From Pseudooceanicola batsensis HTCC2597 (GTDB taxonomy: Bacteria > Pseudomonadota > Alphaproteobacteria > Rhodobacterales > Rhodobacteraceae): a stretch of DNA of 64,000 bases. The position numbers were made by a program, and so were the translations under genes. The notes below the pieces were generated by a model. That model worked only from the letters and a program-made list of their open reading frames with translations. It made no database searches and was not told where the DNA came from. Positions 1-64,000 of the stretch are shown here, one piece after another. The stretch covers positions 3,189,648 through 3,253,647 of the forward strand of contig NZ_CH724131.1 of the NCBI RefSeq assembly GCF_000152725.1. Reading direction: 5' to 3'. The stretch's first letter is position 1, and each line of letters starts with the position of its first letter.

Positions 1-612
1 CTCGGTCCGCAGCAGCCCGTCCAGCCGCACCGAAAGGCGTTTTCTCTGCCGGCGCCCGCGCACCTGCCGTGTCCGGGACCATTTCGGCATGAAGATGCGC
101 CGGTCGTCGCGCTGATGCACCCAGAACGCCTGCTGACCGGCGACGATTTCCGCATCGTAGGTGCCTTCGGCCGCCACGGTCACTGTGATCTCTTCCACCT
201 CCATGGACCGGTCGCTCAGGCCGAAATGCTCGAGCGCCCGGTCGGTGATGTCGCCAAGCGCCCCTATATCCCTGGTCTCGGCGCTCTTCAGCGGACCCTG
301 GCGCGAATTGGTCAGGGCCTCCCTGTCTTCTTCGATCTGGACGCTCTCGGTCACTGCGGCGCAGTGCGTCTCGCCGTCGACCAGGACGTCGACCAGCACC
401 GCGCTGACATAGATCGGTTCGGCCCCCATGTTGCCGACCATCAGATGCGCCCGGTCGGCATTGCCGGCAATCCGGTTGATCAGGATGTTCGACCGTTTCT
501 GGCGTCGGTACGAGGTGATGAAGATCTGCAGGTAGACGATCCAGACGGCCGCAGTGACGATCTGGACGCCGGCGGAAACGAGATTGGCATTTGACGTGAT
601 CCAGTCGAGCAT
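1..612 (-). CDS. Unknown membrane-anchored protein, C-terminus cut by window edge
   Basis: I do not recognise this family. The frame is open from an ATG at 612 to the window edge (204 codons seen) and a good ribosome site (GGGAG) lies just upstream of the ATG. Residues about 12-32 are a single hydrophobic segment, followed by Arg/Lys-rich residues, so the protein is probably anchored at its N-terminus with the rest in the cytoplasm. The visible remainder is soluble, beta-rich in appearance and ends in a very basic stretch. It is divergent from the lol genes, with about 120 bp between the two starts. No function can be assigned. Confidence 0.7.
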   Translation of the reverse strand, partial: MLDWITSNANLVSAGVQIVTAAVWIVYLQIFITSYRRQKRSNILINRIAGNADRAHLMVGNMGAEPIYVSAVLVDVLVDGETHCAAVTESVQIEEDREALTNSRQGPLKSAETRDIGALGDITDRALEHFGLSDRSMEVEEITVTVAAEGTYDAEIVAGQQAFWVHQRDDRRIFMPKWSRTRQVRGRRQRKRLSVRLDGLLRTE

Positions 613-735
613 CGCTTTCTCCCTACCGTGATCCAACACCCTGACAGCGGGATAAGGTCCATGCGCCCGCGTCAAAGCGGACTTGACGGCAGATGCCCCA
701 ACCGACACATCTTGCCGGACCCGACAGGAGCCCCC

Positions 736-2025
736 ATGACCGCCAGACCCGCCGCTTTCGCACCGTTCGAATGGATGATCGCCTGGCGCTATCTGCGCGC
801 CCGCCGCGCCGAGGGCGGGGTCAGCGTCATGACCTGGATCAGCCTGATCGGCATCGCCCTGGCCGTCGCCGCGCTGATCATCACCCTGGCGGTCCGCGCC
901 GGGTTCCGGGCCGAGTTCGTGGATACGATCCTGGGCGCGAATGCTCATGTCACGGTCTACAACTCGGGCCAGCCGAACGAGGCGGGGCGCCTCGACCGCA
1001 CGATCGCCGACTATGCCGGGATGGCCGAGCGCATCGTCGCCGTGCCCGGCGTGACCCGCGCCGCGCCGCTGGTGAAGGGTCAGGTCATGGCCTCGGCCAA
1101 CGGAGGCACCTCGGGGGTCGAGGTCTTCGGCATCGCCGCCGCGGATCTTGCCACGATTCCCCGGGTGGCGAACCCCGAAACCGCCCAGGGCGACCTGTCA
1201 CGCTTCGGCGGCGAGGCGATCGCCATGGGATCGGGCGTCGCCCGGTCCCTGAACCTGACGGTCGGCGATCGGGTCAAGCTGATCTCGCCCGACGGTGTCA
1301 AGACGGCCTTCGGCACCTCGCCCCGCGTCAAGACCTACGAGATCGCCTATCTTTTCACGGCCGGGCGCTACGACATCGACCAGACCCGCGTCTACATGCC
1401 CTTCGACGAGGCGCAGAGCTATTTCAACCGCGAGGGGGTCGCCGACGAGATCGAGGTGATGGTCGAACGCCCCGAGCAGGTCGATGCCCAGGTCTTCGAG
1501 ATCCTGCGCGCCGCGGGCGACCGGGCCCTGGTCTGGACCTGGCGCGATTCAGCCGGGTCGTTTCTGCGCGCGCTGGATATCGAGGACAACGTGATGTTCA
1601 TCATCCTGTCGGTCCTCGTCTTGATTGCCTCGATGAACATCGTCTCGGGCCTGATCATGCTGGTGAAGAACAAGGGACGCGATATCGGCATCCTGCGCAC
1701 CATGGGCCTTACCGAGGCCTCGGTGCTGCGCGTCTTCTTTCTGTGCGGCGCGGCCACCGGCGTCATCGGCACGCTGATCGGCCTGGTGATCGGCTGTCTC
1801 TTCGCCATCTACATCGACCCGATCTTCGCCCTCGTCGACCGCCTCTCCGGCGGCGATGTCTGGGACCCGTCGATCCGCGGCATCTATGCGCTGCCCGCGC
1901 TGCTGCAATGGCAGGACGTGCTGTCCTCGGTGGGGCTGGCGCTCGGCCTGTCCTTCGTCGTCACGATCTTTCCGGCCCGGCGCGCGGCGCGGATGAACCC
2001 GGTCGAGGCCCTGCGCTATGAGTGA
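736..2025 (+). CDS. lolC: Lipoprotein-releasing ABC transporter permease LolC/LolE
   Basis: Inner-membrane permease of the LolCDE complex, which extracts lipoproteins from the inner membrane and hands them to the periplasmic carrier LolA. The 429-residue product has the family layout: a membrane segment at about residues 33-54, a large periplasmic domain, and three C-terminal segments (about 286-308, 332-360, 395-418) with the FtsX-type ending. The motif [12 protein letters not shown] after the second segment is typical. I chose the ATG at 736 because AGGAG sits 5 bases upstream; an in-frame start further 5' has no such site. It overlaps lolD by 8 bases. As in many alphaproteobacteria a single LolC/E-type permease is present here, so C versus E cannot be decided; the symbol is provisional. 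Confidence 0.92.
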
Positions 2026-2701
2026 CCCGATACTTGAGCTTTCGCGGATCGAGAAAGTCTACAACCGCGGCGAACCCGGCGAGATCCGGGTGCTGCGCGG
2101 CGTCGATCTGACGCTGCACCCGGGCGAGGCCGTCGCGCTGGTCGCGCCTTCGGGGGCGGGCAAGTCGACCCTGCTGCACATCGCCGGGCTACTCGACCTG
2201 CCCGACGCGGGCGAGGTGCGGATCGGCGGCGACACCGTCCAGGACCAGAGCGATCGCCGCCGCACGGCGATCCGCCGCGCCGACGTCGGGTTCGTCTACC
2301 AGTTCCACCACCTGCTGCCCGAATTCTCGGCCGAAGAGAACATCGTCCTGCCGCAGCTCGCCAATGGCGCGGGGCAGGGGGCAGCGCGCACCCGCGCCCG
2401 GTCGCTGCTGGAAACCGTCGGCATCGCCGAACGCGCCGGCCATCGCCCCGCCGCGCTCTCGGGCGGGGAACAGCAGCGCGTCGCCTTCTGCCGCGCGCTC
2501 GCCAACGCGCCCCGGATCCTTCTGGCGGACGAGCCGACCGGCAACCTCGACCCCGAGACCTCGGACCGGGTCTTCGCCGCGCTGATGGACCTGGTGCGCC
2601 AGACCGGACTGGCGGCCCTGGTCGCGACCCACAACATGGAACTCGCCGCGCGCATGGACCGGACGGTCCGGCTCGACGGTGGGCTGGTGGTGCCGGCCTG
2701 A
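2018..2701 (+). CDS. lolD: Lipoprotein-releasing ABC transporter ATP-binding protein LolD
   Basis: Cytoplasmic ATPase that powers lipoprotein release by the LolC/E permease. The 227-residue protein has a Walker A motif at about residues 44-51 (APSGAGKS), the Q-loop ([10 protein letters not shown]) typical of LolD/MacB-type ATPases, the ABC signature [10 protein letters not shown], Walker [13 protein letters not shown] and a switch His in ATHNMELA. Its ATG lies inside the last codons of the permease gene (ATGAGTGA overlap), so the two are co-translated. A perfect hairpin starts directly after the stop codon. Confidence 0.95.
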
Positions 2702-2719
2702 GCGCCGGCCTTCCGGCGC
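2702..2719 (+). terminator. Hairpin directly after lolD
   Basis: A perfect 7-bp G+C stem (GCGCCGG / CCGGCGC) with a 4-base loop starts at the base after the lolD stop. There is no T run after it, so it may be a mRNA 3' end stabiliser or a weak terminator rather than a classical intrinsic one. Confidence 0.4.
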
Positions 2720-2801
2720 GATCCTGCTGAGCTCGTCGATCCCGGGAACAACGGCCCGGGGTGCCCGGTTGGGCAGGTGCGACCAGAGCAAGGAGGACCC
2801 C

Positions 2802-3005
2802 ATGTCCATCGCACGAGTCACAGAAATTTCCGCAACTTCGCCCGAGAGCTTCGACGATGCCGTGAAACAGGGCATCGAACGGGCGAGCGAGACGCTGCGC
2901 AACGTCCGCGGCGCCTGGGTCAAGGAAAACAAGGTCAATGTCGAAAACGGCAAGGTGACGTCCTACGTCGTCAACCTGATGGTCACCTTCGAACTGGAAT
3001 CCTGA
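2802..3005 (+). CDS. Dodecin family flavin-binding protein
   Basis: Dodecins are small proteins that assemble into hollow dodecamers and store flavin (riboflavin, FMN or FAD). The 67-residue length is exactly that of the family. The core motif RNVRGAWVKE contains the conserved Trp that stacks on the isoalloxazine ring, and the following segment ends VNLMVTFELE as in other dodecins. AGGAGG lies 6 bases before the ATG. The gene is monocistronic between lolD and the convergent tadG-like gene. Bacterial dodecins usually prefer FMN; which flavin is bound here cannot be told from the sequence. Confidence 0.93.
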   Translation: MSIARVTEISATSPESFDDAVKQGIERASETLRNVRGAWVKENKVNVENGKVTSYVVNLMVTFELES

Positions 3006-3099
3006 AGGGCGGTCCGGTCCCGCCGGCGCGGATGATGCGAGCCGTCGCCACGGGACGACCCACCGCGTGCGCCGTCACGGCGTCCGGGCCGGGCCCCGT

Positions 3100-4398
3100 T
3101 CAGTAGGCCAGCTTGAAGTAGGGGACCGAGAAGTTGGTCTCCATCCCCGAGCCGCAGAAGCCCATGGTCATGTTCGAGGTTCCCGAGATGGTCGACCCCG
3201 AGATGATCGAGGCGCCCTCGATCCCGCCGGCATTGGCCGAGAACTGGACATGGTCCAGCGCGATGATCTGGCCGCCGTAGAACCGCAGGTCGCTCGGCAC
3301 GTCGACGCCGCCGTAGGTGACGATCTGCGCCCCGCCGCCCTCGGCGCAGGCATCGTTGCGGCCGATCTGCAGCGACGAGGCGGCAGAGACGCTCTTGGCC
3401 CCGGTGTCGCGGGTGAAGACCACCGCATCCTCCAGGGTCACGCCCTGACCGAACTTGATGGCGCAGTCCGTCACGACCACGACCTCGGACAGGACGGTGC
3501 CCGGGTCGACGGTCAGGCCGTTGGACCGGCAACCGACGCGATGCACCCGCCCGGGCACGAGATCGGCTGTGGTGAGTTTCTTGACGTCCAGAACCACCGG
3601 CACCGAACTGGTGATGTAGTCGGGCAGGAATTCTCCGCTGGCAAAGTAGAGGTCGTCGTGGATCTGGTCCAGCTGCCGAAGGATGCGCAGCCGGTAATAG
3701 CCGCTGCGCAGGGCCGCCTTGAGACCCGGGTTGGTCTCGAACCCCGAGCGCGGCAGGTCGATATCTCCGCTGTCGGGCATCGACACCACCGTGCCGGGCT
3801 CGAACGTGTTGTTCGAGTTGACCGAGACGTATTCGTTCGAATGCAGGCAGAAGCCGTCCTCGTAGCCGTTGTTCGACTGGATATCGACCACGCGGTCGCC
3901 GACGAAACCTTCGCGCATGCAATGCGGCACGTAGGTGACGAAGACGGCCTGCGCCGAAAGATCCCAGAAGGGCTTGTTCAGGAAGCGGAAAAGATGTGCC
4001 GCAACCGGGTTCCCGCGTGAGGCGGTCCGCCCCGGCAGGACGCGCACCGCCTCGCGCGAGTGGGGATCGGGCGTGAATGTCCTGCTCGCGTAATCCCAGT
4101 GGCCGAACGCGACATCCTGCACCCGAAGCACATCGCCATAGTCCGCCGCGGGCATGCTGTGATTGGCGATCTCGACCGCCTTTGCCCTGGCCGCGTCGGC
4201 ATCGTTCTTTTCACGGAAATAAAGCGCGGCATGGGCCGCCGCATCCGCGCCGACCTGCAGCTGGTTGCGCGCCGACATGAGGTATCCGAAGTCGATGGCG
4301 AAGGCGCTGACCGCCAGCACGCCCGCCAGGAAATAGAGCGACAGGATCGTCATGCTGCCCTCGGCCCGCGCGGCGAAACTCCTGAAATGGCCGGTCAT
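3100..4398 (-). CDS. TadG-like pilus assembly / exported protein
   Basis: The 432-residue product begins with a short basic segment ending in EGSMTI, a single membrane helix (about residues 17-37) and the segment RNQLQVGADAAAHAALYF, which together are the signature of the TadG-like N-terminal domain of Flp pilus assembly proteins. The remainder is extracytoplasmic. Its C-terminal third contains several Cys residues and many Gly/Ser/Thr-rich beta stretches, as in other long TadG-like proteins without a clear vWA motif. It follows the tadE-like gene by 3 bases and has a GGAG ribosome site inside it, so the two are one operon. No other tad/cpa gene is present in the window, so a role in a true Flp pilus is unproven. 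Confidence 0.75.
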   Translation of the reverse strand: MTGHFRSFAARAEGSMTILSLYFLAGVLAVSAFAIDFGYLMSARNQLQVGADAAAHAALYFREKNDADAARAKAVEIANHSMPAADYGDVLRVQDVAFGHWDYASRTFTPDPHSREAVRVLPGRTASRGNPVAAHLFRFLNKPFWDLSAQAVFVTYVPHCMREGFVGDRVVDIQSNNGYEDGFCLHSNEYVSVNSNNTFEPGTVVSMPDSGDIDLPRSGFETNPGLKAALRSGYYRLRILRQLDQIHDDLYFASGEFLPDYITSSVPVVLDVKKLTTADLVPGRVHRVGCRSNGLTVDPGTVLSEVVVVTDCAIKFGQGVTLEDAVVFTRDTGAKSVSAASSLQIGRNDACAEGGGAQIVTYGGVDVPSDLRFYGGQIIALDHVQFSANAGGIEGASIISGSTISGTSNMTMGFCGSGMETNFSVPYFKLAY

Positions 4399-4401
4399 CC
4401 G

Positions 4402-4794
4402 TCAGTACTCCATGAAGTGTTGCGCCGAAATCGCGATCTGCATGTTCATCAGATCCTTCACCACATGCGGCAGGAACAGGTTGTCGACCTGGTACGAGAC
4501 GTTGGACGTCACGATGCCGTCGTTGATCGTGGTCGAGACGACCGCGTCGGGCGCGATCGTCGCGAGGCGGTCCGAGATGAAGGCCTCGGTCTGCGCCTCG
4601 GTCAGCAGGTATCCGGTCGACAAGGTCCGGTTGGCGTCCTGCACGATCCGGAACGCCTGGTTCTTGTCGAACAGGATGAAGGTGACGTTGATCGCCATGG
4701 CCAGCATCCACACGAAGAGCGGAAGCCAGATGAGTGTTTCCAATGTCGCGGAGCCGGAGTCATCCGTCCGCAACCTGTGCAGCAGCTTTTTCAT
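4402..4794 (-). CDS. TadE-like pseudopilin
   Basis: A 130-residue protein with the TadE layout: a basic N-terminus, the processing-site-like motif SGSATLETLIWLP with the conserved Glu at the start of the membrane helix (about residues 20-42), and a soluble C-terminal domain. TadE/F-type pseudopilins are cut by a prepilin peptidase of the TadV type and help build Flp pili or related secretion structures. It is the first gene of a two-gene unit with the TadG-like gene downstream (3-base gap). Only the N-terminal motif is strongly diagnostic; the rest is divergent. Confidence 0.75.
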   Translation of the reverse strand: MKKLLHRLRTDDSGSATLETLIWLPLFVWMLAMAINVTFILFDKNQAFRIVQDANRTLSTGYLLTEAQTEAFISDRLATIAPDAVVSTTINDGIVTSNVSYQVDNLFLPHVVKDLMNMQIAISAQHFMEY

Positions 4795-4936
4795 TGCCTG
4801 ATTCCAAGGGGCGAGCAGGTCCCGAGGTGTTGGGTGCGCTCAACCTTGGAGAGTGTTCTGGGCGGAAAGATGGCAGGACTGCGGAAGAGTCTGGCCAAGA
4901 GGAACTGATGGGGGCGCTACCCGCACCGCCCTGCGC

Positions 4937-6895
4937 TCACAGGTCCAGCCCCTCGGCGAAGCGCGCGTTCTCCTGGATGTACTGGAACCGCAGCTCGGGC
5001 TTCTTGCCCATCAGCCGCTCCACCAGGTCGCCGGTCTCGCCCGGGGCCTCCTCGTCCACGGTCACGCGGATCAGCTTGCGCGTCTTCACGTCCATCGTGG
5101 TTTCCTTGAGGTCCTTGGCGTCCATCTCGCCCAGGCCCTTGAAGCGGCTGACCTCGATCTTGCCCTTGCCGCCGAGGCCCTTTTCCAGCCAGACGTCCCG
5201 TTCGGCCTCGTCCTGGACATAGACCCGGTGCGCGCCCTGCGTCAGCCGGAACAGCGGCGGACAGGCGAGGTAGAGGTGCCCCTTGTCGATCAGCGGCCGC
5301 ATCTGGGAGAAGAAGAAGGTCATCAGCAGCGAGGCGATATGCGCCCCGTCGACATCGGCGTCGGTCATGATGATGATCTTGTCATAGCGCAGGTCGTCGA
5401 TGTTGAACTTCGTCCCCAGCCCCACGCCCATGGCCTGGCAGAGGTCGTTGATCTCCTGATTGGTGCCGATCTTGTTCGACGCGGCCCCCAGCACGTTGAG
5501 GATCTTGCCCCGCAGCGGCAGCAGCGCCTGTGTCTTGCGGTCCCGCGCCATCTTGGCCGAGCCGCCGGCCGAGTCCCCCTCGACGAGGAACAGCTCGGTC
5601 CCGTCGCGGTTCGTCGCGGAACAGTCGGTCAGCTTGCCGGGCAGGCGCAGTTTCTTCGTGGCCGTCTTGCGCTGCGTCTCCTTCTCCTGCCGGCGGCGCT
5701 GCCGCTCTTCTGCGCGCAGCACGAGGAAATCGAGGATTGCGCCGGCCGACTTTGTATCGGCCGCCAGCCAGTTGTCGAAATGGTCGCGCACCGCGTTCTC
5801 GACCAGCCGATGCGCCTCGACCGTGGCCAGCCGGTCCTTGGTCTGGCCGACGAACTCCGGCTCGCGGATGAAGCACGACACCAGCGCGCAGCCGCCCGCC
5901 ATCAGGTCCTCGCGGGTGATCTGCGCCGCCTTGCGGTTGTTCACCAGCTCGCCGTAGGCCTTGATCCCCTTGAGCACCGCTGCCCAGAACCCCGCCACAT
6001 GCGTCCCGCCCTCGGGCGTCGGTACCGTGTTGCAGTAGGACTGGACGAAGCCGTCGCGCACCGGCGTCCAGTTGATCGCCCATTCCACCCGACCCGGCAC
6101 GCCGAACCGCTCCTGGAACGACACGCGGCCGGCGAAGGGCGCCTCGGAATAGGTCATCGCGCCCGAAAGCGATTCCTTCAGGTAATCCGCCAGCCCGCCG
6201 GGAAAGTGGAACGTGGCCTCCTGCGGGGTCTCGCCGTCGTCGATGGCGGATTTCCAGCGGATCTCCACGCCCGAGAACAGGTAGGCCTTGGACCGGATCG
6301 ACTTGAAAAGCCGGGCGGGCTTGAACTTGTGATGGCCGAAGATCTCCTCGTCCGGATGAAAGGTCGTCGTGGTCCCCCGCCGGTTCGGCGCAGCCCCGAT
6401 CTCCTGCAGGGGGCCCTGCGGCACCCCGCGCGAGAACCGCTGCTCCACCAGCTTGCGATCGCGGGCCACCTGCACCACCATCGAATCCGAAAGCGCGTTC
6501 ACCACCGAGGCGCCCACGCCATGCAGACCGCCCGAGGTCTCGTAGCTCTTGCCCGAGAACTTCCCGCCCGCGTGCAGCGTGCACAGGATCACCTCCAGCG
6601 CGGACTTGCCGGGAAACTTCGGATGCGGGTCGAACGGCATGCCGCGCCCGTTGTCGCGCACCGTCAGCGAATAATCCTCGTGCAGTTCGACCTCGATCCG
6701 GGTGGCGTGGCCTGCCACCGCCTCGTCCATCGAGTTGTCGAGGATCTCCGCAACCAGATGGTGCAGCGCCCGTTCGTCCGTGCCGCCGATATACATGCCC
6801 GGTCGCTTGCGGACGGGTTCCAGCCCTTCGAGCACCTCGATCGAAGAAGCGTCATAGGTATCCGGTGCGGTATCGGTCAGAAGATCGTCGGCCAT
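4937..6895 (-). CDS. parE: DNA topoisomerase IV subunit B
   Basis: ATPase subunit of topoisomerase IV, which works with ParC to decatenate daughter chromosomes. The 652-residue product has the GHKL ATPase motifs EILDNSMDEA, DNGRGMP and GGLHGVGASVVNALS in its N-terminal half, and the TOPRIM motifs LVEGDSAGGSA and DADVDGAHI in its C-terminal half. Length and the ending FQYIQENARFAEGLDL fit ParE of alphaproteobacteria and not GyrB, which is about 150 residues longer. I place the start at the ATG at 6895 (MADDLL), where the conserved region begins; a second ATG ten codons upstream (6925) is possible. parC is not in the window. Confidence 0.95.
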   Translation of the reverse strand: MADDLLTDTAPDTYDASSIEVLEGLEPVRKRPGMYIGGTDERALHHLVAEILDNSMDEAVAGHATRIEVELHEDYSLTVRDNGRGMPFDPHPKFPGKSALEVILCTLHAGGKFSGKSYETSGGLHGVGASVVNALSDSMVVQVARDRKLVEQRFSRGVPQGPLQEIGAAPNRRGTTTTFHPDEEIFGHHKFKPARLFKSIRSKAYLFSGVEIRWKSAIDDGETPQEATFHFPGGLADYLKESLSGAMTYSEAPFAGRVSFQERFGVPGRVEWAINWTPVRDGFVQSYCNTVPTPEGGTHVAGFWAAVLKGIKAYGELVNNRKAAQITREDLMAGGCALVSCFIREPEFVGQTKDRLATVEAHRLVENAVRDHFDNWLAADTKSAGAILDFLVLRAEERQRRRQEKETQRKTATKKLRLPGKLTDCSATNRDGTELFLVEGDSAGGSAKMARDRKTQALLPLRGKILNVLGAASNKIGTNQEINDLCQAMGVGLGTKFNIDDLRYDKIIIMTDADVDGAHIASLLMTFFFSQMRPLIDKGHLYLACPPLFRLTQGAHRVYVQDEAERDVWLEKGLGGKGKIEVSRFKGLGEMDAKDLKETTMDVKTRKLIRVTVDEEAPGETGDLVERLMGKKPELRFQYIQENARFAEGLDL

Positions 6896-6994
6896 CGGCT
6901 GCTCTTTTGCTTGGTTGGCCCGCATTATTGCAGCCCTCGCGGCCTTGTAAAAGCCGGGACCTGCGCAAAACCCCCCAAGGAAGTCCCAACCCGC

Positions 6995-7030
6995 CCTTCT
7001 TCTTGATGAAAATATCCCCGCCGGAGGCAG
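6995..7030. repeat. Intergenic repeat family 1, copy 1
   Basis: In the 216-bp gap between parE and the hydrolase gene lies CTTCTTCTTGATGAAAATAT followed by CCCCGCCGGAGG. The same layout, CTTC(T/A) then 5-8 bases then GAAAATA then a C/G-rich end, recurs at 37591-37624 (opposite strand) and 58815-58847. The function is unknown. Confidence 0.45.
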
Positions 7031-7111
7031 ACCGAGCGATCTTGCAGCGCAAGATCGCGAGATGAAAGGAATGCGCCCGCAGGGCGCGCCGTCGGATCGG
7101 GGCCGCGCGGA

Positions 7112-7984
7112 TCAGCGTTCCAGCCAGTCGCGGATGATCGCGGCCACCCGGTCCGGCGCCTGGTGCACGATCCAGTGGTCGGCCTCCGGCACGTCCACCC
7201 GGGTCAGGTCGTCGCAATAGGCCTCGAGGCCCGCGGTCGCCTCGGGCAGCAGCGCGCGGTCACCCAGGCCCCAGATCAGCAGATGCGGCATGGCGACCCG
7301 AAACCGGTCCGTCGAAAGCGGGGGCAGGTCGAGGGACCGCCCCGGCTCCGGCACCACGATCGGCGTCGCGCGGTACCAGTTGACCATGCCGGTCAACCGG
7401 CCGGGGCGCGACCACTCCGCGATGTAGTCCGCCTGCCTGTCCGGGGTCATCCAGCTCATGTCCATGCCTTCCGCGAAGAGCCCCAGAAGCCGGGCGTAGC
7501 CGTCCGCCGCCAGCCGGTCCTCCGATCCCTCGCGGCGCAGGCTGCGCATGTATTGCGACGCCTCGGCCTGGGCACCGCCCGTGGCCAGCGCGGCCTGGAA
7601 CGGGCCCGGGTGGACCCCGTTGAGGATGATCAGCCGCGAGACCAGATCGGGCCGGCCGATCGCCAGCCCGTAGGCCACGGCGGCGCCCCAGTCATGCCCG
7701 ACAACCGTCACCGGCCCGCCGATCTCTTCGATCAGCGCGACCATGTCGCCCACGAGGTGAGAGACCTTGTAGCTCTCGACATCCCCCGGCGCGTAGGACC
7801 GGCCATAGCCCCGCTGGTCCGGGGCGACGCAGTGGAACCCATCTCCGAGCCGCCCGGCCAGGTCCGCCCATGCGCCGCCATATTCGGGGAACCCGTGCAG
7901 AAACAGCAGCCGCGGCCGCGCGGGATCGCCCCATTCCCGCAGGTGAAAATCCTGTCCGTTCAGCGTGATGTCGCGGTCGCGCAT
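7112..7984 (-). CDS. Alpha/beta hydrolase, epoxide hydrolase-like
   Basis: The 290-residue enzyme has the classical alpha/beta-hydrolase order: oxyanion-hole motif LHGFPEYGG near residue 30, nucleophile elbow GHDWGAAVA near residue 97, acid in the GLGDRALLP segment and catalytic His in ADHWIVHQ near the end. An Asp nucleophile in GHDWG is the mark of epoxide hydrolases and haloalkane dehalogenases, and NWYRA in the cap matches the epoxide hydrolase side. The likely reaction is hydrolysis of an epoxide to a diol; the substrate is unknown. GGGGAGG lies upstream of the ATG. The gene is not evidently co-transcribed with its neighbours. Confidence 0.85.
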   Translation of the reverse strand: MRDRDITLNGQDFHLREWGDPARPRLLFLHGFPEYGGAWADLAGRLGDGFHCVAPDQRGYGRSYAPGDVESYKVSHLVGDMVALIEEIGGPVTVVGHDWGAAVAYGLAIGRPDLVSRLIILNGVHPGPFQAALATGGAQAEASQYMRSLRREGSEDRLAADGYARLLGLFAEGMDMSWMTPDRQADYIAEWSRPGRLTGMVNWYRATPIVVPEPGRSLDLPPLSTDRFRVAMPHLLIWGLGDRALLPEATAGLEAYCDDLTRVDVPEADHWIVHQAPDRVAAIIRDWLER

Positions 7985-8100
7985 GGCATCCTCCCCGGTT
8001 CGAGGGCAAGCTTACGCCGGTTGCCCCCGGATTTGCACGTCTCCTCCGGCCCGTGGCCGGATCCGCGGCGGCGTCAGGTCCACCGGGCCCGAAAGGAACG

Positions 8101-8119
8101 GGCGGGCCCCTGGCCCGCC
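8101..8119 (-). terminator. Hairpin downstream of the cyclase gene
   Basis: A perfect 8-bp inverted repeat (GGCGGGCC / GGCCCGCC) with a 3-base loop lies 27 bases beyond the stop codon of the minus-strand cyclase-family gene and before the hydrolase start. It is a plausible transcript end, but has no T run. Confidence 0.4.
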
Positions 8120-8145
8120 CGCCTCACCGATCGCTCCGTGGCCTC

Positions 8146-9114
8146 CTACCGGATCGCGACCGGATTGATGATCATCTGCACGGCCCCGCGCACCTTGGCC
8201 TGGCCGAGCACGAACATGAATTCGTTGACCCCGTCGGCGACCAGGTTCTCGGTCACCATGTTCTCGAGGATGTAGATGCCGTTGTGCGCCAGCAGGATCT
8301 GGTGGACCTCGAAGACGCCGACGCCGTCCTCGAAGGGCACGGCCTCGAGCCCCCAGGTATCCGCACCGACCGCGATCACCCCGATCTCGGCGAGATACTC
8401 GGCCCCGGTCTTGCCCAGCCCCGGCTCGACCGAACCATAGCGCTGCGCGTCCCGCGTCTCCTCCTTTAGCAGGTCGAGCCAGCCCGAGTGGAACAGCACC
8501 ACGTCGCCTTCGCGGATCTCCACGCCCTGCGACTCGGCGGCTTCCATGATGTCCTCGCGCGTGTAGGCGGTGCCTTCCTGCACGATCTCCTGGCCGTAGT
8601 GCGACGACATGTCGAGCAGCACGCCCCGGGTGACGATCGGCGGCACCTTTTCGATACCCAGCTTGGTCATGCCGTCGGCGGCCACGAAATCCGCCCCGTC
8701 GTTGCCGTTGTAATAGACGTGATCCACGCCGATATGGCCCAGCCCGTCGATCTGCGACCCGATCCCCAGCCAGCCCATGAAGATGTCGTCGTTATAGGTC
8801 GTCTCCGTCGGTCCCAGCCCCGAGTTGTTGACCTGTCCCGGTTGCAGGATCGCGACCGACATCGACCGCGGCGCGAAGGCCGGCACGCTGCTGTCGAGCG
8901 TGAGGCCAAGGGAATAGACCTTGCCCTCGGTCACGAGGTCGGCTGCCATCTTCGCGCGCTCGGGCGTCAGCAGGTTGGCCGCGCCGATCTCGTCGTCGGG
9001 CCCGTATTTCGACTCGGTCCACGCCATGTCCCCGTGGCTTTCGGCAAGCGCCGCGCCCGCCATCAGGGTACAGGCCATCAGCCCGGCCACGGCCGGTTCG
9101 AAGATTGATTTCAT
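8146..9114 (-). CDS. Exported cyclase-family (kynurenine formamidase-like) protein
   Basis: A 322-residue member of the PF04199 cyclase/formamidase family, whose members hydrolyse amides or cyclic substrates using a divalent metal. I start it at the ATG at 9114, which has GGGAGGTG upstream; an in-frame ATG eight codons earlier does not. The N-terminus is a signal peptide ending ALA before ESHGDM, so the protein is exported. The metal site appears altered: where relatives such as kynurenine formamidase have an HxGTHxDxPxH motif, this protein reads GIGSQIDGLGH, keeping the Asp and last His but lacking the first two His. The downstream segment DVVLFHSGW is conserved. The substrate is unknown. 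Confidence 0.8.
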   Translation of the reverse strand: MKSIFEPAVAGLMACTLMAGAALAESHGDMAWTESKYGPDDEIGAANLLTPERAKMAADLVTEGKVYSLGLTLDSSVPAFAPRSMSVAILQPGQVNNSGLGPTETTYNDDIFMGWLGIGSQIDGLGHIGVDHVYYNGNDGADFVAADGMTKLGIEKVPPIVTRGVLLDMSSHYGQEIVQEGTAYTREDIMEAAESQGVEIREGDVVLFHSGWLDLLKEETRDAQRYGSVEPGLGKTGAEYLAEIGVIAVGADTWGLEAVPFEDGVGVFEVHQILLAHNGIYILENMVTENLVADGVNEFMFVLGQAKVRGAVQMIINPVAIR

Positions 9115-9311
9115 GGATTTCACCTCCCGATCGTCCATGCCGCGCGCATTTCTCTGCCCGTGCGGTCGGGGAAAGACTAGGCAAGCTGCGTCAGCTTGTC
9201 ACGCCGCGCTGCGGCGGGGTCCATGCCGCGCGGGCAAGCTGCCGCCGACCGGGCGGCCTGCCCGGGCCGGCCTCGCTTGCCGCGATGCGCCGCGCGGGGT
9301 AGGGAACTGGC

Positions 9312-9974
9312 ATGATCCGGCGCGCCCTCCCGCTTCTCGCTCTGCTTGGCACGGCCCTCTCAGCCGGGGGGCTCGGGGCGCATCCGCATGTCTTCGTCGA
9401 TACCGGCCTGACCCTTCATCTCGACGACGAGGCGCGGATCGAGGCCGTCGACGTGACCTGGGCCTACGACGAGTTCTATTCCCTGCTGGTGCTCCAGGAC
9501 ATGGGGCTCGACCCGGATGCGGACGGCGTTCTCACGCCCGATGAACTGCGCCAGGTCGAAGGATGGGACATGAAGTGGGTCGAGGGCTACGAGGGCGATC
9601 TCTACCTCGAGGGGCCGCAGGACGGAGCAGTCGCGCTCGGCCCGCCGGTCCCGCTCGAGACGCGCGTGGTCGAGGGGCGGCTGATCTCTGTCCATCGCCG
9701 CCCCGTCGAGCCGGCCGCCGATGCCGCGACCGCCGTCCTGCAGGCCTACGACCCCGAGTTCTACACCGCCTACGATCTGACCCTCGGCGTCCGGATCGCG
9801 GGCGACGCGGCGAACCCGCTCTGCACGGTCAATATCGACAAGCCGGACGAGAACGAGGCCTATCGCGAAGCGAGGGACGTGATGAAGGACTTTCCCGAAG
9901 ATGCCGTCGGGGTCCCGCTGCTGGGCCATGTCTTCGCCGAGACGGTCACGCTGACATGCCAGCCCGCCGGGTGA
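9312..9974 (+). CDS. DUF1007 family periplasmic protein, partner of Ni/Co exporter
   Basis: A 220-residue exported protein with a signal peptide ending GLGA before HPHVFVDTG. The HPHVFVD motif directly after the cleavage site is the hallmark of DUF1007; once the signal is removed it may offer His ligands for a metal. An acidic segment [13 protein letters not shown] resembles an EF-hand loop. It overlaps the downstream exporter gene by 19 bases. DUF1007 genes are commonly paired with NicO/RcnA-type nickel-cobalt exporters, so a role in periplasmic metal delivery or sensing is likely but not demonstrated here. Confidence 0.85.
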
Positions 9975-10885
9975 TCCTCGCCCTACCGCTGGTCCTCGTG
10001 CTCGGGGTCGCGGCGTGGCTCTGGCTGGGGGGCGGGCTGGACTCCGTCGCGCGATGGGCGGCCGAGGGGCAGCGCGACGCGCAGAACGCGCTCGCCCGGA
10101 CGCTGCGCGCGCTGCGGCAGGGCGAGGCGGGGGCCGTCGCGGGGCTGCTCGGCCTGTGTTTCCTCTACGGCGTCTTCCATGCGGCGGGGCCGGGCCACGG
10201 CAAGATCCTGATCGGGGGCTACGGGGTGGGCCGTCAGGTGGCGGCGGCACGGCTGGCCGGGCTGGCGCTGGCCTCGAGCCTGGCGCAGTCGGCGACGGCG
10301 GTCCTGCTGGTGCTGGCCGGCATCGGCGCCCTGCAATGGACGCGCACGCAGGTCACCGGCCTTGCGGACGGCACGCTCAACCTGCTGTCCTACGTGGCCA
10401 TCGCGCTGGTCGGGCTGTGGCTGGCCGCCCGCGGCCTGCGAAGCCTGTGGCGACTTCGGAGCCGACCGGGCCACGATCACGATCACGATCATGGTCATGG
10501 CCACCATCACTGCGATACCTGCCATGCCCATGGTCCGACCCCGGAAGAAGCCGCCCGCACGCGCAGCCTGCGCGATGCGCTCGTCCTGATCGGCGCGGTC
10601 GCGATCCGGCCCTGCACCGGCGCGCTCTTCCTGCTGATTGTCGCGTGGCGCATGCAGTTGCTGGCGGCGGGGATCGCCGGCGCATTCGCCATGGGTCTGG
10701 GGGTGGCGACGGTAACGGTGGCGGCGGCCCTCGCCTCGGTCTGGCTGCGCCGGTCCTCGCTGGACCGGATACGCGCCGCTCTGCCCGATGCTGCCATGGC
10801 CGCCCGCGCCGGCGCGCTGACCGAACTGGCGGCCGGCCTGCTGGTCTTCGCGCTCGCCCTCTCCATGGCCGCCCGGCTGGGCTGA
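9956..10885 (+). CDS. Nickel/cobalt exporter, NicO/RcnA-like
   Basis: A 309-residue polytopic membrane protein with six or so helices. The first conserved helix carries HAAGPGHGK and a later one has [10 protein letters not shown], both diagnostic for the NicO/RcnA family of Ni2+/Co2+ exporters. Between them is a metal-binding cytoplasmic or periplasmic loop of alternating His and Asp ([13 protein letters not shown]) followed by CDTCHAHG. The ATG at 9956 lies inside the end of the DUF1007 gene (19-base overlap), so the two are translated together. The likely role is efflux of excess nickel or cobalt; exact specificity is unknown. Confidence 0.9.
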
Positions 10886-10955
10886 GCCCGCAACGGCGCG
10901 CTTGCACCCGCAGTCGGGGCCTTGCCCGTGGCCCGGCCCGGGCGTAATGGGGATC

Positions 10956-12362
10956 ATGACACCCAAGCCCGATATCCGCAGCCACATCCGGCCGCTGCTG
11001 GCGCTCGGCCTGCCGCTGATCGGCAGCCACGTGGCGCAGTTCGCGATCACGCTGACGGATACCCTCATGCTGGGCTGGTACGATGTCTCGGCCCTGGCGG
11101 CGCAGGTGCTCGCCGGCGGCTTCTTCTTCGTGATCTTCATCACCGGGTCGGGGTTTGCATGGGCCGTCACGCCGGTCGTGGCCGAGGCCGAGGGCCGGGG
11201 CGACACCACCCAGGCCCGCCGCGCCACCCGGATGGCGCTCTGGCTGGTTGCCATCTACACGGTGCTGATGCTGCCGCTCATGTATCTGAGCGAAGGGCTG
11301 TTCCTGGCGATCGGACAGGAGCCCGAGATCGCGGCGCTCGGCGGGACGTACCTCGCCATCGCGGGGCTGGGGCTGCTGCCCGCCAACGTCGTCATGGTGT
11401 TCAAGAGCTTTCTCTCGGCGTTGGAGCGCACGCGGGTCATCCTGTGGGTCACGCTGGCGGCGGTGGTGGCCAACGCCGGGTTCAACGGCGTGCTGATCTT
11501 CGGCCATCTCGGGTTTCCGGAACTGGGGATCCGAGGGGCCGCCATCGCCTCGGTCGCGACGCAGCTGGTCTCGATGCTGCTTCTGATCGCCTATATCCAG
11601 CGCCGGCTGCCGGAACACACCCTGTTCCAGCGCATGTGGCGGCCGGACTGGGACTCGTTCCGGCAGGTCTTCGGCCTTGGCGTCCCGATCGGCCTGACCA
11701 CGCTGGCCGAGGTGGGGCTGTTCTCGGCCTCGTCTGTCATGCTCGGCTGGCTGGGCGAGATCCCGCTGGCGGCGCATGGCATCGCGCTGCAGATCGCCTC
11801 GCTGACCTTCATGATCCATCTCGGCCTGTCCAACGCCGCCACGATCCGCGTGGGCCGGACGATGGGCCGGCGCGACTGGACCGCGCTGCGCGACGGCGCG
11901 ATCGCGTCGATCCTGCTCTCCATGGTGGCGGCGGTGCTGACCATCGTGCTGTTCCTGTCGATGCCCGCCACGCTGATCGGCCTCTTCCTCGATCCCGACG
12001 ACCCGCAGCGCGAGGCGGTCATCGCCATCGGCGTCGCGCTGCTGATCGCCGCGGCGCTCTTCCAGCTGGTGGATGCGGCGCAGGTCATGGCCATCGGCAT
12101 CCTGCGCGGCGTGCAGGAGACGCGCGTGCCCATGTACATCGCGACGGTCAGCTATTGGCTGATCGGCCTGCCGGTGGCCTACGGTTTCGGATTTCCGCTC
12201 GGCCTCGGTGGCGTCGGCGTCTGGCTGGGGCTGGCCGCGGGGCTGGCGGTGGCGGCGGTCCTGCTGAACCTGTGGTTCTGGCGCCAGGTGCTGCCGCGCC
12301 TGTCGGTCGATCCGCCCGAAGACCCCGAGGTCCCGCCGCTCAAGCCATTCCCCGCTCCCTGA
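10956..12362 (+). CDS. MATE family efflux transporter
   Basis: A 468-residue, 12-helix multidrug and toxin extrusion carrier, probably driven by Na+ or H+. The first helix pair contains LGLPLIGSHVAQFAITLTD, and the second half repeats the fold, with the duplicated motif LGVPIGLTTLAEVGLF. I chose the ATG at 10956 (GGGGA immediately upstream); another ATG three codons earlier is equally in frame. The gene ends in a 23-base tail-to-tail overlap with the next, minus-strand gene. The substrate cannot be told from sequence; metabolites and cationic drugs are typical of the family. Confidence 0.9.
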   Translation: MTPKPDIRSHIRPLLALGLPLIGSHVAQFAITLTDTLMLGWYDVSALAAQVLAGGFFFVIFITGSGFAWAVTPVVAEAEGRGDTTQARRATRMALWLVAIYTVLMLPLMYLSEGLFLAIGQEPEIAALGGTYLAIAGLGLLPANVVMVFKSFLSALERTRVILWVTLAAVVANAGFNGVLIFGHLGFPELGIRGAAIASVATQLVSMLLLIAYIQRRLPEHTLFQRMWRPDWDSFRQVFGLGVPIGLTTLAEVGLFSASSVMLGWLGEIPLAAHGIALQIASLTFMIHLGLSNAATIRVGRTMGRRDWTALRDGAIASILLSMVAAVLTIVLFLSMPATLIGLFLDPDDPQREAVIAIGVALLIAAALFQLVDAAQVMAIGILRGVQETRVPMYIATVSYWLIGLPVAYGFGFPLGLGGVGVWLGLAAGLAVAAVLLNLWFWRQVLPRLSVDPPEDPEVPPLKPFPAP

Positions 12363-12753
12363 GCGTGCGGTCGGCCTTTTTTCGGACGAGGATCGTGCGC
12401 AGGTCGTGCATCGCGAGCAGCAGCGCGTCCGTCACCTGGTCCAGTTCGTGATCCGTCGCCTTGGACTGCGCCCAATGTGCGGTCTGGTTCAGGGTGTCGA
12501 CGGTGCGATGGATGTCGTCGATGTCGCGCGCCGACATGACCGCCAGCCGATCGGCCATCCATTCCTCGATCGCCGCGATATCCTCTGGCGAGAGGTCCCG
12601 GTCGCCGTGAGGCTTGATCTCGCCGTTCCGGATATTCGCCACGGCGATCTGATCCAGTTCGATCCGGCGGGCGCGGTCGGCGGCGAGGACCCGGAAGACG
12701 AAGGCGCCGTTGTCGCGGACGCGGAAGTAGTACGGGGGCAGTTCGGTCGCCAT
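12340..12753 (-). CDS. Conserved hypothetical protein, 137 residues
   Basis: I do not recognise a named family. The product starts MATELPPYYFRVRDNGAFVF, looks soluble and mainly helical, with a charged C-terminal half containing DIDDIHRTVDTLNQTAHWAQ and the basic tail VRKKADRTLRERG. The ATG at 12753 is preceded by GGGAGGAG with a 6-base spacer, strong evidence for translation. It overlaps the end of the MATE gene tail-to-tail. No signal peptide or membrane segment is seen. Confidence 0.75.
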   Translation of the reverse strand: MATELPPYYFRVRDNGAFVFRVLAADRARRIELDQIAVANIRNGEIKPHGDRDLSPEDIAAIEEWMADRLAVMSARDIDDIHRTVDTLNQTAHWAQSKATDHELDQVTDALLLAMHDLRTILVRKKADRTLRERGMA

Positions 12754-12874
12754 CACGGCTCCTCCCGCGCGGGGCCGGGCCTCGGCGGCAGCGAGCCCCC
12801 GGACTGATCGTCGGCCCGAGAGGCGGCCGGACCCGCCGGTGCCGCCCAGGCGGCCCGACCTCCCGCCCAGGGCA

Positions 12875-14113
<1,239 letters not shown>

Positions 14114-14163
14114 TCATAGAAGCAAAGCACCGGGCTCTCAAGCGGGTTCGGCGGAGGGAACCG

Positions 14164-14565
14164 ATGATGGACGACGACACCAGCGGCTGGTACGGCGCCG
14201 ACAGCGCGACATTCGGGGACCGCCTCGCCGCGGCCCGCGAGGCTGCCGAGATGACGCAGGGCGAACTGGCGAAACGGCTCGGCGTCAAGCTGTCAACGCT
14301 CCGCGGATGGGAGAACGACCTGTCCGAACCGCGCGCCAACCGGCTCCAGATGCTCAGCGGCCTGCTGTCGGTTTCCCTGTCGTGGCTGCTGACCGGCGAA
14401 GGCGACGGGGTGCAAGCCCCGGGCGAGGGCGCCGACCTTCCCGGCGACGTGATGGCGATCCTGGCCGAACTGCGCGAGCTGCGGACGGATCTCGATGCCA
14501 AGGTGGACCGGCTAGGCGTGCTGGAAAAGCGCCTGCGGACAAAGCTGAAAGAGGACGCCGGATGA
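14164..14565 (+). CDS. XRE-family transcriptional regulator
   Basis: A 133-residue protein with a helix-turn-helix of the Cro/CI type at about residues 17-72 (FGDRLAAAREAAEMTQGEL, then LGVKLSTLRGWEND). The C-terminal part is a short helix rich in charged residues (about 95-130) that could form a coiled coil for dimerisation. GGAGGG precedes the ATG. The last codons overlap the start of sdhE (GATGA), so both come from one transcript. The target is unknown; autoregulation of this small operon is a reasonable guess. Confidence 0.88.
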   Translation: MMDDDTSGWYGADSATFGDRLAAAREAAEMTQGELAKRLGVKLSTLRGWENDLSEPRANRLQMLSGLLSVSLSWLLTGEGDGVQAPGEGADLPGDVMAILAELRELRTDLDAKVDRLGVLEKRLRTKLKEDAG

Positions 14566-14846
14566 CGGACGAACCGCGCGACATCAGGTTGCGCCGCATG
14601 CGCATGCGCTCCATGCGGCGGGGCATGAAGGAGATGGACATCCTTCTGATGCGGTTCGCCGAGGCGCATCTGGCGGCGCTGAGCGATCCGGAACTGGATA
14701 TCTACGACGAGATACTGGGCCGCAACGACCAGGATCTCTATCGCTGGATCACGGGCCAGGCGGAACCGCCTGCGCCGCTGGCGCAGGTGATCGCCCGTAT
14801 CGCCGCCGCTGCCGAAAACGATCCGGTGGCCAAAAGACCCGCCTGA
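14562..14846 (+). CDS. sdhE: FAD assembly factor SdhE (succinate dehydrogenase assembly factor 2)
   Basis: A 94-residue protein of the SdhE/SdhAF2 (DUF339) family that helps attach FAD covalently to SdhA. The family motif is visible as RRGMKEMDILLMRFAE (the conserved R-G-x-x-E-x-D), and the second conserved part is DEILGRNDQDLYRWITG. The start is fixed by the ATG that overlaps the stop of the XRE gene by 4 bases. The sdh genes are not in this window, which is common for this gene. Confidence 0.92.
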   Translation: MTDEPRDIRLRRMRMRSMRRGMKEMDILLMRFAEAHLAALSDPELDIYDEILGRNDQDLYRWITGQAEPPAPLAQVIARIAAAAENDPVAKRPA

Positions 14847-14909
14847 CTTAACGGTTTTTTCGGCTTTTTCCGCCAATGTCCGGTCCGAGCAGCAAGTGAC
14901 GGAACGGAT

Positions 14910-15416
14910 ATGATGATCTCTATGCACGAACCCGCGGCGCTACCCGCAGGCCAACAGGCGTTTCTGGCGTCCTATCTCGATGCGCTTTCCCTGGTGGAGC
15001 GTTTGCACCGGCTTCTCCTGGACGTGATCAAGGATGAATTCGAACGCACCGGCGTGTTGGAGGTCAACGCCGTGCAGGCCCTGCTTCTCTTCAACATCGG
15101 CGAGAACGAGGTCACGGCGGGCGAACTCAAGACCCGCGGCTACTACCAGGGCTCCAACGTCAGCTACAATCTCAAGAAGCTTGTCGAGATGGGCTACATG
15201 CATCACCAGAGATGCGAAATCGACCGCCGCTCCGTCCGGGTCCGGCTGACCGCCAAGGGGCGCGAGGTCCGGAACACCGTGGCCGGGCTGTTCCGCCGCC
15301 ATGCCTCGGAACTGGGCGAGCGGGAGATCGTGGATATCGGTGGCATCGACCTCATCACCGCCTCGCTCCGGCGCGTGGAGCGGTACTGGTCGGACCAGAT
15401 CCGGTACATCTATTGA
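14910..15416 (+). CDS. ldtR: MarR-like winged-helix regulator, LdtR type
   Basis: A 168-residue winged-helix protein. The highly conserved segment TRGYYQGSNVSYNLKKLVEM in the recognition region and the LTAKGREVRN wing match the LdtR branch of MarR regulators found across alphaproteobacteria, which in Liberibacter and Rhizobiales control L,D-transpeptidase and stress genes. Three Met codons lie close together at the 5' end; I use the first (14910). No L,D-transpeptidase gene is in the window. It is preceded by T-rich sequence after sdhE and appears to be transcribed alone. Confidence 0.8.
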   Translation: MMISMHEPAALPAGQQAFLASYLDALSLVERLHRLLLDVIKDEFERTGVLEVNAVQALLLFNIGENEVTAGELKTRGYYQGSNVSYNLKKLVEMGYMHHQRCEIDRRSVRVRLTAKGREVRNTVAGLFRRHASELGEREIVDIGGIDLITASLRRVERYWSDQIRYIY

Positions 15417-15658
15417 CCGGCCGTCGCCCGGCTGCCGCGACCGCTCTCTCCGGGTCGGTGTCCGTCCGGAGCGTCCTCGGGCCCGGTTCTGGGCCCGCAG
15501 CCAGCAATGCCGCCCTCGGGGTCGGGGGGGACGTGAGTGAATGGCCACGGGACTGGGCCGGGCGAACCCCTTTCGAACCGCCCGTGCGTCGCCGCGGCCC
15601 CCCGTTCTGCCTCTCCGGGAGGCGACGGCGGACGCCCGCAGCCCGCGCAACGCTCAGC

Positions 15659-16390
15659 TCAGTCGCCGCGCCGGGTCGGCGAAGCCCTCCCCTCCGCTTC
15701 GGAAACCGCGACCACCCGCAACTCCCGCAGCAGCTTGCGCACCATGGCGGCCTCGAAATCCGCGAATCCGCGGGCGGTTTCCAGAAAGGCATCCTCGCCC
15801 CGCAGGACGTAGGCCCGGAAATAGGCGACCAGCTCTCCGATTTCCGGCGACCGTCCCTCGCGCGCCGTCGGACCGGCCTCGCCGATGACCAGCGCGTTCA
15901 CCGTGACCCCGCGCAGCTCGGCCCCGACGCTGCCGGGCAGGGGGCCCACATTGGACTTCCCGTCGCCGGAGACGTCGATCACCCGCCGCCAGCACCCTCG
16001 CTGAGCCTGGACCTCGGCGCCGCCCCGCACCAGCGCCGACCCGATGGCGGTGGAGTAATCCGCCGCGACCCGACCGGTCCCGCGCAGGGTGGCGGCCACC
16101 GTTGCCAGCCCGGCGCTGTCCGCGACCTCCCGCCAGGGCGACAGGACGCGCTGGAAACCGGGTCCCGACCATTCCATCACGGCCAGCCGCACCGGCGCAT
16201 CCGGCATCGCCTCGAAGGCCGCGACCACGTCGGGATGCAGCAGCGCCGCCGCCAGCCCGTCGAGTTGCAGGCGATACTCCCGCTCATCGACCGAGCCGGA
16301 CACGTCCAGGGCGAGCAGCAGCGCCTGCCGACAGGCCGACTGGGCGCCCGCAGGCAGCGCGAGCAGCGCCAGGACGACAAGTGCCCTCAT
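15659..16390 (-). CDS. Exported DUF1194 vWA-like protein (second of a pair)
   Basis: A 243-residue DUF1194 protein with a signal peptide ending GAQS before ACRQALLLALDVSGSVDE. The vWA-type metal site motif DVSGSVD (DxSxS) follows the signal directly, and the family motif RVIDVSGDGKSN is in the middle. DUF1194 proteins are thought to bind a metal ion like integrin I-domains; no biochemical role is established. The ATG at 16390 overlaps the stop of the paralogous gene upstream by ATGA. The C-terminus is strongly basic. Confidence 0.85.
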   Translation of the reverse strand: MRALVVLALLALPAGAQSACRQALLLALDVSGSVDEREYRLQLDGLAAALLHPDVVAAFEAMPDAPVRLAVMEWSGPGFQRVLSPWREVADSAGLATVAATLRGTGRVAADYSTAIGSALVRGGAEVQAQRGCWRRVIDVSGDGKSNVGPLPGSVGAELRGVTVNALVIGEAGPTAREGRSPEIGELVAYFRAYVLRGEDAFLETARGFADFEAAMVRKLLRELRVVAVSEAEGRASPTRRGD

Positions 16391-17088
16391 CCCGGCGACC
16401 ATGCCGCCCCCCCGCTGGAGCCGACGACCATCCCGTTGATCTCGCGGAACAGTTTTCGGATCATTGCGCTTTCGAAATCCTCGAACCCGTCGGCGGTTTC
16501 GAGAAAGGCGCCGGGGCCGCGCAGAACCTCGCGCCGGTAGAAATCGACCACCTCGGCCTGCTTGCCCTGCACCACCAGTCCGTTCACGGTCACGCCGTCG
16601 AAGGGAAAGTGCATATAGGCGCTGACGGGCATGAAGCCCTCGTTGTTGATCCCGTCCCCCGAGACATCGACAACCTGCCGGGCGCAGCGCGGTCCGGTCT
16701 CCAGAACGCCGGCCGCATGCCCGAGCGCATAGCCGAGTGCGGTCGGGAACTCCTTGTACGATCGTTTCCATCCCCCGATCCGGGCGACGATTTCGTCCAT
16801 CGCCGCGGGGGTGTCCAGCACCGTCCAGTCCACCACGGTCGTCTGCTGATACCGCCCGCTCCATTCGAAGACATGCAGGACGACGTCGCCCGGCGCGCCG
16901 TCGAGTATCGCCGCGCGGATCGTCGGATGGTTCAGCGCCTGGGCCAGCCCGTCCCGCTGCAGGGCATAGTCGCTGCTGTCGACCGAAGCCGATACGTCGA
17001 GCGCGAGAACCAGGGCCAGGCGGCAGTCTGCCGCTGCGGCCCCGGCCATGAGGGCCAGGGCGGTCAGGCTCCCGGCGCAGCGGCTCAC
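16387..17088 (-). CDS. Exported DUF1194 vWA-like protein (first of a pair)
   Basis: A 233-residue paralogue of the next gene, with a signal peptide (cleavage near AAA before DCRLALVLALDVSASVD), the DxSxS metal motif, and QVVDVSGDGINNEG. I choose the GTG at 17088, which overlaps the stop codon of the glyoxalase gene (GTGA); a TTG just before it is the only other nearby option. The three genes glyoxalase, DUF1194-a and DUF1194-b are therefore one tightly coupled operon. Function is unknown; duplication in tandem suggests the two products may act together in the periplasm. Confidence 0.83.
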   Translation of the reverse strand: MSRCAGSLTALALMAGAAAADCRLALVLALDVSASVDSSDYALQRDGLAQALNHPTIRAAILDGAPGDVVLHVFEWSGRYQQTTVVDWTVLDTPAAMDEIVARIGGWKRSYKEFPTALGYALGHAAGVLETGPRCARQVVDVSGDGINNEGFMPVSAYMHFPFDGVTVNGLVVQGKQAEVVDFYRREVLRGPGAFLETADGFEDFESAMIRKLFREINGMVVGSSGGAAWSPG

Positions 17089-17513
17089 CAATGGCCCGTG
17101 TTCTCCATCGAGGCCCAGGGTTCAGCCGGATCCAGCGCGCTGCCCTCCTGCAGAAGCTCGACCGAGATGTTGTCCGGCGACCGGACGAAGGCCATGCGCC
17201 CGTCACGCGGCGGGCGGTTGATCGTCACGCCGTTGTCCATCAGGTGCTGGCACATCTCGTAGATATTGCCGACCGAATAGGCGAGATGCCCGAAATGGCG
17301 GCTGTCCGAGGGCAGCGCGTCGTCCCCGTCCCAGTTGTAGGTCAGTTCCACCGGGCACTCGTCCTGTTCCTCGGGGGCCATGAAGACCAGTGTGAAACGC
17401 CCCTGTTCGTGGTCGGTGCGGCGTATTTCCTTCAGGCCGAGAAGTTCGAAGAACGCCATGGTGCGTTCAAGGTCCTTCACCCGGACCATCGTATGCAGAT
17501 AACGGACTTTCAT
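17085..17513 (-). CDS. gloA: Lactoylglutathione lyase (glyoxalase I, VOC family)
   Basis: A 142-residue vicinal-oxygen-chelate enzyme. It starts MKVRYLHTMVRVKDLER with the first metal His, and shows VELTYNW, FGHLAYSVGNIYEMC and ISVELLQ, giving the His/Glu/His/Glu metal set of glyoxalase I. The reaction converts the methylglyoxal-glutathione hemithioacetal to S-lactoylglutathione. AGGAG precedes the ATG at 17513; an in-frame upstream extension is not supported. It is the first gene of an operon with two DUF1194 genes. Confidence 0.92.
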   Translation of the reverse strand: MKVRYLHTMVRVKDLERTMAFFELLGLKEIRRTDHEQGRFTLVFMAPEEQDECPVELTYNWDGDDALPSDSRHFGHLAYSVGNIYEMCQHLMDNGVTINRPPRDGRMAFVRSPDNISVELLQEGSALDPAEPWASMENTGHW

Positions 17514-17960
17514 GCTGGCTCCTGTGTGTCGGTCGCTGAGGCGAGGATAGACCCTCGCCCGCCGCTGTCGAGGGGCGGCGGCCCGGCGGAGGCAGGAATG
17601 CCGTCCCGGCCCCGGGCGAATCGGATCGCCATGAACGGGCCGAAGGGCGCCGGCTCGTGCTGAATGGCCGGGGCTGGCGAGCCTGCCGTCGCGCACGTGG
17701 CCCCGGTGCGGATCAGCCGGAGGCGAATGGGGCGCGCGCAACGGCGGTGGTTGTGGCCCACCAGATGGCCGGCCGGATCGGGATGTTCAGCAAAGAGCCC
17801 CCCGACAGCCCGCGGCATGGGTCCCCGCACGGCCTCAAAGCCGTCGATCGGCGCCTCCTGCGACGCAGATCGATTGTCCCGGCTCTCTGCGCTGGATGCG
17901 CCTCTCTGCATTCTGTAACGTCGGCGGTATCTTCTTCTGACTTCAAGGCGAGGCCCGCGC
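17514..17960. other. 447-bp gap without a recognisable gene, upstream of thyA
   Basis: Open frames here on both strands are Arg/Pro/Ala-rich and lack ribosome sites or recognisable motifs. The gap must hold the divergent promoters of gloA and thyA. Local inverted repeats occur (CCTCGCCCGCCGC near 17550) but nothing I can name. A decayed gene cannot be excluded. Confidence 0.5.
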
Positions 17961-18857
17961 ATGCGCCATCCCGAGTATCAATACCTCGATCTGCTCTCCC
18001 AAGTGCTGGAAAACGGCGACGAGCGCACCGACCGGACCGGGGTGGGCACGCGCTCGATCTTCGGGGCCATGGTGCGCTTTGACCTCTCCGAAGACACCGT
18101 GCCGATCCTCACGACCAAGCGCGTCTATTGGAAGACAGCCGTCAAGGAGATGCTGTGGTTCCTGACCGGGGGCACCAACATCCAGCCGCTCCTGCGTGAG
18201 AATGTCCGCATCTGGACGGACTGGCCGCTGGCGACCTACCGCCGCGAGACCGGCGAGGATATCGGGCAGGACGTTTTCGAACAGCGCATCCTCGAGGATG
18301 ACGCCTTCGCTGCACGTTGGGGCGAGCTCGGGCCCGTCTACGGCAAACAGTGGCGCCGTTGGCTGGGCTCGGACGGGAAGGAGCATGACCAGATCGCCGA
18401 CCTGGTCCGGACCCTCCGGGAGAACCCGGCGAGCCGCCGGATGCTTTTCCACGGGTGGAACGTGGCCGAGCTGGGGGGGATGGCGCTGCCGCCCTGTCAC
18501 ATGGTCTACCAGTACCACGTCACCACTGACGGGCGCCTGAACTGTCTTCTGTTTCAACGATCGGCAGACCTGCTGCTGGGGGCGCCTTTCAATTACGTCG
18601 GGGCAACCTCCTTGCAGTTGATGCTGGCCCAGCAGGCCGGACTGCGGCCGGGTGAACTGGTCTGGGTCGGCGGAGACGTTCATCTCTATCTCAACCACCT
18701 CGACCAGGCACGCGAACAGATGTCGCGCGAGCCGCGGCCTCTTCCTCGGATGAGACTTCTGCGCCAGGCCGAGAGCATCGACGGGTATCGGATCGAGGAT
18801 TTCGAGGTCGAGGGATATGCCCCCCATGCCGCGATCCGGGCGGAGGTCGCGGTGTAG
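17961..18857 (+). CDS. thyA: Thymidylate synthase, long form
   Basis: Makes dTMP from dUMP with methylene-tetrahydrofolate. The 298-residue protein has the active-site Cys179 in LPPCHMVYQYHV, the phosphate-binding Arg pair at 159-160, QRSAD at 199-203, and the C-terminal EGYAPHAAIRAEVAV. It carries the small-domain insertion (about residues 90-130, ETGEDIGQDVFEQRILEDD) of long-form enzymes such as that of Lactobacillus, absent from the E. coli enzyme. The usually conserved FNIASYALL after QRSxD reads FNYVGATSLQL here. Core catalytic residues are kept, so I expect it to be active. Confidence 0.93.
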   Translation: MRHPEYQYLDLLSQVLENGDERTDRTGVGTRSIFGAMVRFDLSEDTVPILTTKRVYWKTAVKEMLWFLTGGTNIQPLLRENVRIWTDWPLATYRRETGEDIGQDVFEQRILEDDAFAARWGELGPVYGKQWRRWLGSDGKEHDQIADLVRTLRENPASRRMLFHGWNVAELGGMALPPCHMVYQYHVTTDGRLNCLLFQRSADLLLGAPFNYVGATSLQLMLAQQAGLRPGELVWVGGDVHLYLNHLDQAREQMSREPRPLPRMRLLRQAESIDGYRIEDFEVEGYAPHAAIRAEVAV

Positions 18858-18975
18858 CGCGCGACCTGACGGTCAGGCGGCCCTTACGGGGAAGGATCGC
18901 CGCGCATGCTGCGCCGTGAAAACTGTCCGCAGGCGGCAAGCCGCCGGCATCTCCGATGAAACGCGAAAGCGCCGC

Positions 18976-19188
18976 TCACGAGTCGAGCTTGGTCAGCGCC
19001 CCCTCCTTGTGTGCCGCGATATGGTCGGTCTTGTCGCTCTCGATCTCGTATTGCGGCTCCTCCTTCGAGGCGCGGCGGCGATGACCCTTGTAGTCGAAAT
19101 CCGCCTCGTGGACCTTCACGATCCGGCCGCTGACACGGCCCGCCTCGGAATTCCAGCTGACGTGATCGTTCGTCGAAAACTTTGCCAT
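18976..19188 (-). CDS. DUF2945 (HVA1/TUDOR-like) small protein
   Basis: A 70-residue protein whose sequence, MAKFSTNDHVSWNSEAGRVS then GRIVKVH and the basic HRRRASKEEPQYEIESDKT, matches DUF2945, the 'hypervirulence-associated TUDOR domain' family. It is a small SH3/Tudor-like beta barrel of unknown role, often stress-related in bacteria and fungi. It is divergent from folA and convergent with thyA. Confidence 0.85.
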   Translation of the reverse strand: MAKFSTNDHVSWNSEAGRVSGRIVKVHEADFDYKGHRRRASKEEPQYEIESDKTDHIAAHKEGALTKLDS

Positions 19189-19443
19189 CCGTCGACCTCC
19201 TTCACCGTCTCAACGCGCGGGCATCCTGCCCCGTTCCGGATCGGAGTCGGCGCTCGGTGATCGACATCAGCAGGATCATCGTGCCCCTGGCTTGCCGCCG
19301 TCGCCATTTCACCGGACGACTTGCTCGTCCCGGGGGGCGCAAAAGTGGTACACCTCTGCAAACTTTCGGGGCGGAGGGAATCACCAGATGTGCAGACAAG
19401 CCGGAACAAGGCCCAGGCCGGGCATCACGGCGCCGGTGACGGC

Positions 19444-19926
19444 ATGATCACGCTCGTCGTCGCCCGCGATCGCAACGGTGCCATCGGCAAGGACGGGGGC
19501 ATCCCCTGGCACCTGCCGGGCGATCTGAAGATGTTTCAGCGCGAAACCACCGGCGGTGCGCTGATCATGGGCCGCCACACCTGGGAAAGCCTGCCGGCCA
19601 AGCCGCTGAACCGGCGGCTGAACATCGTGGTCACCAGCCGGCCCGACACCGCGAAACTGATCTGCGAAACGGTCGGAGAGGCCGTCCGCCTGGCCGAGGC
19701 CGAGGGCTATTTCCGCATCTACGGCATCGGCGGCGCGGGCATCTACCGCGACATGCTGCCGCTTGCCGACCGTCTGCTGGTGACCGAGGTGGAGACCGCG
19801 GTCGAGAATGCGGACACCTTCTTTCCCGAGTTCGACGAGGAAGAGTGGCAGGAGACGACCCGGGCGACGGCGGCGGGCGATCCGGGCTACGCCGTCCGCG
19901 AACTGATCCGCAAGCGCGGGGGGTAG
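19444..19926 (+). CDS. folA: Dihydrofolate reductase
   Basis: Reduces dihydrofolate to tetrahydrofolate with NADPH, closing the cycle opened by thymidylate synthase. The 160-residue protein has the Met20-loop region GAIGKDGGIPWHLPGDLKMF with the catalytic acid at Asp27, the NADPH motif IMGRHTWESLP and the IGGAGIY loop. I choose the ATG at 19444 because homology starts there; the frame remains open upstream without family similarity. It is separated from thyA by one divergent small gene, a common thyA-folA neighbourhood. Confidence 0.94.
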   Translation: MITLVVARDRNGAIGKDGGIPWHLPGDLKMFQRETTGGALIMGRHTWESLPAKPLNRRLNIVVTSRPDTAKLICETVGEAVRLAEAEGYFRIYGIGGAGIYRDMLPLADRLLVTEVETAVENADTFFPEFDEEEWQETTRATAAGDPGYAVRELIRKRGG

Positions 19927-19962
19927 GGCGGCTGTGGATGATCCGGGGACGTTGGGCGGAAT

Positions 19963-19981
19963 GGTGGGCTGAAAGCCCACC
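19963..19981. repeat. Intergenic palindrome family 2, copy 1
   Basis: A perfect 8-bp inverted repeat, GGTGGGCT-GAA-AGCCCACC, lies 37 bases after folA. A closely related palindrome follows the esterase gene (21139-21161), and a degenerate one follows nrsF (27548-27567). It may serve as transcript end; it looks like a dispersed repeat family. Confidence 0.5.
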
Positions 19982-20097
19982 CTGCGGGCGGAACAGGCGG
20001 GCGGATGCGCCTGCCTTAGCGCGAAACACGTCCCTGCCCAGTCTTGCAGACCGTTTTTCCGCCCCTACCGTTCCCGCGTTTCAGGGAGGAGACCAAG

Positions 20098-21105
20098 ATG
20101 AGAAACCTGTTGATTGCAGCCGGTCTGACCGTCTGCATTTCGGTGCCCGCGGCCGCCGGGACGCTCGGGACCATTTTTACCAGCTACTACGCTTTCGGCG
20201 ACAGCCTGACGGATGACGGCAAGTTCGGGCTGCTGCCCCCGCCGAGCGCCGGCGGGCGGTTTACCAACGGGCCGACCTATGCAGAAATGATCGCCGAGGA
20301 CTTCGCGACCAGCGACAACTACGCCTTGGGTGGTGCGACGGCTGGTCCCGAGAACGACAATGCGCCTTACGGCACGGCCACAACCGACCCGACCTTCGAC
20401 CTCAACCAGTTCGCCACGCTGAGCGACCAGGTCGATGTCTTCGAGAGCGACCTCGACCTCTCGGCGGCCGGGTCACGGCCGCTGGTCTCGGTTCTCATGG
20501 GGTCGAACGACATTTTTCAGCAGACCTATCTCGACGCGGGACGGACGGTGCTGAACCCGGCTTACGACGTGGAAGACACGGTCGATCACGTGATCGCCGC
20601 GGTCGAGCGGATCGCGGGACTAGGTCCCTTCGGCGATTTCATCATTCCGTTGACGCCGGGCGCCGGCGACGGGACCTTCGGCGCGACGCGCGTCGAGTAC
20701 AACGAATATCTGTTCGAACAGGTGGCCGGTCTGCGCGCAAGCGGCCTGAATATCTACGTGCCGAACCTCGATGCCGCCTCGGCCCGCATCGCTGCCGATC
20801 CGACCGCCTACGGCATCACCGAAACCGGCCCCTGCGCCAGCACCGGCATCGGCAGCTTCGACCCCACGAACTGCACGTTCGCGGGCTTCGACGGCTCCGG
20901 TGATCCGATCTTCGATCTCGACCTCGCCAATGCGTATTCCCTGGCCGATCCGGTCCATCCGACCACGCCGGTCCATCGGGAATGGGCAAACGAGGTCGAG
21001 GCGACGGTGCTGCGTGCGGTAGCCCCGGTGCCGCTGCCGGCCTCGGGTCTTCTGCTCGTGGCCGGTCTCGGCGCGTTGGCAGTGCGGAAACGCGCCGCCG
21101 CCTGA
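20098..21105 (+). CDS. Secreted GDSL/SGNH esterase with VPLPA-CTERM sorting signal
   Basis: A 335-residue exported lipase/esterase. Residues 1-20 are a signal peptide; the catalytic Ser36 is in YAFGDSLTDDG (block I), block III is visible as VLMGSNDIF, and DPVHPTTPVHREWA near the end gives the Asp/His of block V. The last 28 residues read VAPVPLPASGLLLVAGLGAL then a basic tail, a VPLPA-CTERM sorting signal recognised by an exosortase-like system, so the enzyme is probably anchored or released at the cell surface. GGGAGGAG precedes the ATG at 20098. No exosortase gene is present in the window. Confidence 0.9.
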   Translation: MRNLLIAAGLTVCISVPAAAGTLGTIFTSYYAFGDSLTDDGKFGLLPPPSAGGRFTNGPTYAEMIAEDFATSDNYALGGATAGPENDNAPYGTATTDPTFDLNQFATLSDQVDVFESDLDLSAAGSRPLVSVLMGSNDIFQQTYLDAGRTVLNPAYDVEDTVDHVIAAVERIAGLGPFGDFIIPLTPGAGDGTFGATRVEYNEYLFEQVAGLRASGLNIYVPNLDAASARIAADPTAYGITETGPCASTGIGSFDPTNCTFAGFDGSGDPIFDLDLANAYSLADPVHPTTPVHREWANEVEATVLRAVAPVPLPASGLLLVAGLGALAVRKRAAA

Positions 21106-21138
21106 CCCCCTTGGCACGTCCGGGGCGCCGCGCCGCGC

Positions 21139-21161
21139 AGGGTGGGCTCTCGGCCCACCCT
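21139..21161. repeat. Intergenic palindrome family 2, copy 2
   Basis: A perfect 9-bp inverted repeat, AGGGTGGGC-TCTCG-GCCCACCCT, 34 bases after the esterase stop codon. It shares the GGTGGGC core with the copy at 19963-19981. Confidence 0.5.
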
Positions 21162-21270
21162 CACACCGTGCCCGATATCGGGGGGGGCGCGCCGGACCCC
21201 ACCCGTTCGCCCCGACAGATCCGTCTCGCCACGCGTTGCGTATTCCCTCTGAACGACGCGGAAGGCCAAC

Positions 21271-21681
21271 ATGCAGATCCTCACACTCTATATCTCCACC
21301 GCCGTGATTTTTCTCGGCCTCGATGCCATCATGCTCAAGACCGTCATCCGGCCGGTCTTCGAAACCCGCATCAGTCACCTGCTGCTCGACGATCTCCGCC
21401 TTGCCCCGGCGGCGATCTTCTATCTCTTCTACGTCGGCGGTCTGGTGTGGTTCGTGTCGCACCCGGCCCTGCGCGACGGCAATCCCTGGCAGGCCCTGTC
21501 GAACGGGATGCTGATCGGGGCCATGGCCTATGGCACGTACGAGTTCACCAATTTCGCCACCCTGCGCGACTGGTCGCCACGGATGGTCGCGGTCGATCTT
21601 GCCTGGGGCACGGTCCTGACCGGGGGCTCGGCGCTGCTGGGCGTGCTGATCACCCAGGCGCTGTTCCGCAACGCGGGCTGA
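21271..21681 (+). CDS. DUF2177 family membrane protein
   Basis: A 136-residue protein with four membrane helices. The first helix contains FLGLDAIMLKTVIRPVF and the third region AMAYGTYEFTNFATLRDWS, both conserved in DUF2177, a family of small inner-membrane proteins without known function. It stands alone, between two family-2 palindromes upstream and small exported proteins downstream. Confidence 0.88.
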   Translation: MQILTLYISTAVIFLGLDAIMLKTVIRPVFETRISHLLLDDLRLAPAAIFYLFYVGGLVWFVSHPALRDGNPWQALSNGMLIGAMAYGTYEFTNFATLRDWSPRMVAVDLAWGTVLTGGSALLGVLITQALFRNAG

Positions 21682-21763
21682 TCATTTGCCTTTTGCGTTT
21701 CGGTGTCAGGCTGTTAAGCTGAGCACATCGCGCCGGAAGGCGACCTGAGGTGGGGGTGGCAAG

Positions 21764-22051
21764 ATGAAGAACCTGATCCTGAGCGCGGGCCTCGGCCTGC
21801 TCGCCATGATGGCGCCCGCGGCGGCGATGGATGCCAAGCTTTTCCCCTATCCGGCCTCGGCCAACTACTGTCCGGAAGGTCTCCAGCCCGTCCGCCTCGG
21901 CGGGGTGATCTGTTGCGGCGTGCCGAACCAGGCCGCTACCTATTCCCAGTATCAGCGGCACCCTGTATCCCGGGCATATCACCGGCCGCACGTCGACTAC
22001 GGCTCGAAATCGCCCGGCGGGCACTATGGCTCGAAGTCGCCGCGGAACTGA
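21764..22051 (+). CDS. Small exported protein with YGSKSP repeats, function unknown
   Basis: A 95-residue protein with a clear signal peptide (cleavage near AAA before MDAKLF). The mature part has three Cys residues, in NYC and VICCGVP, and the C-terminus repeats the hexapeptide YGSKSP twice, ending in a basic Arg-Asn. GGTGGGGG lies 10 bases upstream of the ATG. I recognise no family. It is likely periplasmic or secreted. Confidence 0.65.
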   Translation: MKNLILSAGLGLLAMMAPAAAMDAKLFPYPASANYCPEGLQPVRLGGVICCGVPNQAATYSQYQRHPVSRAYHRPHVDYGSKSPGGHYGSKSPRN

Positions 22052-22143
22052 CCGCGACGGCATCGGAGCTAGCTTGGGGCGTGCCGCGCGGCGCGCCTTT
22101 TTCGTTCGCCGGGCGGGGCGCACAATCCGCTCGCTGCGATGTC

Positions 22144-22485
22144 ATGAAACTGTTACACTTGGGCAAGGTAACAGAAGGCCGCATCATCTTGATCCGTTCC
22201 GCGCTGACGCTTTTCCTTATCGCCGTCCCGGTGTCCGCCCTCGCCACGCCCAGCCCGATCGCCGAGGTGATCTGCGAGAGCAAGGCCAGGATGAAGGACA
22301 AGCTGATCCATCAGCTCGGCAGCGAACGGCAGAGCATGGGATTGCGCGGGCCCGAACAGGTCGTCGAGGTCTGGACCGACGACGGCGGCGACTGGACGAT
22401 GGTCATCACCTATGCCAGCGGCCAGAGCTGCATCGTGGCCATGGGCGAAGCCTGGACCGAGACGGGCAAGCGGGATCCGGCCTGA
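22144..22485 (+). CDS. Small exported protein, function unknown
   Basis: The frame encodes a signal peptide (ALTLFLIAVPVSALA) followed by an about 80-residue mature domain with two Cys (VICES and SCIVAMGEAW), VEVWTDDGGDWTMVITYASG and a polar C-terminus. I give the ATG at 22144, but the hydrophobic signal begins at a TTG at 22189 (with GAAGG ten bases upstream), which is the more natural N-terminus of a signal peptide. The family is not recognised. A terminator-like hairpin overlaps its stop codon. Confidence 0.65.
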   Translation: MKLLHLGKVTEGRIILIRSALTLFLIAVPVSALATPSPIAEVICESKARMKDKLIHQLGSERQSMGLRGPEQVVEVWTDDGGDWTMVITYASGQSCIVAMGEAWTETGKRDPA

Positions 22486-22512
22486 GACCGGCCGGATCGC
22501 TTTCGCATTTTC
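22474..22512 (+). terminator. Candidate intrinsic terminator overlapping a stop codon
   Basis: GATCCGGCC and GGCCGGATC form a perfect 9-bp stem with a 7-base loop that includes the stop codon of the exported protein gene; the sequence then continues GCTTTCGCATTTT. The convergent cold-shock gene ends at 22511, so this region separates two opposing transcripts. Confidence 0.55.
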
Positions 22513-22717
22513 AGAGGAGCTTGAGGTCCGACGCCATCTTTCGGCCGTCCCGGCCATCCTGAAGTTCGTAGCCGACCTTCTGGTTGTCCGCCAGCCCGGT
22601 CAGCCCGGACCGCTCGACCGCGGAAATATGGACGAACACGTCCTTGCCGCCTTCTTCGGGCTCAATGAAACCATAGCCCTTGGTTGTATTGAACCACTTT
22701 ACGGTGCCCACAGGCAT
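22511..22717 (-). CDS. Cold-shock domain protein
   Basis: A 68-residue single-domain Csp protein that binds single-stranded nucleic acid. It has WFNTTKGYGFIEPEEGGKDV with the RNP1 motif KGYGFI, and RNP2 VFVHIS. GGAGAGG precedes the ATG at 22717. The gap upstream (about 200 bp to the divergent ArsC-like gene) is long enough for the extended 5' leader usual for csp genes, but I see no defined element in it. Confidence 0.93.
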   Translation of the reverse strand: MPVGTVKWFNTTKGYGFIEPEEGGKDVFVHISAVERSGLTGLADNQKVGYELQDGRDGRKMASDLKLL

Positions 22718-22920
22718 GCCGCCTCTCCTTCTGTCTTCGCCCCGCGGAATTGCGGGTCTTCCCTGGCACCGTGGATCGCACCGGAACAGCTGGGCGCGGC
22801 CGGATTGGCGGTGCCATGACACAGGAGAGTACCGACCGGATGTAAAAAGCAAGCGAAACCGGGGTGAATCTTATCGAATTGTTACCTATGTCAGCGCAAA
22901 CGCCTAAGGGAAGGAACGGT

Positions 22921-23235
22921 ATGAAGCTGTACGGGCTGAAAAATTGCGACACCTGCCGCGCGGCGCGCAAGGCACTTCCCGCTGCGGAATTTGTCGATGT
23001 CCGGGATTCGGGCGTCGAGCCCGCGGTGATGGAATCCGCTCTCGCGAGATTCGGCGATGCGCTGGTGAACCGCCGGTCCACGACCTGGCGCACCCTGGAT
23101 GAACAGGCGCGGGCCCTGCCGCCCGCGCAGCTTCTGGCCGAGCATCCGACGTTGATGAAACGCCCTCTTATCGTGGACGGCGACCGCATGACCTTGGGCT
23201 GGGCAGCCGATGCCCGGGCCGAGCTGGGGGTCTGA
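22921..23235 (+). CDS. ArsC/Spx-like thioredoxin-fold protein
   Basis: A 104-residue member of the ArsC/YffB family. It begins MKLYGLKNCDTCRAARKAL with a CxxC at residues 9 and 12, and has the conserved RPLIVDGD segment. Family members include glutaredoxin-dependent arsenate reductases and the YffB type of unknown role; the short length and CDTCRAA motif fit YffB better. Gene placement gives no arsenic context. It is followed after 3 bases by a small membrane protein gene. Confidence 0.87.
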   Translation: MKLYGLKNCDTCRAARKALPAAEFVDVRDSGVEPAVMESALARFGDALVNRRSTTWRTLDEQARALPPAQLLAEHPTLMKRPLIVDGDRMTLGWAADARAELGV

Positions 23236-23238
23236 CCG

Positions 23239-23607
23239 ATGCGCAACGCGGCGTTGATCCTCGGGCTGATCGGCGGCCTGATGGGGCTTGTCGTCGGCCT
23301 TGCGAGCTATGGCTACACCGAGGCGGTCGACCGCTTCGGCGAGGTCGAGGGCCTTTTCGAACAGGTGGCCAACGTCGATGCCCTCCGCGCGACGGCCGTT
23401 CTGGCGCCCATCCTGGCGCTGGCCGGCGCGGGCATGGCCAAGGTCCGGGCCCTCTGGGGCGGTGCGCTGCTTCTGCTGTCGGTGGCCGGGATGTACGTGG
23501 GCTTTGGCCTCGGGGTCTTCACCCTCTTCCCGATGGCGTTCTGCGGTGTCGCCGGGCTCATGGCTCTGGCTGCGGGGAAACCCGACGAGCCGAAGGCGCA
23601 CTTCTGA
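23239..23607 (+). CDS. Small membrane protein, function unknown
   Basis: A 122-residue protein with three or four hydrophobic segments (about residues 4-26, 50-66, 74-92, 95-113) and few charged residues. It starts 3 bases after the ArsC-like gene, so the two are co-transcribed. Its 3' end overlaps the convergent DoxX gene by 50 bases. No family is recognised. Confidence 0.7.
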   Translation: MRNAALILGLIGGLMGLVVGLASYGYTEAVDRFGEVEGLFEQVANVDALRATAVLAPILALAGAGMAKVRALWGGALLLLSVAGMYVGFGLGVFTLFPMAFCGVAGLMALAAGKPDEPKAHF

Positions 23608-24121
23608 AGATCAGCCGGTCGGCGGACAGCAGGCCCCCCCCGAGCACGACAAGGGTGCCGAGAAGGTTTATCCACAAAGCCCGCTGATCGAGGATCAGCG
23701 CATCCGGCGTCCTGTCGAACCACGCGCCAAGCGTCCCCTCATGCGCGATCCCGCCATGGCCAAAGAGGTCGGTCAGGCTTTGCACCACCACGAAACCGAT
23801 CATGCCGAGCGCGGCGAGCCGGGTCAGCAGGCCCAGCACGATCAGCAGGGGCAGGAGGAACTCGGCCCAGGTGCCTGCCACGACCACGATCCGGTGATAG
23901 AGGTCCAGGTTTGCGGAATCGAAGCCCGCCGCCTCCATCGCGCCGGGAAATATCTGTGCGTAGGCCCCGACCGAAGGCGAGAAAATCCCGGAGATGCCAC
24001 CGCCGATCTTGGTGGCGGCCGATGCCCAGTAGTACGGCACCAGAACGGCGGCAAAGACGAAACGCGCCAGCAGCGGAAGACCGGGCGTCAGTCGGGCAAG
24101 GGGGGCAGAGGGATCGGTCAT
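23558..24121 (-). CDS. bufD: DoxX family protein of the bufferin operon
   Basis: A 187-residue membrane protein of the DoxX family, with four helices and the motif YYWASAATKIGGG after the first. DoxX proteins are often associated with redox or quinone functions. Here it is the last gene of the bufA-bufB-bufC-doxX unit, with its ATG overlapping the bufC stop (ATGA). In the described Caulobacter buf operons the fourth gene also encodes a DoxX protein; its role is not established. The symbol follows that analogy. It overlaps the opposing small membrane protein gene by 50 bases. Confidence 0.85.
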   Translation of the reverse strand: MTDPSAPLARLTPGLPLLARFVFAAVLVPYYWASAATKIGGGISGIFSPSVGAYAQIFPGAMEAAGFDSANLDLYHRIVVVAGTWAEFLLPLLIVLGLLTRLAALGMIGFVVVQSLTDLFGHGGIAHEGTLGAWFDRTPDALILDQRALWINLLGTLVVLGGGLLSADRLIFRSAPSARRVSPQPEP

Positions 24122-24876
24122 GGCCGGGGCTCCGGTTCGGTCAGGCTTCGGGTCTGGATCAGCAGGGTCAGGATCGCCGTGGCATCATGCGCGCCCGCCA
24201 CGGCCAGGGCGGCCTCGGCGGCCTCGCCCAGCGGCGCGCCAGCGCCCAGGGCATCGACGAAGGCCGCATCGCCGGGGCCCAGCAGGTGCGGCTCGGGGTC
24301 GTAAGCGGGCCGGGCGATCAGCACGTCCTCGGGGACGGGCTGCGCCTGTGGCGCCCCGGCCTCGGTCGCGCGGCGCCAGATCGACAGAACAGGCCAATCG
24401 GATCGCAGGACGCGCACCGACGGAGCGAGGCCGAACCGCCGCTCCGGCAGGCTTTCGGGCGGAATGGCGGCGAGGGTTTCGGCCCCGAGCGGCGTGGCGT
24501 CCGCCGCATGATAGCTGTCCCGCAGCGCGAATTCGAACCGGGCGAGGTCTCCGATCCACCGCATGCGCGACAGCTGCGGAGCCGCGTCCATGAAGGCCCC
24601 AAGTTCGGCCCCGTAGCGGGCCATCAGGGGCGAGGCGGGCGGATGCTGTCGGAGATACGCGCCCGCCATGGCGCGGAAGGTCTCGTCGCCCAGCAGTGCG
24701 CGGCAGGCCGGAAAGTCCTCGGCCAGGGCCTCGGTCAGGCTGACGGCGACATTGTTGCGGTAGACGGCGAACCGGCGCCCAGCAGGACGCCCCGAGCCGT
24801 CACGCAGCGAGGAGGGGACAGCCGCCGCGGGGTTCATCACGGCGGCACGGAAGAGGCCTTGATCAGTGCCGCTCAT
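24118..24876 (-). CDS. bufC: DUF2063 protein BufC/HvfC, partner of the MNIO enzyme
   Basis: A 252-residue protein. Its N-terminal half has the DUF2063 motif [20 protein letters not shown] then [20 protein letters not shown]. In this family the protein helps the DUF692 enzyme recognise its precursor peptide, as MbnC does for MbnB in methanobactin synthesis and HvfC in Haemophilus. The start at 24876 is fixed by an ATGA overlap with bufB. The C-terminal half is a less conserved helical region. Its position in the operon supports the role as peptide-handling partner. Confidence 0.88.
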
Positions 24877-25730
24877 GCTGCCGCTCTTTCCGCCGCGCGC
24901 GCGAGGGCGTGGCGCGCCCGCCCCGCCTCGGCGGCGAGCACGGGCCAGTCGGGAACATCGGTATCCCATTCGATCAGCAAGGGCGCCGGGCCGCCATGTC
25001 CCAGGACCTCGTCGAGCAGCGCCCAGACCGGATCCGCGACCGCGCGTCCGTGGCTGTCGATCAGCAGCGGCGCGCCGTGATCGTCGTGATCCTCGTCATG
25101 CCCGCCCAGATGCAGCTCTCCCACGCGGTCCATGGGGAACTCTTCCACATACCGCCGGGCGTCGAGCCCCAGGTTCGTGGCCGAGACGAAGACGTTGTTC
25201 ACGTCGAGCAGCAGGCCGCAGCCCGTCCGGTCGGCCACTGCACGCAGGAAATCGGTCTCGCGCATCGTGCTATCGGCGAAGGCGAGGTAGGAGGAGGGGT
25301 TCTCCAGCAGCATTCGGCGGCCCAGCACCTCCTGCACCTCGTCGATATGATCTGCGACCCGCGCCACCGTTCGCTCCGTGTAGGGCAGGGGAAGCAGGTC
25401 GTTCAGAAAGGCGCCGTCATGGGTCGACCAGGCGAGATGCTCGGAAAAGCTGGCCGGGTTCAGCCAGTCGCAGAGGTGTTTCAGCCGCGCCAGGTGATCC
25501 GGGTCGGGACGGGTTTCGCCGCCGATCGACAGGCCGACCCCGTGCACGGAAATCGGAAAGCGCTCGGCCAGGTGACGAAGCTGCGCGATGGGGCGCCCGC
25601 CGTCGCCCATGTAATTCTCGGCGTGGATTTCCAGCCATTGCACCGCGCCCGGATCGGCGAGGAGCGCGGAATAATGCTGCGGCTTGTAGCCGACGCCCGG
25701 CGCGGCGGGCAATTCGGATGCTGTGGTCAT
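24873..25730 (-). CDS. bufB: DUF692 multinuclear non-haem iron oxidative enzyme BufB
   Basis: A 285-residue TIM-barrel enzyme of the DUF692/MNIO family, which uses two or three iron ions to modify Cys residues in small peptides. Visible family motifs are [67 protein letters not shown] and [10 protein letters not shown], which between them carry the His, Glu, Asp and Asn metal ligands. In Caulobacter the enzyme of this type turns Cys thiols of the bufferin into thiooxazole groups. It follows bufA after 60 bases and overlaps bufC. Confidence 0.93.
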
Positions 25731-25758
25731 GGGAACCTCCCCGGAAACAGGTTGCGTC

Positions 25759-25780
25759 GGGGCGGGCGCGAACCCGCCCC
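25759..25780 (-). promoter_or_regulatory. Hairpin between bufA and bufB
   Basis: A perfect 8-bp inverted repeat (GGGGCGGG / CCCGCCCC) with a 6-base loop lies 11 bases beyond the bufA stop and 28 bases before the bufB start. No T run follows. A stable stem at this place typically leaves the small first gene in excess over downstream genes by partial termination or by protecting its 3' end. Confidence 0.55.
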
Positions 25781-25790
25781 GCGCGCTTGG

Positions 25791-26114
25791 TCAGCTGTCC
25801 ATCGGCAGGTCGCGCTCAAGCGCCTCGAGGCTGCCCATCTTGCCGTCCGGCAGCATGACCTCGGTGCCGTCGGCCAGGACGGGGCTGTCGGTTTCGCAGG
25901 TGCCGTCCTGCACCAGCGTCCAGGCGTTGCCCTGGTAGTCGACCTTGGACGTGCCCGCGCAGGTCGTGCCCGGCCCCGCGGCGCAGTCGTTCTCGCCGGC
26001 CATCGAGACGCCGAAGCACTTGACGTTGTCGGCGGCGGCGGCCGGGGTGGCGGCGGCGGTTGCGGAAACGGCGGCGACGAATGCGCTGGCGATGACGGCT
26101 TTGTTGGTTTTCAT
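25791..26114 (-). CDS. bufA: Bufferin precursor peptide (DUF2282), metal-binding
   Basis: A 107-residue exported peptide of the DUF2282 family. A signal peptide of about 28 residues (cleavage after TPAAAA) precedes the family core, in which four Cys occur at residues 33, 44, 52 and 73 within [23 protein letters not shown] and QDGTC. GNAW lies before the last. In described bufferins some Cys are modified by BufB and the product sequesters copper in the periplasm. After the last Cys there is an unusual acidic tail of 34 residues (residues 74-107). GGAGG precedes the ATG. It is the first gene of the operon and sits about 70 bases downstream of an ECF-type promoter. Confidence 0.9.
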
Positions 26115-26188
26115 GGTTTCCTCCGTTTGGATATGCCGGAATGGCGTTCGTTGGTTGCGGCGCCGTGTCCGGCGTCCGTGCTCCTCCC

Positions 26189-26215
26189 TTCGCGGGGCGG
26201 GGCGGGCCTGTTACA
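26189..26215 (-). promoter_or_regulatory. Candidate ECF sigma promoter of the bufferin operon
   Basis: On the minus strand TGTAAC (26215-26210) and CGAA (26192-26189) are separated by 17 bases. The same two words, 16 bases apart, occur on the plus strand in front of the sigma factor gene. The pair resembles the GTAAC...CGAA promoters I recall for SigF of Caulobacter. A start of transcription about 7 bases further would give a leader of about 70 bases before bufA. Confidence 0.65.
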
Positions 26216-26260
26216 CGGCTCACGAACGAGTGATGAGATTGCCGTTTTTCACGCGGTGGC

Positions 26261-26286
26261 TGTAACGTTTGCCCGTCGGGCCCGAA
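26261..26286 (+). promoter_or_regulatory. Candidate ECF sigma promoter of the sigma factor gene
   Basis: TGTAAC (26261-26266), 16 bases, CGAA (26283-26286) on the plus strand. The element would start transcription only a few bases before the ATG at 26298, so the message would be nearly leaderless. Sharing the words with the opposing bufA promoter suggests autoregulation. Confidence 0.55.
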
Positions 26287-26297
26287 TGGAGAGACAG

Positions 26298-26837
26298 ATG
26301 CCGGATCGCGATGACCGCTGGAGCGATCTGCTGCGCAGGGCACTGCGCGGGGACGGCGCGGCCTATGCGGCCTTCCTCTCCGAAGCCGCGCCCGTCATCC
26401 GCACCATCGTCCGCGCCCGCACGGCGCGCGCCGAGGAGGCCGAGGACATCGTGCAGGAGGTGCTCCTTGCGGTTCACGCCAAGCGTCATACATGGCGCGA
26501 GGACGAGCCGGTGAGACCCTGGCTCTATGCCATCGCCCGCTACAAGTCGGCTGATGCCGGTCGCAGGCGCGGCCGGCGCGGCGGGCAGGTGCCCCTCGAC
26601 GACCTGGTCGAGGTGCTGCCGGACGAGGCGGGCGAAACGACGGCGGCCCGCGATCTCGCGGTGCTGCTTGACCGGATCGACGACCGAGCGGCGCGGATCG
26701 TGCGCGCGGTCGGGCTGGAGGGGCGCAGCGCGGCGGAAGTCGGCCGCGCCCTGGGGATGAAAGAAGGAGCCGTCCGCGTGGCCTATCACCGCGCGATGGT
26801 GCAACTGAAGGACCTGGCCGGTGACGGCGGGACGTGA
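26298..26837 (+). CDS. sigF: ECF sigma factor, SigF type
   Basis: A 179-residue extracytoplasmic-function sigma factor. Region 2 is visible as EEAEDIVQEVLLAVHAKRHT and PWLYAIARYKSADAGRRR; region 4 as LEGRSAAEVGRALGMKEGAV followed by RVAYHRAMVQL. I use the ATG at 26298; an ATG four codons upstream overlaps the proposed -10 element. The next gene, 18 bases on, encodes an NrsF-type membrane anti-sigma factor, and the bufferin operon is divergent. This is the arrangement expected for the SigF-NrsF module that answers copper and other metals in Caulobacter. Confidence 0.9.
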   Translation: MPDRDDRWSDLLRRALRGDGAAYAAFLSEAAPVIRTIVRARTARAEEAEDIVQEVLLAVHAKRHTWREDEPVRPWLYAIARYKSADAGRRRGRRGGQVPLDDLVEVLPDEAGETTAARDLAVLLDRIDDRAARIVRAVGLEGRSAAEVGRALGMKEGAVRVAYHRAMVQLKDLAGDGGT

Positions 26838-26855
26838 ACGGATGAAGACCGAGGC

Positions 26856-27497
26856 ATGAAGACGGACGATCTCATCACCATGCTGGCGCGGGACGCGGCG
26901 CCGCCCCCGGCCGCGCCGATCGCGCAGCGGGCCGGCCTGGGGCTGGGGGCCGGGCTGGCGGCGGCTGCCGTTCTGTATCTGCTGGCGCTCGGCCCGCGCC
27001 CGGCGCTCGGCCAGGTCATGCTGGACCCGCTCGTCTTCGCCAAGATGTCGCTGCCGCTCGTGCTGGCCGCATTCGCCCTGGTGCTGGGGCTGCGCGCGGT
27101 GCGTCCCGCCGGCGTGCCCGGCCGGACCGGCCGTCTGATCTGGATCGTCCCGGCCGCCGCCGCGGCCCTCTTCGCCGGGGTCTTCGTCACCACGCCGGCC
27201 GATCAGCGGCTGGCGGATTTTCTCGGCCATTCGATCCAGGTCTGCCTGCCCTCGATCACGGCCCTCTCCATGCCGATCCTCGTGGGGCTCATGCTGGCCC
27301 TGCGCCGCGGCGCCCCGGTCCGCCCCCGCGCCGCGGGGGCGCTGGCGGGCCTGGCGGCGGGCGGGCTGGCGGCGGCGCTCTACTCGACCTTCTGCACCGA
27401 GGATTCGCCGCTCTTCTATGCGGTCTGGTATTCGCTGGGCATCGGCATCGCAGCCGGAATCGGCGCGCTGGCCGGCGGGCGCTGGCTGAGGTGGTGA
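26856..27497 (+). CDS. nrsF: NrsF (DUF1109) membrane anti-sigma factor
   Basis: A 213-residue inner-membrane protein with six hydrophobic segments and a short N-terminal cytoplasmic region starting MKTDDLITMLARDA, as in DUF1109/NrsF. The family keeps two Cys that are needed for metal sensing; here they are Cys130 (SIQVCLPSI) and Cys180 (YSTFCTEDSPLFYAVWY). In the model from Caulobacter the protein holds SigF at the membrane until the Cys pair is engaged by metal or oxidation. It lies in the same operon as the sigma factor. Confidence 0.92.
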   Translation: MKTDDLITMLARDAAPPPAAPIAQRAGLGLGAGLAAAAVLYLLALGPRPALGQVMLDPLVFAKMSLPLVLAAFALVLGLRAVRPAGVPGRTGRLIWIVPAAAAALFAGVFVTTPADQRLADFLGHSIQVCLPSITALSMPILVGLMLALRRGAPVRPRAAGALAGLAAGGLAAALYSTFCTEDSPLFYAVWYSLGIGIAAGIGALAGGRWLRW

Positions 27498-27547
27498 CCG
27501 TCCCGCGCCCTGGCCGGGCTATGCGCCCAGGGCCGCGCCGCCCGTAG

Positions 27548-27567
27548 GGTGCGCGCTCGCCCGCACC
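27548..27567. repeat. Intergenic palindrome family 2, degenerate copy
   Basis: In the 77-bp gap between the convergent nrsF and thrS genes GTAGGGTGCG and CGCACC form a 6-bp stem with an 8-base loop. It resembles the GGTGGGC palindromes at 19963 and 21139 and could end both transcripts. Confidence 0.35.
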
Positions 27568-27574
27568 GCCGCCG

Positions 27575-29554
27575 TCACCGTTGGTCCGGCGGCGTGGCTT
27601 CGGTGCGGAGACGGTCGACGATCTCGTCCAGCGTCGCGCCCGAGGTCTGCTTCTCGCCCAGCTTGCGGACCGAGACCGTGCGCTCCTCGACCTCCTTCAT
27701 GCCGCAGGCGAGGATATAGGGCACCTTGCCGACGGAATGCTCCCGGACCTTGTAGTTGATCTTTTCGTTGCGCAGATCGGTCTCGGCGCGGATGCCCGCG
27801 GCCTGGAGTTTCGCCACGACCTCGCGGCAGTAGTCGTCCGCGTCCGATACGATGGCGGCGACGACCACCTGGCGCGGCGCCAGCCACAGCGGCAGCTTGC
27901 CGGCGTGGTTTTCGATCAGGATGCCGATGAACCGCTCGAACGAGCCGAGCACCGCGCGGTGCAGCATGAAGGGCCGGTGCCGTTCGCCGTCGGCGGCGAT
28001 ATATCCCGCATCCAGCCGTTCGGGCAGGTTGGGATCGACCTGGAAGGTGCCGCATTGCCAGACCCGCCCGATCGCGTCGGTCAGGTAGAAATCCAGCTTG
28101 GGCCCGTAGAAGGCGCCGTCGCCCGGTTCGAGCACATAGTCGTGCCCGGTGGCCTTGATCGCGTTCTCGAGCGCGCCTTCGACGTAGTCCCAGCTTTCCT
28201 CGGTGCCCACGCGTTTCTCGGGGCGGGTGGCGAACCGGATCTCGAATTCCGGAAATCCGAGCTCGCGGTAGATGTCGGCGAGGAAGTCGATGAACCGCGC
28301 GCATTCCTCCTGGATCTGCTCTTCGGTGCAGAAGATATGCGCATCGTCCTGGGTGAAGCCGCGCACCCGCATGATGCCGTGGAGCGCGCCCGAGGGCTCG
28401 AACCGCGCGCAGGAGCCGAACTCGGCCAGCCGCAGGGGGAGGTCCCGATAGGACTTCAGGCCCTGGTTGAACACCTGCACGTGACAGGGGCAGTTCATCG
28501 GCTTGAGCGCGTTGATCCGGGTGTGTTCACGGCTTTTCGCCGCCGCGTCGTCATGTTCGCCGTCGCGGCTTTCGTCCACCTCGACGATGAACATGTGGTG
28601 CTGGTATTTTTCCCAGTGCCCCGAAGCTTCCCAGAGCTTGCGGTCCACCACCTGCGGGGTGTTGATCTCGTTGTAGCCGCCGGCGCGCTGTTTGCGGCGC
28701 ACGTAATCCTGCAGCGTGGTGTAGATCGTCCATCCATTCGGGTGCCAGAAAACCTGGCCCGGCGCCTCTTCCTGCATGTGGAAAAGACCCATCTCGCGGC
28801 CCAGCTTGCGGTGGTCGCGCTTGGCGGCCTCCTCGAGCATGTTCAGATGCGCCTTGAGATCGTTGCGGTTCTTGAAGGCGATCCCGTAGATCCGCTGAAG
28901 CATCGGGCGCGAACTGTCGCCCAGCCAGTAGGCCCCGGCGATGTGGGTCAGCTTGAAGGCGTCCGCCGGCACCTGGCCGGTGTGCTGCAGGTGCGGGCCG
29001 CGGCAGAGATCCTGCCAGTCGCCATGCCAGTACATCCGGATGGGTTCGCCTTCGGGAATCCGGTTCACCAGTTCCACCTTGTAGGGCTCGCCGGTCTTCT
29101 CGTAATGCGCGATGGCCTGGTCGCGCGACCAGACCTCGGTGCGGACGGCGTCGCGGGCGTTGATGATCTCCTTCATCCGCGCCTCGATGCGGCCCAGGTC
29201 CTCGGGCGTGAACGGCTCTTCCCGGTCGAAGTCGTAGAACCAGCCGTAGTCGCGGACCGGCCCGATGGTGACCTTCACCTCGGGCCAGATCTCCTGCACC
29301 GCGCGCGCCATGATATGGGCGAGGTCGTGCCGGATCAGTTCCAGCGCCTGCTCGTCGTCCTGCATGGTGTGGATGGCGACCGAGGCGTCCTTCTCGATCG
29401 GCCATTGCAGGTCGAAATGCGCGCCGTTCACCGTCGCGCTGATCGCCTTCTTGCCGAGAGAGGTGGAGATATCGGACGCCACCTGGGCCGGAGTGATCCC
29501 CTGCGGGACCTCGCGCGTATTGCCATCGGGAAAGGTAAGGGTGATCTGGGACAT
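27575..29554 (-). CDS. thrS: Threonine-tRNA ligase
   Basis: Charges tRNA-Thr. The product of about 659 residues has an N-terminal TGS domain ([20 protein letters not shown]), the editing domain with [15 protein letters not shown], the class II catalytic core (MNCPCH zinc Cys, motif 2 [31 protein letters not shown], motif 3 [17 protein letters not shown]) and an anticodon-binding C-terminus. GAGGAGG lies 7 bases before the ATG at 29554; the ATG immediately upstream (29557) is the alternative. The frame is open further 5', but that part is the leader. I see no attenuator hairpin. Confidence 0.95.
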
Positions 29555-29676
29555 CATTGTCCTCCTCGTCGGTTTGGCGCCCACGGAACGCCCGGTTGCG
29601 GGTATGTACGTCCGCCCTAAGTGAATCGGCGCTCGGCACAAGTCAAGCGCCCCGACAGCGGGAAACGGAAAGAAAC

Positions 29677-30966
29677 ATGACGACCGCAGGCCAACAGGAC
29701 CGGAAAATCGAGGCAGGCGAGGTGTTCGGACGCATCGCCGGCGCGCAGGGAGAGGCCGCGCCCGAAGGCGCCGAGGCCCGCAACGGGCTGAGATTCGTCG
29801 CCTCTCTGTCGATGACCAAGGTGGCTGACGGCCTGATCGACCCCAAGCTGGTTCTGAGCTGGCTGGTGACCGCCCTCGGCGCGCCGGGCTTTCTCGCCTC
29901 GGCGCTGGTGCCGATCCGCGAGGCCGGGGCGCTTTTGCCGCAGGTTCTCTATGCCGGCCTACTGAGGCGCATGAGTCACCGCAGGTGGATGTGGGCCGCC
30001 GGCTCGGTCGGGCAGGGGGTCGCGGCGCTGGGGATCGCTGCCTCGGCCCTCTGGCTCGAGGGGATGGCGGCGGGGCTGGCGATCTGTGCCCTGTTGGCGG
30101 GCCTCGCGCTGTCGCGCGCCGCCTGTTCCGTCAGCACCAAGGACGTGCTGGGACGGACCGTGGCGAAAACCCGGCGGGGCGCGGTCACCGGGCTGGCGGG
30201 ATCGGTCGCATCGGCCGGCGTGGTGGTCTTCGCGCTTCTGCTCATGTCGGGCATGCTCGAGGCCCGGACCCCGGTGATCATCGCCATCGCCCTCGCCGGT
30301 CTGCTCTGGATCGCCGCCGCCGGCCTGTTCACGACGCTGGAAGAGCCCGCGGCCGACCGGGACGAGGCGGCCGGGCTGCCCCCCGTCCGCCAGTTCCTGA
30401 CCGAGGATGCGACGCTGCGGCGTTTCATCCTGGTGCGCGGGCTGCTTGTCTCGACCGCGCTCGCACCGCCCTGGCTCGTCGTCGTGGCACAGGCGGGCGG
30501 CGATGCGATCCTGCAGCAACTGGGCGCCCTGGTCCTGGCCTCGGCCGCGGCCTCCTTCGTCAGTTCCTTCGTCTGGGGACGGCTGTCGGACTGGTCCTCG
30601 CGCCGGGTGCTGGCGCTGTCGGGGGCGATCGCCGCCGCGGCCCTTGCAGTCATGGTTGCGCTGTCCCTCTTGGGGCTGGCGGGCCGCGCCTGGGCCGCGC
30701 CGGCCGTGCTCTTCGGTCTCATGCTGGCCTATCACGGCGTGCGGCAGGGCCGCTCGACCTATCTGGTGGACATGTCCCCCGAGGACCGGCGCGCGGGCTA
30801 CGCCGCCGTCGCGAACCTCTCGATCGGGCTGATCCTGCTGGCGGTCGGCCTCTTCGGCAGCGGGCTGGGCGCGGTGTCGGCGGACTGGGCGATCGCCGGC
30901 TTCGCGCTGATGGCCGCCGCCGGGGGCGCGCTGGCCCTGACACTGAAAGAGGTCGAGCACGCCTGA
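29677..30966 (+). CDS. MFS transporter
   Basis: A 429-residue carrier with about twelve hydrophobic segments beginning near residue 40 after a polar N-terminal extension ([20 protein letters not shown]). The loop after helix 2 has [12 protein letters not shown], a variant of the usual MFS loop motif, and the second-half loop reads [16 protein letters not shown], close to the canonical G-x-L-x-D-R-x-G-R. The substrate is unknown. It is divergent from thrS and may be co-transcribed with the hydrolase gene 71 bases downstream. Confidence 0.85.
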
Positions 30967-31037
30967 GATTGCACCGTCCCTCGCGCCGTGGCACATCCCC
31001 GATACGTCCAACGACGCCGGAGCAACAGGAGCCCGAC

Positions 31038-31796
31038 ATGACCGCACCTGAATTCCTGACCACCCCGCAGGGCCGCCGCATCGCCTATCGCCGCACCGAA
31101 GGCGCCGGGCCGGGGGTCGTCTTCCTCGGCGGGTTCAAGTCGGACATGCAGGGCACCAAGGCCGTCGCACTCGAGGACTGGGCGAAACGCGAGGGCCGGG
31201 CCTTCCTGCGGTTCGACTATTCCGGCCACGGCGAAAGCGGGGGCGAGTTCACGGCCGGCTGCATCGGGGACTGGGCCGAGGACGCCCAGGCGGTGATCGA
31301 AGCCCTGACCGAGGGCCGGCAGATCCTCGTCGGCTCGTCCATGGGGGGCTGGATTTCGCTGCTGATGGCGCGGCGCCTGCCCGAGCGCGTGGCGGGGCTG
31401 GTAACCATCGCCGCCGCGCCCGATTTCACCGAGGACAGCATGTGGGCCGGGTTCGACCAGGCGCAGCGCACCGCGCTGGACATGGTGGAACAGGTCGCTC
31501 TGCCGTCTGAATACGGCGAACCCTACATCATCACGAAACGCCTGATCGAGGATGGTCGCAATCACCTGATGCTGCGCGACAGGATCGACCTGCCGTTTCC
31601 CACCCGTTTCCTGATGGGCACGGCCGATGCGGACGTGGACCTTTCCGTCGCCTACCGCCTGCTGGAACGGGCCGAGGGTCCGGATATCCGCCTGCTGCTG
31701 GTGAAGGGCAAGGATCACCGCTTTTCCGATCCAGAATGCCTGGCGCTGATCGAGGACGCCGTCGCGCAGGTTTCCGCCGGAATGCCCGGGGCCTGA
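31038..31796 (+). CDS. Alpha/beta hydrolase, ABHD10-like
   Basis: A 252-residue Ser hydrolase. Oxyanion motif GGFKSDMQGTKA near residue 31 and nucleophile elbow VGSSMGGW near residue 96 match the ABHD10/YqiA-like group, whose members cleave thioesters such as palmitoyl-cysteine. FDYSGHGES precedes the nucleophile, the acid is in GTADADVDL and the catalytic His in KGKDHRFS. No signal peptide is seen, so it is cytoplasmic. CAGGAG precedes the ATG at 31038. It is the first of two adjacent hydrolase genes. Confidence 0.87.
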   Translation: MTAPEFLTTPQGRRIAYRRTEGAGPGVVFLGGFKSDMQGTKAVALEDWAKREGRAFLRFDYSGHGESGGEFTAGCIGDWAEDAQAVIEALTEGRQILVGSSMGGWISLLMARRLPERVAGLVTIAAAPDFTEDSMWAGFDQAQRTALDMVEQVALPSEYGEPYIITKRLIEDGRNHLMLRDRIDLPFPTRFLMGTADADVDLSVAYRLLERAEGPDIRLLLVKGKDHRFSDPECLALIEDAVAQVSAGMPGA

Positions 31797-31863
31797 CCGC
31801 GGCCGGCCTTGACCTGCCCGCCAGATCTGCGACGATTCGGAAAAACGAGGCAGAGCAGGCCCA

Positions 31864-32571
31864 ATGACCGATCCGATCGTATTCCTCCCGGGATACCTGT
31901 GCGACCAGCGCCTGTTCTGCGCGCAGACCTTCGATCTGTCCCGCGACCACATGGTGATCCAGGCGCCGCTGATCGGCGAGCGCTGCGAGGAGATGGCCTC
32001 GGCGCTGATCCCGCATCTGCCGCGCCGCTTCGCGCTCGTCGGAGCAAGCCTCGGCGGGATCGTGGCGCTGGAAATCCTGCGCAAGGCGCCCGACCGCGTG
32101 GCGCGCGTCTGCCTGGTTTCGACCGATGCGCTGCCCGATGCGCCCAATGTCGCCGCCGACCGCGAGCCGCTTCTCGTGCAGGCGCGGATCGGGCGGATGG
32201 ACGAGGCCGTCCGGGCGGCGCTGCCCGCCGGGGCGCTGGCGCCGGGGCCGGGCCGCATGGCCACGCAGGAGCTGTTCGCCGAGATGGCCGGGCCCTTCGG
32301 CGCGGGCGCCTTCGAGGTCCAGACCCGCGCCATGCAGCGGCGGCGCGACCACCAGTCCTCGCTCTATAGGGCGCAATGCCCGATACGGATCATCGCGGGC
32401 GCCCACGATACCCTTGTCACGCCGAAGCGCCAGGAATTCATGGCCGGCCTGGCCCCGACCGCCCGGTTCGACTGTCTCGACACCGCGGGTCATCTGCCGT
32501 CGCTCGAGGATCCGCATGCCGTCACGGCCATCCTGCGCGACTGGCTGCATCCGGCCGCGGCCGCCGCCTGA
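31864..32571 (+). CDS. Alpha/beta hydrolase
   Basis: A 235-residue Ser hydrolase, different in sequence from the preceding one. It starts MTDPIVFLPGYLCDQRLFC with the oxyanion hole in PGYLCD, has the nucleophile elbow VGASLGGIVALE near residue 62, the acid in AGAHDTLVTP and the catalytic His in DTAGHLPSLEDP. The CDxR motif after the oxyanion hole suggests the MetX/RutD-like group of small esterases; the substrate is unknown. Confidence 0.85.
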   Translation: MTDPIVFLPGYLCDQRLFCAQTFDLSRDHMVIQAPLIGERCEEMASALIPHLPRRFALVGASLGGIVALEILRKAPDRVARVCLVSTDALPDAPNVAADREPLLVQARIGRMDEAVRAALPAGALAPGPGRMATQELFAEMAGPFGAGAFEVQTRAMQRRRDHQSSLYRAQCPIRIIAGAHDTLVTPKRQEFMAGLAPTARFDCLDTAGHLPSLEDPHAVTAILRDWLHPAAAAA

Positions 32572-32575
32572 GGGC

Positions 32576-33508
32576 TCAGCGTCTGGCCGCGCGCGGGTGG
32601 CTGGCCTCGTAGACCTCCATCAGCCGCGCCGTATCGACGCCGGTGTAGACCTGCGTCGTCGACAGCGAGGCATGGCCGAGCAGGTCCTGGATCGACCTGA
32701 GATCCCCGCCCGCGCTCAGCAGATGGGTGGCGAAGGAATGGCGCATCGCGTGCGGCGTGGCCGTCGCCGGTAGGCCCAGCCCCATCCGCGCCCGTTCCAT
32801 CGACTTCTGCACCGTGCGCGCCGAGAGCGCCCCGCCCCGGATGGCCCGGAAGAGCGGCGCGCCCGAGGTCACCGGATGCGGCATGATCTCGAGGTAGGCC
32901 TCGACCGCCTGCCGGGCCGGGGCGATCAGCGGCACGATCCGCTCCTTCCCGCCCTTGCCCCGGATCCGCAGGCTGTCCCCGAGCGGAAGATCGTCCACCG
33001 TCAGGGATAGCGCCTCGGAGATCCGCAGCCCGCAGCCATAAAGCAGCGTCACCACCGCCGCGTCGCGCGCCGCGACCCAGGGCCGCGTATCGGACGAGCC
33101 GACGGTCTCGATCATCGCCCGCGCCGCGTCCTCGGCCAGGGGGCGGGGCAGGCTGCGCTGGTACCTGGGCGCGCGCGCCGAGAGCACCGGCGTCACCTCC
33201 AGCCCCTCGCGTTCGGCCAGCCAGCGGTAGAAGGTCTTGACGGCCGACAGCTTGCGCGCCAGCGACCGCGCCCCGAGGCCCGCGCCGCGTTCCCGCGCCA
33301 TCCAGGCCCGCATGTCCGAGGTGGTCACCCGCCCGAGCGCGGCGATCCCCTGGGGGCCGCCCAGATGCTCGGTCATGAACGACAGGTAGTCGACCAGGTC
33401 GCGCCGGTAGGCACCAATCGTCGCCTCCGAGGCGCCGCGCAGCGACTTCATCCCCGACAGCCAGTCCGCCAGCGCGTCGCGTGCCGCATCCGAGATCGCG
33501 ACGCTCAT
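32576..33508 (-). CDS. xerC: Tyrosine recombinase XerC
   Basis: Acts with XerD at dif to resolve chromosome dimers. The 310-residue protein has an N-terminal core-binding SAM-like domain (EATIGAYRRDLVDYLSF) and a catalytic domain with all active residues: Arg in CGLRISEAL, Lys in KGGKER, HAMRHSFATHLL (H-x-x-R), LGHASLSTTQVY, and the nucleophile Tyr in QVYTGV. Its ATG overlaps the stop of the DUF484 gene (TGATG), the usual DUF484-xerC arrangement. It ends 5 bases from the opposing hydrolase gene. Confidence 0.94.
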   Translation of the reverse strand: MSVAISDAARDALADWLSGMKSLRGASEATIGAYRRDLVDYLSFMTEHLGGPQGIAALGRVTTSDMRAWMARERGAGLGARSLARKLSAVKTFYRWLAEREGLEVTPVLSARAPRYQRSLPRPLAEDAARAMIETVGSSDTRPWVAARDAAVVTLLYGCGLRISEALSLTVDDLPLGDSLRIRGKGGKERIVPLIAPARQAVEAYLEIMPHPVTSGAPLFRAIRGGALSARTVQKSMERARMGLGLPATATPHAMRHSFATHLLSAGGDLRSIQDLLGHASLSTTQVYTGVDTARLMEVYEASHPRAARR

Positions 33509-34212
33509 CAGTCGAGCCAGCGGCGCATCGTCCGTTCGAAGACGCCCGCGAAAAAGCCCAGCAGGTCGGTGCCGTGCTGCGGCGTGAACTGATGCGGATC
33601 CTCGGCGCCCATCACGAGCATCCCCGGCAGGCGGCCCGGACCGAAATTCAGCCGCAGGCAGGCTTCGGACCGCACGAAGTCGGCCTGAGGCCCGTAGATC
33701 CCGGGCTCCCCCGACTGGACCTGGCGCAGCGTGACCTGCCGGGGCGGCGCGCCCCGGCCGCCGTCGCAGAACTCGTTGCAGAACCCCGGCGGCACCACGC
33801 GCAACACCCCGCCGAGACGGTCGACGGCAGGGTCGTCCGCGGTCTGCACGGTTTCCAGCACCAGCCGCATGTGATCCACGCCCAGGGTGTCGGCCACCTC
33901 GCCGTCGAGGTCGCGCAGGAAGGCCTCGAAATCCAGCGGGTCGAGCATGCGCAGCACGGCGCGATGCACCTGGTTCGTTCCGGCGAGGTTCTCGTAGGCG
34001 GCCGCGATCACCGACCGGTGCGTGTCCTCCAGCCGGTCGAGCCGCGTCTCCAGCCTCTCCATGGCGATGCCGCGCAGGTCCACCACGTTGCTGCCGATCT
34101 CGCGGTCGTTCGCCGCGATCAGGGCATGCATCAGGTCGCGGTCGTCGAGAATGGCGGCGGGTTCGGCGATGATCTTGGCGCGAAGGGACTCGTCGATCTT
34201 GGGATTGCTCAT
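33508..34212 (-). CDS. DUF484 family protein
   Basis: A 234-residue cytoplasmic protein of the DUF484 (GAF-fold) family that sits before xerC in many proteobacteria. An N-terminal helix region (residues 1-75, with VVDLRGIAMERLETRLDRLE) leads to a GAF-like domain ending GMLVMGAEDPHQFTPQHGTD and LLGFFAGVFERTMRRWL. The role is unknown. GAGGCAGAG precedes the ATG at 34212, with a run of nine A's just upstream of it. Confidence 0.88.
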   Translation of the reverse strand: MSNPKIDESLRAKIIAEPAAILDDRDLMHALIAANDREIGSNVVDLRGIAMERLETRLDRLEDTHRSVIAAAYENLAGTNQVHRAVLRMLDPLDFEAFLRDLDGEVADTLGVDHMRLVLETVQTADDPAVDRLGGVLRVVPPGFCNEFCDGGRGAPPRQVTLRQVQSGEPGIYGPQADFVRSEACLRLNFGPGRLPGMLVMGAEDPHQFTPQHGTDLLGFFAGVFERTMRRWLD

Positions 34213-34421
34213 CTCTGCCTCGTCTTTTTTTTTGGCGACCTTAACAGACGTGGCCGCGATGTGAGGGGGGATTTTTCCCCGGCAGGAGAGAAACCGCCGG
34301 TGTGAGTCCTGAAGGGAACAGGGGCCGGGATCGTGCCGCCCCGGCCGGTCGCCCCGCGCCGCGTCATCCTGGGGCGCGATCCGAGGAACCCTTGCCGCCT
34401 GTCGCGACAAATGATCGGGTG

Positions 34422-34443
34422 ATCCCCGGCCGGAGCCGGGGAT
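34422..34443. repeat. CCCCGG palindrome family 3, copy 1
   Basis: ATCCCCGGC-CGGA-GCCGGGGAT is a perfect 9-bp inverted repeat. It is followed 24 bases later by a second copy in the same direction and recurs between fhs and folD. This CCCCGG-loop-CCGGGG palindrome is common in alphaproteobacterial intergenic DNA. Confidence 0.6.
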
Positions 34444-34467
34444 GAAGGCGGTGCGAGGTGCCGGAAG

Positions 34468-34489
34468 ATCCCCGGTCGGGGCCGGGGAT
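34468..34489. repeat. CCCCGG palindrome family 3, copy 2
   Basis: ATCCCCGG and CCGGGGAT pair perfectly over 8 bases, extended by a G-T wobble, with a 4-base loop. It is the second of two tandem copies just beyond the end of fsa. Confidence 0.6.
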
Positions 34490-34518
34490 GACGGCAGGTG
34501 CAGGCGGCCGGCGGGGGC

Positions 34519-35172
34519 TCAGAGGATGCTGATGCCGCCCGCCTTGATGTCGGCGAGGAAGGCATCGAGACCCTTGTCGGTCAGCGGGTGCTTGACCATC
34601 GACTGGATCACCGCCGGCGGCGCCGTGATCACGTCCGCCCCGATCTTGGCGCAGTCGGAGATGTGGTTCGCGGTCCGGATCGAGGCTGCGAGGATCTCGG
34701 TCTCGTAGGCGTAGTTGTCGTAGATCGTCCGGATGTCGGCGATCAGCTCGAGTCCGTCGAGGTTGATGTCGTCCAGCCGGCCGATGAAGGGCGAGATGAA
34801 CGTCGCGCCGGCCTTCGCGGCGAGCAGCGCCTGGTTGGCCGAGAAGCACAGCGTGACGTTGACCATGAAGCCTTCGTCGGTCAGCACGTTGCAGGCCTTG
34901 AGCCCGTCCCAGGTCAGCGGCACCTTGACCGCGATGTTGTCGGCGATCTGGGCGAGCTTGCGCCCCTCGGCGATCATCTGCTCGGCATCCGTCGCGGTCA
35001 CCTCGGCCGAGACCGGCCCCTCGACCATTTCGCAGATCTCTTTGGTGACCTCCAGGATGTTGCGGCCGGACTTCTTGATCAGTGACGGGTTCGTGGTCAC
35101 CCCGTCGACCACGCCCAGCTCGTTCAGCTCGGCAATGGCCTCGACATCGGCGGTATCGACAAAGAACTTCAT
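34519..35172 (-). CDS. fsa: Fructose-6-phosphate aldolase / small transaldolase
   Basis: A 217-residue TalB/FSA-type class I aldolase. It starts [13 protein letters not shown], has [13 protein letters not shown], the Schiff-base Lys in [15 protein letters not shown] and [16 protein letters not shown]. The short length places it in the FSA/TalC subfamily; members either split fructose 6-phosphate to dihydroxyacetone and glyceraldehyde 3-phosphate or act as transaldolase, and sequence alone does not decide. It is divergent from priA. Confidence 0.9.
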
Positions 35173-35289
35173 TTCGGGGCCTCATGCGGTTGGCCCGGGC
35201 GTGCGGCAGTCACGCCGGGGGTTGGAAAGACGTCGCCCGCGATTTACCCGATAGGGGGGCGCTTCGTAACCCCCGAACCGATCAATTCT

Positions 35290-35301
35290 GCTAGCGCTAA
35301 C
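35290..35301. promoter_or_regulatory. LacI-type operator-like palindrome
   Basis: GCTAGCGCTAAC contains the perfect 8-bp palindrome TAGCGCTA and is close to the GTTAGCGCTAAC type of site bound by LacI-family sugar regulators. It lies between the fsa start and the priA start. No LacI gene is in the window. Confidence 0.35.
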
Positions 35302-35321
35302 GAAATCAGCCGGAGACCGCG

Positions 35322-37517
35322 TTGGACCTGACCTCACATTACGATCCCGGCGCGCTGGTTTCGGTTCTGACCACGCAGCCTATTGACCGGCTGCTGGACT
35401 ACCGCGCCCCGGCGGGGGGCTGCATGCAGGGGGCCTATGTCCAGGTGCCGCTCGGGCCCCGGCAGGTGCTGGGCGTCGTCTGGGGGCCGGGGCAGGGCAA
35501 CTACGACCTGTCGAAGATCCGGCCCGTCACCAGGGTGCTGGACGCGGCACCGATGCGCGACGAGATGCGCGAGTTCCTGACCCGCGCGGGAGATTACACG
35601 CTGACGCCCATGTCGGCGATGCTGCGTCTCGCCACCCGCGCCCCCGGGCTGAGCGACCCGCCCTCGATGCAGAAGGTCTATCGCCTGGGCCAGGCCGAAC
35701 CCGACCGCATGACCGACGCCCGCCGACGGGTGCTGGAGGTCCTGCGCGACTATGGCGGGCTGTCCTTCACCCAGAAGGAACTGGCCGAGATGGCCGGTGT
35801 CTCCACCGGCGTGATCAAGGGCCTGGTGCAGCAGGGTGCCGTGCGCGAAGAACAGGCGCCCCGCGACACGCCCTATCCGCGGATGGACACCGACCGGCAC
35901 GGCAAGCCGCTGACCGACAGCCAGGCCGCCGCCGCCGACCGGCTTTCGGCGGCGCTGCAGGATGGCGGATACGGCACGACCCTGCTGCGCGGTGTCACCG
36001 GGTCGGGCAAGACCGAGGTCTATCTCGAGGCGGTGGCCGCCTGTCTCGCCGCCGGCCGGCAGGCGCTGGTCCTGCTGCCCGAGATCGCCCTGTCGGAACA
36101 GTTCCTCGTCAGGGTCGAGCAGCGTTTCGGCGCGAAACCGGTCGAATGGCATTCCGGCGTCACCATGACCGAGCGGCGCCGGGCCTGGAAGATGGTCGGG
36201 CAGGGGCAGGCGGAACTGGTGGTCGGGGCGCGGTCGGCGCTGTTCCTGCCCTTCCGCGACCTTGGCCTGATCGTCGTCGACGAAGAGCACGACACCTCGT
36301 ACAAACAGGAGGACGGGGTGCTCTACAACGCGCGCGACATGGCCGTGCTGCGCGCCTCGATCGCGGGGGCGCGGGTCGTTCTGGCCTCGGCCACGCCGTC
36401 GCTCGAGACCTGGGCCAATGCCGATGCCGGGAAGTATGACCGGCTGGATCTCGGCGCGCGCTACGGTGCGGCGGTCCTGCCCGAGATGCGCGCCATCGAC
36501 ATGCGGGCGGAACGGATCGAGCCGGGGCGCTGGATTTCCCCCGCGCTGGCCCATGCGGTGCAGCGGCGCATCGCGAAAGGCGAGCAGTCGCTTCTGTTCC
36601 TGAACCGCCGTGGCTATGCGCCGGTGACGCTCTGCAGGGCCTGCGGGGAACAGATCGGCTGCGATCATTGCGACGCGCGCATGGTGGAGCACCGCTTTCT
36701 CAAGCGCCTGGTCTGCCACCAATGCGGCGAGACCCGGCCGATGCCCGAGGCCTGTCCCGCCTGCGGGGTCGAGGGCCGGCTGGCCCCGATCGGCCCCGGG
36801 GTCGAACGCCTGGCCGAGGAGGTCGCGGAGGTCTTCCCCGAGGCCAGGGCGGCCGTCCTGTCCTCGGATCTCTTCTCCTCGGCCCGCGCGCTGAAGGAGG
36901 CCATCGCCGGGATCGCCGAGGGCGATGTGGACATCGTCATCGGCACGCAGCTTGTGGCCAAGGGGCACAATTTTCCCAACCTCACGCTGGTGGGCGTGAT
37001 CGACGCCGACCTCGGGCTGCAGGGGTCCGACCTGCGCGCGGCCGAACGGACGTTTCAGCTGATGCGCCAGGTGGCGGGGCGTGCCGGCCGCGCCGAGACC
37101 CCGGGCGAGGCGCTCTTGCAGACGCATCAGCCGGATCACCCGGTGATCCGCGCCATCCTGACGGGGGACGAGGAGGCCTTCTGGACGGCCGAGGCCACGG
37201 CGCGCCGGCTGGCCGGGATGCCGCCCTACGGCCGGCTGGCGGCGGTGATCCTGTCAGCCACCGAGGCCAGGACGGCCTTCGAGGCGGGCCAGGACCTCGC
37301 CCGCCGCACCGGGCCGCTCGCGCGGCTGCAGGCCCAGGTCTTCGGCCCCGCCGCCGCGCCGATCGCCCGCATCCGCGGGCGGCACCGGGTGCGCCTGCTG
37401 GTCAAGGCGGACAAGGGCGTGGCGCTGCAGCAGGCCATGGCGCAGTGGGTCGGACAGCTGCGGCCGGACCGGGATCTGCGGGTGGCGGTGGACATCGACC
37501 CGCAGTCGTTCTTCTGA
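35322..37517 (+). CDS. priA: Primosomal replication protein PriA
   Basis: DNA helicase that restarts stalled replication forks. The 731-residue protein has the N-terminal 3'-end-binding domain, Walker A GVTGSGKTEVYLE near residue 224, the DEEHDTSYKQ motif, and four CxxC zinc pairs in CRACGEQIGCDHCDARM and CHQCGETRPMPEACPACG. GTQLVAKGHNFPNLTLVGVI and RTFQLMRQVAGRAGR are the late helicase motifs. The start is a TTG at 35322 with GGAG 7 bases upstream; the next in-frame ATG would remove conserved sequence. Confidence 0.94.
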   Translation: MDLTSHYDPGALVSVLTTQPIDRLLDYRAPAGGCMQGAYVQVPLGPRQVLGVVWGPGQGNYDLSKIRPVTRVLDAAPMRDEMREFLTRAGDYTLTPMSAMLRLATRAPGLSDPPSMQKVYRLGQAEPDRMTDARRRVLEVLRDYGGLSFTQKELAEMAGVSTGVIKGLVQQGAVREEQAPRDTPYPRMDTDRHGKPLTDSQAAAADRLSAALQDGGYGTTLLRGVTGSGKTEVYLEAVAACLAAGRQALVLLPEIALSEQFLVRVEQRFGAKPVEWHSGVTMTERRRAWKMVGQGQAELVVGARSALFLPFRDLGLIVVDEEHDTSYKQEDGVLYNARDMAVLRASIAGARVVLASATPSLETWANADAGKYDRLDLGARYGAAVLPEMRAIDMRAERIEPGRWISPALAHAVQRRIAKGEQSLLFLNRRGYAPVTLCRACGEQIGCDHCDARMVEHRFLKRLVCHQCGETRPMPEACPACGVEGRLAPIGPGVERLAEEVAEVFPEARAAVLSSDLFSSARALKEAIAGIAEGDVDIVIGTQLVAKGHNFPNLTLVGVIDADLGLQGSDLRAAERTFQLMRQVAGRAGRAETPGEALLQTHQPDHPVIRAILTGDEEAFWTAEATARRLAGMPPYGRLAAVILSATEARTAFEAGQDLARRTGPLARLQAQVFGPAAAPIARIRGRHRVRLLVKADKGVALQQAMAQWVGQLRPDRDLRVAVDIDPQSFF

Positions 37518-37566
37518 CCGGCGGAGCCAGCGGTGCGCGCGATGCGCGCATTCGATTCAAGGGCAA

Positions 37567-37587
37567 CGAGGGGGTTTCACCCCCTCG
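37567..37587 (+). terminator. Hairpin after priA
   Basis: A perfect 9-bp stem, CGAGGGGGT-TTC-ACCCCCTCG, starts 50 bases after the priA stop. It is followed by a family-1 intergenic repeat and then a T run (TATTTTT at 37601). It is a plausible transcript end. Confidence 0.5.
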
Positions 37588-37590
37588 AGC

Positions 37591-37624
37591 TCCCCCAGGA
37601 TATTTTTCGGACCAAAGAAGCAGG
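37591..37624. repeat. Intergenic repeat family 1, copy 2
   Basis: On the minus strand this reads CTGCTTCTTTGGTCCGAAAA then ATATCCTGGGGGA, the same layout as 6995-7030 and 58815-58847. It lies between priA and the MFS gene. Confidence 0.45.
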
Positions 37625-37802
37625 CAGGGCGCGGCCAGTGTTCGGTGGCGCAGACCGGGGAGGTCTCCTGTGCGGCAGCTGGGCGGGACCCGCGCCACGG
37701 CCTTGCCTGCCGGACCGGCCGGCCGGGCGACGAGGTGGCGGGGGACCGGCGGACGAGAACAGGCCTCTCGCCATCGCCCGGGAATGGGCGTATGGGAGAT
37801 GC

Positions 37803-39035
37803 ATGACGAACGTACTCGATCTCCACGCGGCCCAGGATCTGCCGGCATGGCGCAGGCCCGTGACGCTGCTTTTCGTCATGGCCGCCGCGATGCCGATCGC
37901 CTTCGCGACGTGGTCCGCGCTGCTCAACAACTTCGTCATCGAGGTGGCGCAGTTCGACGGTGCGGACATCGGCTGGCTGCACACCGTGCGCGAGATCCCG
38001 GGGTTCCTAGCCATCGGGGTGATCGCGCTGATCATCTTCGTGCGCGAGCAGGTGCTCGGGCTGGTCTCGCTGACGATGCTGGGCGCGGCGACGGCGGTGA
38101 CGGCCTGGTTCCCGTCGCTCGGGGGCATCCTGACCATCACCCTGCTCAGCTCGATCGGCTTTCACTATTACGAGACGGTCAACCAGTCGCTGCAGCTGCA
38201 GTGGCTAAGCAGGGAAGAGGCGCCGCGCGTGCTGGGCCTGCTGCTGGCCGTGGGCTCGGCGGCGACGCTCTGTTCCTACGGGCTGATCGTTTTGCTGTGG
38301 GAGCCGCTCGGCCTGACCTACAACATCGTGTACCTGCTGGCGGGCGGACTGACCGCGGCAATCGCGATCTTCGCCATGATCGCCTATCCGCAGTTCGAGG
38401 CGCCCAACCCGCAGGTCAAGAAGATGATCCTGCGCCGGCGCTACTGGCTGTATTACCTGCTGCAGTTCATGGCGGGGGCGCGGCGCCAGATCTTCGTCGT
38501 CTTCGCCGGGTTCATGATGGTCGAGCGGTTCGGCTTCGACGTGCACGAGGTGACAGGCCTCTTCCTGATCAACCTCGTCGCGAACATGATCTTCGCACCC
38601 CTGCTGGGCCGCGCGGTCGCGCGATACGGCGAGCGGAACACGCTGATGTTCGAGTATTTCGGGCTGGTCTGCGTCTTCTCGGCCTACGGCGGGATCTACT
38701 ATTTCGGCTGGGGCGTCGTGCTGGCGGCGACGCTCTACGTGATCGATCATATCTTCTTTGCCATGGCGCTGGCGCTCAAGACCTATTTCCAGAAGATCGC
38801 CGATCCGGGCGACATCGCCCCGACCGCGGCGGTGGCCTTCACGATCAACCATATCGCGGCCGTCTTCCTGCCGGCGCTCCTGGGCTATTTCTGGCTCGTC
38901 TCGTCGGGCGGCGTCTTTGTCCTCGCCGCCGGCATGGCCGCCTGTTCCCTCGCCCTTTCGATGCTCATCCCGCGTCATCCCGAACCGGGGCACGAAACCG
39001 TCTTCGCCCGCACCCTCCCGCTTGCCGCGGAGTGA
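37803..39035 (+). CDS. MFS transporter
   Basis: A 410-residue membrane carrier with about twelve hydrophobic segments. The N-terminal half contains FATWSALLNNFVIEVAQFDG and the loop REIPGFLAIGVIAL; the conserved MFS loop motif is weak. FHYYETVNQSLQLQWLSREE and APRVLGLLLAVGSAA are conserved-looking, which suggests a specific subfamily I cannot name. GGGAG precedes the ATG at 37803. The substrate is unknown. Confidence 0.82.
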   Translation: MTNVLDLHAAQDLPAWRRPVTLLFVMAAAMPIAFATWSALLNNFVIEVAQFDGADIGWLHTVREIPGFLAIGVIALIIFVREQVLGLVSLTMLGAATAVTAWFPSLGGILTITLLSSIGFHYYETVNQSLQLQWLSREEAPRVLGLLLAVGSAATLCSYGLIVLLWEPLGLTYNIVYLLAGGLTAAIAIFAMIAYPQFEAPNPQVKKMILRRRYWLYYLLQFMAGARRQIFVVFAGFMMVERFGFDVHEVTGLFLINLVANMIFAPLLGRAVARYGERNTLMFEYFGLVCVFSAYGGIYYFGWGVVLAATLYVIDHIFFAMALALKTYFQKIADPGDIAPTAAVAFTINHIAAVFLPALLGYFWLVSSGGVFVLAAGMAACSLALSMLIPRHPEPGHETVFARTLPLAAE

Positions 39036-39167
39036 GGAGGCCCTTCGCCCCCGCTGCCCGATCCGGCCCCCGGCCTGTCGTCTGCCGGCCCCGAAACCCG
39101 CCCGGGCTCCTTGACGTGCCCGCCGCCGCCGAATAGGCGCGGTGCGGATCGCAGAGGAACTCGGACC

Positions 39168-40040
39168 ATGCCAACCTTCACCGCCCTCACCACCCTGCCG
39201 GGCAAGGACCGCGCCGAAGCCCTGGGCGAGGCGATGGACGCCCTGACGCCGGAACCCTACGGCGTCGGCGTCTTCGAGATCGAGGACGGATCGGGCCTGT
39301 GGGAGGTCGGCGGCTATTTCAGCGAGCGCCCGGACGAGGCGGGGTTGGCCCTTCTCGCCACGTTGCACGAGGCGCGGCCCTTTGCCGTGTCCGAACTGCC
39401 CGAGACGGACTGGGTGGCCAAGGTCCGGCGCGAACTGGCGCCGGTCCGGGCCGGGCGGTTCTATCTCTATGGCAGCCACGACGCCGGGACCGTGCCCGAG
39501 GATGCCGTGCCGCTGCTGATCGAGGCCGCCATGGCCTTCGGCACGGGGCATCACGGCACGACCAGGGGGTGCCTGGAGGCGCTCGACCGGCTGGCCGACC
39601 GCGGGGTCGTGGCAGGCAGCGTCGCGGATATCGGCTGCGGCACCGCCGTCCTTGCCATGGCCGCCGCCCGCATCTGGCCGGTCACCCCGGTGGCCAGCGA
39701 CATCGACCCCGTCGCTGTCGAGGTGGCCGAGGCGAACCTTGCGGCGAACGACATGGCGGGGCGGGTCGTCTGCATCGAGGCGACCGGCTTCGATCACCCC
39801 CGGATCGCCGCGGGCGCGCCCTACGACCTGATCTTCGCCAACATCCTCAAGGGACCGCTGATCGACCTGGCCCCGGACCTGGCGCGGCACCTGGCGCCGG
39901 GGGGGCATGCGATTCTCTCGGGGCTTCTGAACGATCAGGCCGACGAGGTGGCGGACGCCTATGCCGCCCAGGGGCTGGACCGCGCCGAGGCGACGCGGAT
40001 CGGCGACTGGACCACGCTGCTGCTCGGTCGCGCCAACTGA
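39168..40040 (+). CDS. prmA: Ribosomal protein L11 methyltransferase
   Basis: Methylates ribosomal protein L11 using S-adenosylmethionine. The 290-residue protein has the linker motif EAAMAFGTGHHGTTRGCLEA, the SAM motif VADIGCGTAVLAMAAAR near residue 150, and the catalytic-site FANILKGPLIDLAPDLARHL, where the PrmA signature N-I-L is kept. The ATG at 39168 starts the conserved part; the frame is open upstream without homology. It stands alone. Confidence 0.9.
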   Translation: MPTFTALTTLPGKDRAEALGEAMDALTPEPYGVGVFEIEDGSGLWEVGGYFSERPDEAGLALLATLHEARPFAVSELPETDWVAKVRRELAPVRAGRFYLYGSHDAGTVPEDAVPLLIEAAMAFGTGHHGTTRGCLEALDRLADRGVVAGSVADIGCGTAVLAMAAARIWPVTPVASDIDPVAVEVAEANLAANDMAGRVVCIEATGFDHPRIAAGAPYDLIFANILKGPLIDLAPDLARHLAPGGHAILSGLLNDQADEVADAYAAQGLDRAEATRIGDWTTLLLGRAN

Positions 40041-40121
40041 CCCAAGTCCGGCCAAAATCTGGCCTCAATCGCTCTTTACCAACTTCTCCGGGAAAAGATC
40101 CTGAGGAGCGGGACAAGAGCA

Positions 40122-40481
40122 ATGAAGGACGGGTTCGCACATTTCGACCGGAGACTGGAGCGGCTGGAAGACCGCCGCGCCGCGCTGGAAGAGGGGTCAC
40201 GCCTGGAGCTGGATGACACCGGGCTGATGAAGCTGATGCCCTCGGGCACCCGCCGACGCCAGATCGGCCGGGCGATGCCCGTTCGGGCGATGTTGATCAT
40301 CGCCGGCGTTCTGCTGACCTTCAAGGGCTTCCTGCTCTACCAGTTGGGTTTCGCGAAATACTCCGCCAAGGTGGCCGCGATGGCCGATGGCGACATGATG
40401 GACCGGCTCGGCGCCAAGGTGATGCAGATCGAACCGGTGACCCTCTGGGTCTACAACGCCATCAGCTTCATCGTCGGCTGA
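40122..40481 (+). CDS. Small single-pass membrane protein, function unknown
   Basis: A 119-residue protein with a highly charged N-terminus (HFDRRLERLEDRRAALEEG), one long hydrophobic segment (about residues 54-74) and a weaker one at the C-terminus. AGGAG lies some 14 bases upstream of the ATG. It is 81 bases downstream of prmA. No family is recognised. Confidence 0.7.
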   Translation: MKDGFAHFDRRLERLEDRRAALEEGSRLELDDTGLMKLMPSGTRRRQIGRAMPVRAMLIIAGVLLTFKGFLLYQLGFAKYSAKVAAMADGDMMDRLGAKVMQIEPVTLWVYNAISFIVG

Positions 40482-40506
40482 CTGCGCCCGGCCTGTCGTC
40501 CGCCCC

Positions 40507-40541
40507 AAAAAAAGGCCGCGGCCCCCGGGGGGACGCGGCGC
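40507..40541 (-). terminator. Intrinsic terminator of the DUF1127 gene
   Basis: Read on the minus strand, GCCGCG-T-CCCC pairs with GGGG-C-CGCGGC and is followed by seven T's (complement of 40507-40513). It starts about 24 bases beyond the DUF1127 stop codon and is the clearest intrinsic terminator on this strand in the window. Confidence 0.8.
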
Positions 40542-40564
40542 TTTGTCGTCGGTGCGGTCGCCGG

Positions 40565-40768
40565 TCAGCGCAGGTCGCCGATCTCGGACCGGAGCAGACC
40601 GATATCGGACAGTTCGCGGTCGGTGAGACCGCCGAGGATCCGGCGGGTGACGCGGCGGTCGTTCCAGTCGCGCAGCGCGAGATGCAGGTTCGAGAGGGCG
40701 CGGCCGATGTGGCCGAGCGTCTCGACATAGGCGGTCTGGGGGCGGGGTTTCATCGTGTAGACGGACAT
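40565..40768 (-). CDS. DUF1127 small protein
   Basis: A 67-residue basic protein with the DUF1127 (YjiS-like) C-terminal motif RRILGGLTDRELSDIGLLRS followed by EIGDLR. Members in Rhodobacter (CcaF1) and Agrobacterium bind RNA and influence small-RNA maturation and stress gene expression; that role is inferred here from the family only. It ends in a strong terminator. The 338 bp upstream, shared with ruvC, hold no gene. Confidence 0.9.
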   Translation of the reverse strand: MSVYTMKPRPQTAYVETLGHIGRALSNLHLALRDWNDRRVTRRILGGLTDRELSDIGLLRSEIGDLR

Positions 40769-41106
40769 GGCGGGGGTCCTTGGCCGGAGGAGCGGATACA
40801 TGTTTTCAAACCGCCCAATAATCGAGCTTTCGCCGCCCGGGAAGCAGAGTTGTTGCATGGGTCCCATGAGATTTCTGCATGGCTCGGAGAGCGGTCCAAA
40901 TCATTGATATCAGGTTGATAATCAGGCGCCCGGGAGTGTCGCTCGGACCCGCCGCGACGTCGCTTTCGGCCGGTGCGGGTCGTTTCCCGGGATTGTGCTG
41001 TCGCAAACCGACCTTGGTCCGCCGGATGTATCGCCCTTGGCGGATGTTCACTATTCGTGCTAGATGTTGCCAAAAGGACAAGGTCGCAGTCATGCGAAGG
41101 GGCAGT
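40769..41106. other. 338-bp gap between divergent DUF1127 and ruvC
   Basis: The stretch is more A+T-rich than its surroundings around 40795-40920, with imperfect palindromes such as ATGGGTCCCAT (40857-40867) and TGATATCA (40905-40912). No open frame with a ribosome site is seen. It must carry the two divergent promoters and could hold a small RNA. Confidence 0.5.
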
Positions 41107-41610
41107 ATGAGAGTCATCGGCATAGATCCGGGCCTGCGAAGCCTGGGTTGGGGCGTGATATCGGTCTCGGGCAGCCGAATCAGCCACGTGGCGAACGGGC
41201 AGTGCGCGGGCAGCGGAACCGAGATGGCCGAACGCCTGCTGTCGCTTCACGCGGCCCTGACCGCCGTGCTGATCGAACACGCGCCCGACGCCGCCGCGGT
41301 CGAACAGGTCTTCGTCAACACCAACGGGGCGGGAACGCTCAAGCTGGGGCAGGCGCGGGGGATCGCGCTGCTGGTCCCGGCGCAGGCGGGGCTTCCGGTC
41401 GGGGAATACGCGCCGAACACCGTGAAGAAGAGCGTGGTGGGCGTCGGTCACGCCGCCAAGGAGCAGGTGCAGCACATGGTGCGCCTGCAGCTGCCCGGTG
41501 TCGATCTCTCGGGTCCCGACGCCGCCGATGCCCTGGCCATCGCGATCTGCCATGCCCATCACCTCGGTTCGGCCGCCGCCATGTCGCGCGCGACGAAGGT
41601 GCGCGCATGA
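41107..41610 (+). CDS. ruvC: Holliday junction resolvase RuvC
   Basis: Endonuclease that cuts four-way junctions in recombination. The 167-residue protein starts [18 protein letters not shown] with the first catalytic Asp (residue 7), has [20 protein letters not shown] with the catalytic Glu, and the last acids in [23 protein letters not shown] precedes the ATG at 41107; an ATG five codons upstream is less well placed. It overlaps ruvA by 4 bases (ATGA) and starts the ruvCAB operon. Confidence 0.95.
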
Positions 41611-42269
41611 TCGGGCGGTTGGCAGGGCGCATCGACATGCGCGGCCCCGATCATGTTCTGATCGACGTGCGCGGCGTGGGATACGTGGTCTTCGTCTCGG
41701 ACCGCACGCTCGCCACGCTGCCCGGCGCGGGCGAGGCCGCCGCGCTCTATACCGAACTGATCGTGCGCGAGGACCTGCTCCAGCTCTACGGCTTCCCGAC
41801 CCTGGTCGAGAAGGAATGGTTCCGCCTGCTGACGTCGGTTCAGGGCGTCGGCGCCAAGGGCGCGCTGGCGATCCTGGGCGCGCTCGGGGCAGAGGGGCTG
41901 GGCCGCGCCATCGCGCTCGGCGATCAGGCGTCGGTCAAGGCGGCCAAGGGCATCGGCCCCAAGACCGCGCAGAGGATCGTGCTGGAACTCAAGGACAAGG
42001 CCCCCGCGGTCATGGCCATGGGCGGGGCCGCCCCCACGTCGGCCGCGCCGGCCGAGACCGAGGTGGTCGAGCCTGTCCCCGCGCCGGCCGCCACCGCGGC
42101 GCCCGCCTCGACGGCCTCGGCCCAGGCCGAGGCGCTCTCGGCCTTGGGCAACCTCGGCTACGGCCCGTCCGAGGCCGCCGCCGCCGTGGCCGAAGCCGCG
42201 GGCGAGACACCCAGGGCCGACACCGCCGCGCTGATCCGGAGCGCCCTCAGGCGCCTGGCTCCGGCCTGA
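41607..42269 (+). CDS. ruvA: Holliday junction branch migration protein RuvA
   Basis: Binds the four-way junction and loads RuvB. The 220-residue protein has the OB-fold N-terminus [20 protein letters not shown], the helix-hairpin-helix DNA-binding pairs [16 protein letters not shown] and [16 protein letters not shown], an Ala/Pro-rich linker (about 132-170), and the C-terminal RuvB-binding domain [20 protein letters not shown]. Start fixed by the overlap with ruvC; ruvB begins 9 bases after the stop. Confidence 0.95.
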
Positions 42270-42278
42270 GGTGGATAG

Positions 42279-43307
42279 ATGAGCTCCGATCCCACGCTCC
42301 GCCCCGACCCGCTCCCCGAGGATGCCGAGGACACCCGCGCCCTGCGGCCCCAGACGCTCGACGACTTCATCGGCCAGCGCGAGGCGCGCGCCAACCTGCG
42401 GGTCTTCGTCCAGTCGGCCCGCCAGCGCGGCGAGGCGATGGACCACACGCTGTTCCACGGTCCTCCGGGCCTCGGCAAGACGACCCTGGCGCAGATCATG
42501 GCGCGCGAACTCGGCGTGAACTTCCGGATGACCTCGGGCCCCGTCCTTGCCAAGGCCGGGGATCTGGCCGCGATCCTCACCAATCTCGAGGCGCGCGACG
42601 TCCTCTTCATCGACGAGATCCATCGCCTCAACCCGGCGGTGGAAGAGGTGCTCTATCCCGCGCTCGAGGATTTCGAGCTCGACCTCGTGATCGGCGAAGG
42701 CCCCGCCGCCCGCACCGTGCGGATCGAACTGCAGCCCTTCACGCTGGTCGGGGCGACCACGCGGCTCGGCCTGCTGACCACGCCGCTGCGCGACCGGTTC
42801 GGCATCCCGACCCGTTTGCAGTTCTACACCGAGGACGAGTTGCACGAGATCGTCACCCGCAACGCCCGCAAGCTCGGCGCCCCCGCCGATGCCGATGGCG
42901 CGCGCGAGATCGCCCGCCGCGCGCGCGGCACCCCCCGGATCGCCGGCCGCCTGCTGCGCCGGGTCGTCGACTTCGCCGTGGTCGAGGGCGACGGCCGCAT
43001 CACCCGCGACCTCGCCGACAATGCGCTGACCAGGCTCGGCGTCGACAACCTTGGCCTGGACGGGGCCGACCGGCGGTATCTGAAGATGATCGGCGAGGAC
43101 TACCAGGGCGGTCCTGTCGGGATCGAGACACTCTGCGCCGCGCTTAGCGAAAGCCGCGATTCCGTCGAGGAGGTGATCGAGCCCTACCTGCTGCAACAGG
43201 CGCTGATCCAGCGCACGCCGCGCGGCCGGATGCTGGCGGCACGGGGATGGGCGCATATCGGCCTGCCGCCGCCGCGCGCGCCCGGTCAGGCCACCCTGTT
43301 CGAGTGA
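42279..43307 (+). CDS. ruvB: Holliday junction branch migration ATPase RuvB
   Basis: Hexameric AAA+ motor that drives branch migration with RuvA. The 342-residue protein has [19 protein letters not shown], Walker [15 protein letters not shown], Walker [10 protein letters not shown], sensor [19 protein letters not shown] with the arginine finger, and the winged-helix C-terminus with [26 protein letters not shown] precedes the ATG. It closes the ruvCAB cluster. Confidence 0.96.
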
Positions 43308-43443
43308 CGGCCTGCGAAGAATCGCGTCGGCGCCGGCACGCGGCGGGATGAAATCATCTGAATATGCTGTTTTTTCTTGCCCTCGGCTCCTCGGGCGGGC
43401 ATCGATCCTGCTCAGGCATTCGACGGAAAATGGGGCCGGTAAC

Positions 43444-44082
43444 GTGAGCACGCTTCACCCGGAGCCGGAAGACATCGAGAACCTGTTCACCCGTCCGGAC
43501 GGATCGTTCCAGTTCGCCCGGTGGAACCGCCCCATCGTTCCGGTCGTCTTCGGTGTCGAGGACACGAGCCTGCCGCCCCTGAAGGGCGCGATCGAAACCG
43601 TCGTGGCCATGGCGGGTCACGCTACGGCCGAAACCGATCCCGAACTCGGCACGAACCTGATGGTCTTCTTCCTGCGCGACTGGCAGGAGTTGGCGGATCT
43701 CGAGGGGCTCGACCAGATGATCCCCGATCTCGGCGCGCTGGTGCCGCGACTGATGGGGGCCGAGGCCGGCCAGTACCGGCACATCCGTTTCGACGACGAG
43801 GGGGCGATCCGCGCCGTCTTTGCCTTTATCAGGATGCGCGGGGATCAGGCCCGGCGCCCGGCCGAGGAGATCGGCCTCGATCTGGCGGTGAAATCCATGC
43901 TGGACTGGGGCCCGGAAGCTTTCGCCGCACAGCCCACCCTGCTGCGCGGAGAGGACGGGGTGGGCCGCCTGCATCCCATGCCCGCCTCGGTGATCCGCGC
44001 CGCCTATGACCCCGTGCTGCCGGCCTCGGCGCAGGACAGGGGCCATGCGCTGCGCATCTACGCCCGGCTGGGCCGGACCTGA
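43444..44082 (+). CDS. Conserved hypothetical protein, 212 residues
   Basis: I do not recognise a named family. From the GTG at 43444 the protein reads VSTLHPEPEDIENLFTRPDG and then FQFARWNRPIVPVVFGVED, is soluble, acidic and has no signal peptide. The frame runs 32 codons further upstream, but the composition changes there. It lies between ruvB and ybgC on the same strand; in related genomes hypothetical genes are common at this place, so function cannot be inferred from context. Confidence 0.72.
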   Translation: MSTLHPEPEDIENLFTRPDGSFQFARWNRPIVPVVFGVEDTSLPPLKGAIETVVAMAGHATAETDPELGTNLMVFFLRDWQELADLEGLDQMIPDLGALVPRLMGAEAGQYRHIRFDDEGAIRAVFAFIRMRGDQARRPAEEIGLDLAVKSMLDWGPEAFAAQPTLLRGEDGVGRLHPMPASVIRAAYDPVLPASAQDRGHALRIYARLGRT

Positions 44083-44088
44083 GGCCGG

Positions 44089-44120
44089 GCGCCGTGCCTG
44101 AATTGCGCCGTGCCTGAATT
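44089..44120 (+). repeat. Tandem 16-bp direct repeat
   Basis: GCGCCGTGCCTGAATT occurs twice without spacer, followed by GCGCCG as the start of a third unit. It fills the short gap between the hypothetical gene and ybgC. Confidence 0.8.
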
Positions 44121-44184
44121 GCGCCGCACCGTCTTGTGATTCCGCCGGCTTCGGTGTCTTCTCCGCGCGGCAGCGGAGGGGAAG

Positions 44185-44574
44185 ATGACGCATCGATTTC
44201 AGCTTCGGGTGTATTACGAGGACACCGATCTCGCCGGGATCGTCTATTACGCCAACTACCTGAAATTCATCGAACGCGCCCGCAGCGAATGGGTCCGGTC
44301 GCTCGGCATCGACCAGAGGGCGATGAAGGAGGACACCGGCATCGTCTTCGCCGTCCGCCGGATCGAGGCCGACTACCTCGCGCCGGCGCAGTTCGATGAC
44401 GAACTCGAGGTGACGACCGTGACCGAGATGGTGACCGGCGCGCGGATCGTCCTGAAACAGGAGGTGCTGCGCGAGGCCGAGCCCCTGTTCTCCGCGCTCG
44501 TGACCGTGGTCGCGCTGAACGAAACCGGCCATCCCGCACGCCTCCCGGCGAATATCCGCCTGTTGATGCACTGA
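44185..44574 (+). CDS. ybgC: Tol-Pal associated acyl-CoA thioesterase YbgC
   Basis: A 129-residue hotdog-fold thioesterase, first gene of the Tol-Pal cluster. The active-site segment YYEDTDLAGIVYYANYLKFI with the catalytic Asp is characteristic of the 4HBT/YbgC group, followed by ERARSEWVRSLGID. GGAGGGGAAG precedes the ATG. It acts on short-chain or phospholipid-linked acyl thioesters in other bacteria; its exact link to Tol-Pal function is unresolved. Confidence 0.93.
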   Translation: MTHRFQLRVYYEDTDLAGIVYYANYLKFIERARSEWVRSLGIDQRAMKEDTGIVFAVRRIEADYLAPAQFDDELEVTTVTEMVTGARIVLKQEVLREAEPLFSALVTVVALNETGHPARLPANIRLLMH

Positions 44575-44695
44575 AAAACCGACGCAACGCGCGCTCGCGG
44601 CAATGTGTTGGCCAACTGCGTTGAGATCCGGTACATTCCGCTGCAACGAGGCCGCGAAAGACGGCCCGAATTTTTGTTTCTGACGAGCAGGCAGA

Positions 44696-45391
44696 ATGGA
44701 AACCGAGACTTTAGCCATCGCGCAGCACGTGGATTTCTCCATGTGGGCGCTCTTCGCCCGTGCGACGCTGACCGTGAAGCTGGTGATGCTTCTGCTGATC
44801 GCCGCCTCCTTCTGGTCGTGGTCCATCATCATCCAGAAGATCATCACCTACCGCTCGGCCCGCTCCGAGGCGACGAAATTCGATCGCAGCTTCTGGTCCG
44901 GCGAGCCGCTGGACGAGTTCTACGAGCAGATCGGCCCCGACCCGTCGGGCCGCGCGCATCGCGTCTTCGCCGCCGGCATGACCGAATGGCGCCGCTCGCA
45001 CCGCGAGGACGGCCAGATGATCGCCGGAGCGCAGGCCCGCATAGACCGCTCGATGGACGTGGCCATCGCGAAAGAGGCCGAGGGCCTGCAGGCGGGTCTG
45101 CCGGTGCTGGCCACCGTCGGCTCGACCGCACCCTTCGTGGGGCTCTTCGGCACGGTCTGGGGCATCATGCACGCCTTCATCGGTATCGCGGAAAGCCAGA
45201 ACACGAACCTCGCCGTCGTGGCGCCCGGCATCGCCGAGGCGCTGCTGGCCACCGGCCTCGGCCTGCTGGCGGCCATTCCCGCGGTGATCTTCTACAACAA
45301 GCTCTCCACCGATGCCGACCGGCTCGTGGGCAATTACGAGGCCTTCGCCGACGAGTTCTCGACCATTCTCAGCCGCCAGCTGGACGCCTGA
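44696..45391 (+). CDS. tolQ: Tol-Pal system proton channel subunit TolQ
   Basis: Inner-membrane protein of the TolQ/ExbB/MotA family with three helices, which with TolR uses proton flow to energise TolA. The 231-residue protein has helix 1 near residues 24-46 (LVMLLLIAASFWSWSIIIQK), and helices 2 and 3 around VLATVGSTAPFVGLFGTVWG and ALLATGLGLLAAIPAVIFYN, the conserved family segments. tolR follows after 1 base. Confidence 0.95.
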   Translation: METETLAIAQHVDFSMWALFARATLTVKLVMLLLIAASFWSWSIIIQKIITYRSARSEATKFDRSFWSGEPLDEFYEQIGPDPSGRAHRVFAAGMTEWRRSHREDGQMIAGAQARIDRSMDVAIAKEAEGLQAGLPVLATVGSTAPFVGLFGTVWGIMHAFIGIAESQNTNLAVVAPGIAEALLATGLGLLAAIPAVIFYNKLSTDADRLVGNYEAFADEFSTILSRQLDA

Positions 45392-45392
45392 G

Positions 45393-45866
45393 ATGGGGGC
45401 GGGGGTGATCGGCAAGGACGGCGGCTCGGGCCGCAGGGGGCGGCGCCACGGCGGCCGCGCCCGGCCCATGGCCGAGATCAACGTGACGCCTTTCGTCGAT
45501 GTCATGCTGGTGCTGCTCATCATCTTCATGGTCGCGGCCCCGCTGATGGTCGTTGGCGTTCCGGTCAAGCTGCCCGAGACGGCGGCCAATTCCCTCCCGA
45601 CCGAGCAGGAGGAACCGCTGACCGTGACCGTCACCGCCGAGGGCGCGGTGATGATCCAGACCACCGAAACCGCCCGCGACGATCTGATCCCCAAGCTCCG
45701 CTCGATCGCGGCGGAACGCGACAGCGACCGCATCTACCTGCGCGCCGACGGCGCCGTGCCCTACGAGCAGGTCATGCAGGTGATGGGGGCGCTGAACCGG
45801 GGCGGGTTCAAGAACATCGGTCTCGTCACCGACCCGGGCGGGCCTTCGCTGGATGGCGGTAGCTAG
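45393..45866 (+). CDS. tolR: Tol-Pal system protein TolR
   Basis: A 157-residue ExbD/TolR protein with one membrane helix (about residues 32-52). The segment MAEINVTPFVDVMLVLLIIF contains the conserved Asp that takes part in proton transfer. The periplasmic domain ends GGFKNIGLVTDPG. The ATG at 45393 lies 1 base after the tolQ stop; the frame is open further upstream inside tolQ, which is not used. Confidence 0.94.
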   Translation: MGAGVIGKDGGSGRRGRRHGGRARPMAEINVTPFVDVMLVLLIIFMVAAPLMVVGVPVKLPETAANSLPTEQEEPLTVTVTAEGAVMIQTTETARDDLIPKLRSIAAERDSDRIYLRADGAVPYEQVMQVMGALNRGGFKNIGLVTDPGGPSLDGGS

Positions 45867-45875
45867 GCCGGACCG

Positions 45876-47048
45876 ATGCACGCGGGGCACATCATATCCG
45901 GGGCGGGCCATCTGGCTCTCTTCGCATGGGCCTTGATCGGCAGCTTCTCGCTGCCGCCCGACGACGCGATCGAGGTGACGGATGTCGCCCTGATCTCGCC
46001 CGAGGAATATGCAGCGCTCACCCCGGCGGAGCAGCCCCCTGGCGCGGACACCGAGGTGGCCGAGCTTCCGGCGCCCGCCCCGGCGGAAGATGCCAGCCCC
46101 GTCACGCCGCAGGCCGACAGCGCCCCCGAACAGGCCCAGCCCGAGGCGGCCGAGGCCCCGCAGTCGGAAACCTCCCCCGAAAGGCCCGACCTGACCGCGC
46201 CGCAGGCCGAGGTCGCCGACAGCACGCAGGAGATCACGCCGCCGTCCGAGGATACGGCCGTCCTGCTCCCCACCCCCTCCGAAGAGGCGCCCCGGGCGAT
46301 CCCGCGCGTCGCGCCGCGCCCGGTCGAGCGCCCCAACCCGGATGCGGCGATCGACGAGACGCCGACCGCGCCCTCCGCCCCGTCGCCCGATGCGACCGAG
46401 GCCCGGCCCGAGGAAGAGGAGAGGGCGCCCGAGGAAGCGACCACCGAGATCATCACCGAGGCCGAGGACCAGGGCGATGGTCCGCCGAAAGTCTCGAAAC
46501 GCCCCCCGTCCGGCCGCCCGGTCCGCACAGCGGCCGCCGAGCCCGAGCCGGCGGAAACACCCGAGCCCGAGCCCGCTCCGACGCCCGAGCCCGAGCCCGA
46601 CCCCGAGCCCGACCCGGAGCCCGTGCCGGAACAGAAGGACGCGATCAACGATGCTCTGGAACGGGCGCTCGCGGGCTCTACCTCCACCGCAGCCAGCGAC
46701 GACGTGCCGTCCGGCCCGATCGGACCGCCGCTCACCTCGGGCGAGAGGGACGCGCTGCGCGTCGCCGTATCGGCCTGCTGGAACACCGGCAGCCTTTCCA
46801 CGGATGCGCTGCGGACCACCGTCGTCGTCGGCGTCGACATGTCCGAGGACGGGCGGCCGAAGAACGACACCATCCGCCTGATCTCGTCCACGGGCGGGGC
46901 CGGCGACGCCGAGCGGCAGGCTTTCGAGGCCGCGCGCCGCGCCATCATCCGCTGCGGCGCGAAAGGCTTCGGCCTGCCGGTCGACAAGTACGAGCATTGG
47001 CGCGACATTGAAATGACATTTAACCCGGAGAAGATGCGGATCAAATGA
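45876..47048 (+). CDS. tolA: TolA-like energy-transducing protein
   Basis: Links the inner-membrane TolQR motor to TolB-Pal at the outer membrane. The 390-residue protein has an N-terminal membrane anchor ([18 protein letters not shown]), a long acidic, Pro/Glu/Ala-rich linker (about residues 45-260, including a Pro-Glu repeat near 221-252) and a C-terminal TonB/TolA-like domain with [11 protein letters not shown], typical of alphaproteobacterial TolA. Unlike E. coli TolA, the linker is not a Lys/Ala/Glu helix. It overlaps tolB by 4 bases. Confidence 0.88.
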
Positions 47049-48376
47049 CCAAACTTCTGATCAGGCTTCTGAGCATCCTCGCCGCGGCCGCCACGCTTGC
47101 GGCCGCGCCCCTTCTCGCCCAGGACGGCCCCCTGCGGATCGAGATCACCGAGGGGGTCATCGAACCCTTGCCCTTCGCCGTGCCGGATTTCGTGCCGGAA
47201 AACGGTGCCTCGGCCGAAATGGCGGCACAGATCACCCGCGTCGTGTCGGACGACCTGACCGGCACCGGTCTCTTCCGCGAGATCCCGCAGAACGCCCATA
47301 TCGCCCGCGTCACCAGCTTTTCCAGCCCGGTGCAATACGCCGACTGGAAGGCGATCAACGCCCAGGCCCTGATCACCGGGGCGGTCGGCGTCACCGGCGA
47401 CCGGGTCAACGTCAAGTTCCGGCTCTACGATGTCTTCTCGGGGCAGGAGATGGGCGACGGCCTCCAATTCTCGGGGACCACCGCCGGCTGGCGGCGCATG
47501 GCGCACAAGGTGGCGGACGCGGTCTATTCCCGCATCACCGGCGAGGGGCCCTATTTCGACAGCCGCGTCGTCTACGTGTCCGAGACCGGCCCCAAGAACG
47601 ACCGCCGCAAGCGTCTGGCCATCATGGATTACGACGGCGCGAACGTTCAGTACCTGACGGACAGTTCCTCCATCGTGCTGGCGCCGCGCTTCAGCCCGAC
47701 CGGCGACCGCGTTCTCTATACCAGCTACGAGACCGGCTTTCCCAAGATCTATGTCCTCGACGTCGCATCGGTCGGGCGTCGCACCCTGAACACGCCCGAG
47801 GGCACCATGTCCTTTGCGCCGCGCTTCCACCCGGACGGACAGACCGTGGTCTATTCCCTGACGCAGGGCGGCAATACCGACATCTTTTCGCTCGACATCA
47901 ATTCGGGCCAATCCACCCGGCTGACGCAGGCCCCCTCGATCGAGACCGCCCCCAGCTTTTCGCCCGACGGCTCGCAGATCGTCTTCGAAAGCGACCGCTC
48001 GGGCACGCAGCAGCTCTATATCATGCCCGTGGGCGGAGGAGAGCCGACCCGCATCAGCTTTGGCCAGGGCCGCTACGGCACGCCCGTCTGGTCCCCGCGC
48101 GGCGACCTGATCGCCTTCACCAAGCAGAGCAAGGGCCGCTTTCACATCGGCGTCATGCGCACCGACGGTTCCGAGGAACGGCTGCTCACCGCCTCGTTCC
48201 TCGACGAGGGGCCGACCTGGGCGCCGAACGGTCGGGTGATCATGTTCACCCGCGAGACGCAGGGCGAACAGGGCTCGGCATCGCTCTATTCCGTCGATAT
48301 ATCGGGGCGCAACCTCAAGCGGGTCCGCACCGAGGGCGCGGCCTCGGACCCGTCCTGGTCGCCGTTGCAGGACTGA
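47045..48376 (+). CDS. tolB: Tol-Pal system beta-propeller protein TolB
   Basis: Periplasmic six-bladed propeller that binds Pal. The 443-residue protein has a signal peptide (ending LLAQ before DGPLRIEIT), an N-terminal alpha/beta domain and a propeller whose blades repeat motifs such as [31 protein letters not shown] and [16 protein letters not shown]. The ATG overlaps the tolA stop (ATGA). pal follows after 82 bases. Confidence 0.95.
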
Positions 48377-48458
48377 CGACGGCCCGCGCCGAGGCGCAGA
48401 GTTTTCCACCTGTCCCGCAGATGATACAGTCGGGCAACGAGATGAAACGAGGCACGAG

Positions 48459-48974
48459 ATGAAACACCTGACACGCGCGATGCTGGTCGTATCCGCCCTG
48501 GCGCTGGCCGCCTGTTCGCAGAGCGAGCGGTTCGACAACGACGTGGCCCTCGGCGGCACTGCCGGCGCCGACGGCGCCGTCGTCCCCGGATCGGCCAACG
48601 ATCCGACCTCCCCCCTCTATTTCCAGAGCGCCGTCGGCGACCGCGTGCTTTTCGCGGTCGACCAGTCGACCCTCTCGGACGAGGCGCGGGCGACGCTGAA
48701 CGCCCAGGCGCAATGGCTGATGACCAACAGCGACTATACCGCCGTGATCGAGGGCCATGCCGACGAACAGGGCACGCGCGAATACAACCTCGCCCTCGGC
48801 GCCCGTCGCGCCAACGCGGCCCGCGAATACCTGATCACCCAGGGCGTCGCGGCCTCGCGCCTCAAGACCGTCACCTATGGCAAGGAACGTCCCATCGAGA
48901 TCTGCTCGACCGAGTCCTGCTATGCCAAGAACCGCCGCGCCGTCACCGTGCTGGCTGCCGGTGCGATCAGCTGA
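48459..48974 (+). CDS. pal: Peptidoglycan-associated lipoprotein Pal
   Basis: Outer-membrane lipoprotein that holds the envelope to peptidoglycan. The 171-residue precursor has a lipobox LAAC with the lipid-bearing Cys at residue 19, then a flexible linker and an OmpA-like domain with VIEGHADEQGTREYNLALGA and RRANAAREYLI, which contact diaminopimelate in the wall. The LolCDE and Pal genes in this window are functionally linked, since Pal is a Lol cargo. Confidence 0.95.
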   Translation: MKHLTRAMLVVSALALAACSQSERFDNDVALGGTAGADGAVVPGSANDPTSPLYFQSAVGDRVLFAVDQSTLSDEARATLNAQAQWLMTNSDYTAVIEGHADEQGTREYNLALGARRANAAREYLITQGVAASRLKTVTYGKERPIEICSTESCYAKNRRAVTVLAAGAIS

Positions 48975-48987
48975 ATCGGAGCGCCTG

Positions 48988-49827
48988 ATGCGGAACCTTC
49001 TCGCCGTCGGTCTCATCGCGCTGCTGCCTCTCGGGGCGGCGGCGCAGTCGCAGGACCAGACCCTCGCCGACATCCGGCAGGAACTGACCGTCCTCAACGT
49101 CGAGATCCAGAAGCTCAAGCGCGAACTCTCCACCACCGGTACCGCCTCGGGCGTGACCGTGGGCGGATCGGTACTCGAACGGCTCGACGCGCTCGAGGCC
49201 GAGGCCTCGCGCCTCACCTCCAAGACCGAAGAGCTCGAATTCCGCATCAACTCGGTCGTGCGGGACGGCACGAACCGGATCGGCGACCTCGAGTTCCGCC
49301 TCGTCGAACTGGAAGGCGGCGACGTCTCGCAGCTGGCCGAGACCTCGACGCTCGGCGGTGAACTGCCCGAAGGCTCGGCCGCGGCGCCCATCACCCCGCC
49401 CGCCGGGTCGATCGCCGCGCCCGAAACGCCGCAGACGGAGCTGGCCGTCGCCGAGAGGAGCGATTTCGACGCGGCGCAGGCGGCGCTCGACGATGGCGAT
49501 GCGGCCGGTGCGGCGACCAGGTTCGACAGCTTCCTGACCACCTATCCCGGCTCGCCCCTTCAGGCGCAGGCCGAGTTGGGCAAGGGGCGGGCGCTCGAGG
49601 CGCAGGGGGAGATCACCAAGGCGTCGCGCGCCTATCTCGCCGCTTTTTCCGCCGCCCCCGACGGGCCTGTCGCGGCCGAGGCGCTGCTGAAACTGGGGCA
49701 GGGGCTGGGACAGCTGGGGCAGGGGCCCGAGGCCTGCACCACGCTGGCCGAGGTCGCCAACCGTTTCCCCGACGCGCCGCAGGTCGCGCAGGCCCAGACC
49801 GCCCGGGCCGAGCTGGGCTGCCAGTGA
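48988..49827 (+). CDS. cpoB: Tol-Pal coordinator protein CpoB/YbgF
   Basis: A 279-residue periplasmic protein with a signal peptide (ending AAAQ), an N-terminal coiled coil (about residues 25-110, LADIRQELTVLNVEIQKLKR) and C-terminal tetratricopeptide repeats (DFDAAQAALDDGDAAGAATR, then FLTTYPGSPLQAQAELGKG). This is the CpoB layout; the protein couples outer-membrane constriction to septal wall synthesis in E. coli. It lies 13 bases after pal. Confidence 0.92.
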   Translation: MRNLLAVGLIALLPLGAAAQSQDQTLADIRQELTVLNVEIQKLKRELSTTGTASGVTVGGSVLERLDALEAEASRLTSKTEELEFRINSVVRDGTNRIGDLEFRLVELEGGDVSQLAETSTLGGELPEGSAAAPITPPAGSIAAPETPQTELAVAERSDFDAAQAALDDGDAAGAATRFDSFLTTYPGSPLQAQAELGKGRALEAQGEITKASRAYLAAFSAAPDGPVAAEALLKLGQGLGQLGQGPEACTTLAEVANRFPDAPQVAQAQTARAELGCQ

Positions 49828-51077
49828 GCGCAATGTCCGGCGATCCCGCCCGTGCGGTCGCCGGTTTTTTCGATCCTCCGCCTGCGGGACCCTTGGGGGT
49901 CGCGGTCTCGGGGGGCTCCGACAGTCTCGCGCTTCTCCATCTGCTGCATGACTGGGCCTCGGGCTCGGGCCTCGCGCTTCATGCCGTCACCGTGGATCAC
50001 GGGCTGCGCGCGGACTCGGCCGCAGAGGCCGCGTGCGTCGGCGAGATCGCGGGCCGTCTCGGCGTCCCGCACACGGTCCTGCACTGGACCGGCTGGGACG
50101 GAGCCGGCAATCTTTCCGATCGGGCACGCCGGGCGCGCTATGACCTGATGGCCGAATGGGCGCGCGGGGCCGGTGTGGCCGGGATCGCGCTCGGGCACAC
50201 CGCTGACGATCAGGCCGAAACCCTGCTGATGCGCCTCGCGCGCGGCTCGGGCGTCGCCGGCCTGGCGGCGATGTCCCCCGGCCGCAGCCACGCGGGCGTC
50301 ACCTTTCTCCGTCCTCTGCTCACTGTGCGGCGGGCCGAGCTGCGCCGCTATCTGGACGCGCGGGACCAGAAGTGGATCGAGGATCCGACGAACGAGGACA
50401 TGCGCTTCGACCGGCCCAAGGCGCGCCGGGCCCTGCGGGAGCTCGAACCGCTCGGCCTGACGGTGGAGGCGCTGAACATGGTGGCCGGCAACATGGCCGC
50501 CCTGCGCAAGACCCTGGGCCATTACGCCGAGGCCGAGGCGCGCGCACATGTCCAGTTCGAGGCCGGCGACGTGCTGATCCCGTGCGCGGCCTTCGGTGCG
50601 ATGCCGGGCGAGACCGCACGCCTGATCCTTCAGGCGGCGCTGCACTGGGTCTCGGGCGAGGAGTATCCGCCCCGGCGCGGCGGGATCCAGCGCCTCGTCG
50701 AGGCCATCGCGCGGGGCGAGGGGATGCCGCTGAGCGGCTGCCTGATCGCGATCCGCGACGATACGATCCGGATCTCGCGCGAACCTGCGGCCGTTGCCGA
50801 AACCGTCGCCGCGCCGGGCACGCTCTGGGACGGGCGCTGGCGCCTGACCGGCCCGTTCCGGCCGGGCGACCGCATCGCGGCGACGGGCGAGGCCGGTCTG
50901 CGGGCCTGCACCGAGTGGCGCGGGACAGGTCTGCCGCGCCGGACGCTGCTGGCCGCCCCCGCGGTCTGGCGGGACGGAGCGCTGCGCGCCGCCCCCCTGG
51001 CCGGGTTCGGCGCGGGCTTCTCGGCCGAGCTGTGCCGGAGCGCGGAAGATTACCATGCGACCTTCCGCACACATTGA
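49824..51077 (+). CDS. tilS: tRNA(Ile)-lysidine synthase TilS
   Basis: Converts the wobble C34 of the CAU-anticodon tRNA-Ile to lysidine, so that AUA is read as isoleucine. The 417-residue protein has the PP-loop ATP motif GVAVSGGSDSLALLHLL near residue 25, HTVTVDHGLRADSA, and GHTADDQAETLLMRLARGSG. I give the GTG at 49824, which overlaps the cpoB stop (GTGA); an ATG at 49833 is the alternative. tilS between cpoB and ftsH is the usual alphaproteobacterial order. Confidence 0.92.
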   Translation: MSAMSGDPARAVAGFFDPPPAGPLGVAVSGGSDSLALLHLLHDWASGSGLALHAVTVDHGLRADSAAEAACVGEIAGRLGVPHTVLHWTGWDGAGNLSDRARRARYDLMAEWARGAGVAGIALGHTADDQAETLLMRLARGSGVAGLAAMSPGRSHAGVTFLRPLLTVRRAELRRYLDARDQKWIEDPTNEDMRFDRPKARRALRELEPLGLTVEALNMVAGNMAALRKTLGHYAEAEARAHVQFEAGDVLIPCAAFGAMPGETARLILQAALHWVSGEEYPPRRGGIQRLVEAIARGEGMPLSGCLIAIRDDTIRISREPAAVAETVAAPGTLWDGRWRLTGPFRPGDRIAATGEAGLRACTEWRGTGLPRRTLLAAPAVWRDGALRAAPLAGFGAGFSAELCRSAEDYHATFRTH

Positions 51078-51157
51078 ACCTGTCGCCGCAAATCTTATTT
51101 TAGTTCGCAAGCGGGTGTGATAGGCCCCCGCCTATCCCCAATCTGGAGGAGTTTTCC

Positions 51158-53077
51158 TTGGGCAACGCGCGTCAATTCGCCTTTTGGGTCGTTCTGCTTC
51201 TGCTGATCGTGGCCCTGTTCAATCTGTTCAGCGGATCGGGTGGTACCCTCCAAAGCCGCGAGATCGCCTATTCCGACTTCGTCACCGCAGTCGAAAGCGG
51301 CAATGTCAGTTCGGTCACGCTCGACGGTGAGCAGGTGCGTTATCGCGGCACGGACGGTCAGGATTACGTGACCATCAAGCCCGAGGACGCGACGCTGACG
51401 GACACGCTGATCCAGAACGACATCCCCGTGACCGCGAAAAGCCAGGAAGAATCCGGGTTCCAGTCCTTCCTCGTCTCGCTTCTGCCGATCCTTCTGCTGA
51501 TCGGCGTGTGGATCTATTTCATGAACCGCATGCAGGGCGGCGGCAAGGGCGGCGCGATGGGCTTTGGCAAGTCCAAGGCCAAGATGCTGACCGAAAAGCA
51601 CGGCCGCGTGACCTTTGACGACGTTGCGGGCATCGACGAAGCCAAGGAAGAGCTGGAGGAGATCGTGGAATTCCTGCGCAACCCGCAGAAGTTCTCGCGC
51701 CTTGGCGGCAAGATCCCCAAGGGTGCGCTGCTGGTCGGCCCTCCGGGCACCGGTAAGACGCTGCTCGCGCGCGCCATCGCGGGCGAGGCGGGCGTGCCGT
51801 TCTTCACCATCTCCGGCTCGGACTTCGTCGAGATGTTCGTGGGCGTCGGCGCCTCCCGCGTGCGCGACATGTTCGAGCAGGCCAAGAAGAACGCGCCCTG
51901 TATCGTCTTCATCGACGAGATCGACGCCGTCGGCCGTCACCGTGGCGCGGGTTATGGCGGCGGCAACGACGAACGCGAACAGACGCTGAACCAGCTGCTG
52001 GTCGAGATGGACGGCTTTGAATCGAACGAGGGCGTCATCATCCTCGCCGCCACCAACCGCCGCGACGTGCTGGACCCCGCGCTGCTGCGTCCGGGCCGGT
52101 TCGACCGTCAGGTCACCGTGCCCAACCCCGACATCAAGGGGCGCGAGAAGATCCTTGGCGTCCATGCCCGCAAGACCCCCCTCGGCCCGGACGTCGATCT
52201 GCGCATCATCGCGCGCGGCACGCCCGGTTTCTCGGGCGCCGATCTCGCCAACCTCGTGAACGAGGCGGCGCTGATGGCCGCCCGTGTCGGCCGCCGCTTC
52301 GTCACCATGGTCGATTTCGAGAACGCCAAGGACAAGGTCATGATGGGGGCCGAACGACGCTCCATGGTCCTGACCCCAGACCAGAAGGAAAAGACCGCGT
52401 ATCACGAGGCCGGTCACGCCGTGGTGGGCCTGACCCTGCCCAAGTGCGATCCGGTCTACAAGGCGACGATCATTCCGCGCGGCGGCGCGCTTGGCATGGT
52501 GGTTTCCCTGCCCGAGATCGACCGTCTGAACTGGCACAAGTCGGAATGCGAACAGAAGCTGGCGATGACCATGGCGGGCAAGGCCGCCGAGATCATCAAG
52601 TACGGCGAGGGCGACGTCTCGAACGGGCCCGCGGGCGACATCCAGCAGGCCTCGGCCCTGGCGCGCGCCATGGTCCTGAGGTGGGGCATGTCCGACAAGG
52701 TGGGCAATGTCGATTACGAACAGGCGCACGAAGGCTACATGGGCAACGGCGCCGGCGGCTTCTCGGTCTCGGCTCATACCAAGGAGCTGATCGAGGAAGA
52801 AGTGAAGCGCATGATCGAGGACGCCTACAACCACGCCTACAAGATCCTGACCGAACGGCAGGAAGAGTGGGAGCGGCTGGCCCAGGGGCTTCTGGAATAC
52901 GAGACGCTGACCGGCGACGAGATCAAGCGGGTCATGAACGGCGAGCCGCCGAATTCCGAAGACGAGGACGAAGGCTCGGACGAGGGCAGCGCGCCCTCGG
53001 TCACCGCGATCCCCAAGACCAAGCCCAAGCCCAAGCCGGGCGGGTCCGGCGGGCTCGAGCCCGAACCGACAGCCTGA
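51158..53077 (+). CDS. ftsH: ATP-dependent zinc metalloprotease FtsH
   Basis: Membrane-bound AAA+ protease that degrades misfolded and short-lived proteins. The 639-residue protein has two N-terminal membrane helices (about residues 7-23 and 105-125), Walker A GPPGTGKT near residue 193, Walker B FIDEID, the second region of homology with [20 protein letters not shown], and the zinc site HEAGH near residue 415. The start is a TTG at 51158 with GGAGGAG 6 bases upstream, and no ATG is suitable. It ends in a strong terminator. Confidence 0.96.
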
Positions 53078-53087
53078 CATCGACGCG

Positions 53088-53120
53088 AGGGCCGGACAGT
53101 GTTCCGGCCCTTTGTCTTGT
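53088..53120 (+). terminator. Intrinsic terminator after ftsH
   Basis: AGGGCCGGA and TCCGGCCCT form a perfect 9-bp stem with a 6-base loop, followed by TTGTCTTGTTG. It starts 11 bases after the ftsH stop and closes the Tol-Pal-tilS-ftsH strand of genes. Confidence 0.85.
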
Positions 53121-53172
53121 TGCCGTCCGTCGTGCGGGATACCGTGGCATGCGCGACGAAGGGGGCGAGGGC

Positions 53173-53946
53173 ATGACCGACTGGAACCCGCAGCAGTATT
53201 CTCGGTTCGCGGGGCTGAGACTGAGACCGGCGGTGGATCTCGTGATGCGACTGCCGGCACTTGCAGAGGGTGCGATCGTCGACCTCGGGTGCGGCAACGG
53301 GGGCGTGGGCCCGGTCTTGCGCACGCGGTTCCCCAATGCCCGTATCGTCGGGATCGACAGCTCGCCCGCCATGCTGGCCGAGGCCTGGAAGACCGGGGCC
53401 TACGACGCGCTTTCCGAAGAGGATATCGCAACCTGGCACCCCGGCAGCCCGCCCGAGATCATCTTTTCCAACGCCGCGCTGCACTGGCTGCCGGATCATC
53501 AAACGTTGGTGCCCTCCCTGGTGGACCGGCTCGCGCCGGGCGGGACGCTTGCGGTGCAGGTGCCGCATCAGAACCACGCCCCCTCGCATCGGCTCTGGCT
53601 CGACCTCGTGGCGCAGCATTTTCCCGGGCGCGTCGATCCCGACGCCATGCCCGGGATCCCCGACGCGCGCACCACCTGGGCGATCCTCGACGGTCTCGGG
53701 TCGGTCGCCATGTGGGAGACCGAGTACATGCAGCCCCTCGACGCCTCGGACGAGGCGCATCCCGTGCGGCTCTTCACCGCGTCGACCTTTGCGCGCCCTG
53801 TGCTTGAGGCCCTCGACCCCGAGGAACGCGACCGGATCGGTGCGCTCTACGACGAGGCCATGGAAACCGCCTATCCCCGCCGCCCGGACGGCACGGTGCT
53901 TTTCCCGTTCAAGCGGATGTTCTATACCCTGACGCGGCCCACCTGA
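53173..53946 (+). CDS. tam: Trans-aconitate 2-methyltransferase-like SAM methyltransferase
   Basis: A 257-residue SAM-dependent methyltransferase. It starts MTDWNPQQYSRFAGLRLRPA, as Tam does, with motif I IVDLGCGNGGVGPVL near residue 35, VGIDSSPAMLAEA, and NAALHWLPDHQTLVP. Tam methylates trans-aconitate formed from the citric-acid cycle intermediate, which otherwise inhibits aconitase. GGGGGCGAGGGC lies upstream of the ATG at 53173; an in-frame ATG eight codons earlier is possible. Assignment rests on overall similarity. Confidence 0.82.
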   Translation: MTDWNPQQYSRFAGLRLRPAVDLVMRLPALAEGAIVDLGCGNGGVGPVLRTRFPNARIVGIDSSPAMLAEAWKTGAYDALSEEDIATWHPGSPPEIIFSNAALHWLPDHQTLVPSLVDRLAPGGTLAVQVPHQNHAPSHRLWLDLVAQHFPGRVDPDAMPGIPDARTTWAILDGLGSVAMWETEYMQPLDASDEAHPVRLFTASTFARPVLEALDPEERDRIGALYDEAMETAYPRRPDGTVLFPFKRMFYTLTRPT

Positions 53947-53963
53947 TCGCGAAAGGACGCCGG

Positions 53964-54593
53964 ATGCCCGCCCTGAAGCTTACCGATTTCACCTGTCGCA
54001 TCACCTGGCTGGGCCGCGTGGCGGATCGCGGCGCGGCCCTTACCTCGGCCCCGGTCGAGAGCCTTGCCGCCCGTTTCGACGGCCCGGAGGGCGAGGCGCA
54101 CGGCGGGATCGACCGCCCCTCCTGCAGCCGGGTCCTTCACCTGCATCCGCGCGATACGACGATCCGGAATGTCCGCCAGTTCTCGATCCTGTCGGTCGAG
54201 GAACTCGCCCACATAGCCGCGACAATGGGGATCGTGGCTCTGCGCCCCGAATGGCTGGGCGCGACCATGGTGGTCGAGGGGCTCGAGGATTTCTCGCATC
54301 TTCCGCCCTCCTCCCGTCTGCAGGGGCCGGACGGGGTCACGCTGGTGGTGGACATGGCGAACCGCCCCTGCCACCTTCCCGCCCGCGTGATCGACGATCA
54401 CCTGCCGGGCGTCGGCAAACGGTTCAAGACGGCGGCCAAGGGGCGTCGCGGCGTGACAGCTTGGGTCGAGCGCGAGGGTCGGTTGTCAGTGGGGGAGGAA
54501 TTGCGCCTCGCGATCCCGGATCAACCGGTCTGGGCGCCTCTGGAAATGGCCGGGGCGCCGAAAAGCGCCCCGGAGCCGATCTTGATCAAATGA
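53964..54593 (+). CDS. MOSC domain protein
   Basis: A 209-residue protein of the MOSC family, the fold shared with the C-terminal sulfur-carrying domain of molybdenum cofactor sulfurase. The key Cys is in the conserved NRPCHLPARVI segment, and GRRGVTAWVEREG is the typical end. Members handle persulfide sulfur or reduce N-hydroxylated compounds with molybdopterin; the partner is unknown. It starts 17 bases after tam and its stop overlaps the opposing 26-residue gene. Confidence 0.88.
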   Translation: MPALKLTDFTCRITWLGRVADRGAALTSAPVESLAARFDGPEGEAHGGIDRPSCSRVLHLHPRDTTIRNVRQFSILSVEELAHIAATMGIVALRPEWLGATMVVEGLEDFSHLPPSSRLQGPDGVTLVVDMANRPCHLPARVIDDHLPGVGKRFKTAAKGRRGVTAWVEREGRLSVGEELRLAIPDQPVWAPLEMAGAPKSAPEPILIK

Positions 54594-54666
54594 GGGCAAG
54601 CACGCCTGCCGCCAGGGTCAGCGTCAGGGCGAAACTCGCGTGAAAAACAACAGCAGCAGCTTTCAT
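54586..54666 (-). CDS. Possible 26-residue hydrophobic micro-protein
   Basis: On the minus strand an ATG at 54666 opens 26 codons: MKAAAVVFHASFALTLTLAA then GVLALI. GGAG lies 9 bases upstream of the ATG within TTGGAGTTTGATT. After a single Lys it is almost entirely hydrophobic with His9 near the start, fitting one membrane helix. The gene is too short for ordinary prediction and its stop overlaps the MOSC stop tail-to-tail. Expression is unproven. Confidence 0.5.
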   Translation of the reverse strand: MKAAAVVFHASFALTLTLAAGVLALI

Positions 54667-54929
54667 AATCAAACTCCAAAATCAGTCGAGGCCGGGGTGC
54701 GCGATGCGCCGATCCTCATGTCCCATCTTGCTGGGACAACGGCACCATACCACGGATGGTTCCCACACTTGACGTTTCGGATCGCATAAAACTGTTTCCG
54801 AATCGAAACATGAACGGGACGAATTCGGCCCGGAAAGGTCGGAATTGCCGCTTACCCCGGAATTCGGTTCCTCTATCCGTGGGATCATTGCCCACGAGGC
54901 CGCAGCCCCACAGTCAGGATGACCCCGCG

Positions 54930-56606
54930 ATGACCTACCGCACCGATATCGAGATCGCCCGCGACGCCAAGAAGAAGCCCATCCAGGAGATCGGGGAAAA
55001 GCTGGGGATCCCTTCGGACCATCTGCTGCCCTACGGCCACGACAAGGCGAAGGTGGGGCAGGAGTTCATCGATTCGCTCGACGACCGCCCGAACGGCAAG
55101 CTGATCCTGGTGACGGCGATCAACCCGACACCGGCGGGCGAGGGCAAGACCACGACCACCGTGGGTCTCGGCGACGGGCTGAACCGCATCGGCAAGAAGG
55201 CCGCGATCTGCATCCGCGAGGCATCGCTCGGGCCGAACTTCGGCATGAAGGGCGGCGCGGCGGGCGGCGGGCTGGCGCAGGTGGTGCCGATGGAGGACAT
55301 GAACCTTCATTTCACCGGCGACTTCCATGCCATCACCAGCGCCCACAACCTGCTGTCGGCGATGATCGACAACCACATCTACTGGGGCAACGACCTGGAA
55401 ATCGACCAGCGCCGCGTGGTGTGGCGCCGGGTGCTGGACATGAACGACCGGGCCCTGCGCGACGTGGTCACCTCGCTCGGCGGCGTGGCCAACGGCTTTC
55501 CCCGGCAGTCGGGTTTCGACATCACCGTGGCCTCCGAGGTCATGGCGATCCTCTGCCTGTCGTCGGACCTGAAGGACCTGCAGAAGCGCCTGGGCGACAT
55601 GATCGTCGCCTATCGCCGCGACCGCACGCCCGTCTACGCCCGCGACATCAAGGCCGACGGTGCGATGACCGTCCTGCTCAGGGACGCGATGCAGCCGAAC
55701 CTGGTGCAGACGCTCGAGAACAACCCCGCCTTCGTGCACGGCGGCCCCTTCGCCAATATCGCGCATGGCTGCAATTCGGTCATCGCCACCAAGACGGCGC
55801 TGAAACTGGCCGACTACGTCGTGACCGAGGCCGGCTTCGGCGCGGACCTGGGCGCCGAGAAGTTCATGAACATCAAGTGCCGCAAGGCCGGCCTGGCGCC
55901 GGACGCGGTGGTGCTGGTCGCCACCGTCCGCGCCATGAAGATGAACGGCGGCGTCGCCAAGGTCGACCTGGGCGCCGAGAATGTCGAGGCGGTGCAGTCC
56001 GGCTGCCCCAACCTCGGCCGCCATATCGCCAACGTGAAGAGCTTCGGGGTCCCGGTCGTCGTGGCGATCAACCACTTCGTCACCGACACCGAGGCCGAGG
56101 TGCAGGCGGTCAAGGACTACGTGGCCGAGCAGGGGGCGGAGGCGATCCTCTGCCAGCACTGGGCCAAGGGCTCCGAGGGGGTCGCCGACCTCGCCACCCG
56201 CGTCGCCGAACTGGCCGACAGCGGCGTGTCGCAGTTCGCGCCGCTCTACCCCGACGGGATGCCGCTCTTCGAGAAGATCGAGACCATCGCCAAGCGCATC
56301 TACCGCGCCGACGAGGTGCTGGCGAACCAGTCCGTCCGCGACCAGCTCCGCGCCTGGGAGGATGCCGGCTACGGTCACCTCCCGGTCTGCATGGCCAAGA
56401 CGCAGTACAGCTTCTCGACCGACCCGAACCTGCGCGGTGCGCCGACCGGCCACAGCGTGCCTGTGCGCGAAGTGCGGCTCTCGGCCGGGGCCGGCTTTAT
56501 CGTGGTGATCTGCGGTGACATCATGACCATGCCGGGCCTGCCGCGCGTACCATCGGCCGAGAACATCATGCTGAACGACGCGGGCGAGGTCGAAGGCCTG
56601 TTCTGA
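54930..56606 (+). CDS. fhs: Formate-tetrahydrofolate ligase
   Basis: Makes 10-formyl-tetrahydrofolate from formate, ATP and tetrahydrofolate. The 558-residue protein has the ATP-binding P-loop [19 protein letters not shown] near residue 65, [18 protein letters not shown], and the motif [16 protein letters not shown], all of which are highly conserved in Fhs. The ATG at 54930 begins the conserved N-terminus; the open frame upstream is not homologous. With folD downstream it forms a one-carbon module that links formate oxidation or assimilation to purine and serine synthesis. Confidence 0.96.
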
Positions 56607-56684
56607 CGGTCGCGCGACGCGCGGGCCCTGCGGGGCCCGACGCCCCACCCGCCGTCCCGCCCGCCGTCCCTCCGGCGCAGCGTC

Positions 56685-56707
56685 ATCCCCGGGCTTGACC
56701 CGGGGAT
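56685..56707. repeat. CCCCGG palindrome family 3, copy 3
   Basis: ATCCCCGGG-CTTGA-CCCGGGGAT is a perfect 9-bp inverted repeat in the gap between fhs and folD. The sequence is of a kind repeated in many alphaproteobacterial genomes. It is related to the pair at 34422 and 34468. Confidence 0.65.
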
Positions 56708-56758
56708 CCTCCGGCGCCACAACCCCGGCAAACCGACATCCGCAAAGGACCCAGACGC

Positions 56759-57661
56759 ATGACCGCAGAGATCCTCGACGGCAAGGCCTTCGGCGCCAAG
56801 ATCCGCGCCAGGGTGGCCGACCATGTGGCGCGCCTCGTCGCCGACCATGATCTGCGCCCCGGCCTCGCCGTGGTTCTGGTCGGAGAGGATCCGGCCAGCC
56901 AGGTCTATGTCCGCAACAAGGGCATCGCCACCAAGGAAGCCGGCATGAAATCGGTCGAGCACAAGCTGCCCGCCGACACGACCGAGGCCGATCTCTACGC
57001 CCTCATCGACGAGCTGAACGCCGATCCGACGATCCACGGCATCCTCGTCCAGTTCCCCGTGCCCGATCAGCTCTCCGAACGCGACATCGTCGCCCGCATC
57101 GATCCCGCCAAGGACGTCGACGGGCTCTCGGTGACCAATGCGGGCCTGCTGGCCAGCGGGCAGCGCGCGATGGTCTCCTGCACGCCGCTCGGCTGCCTCA
57201 TGCTCCTGCGCGAGACTCTGGGGTCGCTCTCCGGCAAGGACGCCGTGGTGATCGGCCGCTCGAACCTCGTGGGCAAGCCGATGGCGCAGCTCCTCCTGCG
57301 CGACAGCTGTACGGTGACGATCGCCCATTCCCGCACCGCCGATATTGCCGAGACCGTCCGCCGCGCCGATATCGTCGTGGCCGCCGTCGGCCGGCCGCGG
57401 ATGGTCCCCGGCGACTGGATCAAGCCCGGCGCCTGCGTCATCGACGTCGGCATCAACCGCATCCCCGCGCCGGAGAAGGGCGAGGGCAAGACCCGCCTCG
57501 TGGGCGATGTCGACTTCGACAGCGCGAGGGAGGTCGCGGGCCAGATCACCCCGGTCCCCGGCGGCGTCGGCCCCCTGACCATCGCCTGCCTCCTGGCCAA
57601 CACGGTGACGGCGGCCTGCCGGATCAACGGGCTCGACGAACCCGAGGGGCTGACGGCCTAG
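56759..57661 (+). CDS. folD: Bifunctional methylene-THF dehydrogenase / methenyl-THF cyclohydrolase FolD
   Basis: Interconverts methylene-, methenyl- and formyl-tetrahydrofolate with NADP. The 300-residue protein has the catalytic-site segments [20 protein letters not shown] and the NADP-binding motif [17 protein letters not shown], and the end [16 protein letters not shown]. It overlaps the opposing thioesterase gene by 4 bases at a shared CTAG. fhs lies upstream in the same direction, 152 bases away, with a palindromic repeat between. Confidence 0.95.
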
Positions 57662-58071
57662 GTTCCCACCATCGTGCCCTGCAGGATGGCCACGTCCCGC
57701 GCAACGCCGTCGGTGTAGGCGGCCACGGTCGCGGTCACCACGATCAGCCGCCGCCCCGGCTTGATCACCCGGCCTGTGGCGATCAGGTGGTCCCCCGCCG
57801 CCGGCGCCAGCAGGTTGATCTTGATCTCCGCCGTCACCACCGCCGCATCCTCGGGCAGGTAGGTCGCCGCCGCGAACCCCGCCGCCGTATCGCCGAGCGC
57901 GAAGGTCAGCGCGGCATGGCCGTGCCCGGTATGCTGAAGCGCCAGCGGCAGGATCGGTGCCCTGAGCACCACCTCGCCCTGCAGGACCGAGACGACCTCG
58001 GCCCCGAAGGTCTGCATCATCGCCTGTGTCTCGAAACTCGCCCTGATCCGCTTCTCCAGCGCCTGATCCAT
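57658..58071 (-). CDS. Hotdog-fold thioesterase, PaaI-like
   Basis: A 137-residue PaaI/YbaW-type acyl-CoA thioesterase. The active-site segment [20 protein letters not shown] contains the conserved catalytic Asp. I start it at the ATG at 58071, which has GGAGGG 4 bases upstream; two earlier ATGs are in frame. It lies between folD and pdeM, the latter on the same strand, ending 61 bases before the thioesterase start. The substrate is unknown. Confidence 0.85.
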
Positions 58072-58132
58072 CCTGCCCTCCGATCCGAACCGCCTATCCA
58101 TGCTCCGGCCATACACCGCGCGGCCGGGGCCG

Positions 58133-58825
58133 TCACCTCCGCGGCATCGGGATCGCGCGGGCCTGACGTCCGGTCAGGATCGCCAGCGCCTCCGGCCGCA
58201 TCAGCCCCGTCAGCGCCGGGTCGCTGGTCCGAAGCCCGCCGGTGTAGGTGCCGTAGGCCGGCAGGATCAGACGGTCGCGGTCCAGCAGGAAACAGGCCCG
58301 GCTGACCGAGGCGATGCGCGCCTTGGGATGATAGTGCCCCGAAATCTCGCCCCGCGCCCCGGCCGCCGCGATATGACGCAGCACCAGCGGTCCGGCACGC
58401 ATCTCCCCCAGATGCGCCCCGCCGAGCGCCACAGGCCCCGGATCGTGATTGCCCTCGATCCAGACCCAACTCAGCCCCGCCTGCAACCGCACCAGCCAGT
58501 CGGTGATCGCCTCCGGCAACCCCCGGACAGCCGCCGAATCGTCGAAACTGTCGCCCAGGCAGACCACCTCGCGCGGATCGCAGGCGGCGATATCCGCCTC
58601 CAGCCGCTCCAGCGTCTCGAAACTCTCGTAGGGCGGGAGGGAGGCCCCGCCCAGCCGCGCCATCCGCTCCGACCTGCCCAGGTGCAGGTCCGAGACGACC
58701 AGCATGCGCCGCTCCGGCCACCACAAGGCCCCGGAACCGACCGCCACCAGGTCCGTCCCGCAGAACCCGAAACGATGGCCACCCGCCACTGCCCGTTCGG
58801 ATATCGCGCCGCGCCCCTGCTTCAT
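58133..58825 (-). CDS. pdeM: Ligase-associated DNA damage response endonuclease PdeM
   Basis: A metallophosphatase-fold nuclease or phosphodiesterase of the kind encoded with the Lhr-like helicase. Motifs are VVSDLHLGRSERMARLGG, CLGDSFDDS, EGNHDPG and ISGHYHPKARI, giving the two-metal site. I use the ATG at 58825; the frame extends to a TTG at 58867, but this part coincides with an intergenic repeat. It follows the lhr gene after about 80 bases. In other bacteria the set also includes an ATP-dependent ligase and an exonuclease, absent here. Confidence 0.9.
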   Translation of the reverse strand: MKQGRGAISERAVAGGHRFGFCGTDLVAVGSGALWWPERRMLVVSDLHLGRSERMARLGGASLPPYESFETLERLEADIAACDPREVVCLGDSFDDSAAVRGLPEAITDWLVRLQAGLSWVWIEGNHDPGPVALGGAHLGEMRAGPLVLRHIAAAGARGEISGHYHPKARIASVSRACFLLDRDRLILPAYGTYTGGLRTSDPALTGLMRPEALAILTGRQARAIPMPRR

Positions 58826-58847
58826 CTTGCCGAAAATACTCCGGGGT
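58815..58847. repeat. Intergenic repeat family 1, copy 3
   Basis: CCTGCTTCATCTTGCCGAAA then ATACTCCGGGGTG, the same layout as 6995-7030 and 37591-37624. This copy covers the pdeM start, so the N-terminal codons upstream of 58825 are probably not translated. Confidence 0.45.
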
Positions 58848-58904
58848 GAATTGGCCGGCACGGCCAAGAGGGGCAGCGCCCCTCCATGCCGGGATCGAAC
58901 GTCC

Positions 58905-61313
58905 TCACGACAGACCCGCCTCGGCCATCAGCCGCTCCGCCTCTTCCTCGACCAGCCGTTCGCGTCCCATGCCCTCCACCGGAACCTTGCCGACCTCGAG
59001 GAACAGCGGCGCGGCGAGGGGTGTCACGCGGTCCAGCCGGACCACGTCGATCCGGCCCTCGACCCGCGCCAGCATCTCCTCGATCCGGCCGAAATCCACG
59101 AGGCCCCGCATCGCCTCTTCTCGCGTGATGTTCAGCAGAAGGTGGTCGGGGTCGTACTTGACCAGCGTGTCATAGAGGATATCCGAGGAAAAGGTCGCCT
59201 GCCGGCCGCTCTTGCGCGCCTGGGGCGCGTTCCGCTGCAGAAGCTGCGCGATATGGGCGGCCACGCGGAAGGTCCGCTTCATAACGGCATTGCCGGCCAG
59301 CCAGCGGTCCAGCCCGTCATGCAGCGCCGCCCGGTCCAGCAGCGGCGCCGGGTCGGTCACCGCCTCGAGCCCCCAGATTAGCGTCGCGTAGTCGGACGAG
59401 ACGAAGCCCAGCGGGGCCAGCCCCATCTCTTCCATCCTCTTCGTCAGGATCAGTCCCAGCGTCTGCTGCGCGTTCCGCCCGGCGAAGCCGTAGAGGCAGA
59501 GTTGCTCGCGCCCCTCGAAGGGAAAGCTCTCGACCAGCAGCCGCCCGGGCTGGGGCAGGGCCGAGATCTCGCGCTGCAGGGCCAGCCATTCCGCCGTGTG
59601 GCGCGGCAATCCGGGCCAGTTCTCCTGCTGGAACATCCGCAGGATGCGGTGCGACAGCTGCGTCGAGGTGGCGAACTTGGTGCCCGAGAAGACGGCGATC
59701 TTGGGCTTTCTCACGCTGGCCCGCGTCACCTCGACCACCATCTCCTTCAGCCCCTCGTAGCGCACGATGCGCCCGCCGATCAGGAAGGTGTCGCCCCGGT
59801 TCAGCTGCGCCGCGAAATGCTCCTCGACCTCGCCCAGGGGCCGTCCGCCGCCGAACCGCATCCGCACCTTGAGCTTGTCGCTGTCGTGAATGGTCCCGAG
59901 GTTCATCCGGATCAGCTGCGCGGCGCGCGGATCGCGCAGATGCCAGCGTCCCTCGGTATCCTGCATCAGCCGCTGCCACCGGTCATAGGCCCTGAGCGCA
60001 TAGCCTCCGGTCGCGCAATACTCGAGGCAGTCGTCGAACTGCGCGCGGCCGAGGCCGGAATAGGCGCCTGCGGTCTTCACCTCGTCGAACAGGGCATCGG
60101 CGTCGAACGGCCCGGCGCAGGCCGTGGCGAGGATATGCTGGCACAGCACGTCCCGCGGCCCCGGGCCGCGCGGCTCGCCGTCGAGGTCATGTTCCTTCAC
60201 CGCCTCCAGCGCCGCCACGCATTCCACCACCTCGAACCGGTTCGCCGGCACCAGCAGCGCCTTCGAGGGCGCGTTGTAGCGGTGGTTGGCCCGCCCGATC
60301 CGCTGCACCAGCCGTTTCACGTTTTTGGGTGCACCGACCTGGATGACGAGGTCCACGTCGCCCCAGTCGATCCCGAGGTCGAGCGATCCGGTACAGACCA
60401 CCGCCCGCAGCCGTCCCTGCACCATCGCCGCCTCGACCCGTTCCCGCTGCTCCCGGTCGAGCGATCCGTGGTGGATCCCGATGGGCAGCCCGTCCTCGTT
60501 CGCGAGCCACAGGTTGTGAAAGAAGATCTCGGCCTGGGCCCGGGTGTTGTGAAAGATCAGGGTGGTCCGGTGCCGTCGGACCTCATCGAGGATCGCGGGG
60601 ATGGCATAGGCGCCGCCGCCGCCCGACCACGGCGGCCGTGCCTCGGTCTCGAGCATCCGGATCTCCGGATCCGGCCCCGGATCCGCCTGCAGGATCGGGC
60701 AGGGGTCGGGATGGCGCGCCAGCAGATGCGCGATGGCCCCGGGGTCCTCGACGGTGGCGGACAGCCCGACCCGCCGCATCTCCGGGCTCAGCCGCTGCAA
60801 CCGCGCCATCGCCAGCCATAGCTGATCGCCCCGCTTGCTTTCCGCCAGCGCGTGGATTTCGTCCACCACGATCCGTCTGAGGCCGGCGAAGGTCCGCGCG
60901 GCATCCTCGTAAGAGGTCATCAGCGCCAGGCTTTCCGGCGTGGTCAGCAGGATATGCGGCGGATCGGCGCGCTGCCGCCTCTTGCGCGAGGAGGGCGTGT
61001 CGCCCGTGCGATCCTCGACCCTGATCGGCAGCCCCATCTCCGAGATCGGCGTGGACAGGTTCCGCCGGATGTCAGCCGCCAGCGCCTTGAGCGGCGAGAC
61101 ATAAAGCGTGTGCAGCCCCTCATGCCCGCCGGCGGACAACTCGGCGAGCGTGGGCAGGAATCCCGCCAGGGTCTTGCCGCCGCCCGTGGGGGCGATCAGC
61201 AGTAACGACGGCTCGTGCGAGCGGGCCATCATCTCTTCCTGGTGCGGATGGATCTCCCAGCCGCGCGCGGCGAACCAGTCGTGAAACTTCGGGGGCAGGG
61301 CGGGGGCGAACAT
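58905..61313 (-). CDS. lhr: Ligase-associated DNA damage response DEXH helicase (Lhr-like)
   Basis: An 802-residue superfamily 2 helicase. It has Walker A APTGGGKTLAGFLPTLAEL near residue 39, the DEIH box IVVDEIHALAESKRGDQL, LSATVEDPGAIAHLLARHPD, and in the second RecA domain GIHHGSLDREQRERVEAAMV and QRIGRANHRYN. The C-terminal winged-helix and core regions match the shorter, ligase-associated Lhr type. It probably unwinds DNA in repair. pdeM lies downstream in the same direction; no ligase partner is in the window. Confidence 0.93.
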   Translation of the reverse strand: MFAPALPPKFHDWFAARGWEIHPHQEEMMARSHEPSLLLIAPTGGGKTLAGFLPTLAELSAGGHEGLHTLYVSPLKALAADIRRNLSTPISEMGLPIRVEDRTGDTPSSRKRRQRADPPHILLTTPESLALMTSYEDAARTFAGLRRIVVDEIHALAESKRGDQLWLAMARLQRLSPEMRRVGLSATVEDPGAIAHLLARHPDPCPILQADPGPDPEIRMLETEARPPWSGGGGAYAIPAILDEVRRHRTTLIFHNTRAQAEIFFHNLWLANEDGLPIGIHHGSLDREQRERVEAAMVQGRLRAVVCTGSLDLGIDWGDVDLVIQVGAPKNVKRLVQRIGRANHRYNAPSKALLVPANRFEVVECVAALEAVKEHDLDGEPRGPGPRDVLCQHILATACAGPFDADALFDEVKTAGAYSGLGRAQFDDCLEYCATGGYALRAYDRWQRLMQDTEGRWHLRDPRAAQLIRMNLGTIHDSDKLKVRMRFGGGRPLGEVEEHFAAQLNRGDTFLIGGRIVRYEGLKEMVVEVTRASVRKPKIAVFSGTKFATSTQLSHRILRMFQQENWPGLPRHTAEWLALQREISALPQPGRLLVESFPFEGREQLCLYGFAGRNAQQTLGLILTKRMEEMGLAPLGFVSSDYATLIWGLEAVTDPAPLLDRAALHDGLDRWLAGNAVMKRTFRVAAHIAQLLQRNAPQARKSGRQATFSSDILYDTLVKYDPDHLLLNITREEAMRGLVDFGRIEEMLARVEGRIDVVRLDRVTPLAAPLFLEVGKVPVEGMGRERLVEEEAERLMAEAGLS

Positions 61314-61349
61314 AACGTGAATATAGATGCCCCGTCCGCCCCGGCGAGG

Positions 61350-61928
61350 TCAATCCATGTATTTCGAAAGACCCTGACGCAATTCGGCGATTTCGTCGCG
61401 GAACCTGGCGGGCGCGGTGCTGCCCAGTTCGTCCTGCCAGAGCGACAGGCGATTGAGCAGCGGTGTCAGCGTGGCCAGTTCGTCTTCGGTCCAGTCCGAC
61501 AGGAACGAGCCGAGGATCAGGAACTTGATCGTCCGCACCGCCGTCACCACCGCCGTTCCCTTTTCGGTCAGCGTCACGATCGTGCGGCGCGCATCCTGCT
61601 GGCTGACGGCCCGGGCGGCATAGCCCTCGGAGATCAGCTCGGTCACCAGTCGCGAGGCGCGCGAGGGGTCGATCCCGAGGCGCGCGGCGATGGTGGCGAC
61701 CATGGTCTCGCCTTCGCTCGCCGTCTCGAATTCGTTCGACGGCGCCCAGATCGCGATCATCACGTCGAGCTTGGGCAGATCGATGGGCAGTCCCAGTTCC
61801 TGCACGGCCATCTGCCCCAGTTCGCGCTTCTGGACGCGCCTCCGCCATGCCTGCAGGATGGCGTCGAGTTCCAGCGCATGGTCCGTGGTGTCCTCGGCCA
61901 CGCCGAACCTGCTCAGAACCTGCTTCAT
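61350..61928 (-). CDS. MarR-family transcriptional regulator
   Basis: A winged-helix regulator with the MarR core: IAARLGIDPSRASRLVTELI (recognition helix region) and the wing YAARAVSQQDARRTIVTLTE. An ATG at 61988 would give 212 residues, but it sits on the promoter and operator of the divergent exporter, so I prefer the ATG at 61928 (192 residues). It is divergent from a DHA2 exporter with a palindrome between them, the usual repressor-exporter layout. The ligand is unknown. Confidence 0.85.
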   Translation of the reverse strand: MKQVLSRFGVAEDTTDHALELDAILQAWRRRVQKRELGQMAVQELGLPIDLPKLDVMIAIWAPSNEFETASEGETMVATIAARLGIDPSRASRLVTELISEGYAARAVSQQDARRTIVTLTEKGTAVVTAVRTIKFLILGSFLSDWTEDELATLTPLLNRLSLWQDELGSTAPARFRDEIAELRQGLSKYMD

Positions 61929-61981
61929 TTCATCGTCGCGCGCGCCTATGGCCTGATCCTCCCTGTCCGGAATGCGTGCTA

Positions 61982-62012
61982 TTGACATGTATATGTGAGC
62001 GGCACATATAAG
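61982..62012 (+). promoter_or_regulatory. Promoter of the DHA2 exporter with embedded operator
   Basis: TTGACA (61982-61987) and CATATA (62005-62010) are spaced by 17 bases, a near-consensus housekeeping promoter facing the exporter. A perfect 8-bp palindrome TATATGTG-AGCGG-CACATATA (61990-62010) fills the spacer and reaches into the -10. On the minus strand TGACTT and TATACA, 16 bases apart, overlap the same site and could serve the regulator. Binding of the MarR protein would block both. Confidence 0.7.
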
Positions 62013-62093
62013 TCACCACGTGCCGAACGCTCTTCAGCCCCTTTTCTCCGGGTTCGCACCATTTCGCCATAGCAAATTGGCGCCAGGACCATC

Positions 62094-63638
62094 ATGCCGA
62101 GCAAGACAGAACATCCCGTGACCCCGCCCCCCGACCTTCCCGGTCCGGACGCGGCGACGCTCCGCGTGCTCCTGATCACGGTGGCCACGACGCTGTTCCT
62201 CGCCTCGACGGGCAACACGATCGTGACGACTGCCCTGCCGCGCATCGTCAGCGATCTGGGCGGGTTGGCCTATATCTCGTGGGTGGTGACGGCGTTCCTG
62301 CTGGCCTCGACCGTGGGCGCCCCTATCGCCGGCAAGTTGGGCGACATGTACGGCCGCAAGATCGTGCTGCAGGTGGCCATCGGCGTCTTTCTTCTGGGCG
62401 GCCTGATCTGCGGCGTGGCCCGGTCCATGGAGGTGCTGATCGCCGGCCGCTTCGTGCAGGGGCTGGGCGGCGGCGCGCTGATCGTCGTCTCGATGGCGGT
62501 GGTGGCCGATGTCCTGCCGCCGCGGGAACGGGGCCGGGTGCAGGGCGCCCTGTCCAGCGTCTTCGGCTTTTCCACGGTGGTCGGTCCGCTGATCGGCGGA
62601 TTCCTCGTGCAGACGGTCGGTTGGCACTGGATCTTCTTCGTCAACTTTCCCATCGGCGTCGTGGCCTTCGTCATCCTGACGCGCACGCTGAAATCGAGTA
62701 CCGAGAAGGTGCCGCACAAGATGGATTTCGTCGGCTCGGCCCTGTTGCTGATCCTGCTGTCCTCGGTCGTGCTGATCGCCAACCTGGCCGGCTCGGTCTA
62801 TGCCTGGACCTCGCTGACGGTCCTGTTCCTGCTGGCCCTCGCGCCGATGGCGCTGGTCGGCTTCGTCTCGGCCGAGCGCCGCGCGGCGGAACCGGTGATG
62901 CCGCTCGACCTGTTCCGCATCAGGAATTTCCAGGCCGCGAACAGCGTCAACTTTCTCGTCGGGATGGCCATGTTCGGCACGATCGCCTTCATCCCGATGT
63001 TCCTGCAGGTGGTCAAGCACGTCGGCCCGGTGAGCAGCGGGCTCTACCTCGTCGCGATGATGGGCGGGCTGATCGGCACCTCGTTCGCCGCCGGGCGGGT
63101 GATTTCCTCGACCGGCCGGTACAAGGTCATGCCCACGGTCTCGACTGCCGTGCTGGCCGGGGCGATGCTGCTGCTGACCACCATCAACCCCGAGACGCCG
63201 CTCGCGGTCATCACGCTCTATCTGTTTCTCGTGGGGGCGGGCATCGGCCCGACCATGAGCGTCGGGATCGTGTCGATCCAGTCCGCCGTCCCGCGCGAGC
63301 ATCTGGGCGTCGGAACGGCGAGCGCCAACATGTTCCGGCTGATCGGCGGCGCGATCGGCACCTCGGTCTTCGGCGCGCTCTTCACGCTCGGCCTCGGCCG
63401 GCACGTCCAGCCCCTGATGCCGCAGGTCCAGGAGGTGCGCGAACTCACCAGTGCGATGGTCGACCGGCTCGAGCCGGCGGCGCAGGCCGCTGTCCTGCAG
63501 GGGTTCAGCGATGCGCTGATGCCGGTCTATTTCGTCGGAGCGGCGGTGGCCGCCATTGCCTGCCTGGCCTCGACCCGGCTGGTGGAACTGCCGCTGGGCC
63601 CGGTGCCGCGCGACCGGCGCGGAACGCCGGCCGAATAG
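62094..63638 (+). CDS. MFS drug exporter, DHA2 family (14 helices)
   Basis: A 514-residue drug:H+ antiporter of the EmrB/QacA type. The first helix has FLASTGNTIVTTALPRIVSD, the loop GKLGDMYGRKIVLQVAI is the MFS signature, and VVGPLIGGFLVQTVGWHWIF is the DHA-specific motif C. About fourteen hydrophobic segments are seen. GCCAGGACC precedes the ATG at 62094. It is regulated most likely by the divergent MarR gene. Export of an antimicrobial or solvent-like compound is typical of the family. Confidence 0.92.
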   Translation: MPSKTEHPVTPPPDLPGPDAATLRVLLITVATTLFLASTGNTIVTTALPRIVSDLGGLAYISWVVTAFLLASTVGAPIAGKLGDMYGRKIVLQVAIGVFLLGGLICGVARSMEVLIAGRFVQGLGGGALIVVSMAVVADVLPPRERGRVQGALSSVFGFSTVVGPLIGGFLVQTVGWHWIFFVNFPIGVVAFVILTRTLKSSTEKVPHKMDFVGSALLLILLSSVVLIANLAGSVYAWTSLTVLFLLALAPMALVGFVSAERRAAEPVMPLDLFRIRNFQAANSVNFLVGMAMFGTIAFIPMFLQVVKHVGPVSSGLYLVAMMGGLIGTSFAAGRVISSTGRYKVMPTVSTAVLAGAMLLLTTINPETPLAVITLYLFLVGAGIGPTMSVGIVSIQSAVPREHLGVGTASANMFRLIGGAIGTSVFGALFTLGLGRHVQPLMPQVQEVRELTSAMVDRLEPAAQAAVLQGFSDALMPVYFVGAAVAAIACLASTRLVELPLGPVPRDRRGTPAE

Positions 63639-63653
63639 CGCGGTCGGCCCCGG

Positions 63654-64000
63654 CTATTTCACGATCTCTTCGTGCTTGACGAACATGTTGCCCCAGGCGC
63701 GGTCGATCAGGTCGGGCGTCATCTGATAGGGAAGCCCCTCGAACTCGCAGATCGAAATCATCTGGTCGATCAGGAAGACCGGCTGGTAGTTGGCGAAGTT
63801 GTTGTCGATCGTCGGGTATTTCTTCTTTAGCAGATGCACCAGCGCCCCTTCGTCCAGCGGCATCTTTCTCTTGCGGGCGACGAGCGCGAAGATCTTGAGA
63901 AAGTTCTCCTGCGTGGGGCCGTCGATCTTGATCTTGAAGAAGATCCGGCGCAGCGCGGCCTGATCGAAGATTTCGTTCGGGTGATAGTTGGTCGAAAAGA
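63654..64000 (-). CDS. C-terminal part of an AAA-type ATPase, cut by window edge
   Basis: The minus-strand frame is open from the window edge to a stop at 63654 (about 115 codons), with no start seen. It reads FSTNYHPNEIFDQAALRRIF then FKIKIDGP, which looks like the lid region with the sensor-2 Arg of an AAA ATPase, then FLIDQMISICEFEGLPYQMT and PDLIDRAWGNMFVKHEEIV. The Walker motifs lie outside the window, so the assignment is by the C-terminus only. An internal ATG at 63863 is not the start. Confidence 0.65.
   Translation of the reverse strand, partial: FSTNYHPNEIFDQAALRRIFFKIKIDGPTQENFLKIFALVARKRKMPLDEGALVHLLKKKYPTIDNNFANYQPVFLIDQMISICEFEGLPYQMTPDLIDRAWGNMFVKHEEIVK

Follow-up and report, generated by a model that had tools for sequence, protein, structure and literature searches.

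A Buf1-type bufferin locus with adjacent sigF-nrsF and predicted sigma-F promoters in Pseudooceanicola batsensis

Results

Genes of the locus

Positions 23,558−27,497 of the window (the 64-kb stretch of Pseudooceanicola batsensis DNA that we analysed, to which all coordinates here refer) carry an operon, bufA-bufB-bufC-doxX, that is divergent from the genes of an ECF sigma factor and an NrsF protein. Pfam matches above the gathering score confirm the gene order and families read from the sequence in a first-pass annotation: DUF2282, MNIO/DUF692, DUF2063 and DoxX on one side, ECF sigma factor and NrsF on the other. The ATGA overlaps that it reported between bufB and bufC and between bufC and doxX are visible in the sequence, and the four cysteines that it counted in BufA are Cys33, Cys44, Cys52 and Cys73. 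Its "Rhodobacterales-like" genome also fits, as the best 80 of 538 confirmed BufB loci belong to roseobacter genera, Rhodobacteraceae/Paracoccaceae, Rhodobacterales or Alphaproteobacteria, the nearest among them being Pseudooceanicola.

The bufA gene (25,791−26,114, reverse strand) encodes a 107-aa precursor of the Buf1 type (Pfam DUF2282, E 7.2e-21), whose N-terminus, judged by eye, resembles a Sec signal sequence, with Lys in the start, a hydrophobic stretch and an Ala-rich end. Among the best 80 of the 538 BufB loci, Cys44, Cys52 and Cys73 are present in all 80 rows and Cys33 in 79, the lone exception being L011, where bufA ends at a contig edge; a DUF2282 precursor with four conserved cysteines is the mark of a Buf1-type cluster. 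The predicted structure of BufA was poor (pLDDT 58) and was set aside.

The maturase gene bufB (24,873−25,730, reverse strand; 285 aa; Pfam MbnB_TglH_ChrH, E 1.8e-103) encodes a BufB-type enzyme, matching the NCBIfam model MNIO_BufB, "bufferin maturase", with 370 bits against a cut-off of 310. Nine of its residues (His63, His98, Glu143, Asp176, His207, His211, Asp225, His227 and Glu254) align with identical residues of 3bww, and all are kept in 81 of 81 rows, save His211 with 80 of 81 (loci from the best 80 of 538). The DUF2063 partner bufC (24,118−24,876, reverse strand; 252 aa; E 2.2e-25), joined by ATGA overlaps to bufB and doxX, scored 53.9 bits with NCBIfam HvfC, under the cut-off of 142; its Pfam match agrees with the DUF2063 partner of Buf1-type clusters, which is also expected to bear an RRE-type domain. 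The last gene of the operon, doxX (23,558−24,121, reverse strand), encodes a DoxX membrane protein of 187 aa (27.9 bits, Pfam cut-off 23.6), and was found in all 80 named loci of the best 80 of 538. Searches of solved structures with BufC, BufA and NrsF gave no match at the thresholds used.

BufA scored below the cut-off of NCBIfam BufA2 (22.2 bits versus 60), and no BufA model was above its cut-off. One could therefore suspect a locus without a working bufferin maturation system, in which BufA stays unmodified or the operon is silent. We regard this as very improbable: the frames are open, three of the four BufA cysteines and most of the listed MNIO residues are invariant over 80−81 rows, and the promoter is conserved, all of which are signs of selection.

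SigF and NrsF

The sigma factor gene sigF (26,298−26,837, forward strand) has Pfam Sigma70_r2 and Sigma70_r4 matches above cut-off and could begin at ATG 26,286 (183 aa) or ATG 26,298 (179 aa). Since the first of these overlaps the predicted -10 box, the second appears the likelier start; it would give the 179 aa reported for SigF of C. crescentus (PMC3511200, Table 1). It is followed by nrsF (26,856−27,497, forward strand), which encodes a predicted six-helix membrane anti-sigma factor of 213 aa (Pfam NrsF, E 5.3e-55; 110 bits with the NCBIfam equivalog AntiSigF_NrsF, under its cut-off of 300). The two family cysteines noted in the first-pass annotation are Cys130 and Cys180, the only ones in the protein; both are present in 9 of 9 rows, and their published counterparts in C. 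crescentus are Cys131 and Cys181 (PMC3511200, PMC8224329). In the structural model (pLDDT 79) Cys130 begins helix 4 and Cys180 lies after helix 5, a connectivity that would place both on the same face of the membrane. An ECF sigma factor gene followed by that of an NrsF-family membrane protein with two conserved cysteines corresponds to a SigF-NrsF pair.

Sigma-F-type promoters and a predicted regulon

Both divergent units are preceded by a GTAAC-N-CGAA element of the type of the C. crescentus consensus, GTAACC-N16-CGAA (PMC3511200, PMC8224329). The predicted promoter of bufA (26,189−26,214, reverse strand) reads GTAACA-N16-CGAA and that of sigF-nrsF (26,262−26,286, forward strand) GTAACG-N15-CGAA, so that they differ from the consensus in the sixth base and the latter also in its spacer; the second, whose -10 overlaps the first ATG, would imply autoregulation. 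All 9 loci in which sigF is adjacent (the window and 8 named loci) have the element before bufA, versus 2 of 71 other loci, both times oddly placed (-226 and -25); this first set comprises only the best 80 of 538 loci and hence leans toward close relatives. Two of its loci, L011 and L035, are truncated at bufA or bufB, so that a sigF could not be seen in them. In a second set of 60 family genomes, three of which repeat loci of the first (L144=L004, L182=L076, L190=L006), the exact element lay before bufA in 12 of 16 genomes with adjacent NrsF, the other four lacking it, versus none of 37 without NrsF; these 37 were a non-random choice, taken at both ends of the score list, among 116 NrsF-less genomes with DUF2282. 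In a separate step 31 of 35 NrsF rows were used, four weak second rows being left out. Family matches, conserved cysteines and a sigma-F-type promoter on both units agree with the earlier reading, in which SigF-NrsF serves as the bufferin locus's own control.

The genome search for SigF-dependent genes that had been proposed with that reading was done by motif. Of 15 genome-wide matches to the CGAA form, two sit in the 171-bp gap between bufA and sigF. Among the other 13, which may include further members of the SigF regulon, 11 fall within mechanical frames of at least 100 aa on either strand; one of these (L086) is also 14 bp ahead of a 240-aa frame on the strand opposite to its enclosing frame. 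The remaining two are L094, 4 bp ahead of a 188-aa frame, and L088, with no frame of at least 100 aa around or downstream of it. A variant, GTAACT-N16-CGTA, is found 58 bp upstream of msrP and is the sole GTAAC-N17-CGTA match in the genome (10 in the reversed control); its -10, CGTA, differs from the CGAA of the C. crescentus consensus. It was present in only 4 of the 9 sigF genomes, with up to one mismatch allowed. As msrP reportedly belongs to the sigma-F regulon of Caulobacter (PMC3511200), elements before bufA and sigF and the variant before msrP suggest, by motif, that the Caulobacter regulon of bufferin and MsrP is rebuilt here.

A different promoter element in sigF-less relatives

SigF-NrsF beside bufA is a minority arrangement, found in 17 of the 140 genomes of the family that encode DUF2282; most sampled relatives lack the switch, and many have a different control sequence. 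The sigF-less roseobacter loci, which are most of the best 80 of 538, hold the same bufABC-doxX operon, mostly between thrS and an arsC-like gene. Their bufA promoter usually carries not a sigma-F element but a tandem CGTGA-nn-CACG-N4-CGTGANTGG element, at a fixed distance from a sigma70-like -10; its profile was trained on 43 of 70 such loci, counts that exclude L011 and L035. None of the 60 family genomes of the second set had a bufA with both promoter types, and two tandem loci of the first set also had a stray sigma-F-like match. In the window, the sequence immediately ahead of the bufA -35 contains a TCAC-N6-GTGA dyad (26,218−26,233, reverse strand) that resembles half of the tandem element.

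The exact 13-letter core of the element was matched 10 times in 61 genomes (once in the reversed control), nine upstream of DUF2282 and the tenth within a frame (L115). As DUF2282 is present in 40 of these genomes, many bufA sites escape the exact core. When up to two mismatches were allowed, 48 of the 61 genomes were matched, but the reversed control also matched often, so that most of these matches are likely due to chance. Eleven off-locus sites inspected as further targets were nearly all inside reading frames, and none was a convincing promoter. A class-wide search of 289 genomes with a strict pattern that would miss variants gave one match (reversed control 2), in G055, a genome of the same family. 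Where the thrS-bufA gap of sigF-less loci is long or missing, inspection by eye recognised no regulator gene beside bufA, and a literature search not aimed at the motif itself found no paper on the sigF-less bufA promoter.

The position of the tandem element ahead of the sigma70-like -10 resembles that of a class II activator site. We somewhat favour the idea of a constant effector cassette, the bufferin operon, whose control is exchanged: SigF-NrsF with sigma-F promoters in a minority of roseobacters, as in the window, and in most others a bufA-specific tandem operator with an undescribed regulator responding to copper or related stress. The dyad of the window would then be a remnant of that regulator's input or a second input from it.

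Discussion

By its sequence this locus belongs to the Buf1 type of bufferin loci and matches Caulobacter crescentus CC3252-CC3257 in gene content. The same six genes make up C. crescentus sigF-nrsF / CC3254-CC3257 (CCNA_03362-03366, CCNA_03273), a likeness at the level of gene content; SigF has 179 aa in both if ATG 26,298 is right, and a YedY/MsrP-type gene belongs to the sigma-F regulon in C. crescentus (PMC3511200, PMC8224329) and, by motif, in this genome. C. crescentus carries another such cluster, the DUF2282-DUF692-DUF2063 operon CC2907-2905, whereas we found one DUF692 and one DUF2282 gene in the 92%-complete P. batsensis genome. The gig (gold-induced genes) operons of Cupriavidus metallidurans and Legionella, reported to resemble each other (PMC5413113), are called bufferin clusters (PMC12452194); they are from other hosts and are likened here by description only.

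The gene set itself is ordinary and of a known type. Sigma-F control, a two-cysteine anti-sigma factor and copper induction and sensitivity of the bufferin locus have been published for C. crescentus (PMC3511200, PMC8224329). Calling the locus the most exciting system of the window was therefore an overstatement: the arrangement of the genes, the pair of regulators and the connection with copper are already in print (PMC3511200, PMC8224329, PMC12452194). What is new are the sigma-F-type promoters at bufA and sigF with the variant at msrP, the minority status of adjacent SigF-NrsF, and the alternative tandem promoter.

From the genes, conserved residues and promoter elements observed here, and the association of these elements with sigF, we consider it very probable that this is a self-regulating Buf1 bufferin locus, in which a copper-type signal acts through NrsF and SigF on bufABC-doxX, sigF-nrsF and msrP. 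The metal signal, NrsF mechanism, chemistry and protective role are modelled on C. crescentus and on bufferin studies. In unstressed cells, membrane-bound NrsF would keep SigF bound; excess copper, or another thiol-reactive metal, would act from the periplasmic side on Cys130 and Cys180 and release SigF, which would then drive bufABC-doxX, its own operon and the distant msrP. BufB, guided by BufC, would turn BufA cysteines into thiooxazoles in the cytoplasm, BufA would leave via Sec to chelate copper in the periplasm, and MsrP would mend oxidised periplasmic methionines. The likely product of the gene set is a chemically modified peptide that binds copper and is expressed under the set's own stress switch, the modification of BufA cysteines being assumed by analogy.

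Copper as the signal in P. batsensis is likewise a proposal drawn from Caulobacter, where the bufferin cluster is reported to be copper-induced and a sigF::Tn5 mutant copper-sensitive (PMC8224329); release of SigF from NrsF through its cysteines was reported there with chromate (PMC3511200). Copper may instead be one inducer of a locus that mainly answers chromate, cadmium, gold or silver ions or oxidants, with BufA a general soft-metal or oxidant sink. Sigma-F of C. crescentus responds to chromium and cadmium (PMC3511200), gig operons to gold and copper (PMC5413113), and the msrP element points to oxidised methionine; but sigF inactivation in C. crescentus reportedly hit growth on copper severely while chromate and cadmium sensitivity was similar (PMC8224329), and bufferins are reported to improve growth under copper stress (PMC12452194), so we hold such a broader role to be rather unlikely. 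The 2012 C. crescentus study, however, reports that metal resistance did not require sigma-F or two of its target genes (PMC3511200), a counterpoint to the preferred reading of a copper-type switch.

These results extend a published copper-response unit to a marine roseobacter and predict a directly testable regulon of three operons, bufferin, sigF-nrsF and msrP. Bufferin loci without sigF are the commoner kind, and their promoter, of another type, is strongly conserved; a search for a second bufferin regulator thereby gains a concrete starting point.

Gene content and conservation of the bufferin locus

The first-pass annotation had described a six-gene layout at window positions 23558−27497, in which bufA, bufB, bufC and doxX diverge from sigF and nrsF. 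All six genes were found in place, the first four on the reverse strand and the other two on the forward strand, and the ATGA overlaps described for bufB/bufC and bufC/doxX were confirmed from the sequence. Pfam matches above the gathering score were obtained for DoxX, DUF2063, MbnB_TglH_ChrH, DUF2282, Sigma70_r2/r4 and NrsF. By NCBIfam, BufB is a bufferin maturase (370 bits, cut-off 310); matches to HvfC (53.9 bits against 142), BufA2 (22.2 against 60) and AntiSigF_NrsF (110 against 300) fell below their cut-offs. The genome itself (4.44 Mb, 7 contigs, 92% complete) contains a single DUF2282 match and a single DUF692 match.

We compared this locus with the best 80 of 538 confirmed BufB loci, whose record titles name roseobacter genera, Rhodobacteraceae/Paracoccaceae, Rhodobacterales or Alphaproteobacteria, and among which Pseudooceanicola is closest. 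Contig ends truncate two of these 80 loci, L011 and L035. BufA is present in 79 of the 80 and BufC and DoxX in all, and SigF with NrsF lies beside bufA in only 8. The gene order thrS, bufABC, doxX, small gene, arsC-like is repeated whether or not the sigma pair is present. A small forward-strand gene at 23239−23607, convergent with doxX, gave no Pfam or NCBIfam match; many named loci likewise have it beside doxX.

The four cysteines claimed for BufA are present at positions 33, 44, 52 and 73; the last three are found in 80/80 rows and Cys33 in 79/80, the cut L011 being the exception. In BufB, His63, His98, Glu143, Asp176, His207, Asp225, His227 and Glu254 are kept in 81/81 rows and His211 in 80/81, and all nine align with an identical residue of the solved MNIO 3bww; we take them to be metal ligands. 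NrsF carries the expected pair Cys130 and Cys180 and no other cysteine, and both are kept in 9/9 rows. The bufferin locus is genuine, conserved and well formed, and its kind has already been described.

A structure model of NrsF (mean pLDDT 79, built from 9 sequences) contains six long helices (22−45, 58−81, 97−112, 127−152, 157−179 and 185−210). Helix 4 begins near Cys130 and Cys180 directly follows helix 5, so that by connectivity both would lie on one membrane face, which would be periplasmic if the N-terminus is cytoplasmic. The BufA model was too poor for use (pLDDT 58). Within nrsF there is also a short 15-bp tandem repeat (27344−27375).

Predicted sigma-F promoters and candidate regulon

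PMC3511200 gives the C. crescentus sigma-F consensus as GTAACC-N16-CGAA. In the window, GTAACA-N16-CGAA begins 100 bp upstream of the bufA ATG, and GTAACG-N15-CGAA lies upstream of sigF; genome-wide the CGAA form has 15 matches, two of them within the 171-bp bufA−sigF gap (reversed control pattern, 54). Since the sigF −10 overlaps the ATG at 26286, the ATG at 26298 is the likelier start, from which SigF is 179 aa long, equal to C. crescentus SigF (Table 1 of PMC3511200). All 9 loci that have sigF next to bufA (the window and 8 named ones) carry the element upstream of bufA, as do 2/71 that lack it there (L046 at −226, L065 at −25).

Directly 5' of the bufA sigma-F −35, a CAC-N6-GTG dyad occurs in 8 of the 9 sigF loci, window included (shuffled mean 0.48); in the window it is a single TCAC-N6-GTGA at 26218−26233. 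This dyad could be vestigial, or it could provide an additional input. By eye, the bufA 5' leader of many loci has a short inverted repeat, seemingly near the predicted transcript start, with varying stem letters (ATCGC...GCGAT for example, or GCC...GGC in sigF loci).

Among SigF-dependent genes, for which the first-pass annotation had suggested a genome search, msrP is a candidate by motif, besides bufA and sigF. GTAACT-N16-CGTA lies 58 bp upstream of the first in-frame start of the msrP homologue, and is the sole GTAAC-N17-CGTA match genome-wide (outside the window at G000:C2:2730929−2730954, site L273; reversed control, 10). The YedY/MsrP gene CC2748 is also under sigma-F control in C. crescentus, according to PMC3511200. 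The genomes of L002, L003 and L004 have the msrP element too, at −57 to −59. With up to one mismatch allowed, it was not found in the sigF genomes of L005, L012, L018, L075 and L080, nor in 14/14 sigF-less genomes read (24 genomes searched for the homologue, 16 of them sigF-less, with no match in L022 and only a weak fragment in L020).

Proposed mechanism

We propose that metal acting on the NrsF cysteines would make NrsF let go of SigF, a cysteine role with mutational support from C. crescentus (PMC3511200). BufB and BufC would convert BufA to a thiooxazole-bearing form that would bind periplasmic copper (PMC12452194, and PMC12668002 for related peptides), and MsrP may mend oxidised methionine (PMC8224329). 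In C. crescentus the cluster is induced by copper and a sigF mutant is copper-sensitive, as reported in PMC8224329.

An alternative promoter in sigF-less loci

In sigF-less loci a tandem element with the consensus CGTGA-nn-CACG-N4-CGTGAaTgG is found about 80−150 bp upstream of bufA. Its form GTGnnnCACn6-7GTG occurs in 43 of 70 sigF-less loci (shuffled mean 0.21, maximum 2/70), compared with 0 of 9 sigF loci. With a profile trained on 43 loci, the bufA-upstream site topped the rest of its own locus in 64/70, including 21 of the 27 untrained loci, and was top-ranked in 0/8 named sigF loci. Six loci were missed: L029 and L050, whose good site lies at −153; L037, whose good site lies at −528; and L033, L076 and L078, where none was found. 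L046 and L065 combine a tandem site with their oddly placed sigma-F match, which is at about chance level.

Of 64 loci, 46 have a TANNNT hexamer that begins 28 or 29 bp past the second GTGA, a spacing at which a class II activator site would be expected. In about 12 loci the element continues into a further half-site pair with a 15-bp period. The exact core, sought in 61 whole genomes, gave 10 matches, 9 of them upstream of DUF2282; exact matches are nearly bufA-specific. The conserved tandem element, CGTGA-nn-CACG-N4-CGTGANTGG at a fixed distance from a TANNNT −10, is a feature of sigF-less loci among L006−L081.

A second set of 60 family genomes (3 duplicating first-set loci) was scored for both promoter types. 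Where NrsF is adjacent, the sigma-F element was found in 12/16 and the tandem element in 0/16; where NrsF is missing, the counts were 0/37 and 28/37, and where it lies elsewhere, 1/6 each. One further genome, in which NrsF was matched only weakly, carries the tandem element. Shuffling in two-base blocks gave 2/1200 for the tandem and 8/1200 for the sigma-F element, and no bufA in this set carried both types.

Distribution of the SigF-NrsF coupling

DUF2282 is present in 140 and NrsF in 30 of 198 family genomes. NrsF lies within 3.5 kb of DUF2282 in 17 of the 30, including the window's own; in 7 it is elsewhere (one, G129, a weak match under the cut-off), and 6 have no DUF2282 match. The coupled form therefore accounts for about 1 in 8 of the sampled bufferin-bearing genomes. 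Two changes of the sigF label are needed on a BufB tree built from 80 rows (L035 omitted), so that sigF and its promoter type appear in two separate places. One is a Pseudooceanicola-type clade of 8 rows, to which the window and Primorskyibacter L003 belong; the other is Tropicimonas sediminicola L075 by itself. The closest relatives of L075 show no regular pattern: neither promoter type is present in L076 and L078, and the tandem site of L037 is far upstream. The less expected outcome is that most of the sampled relatives without sigF have another type of promoter before bufA.
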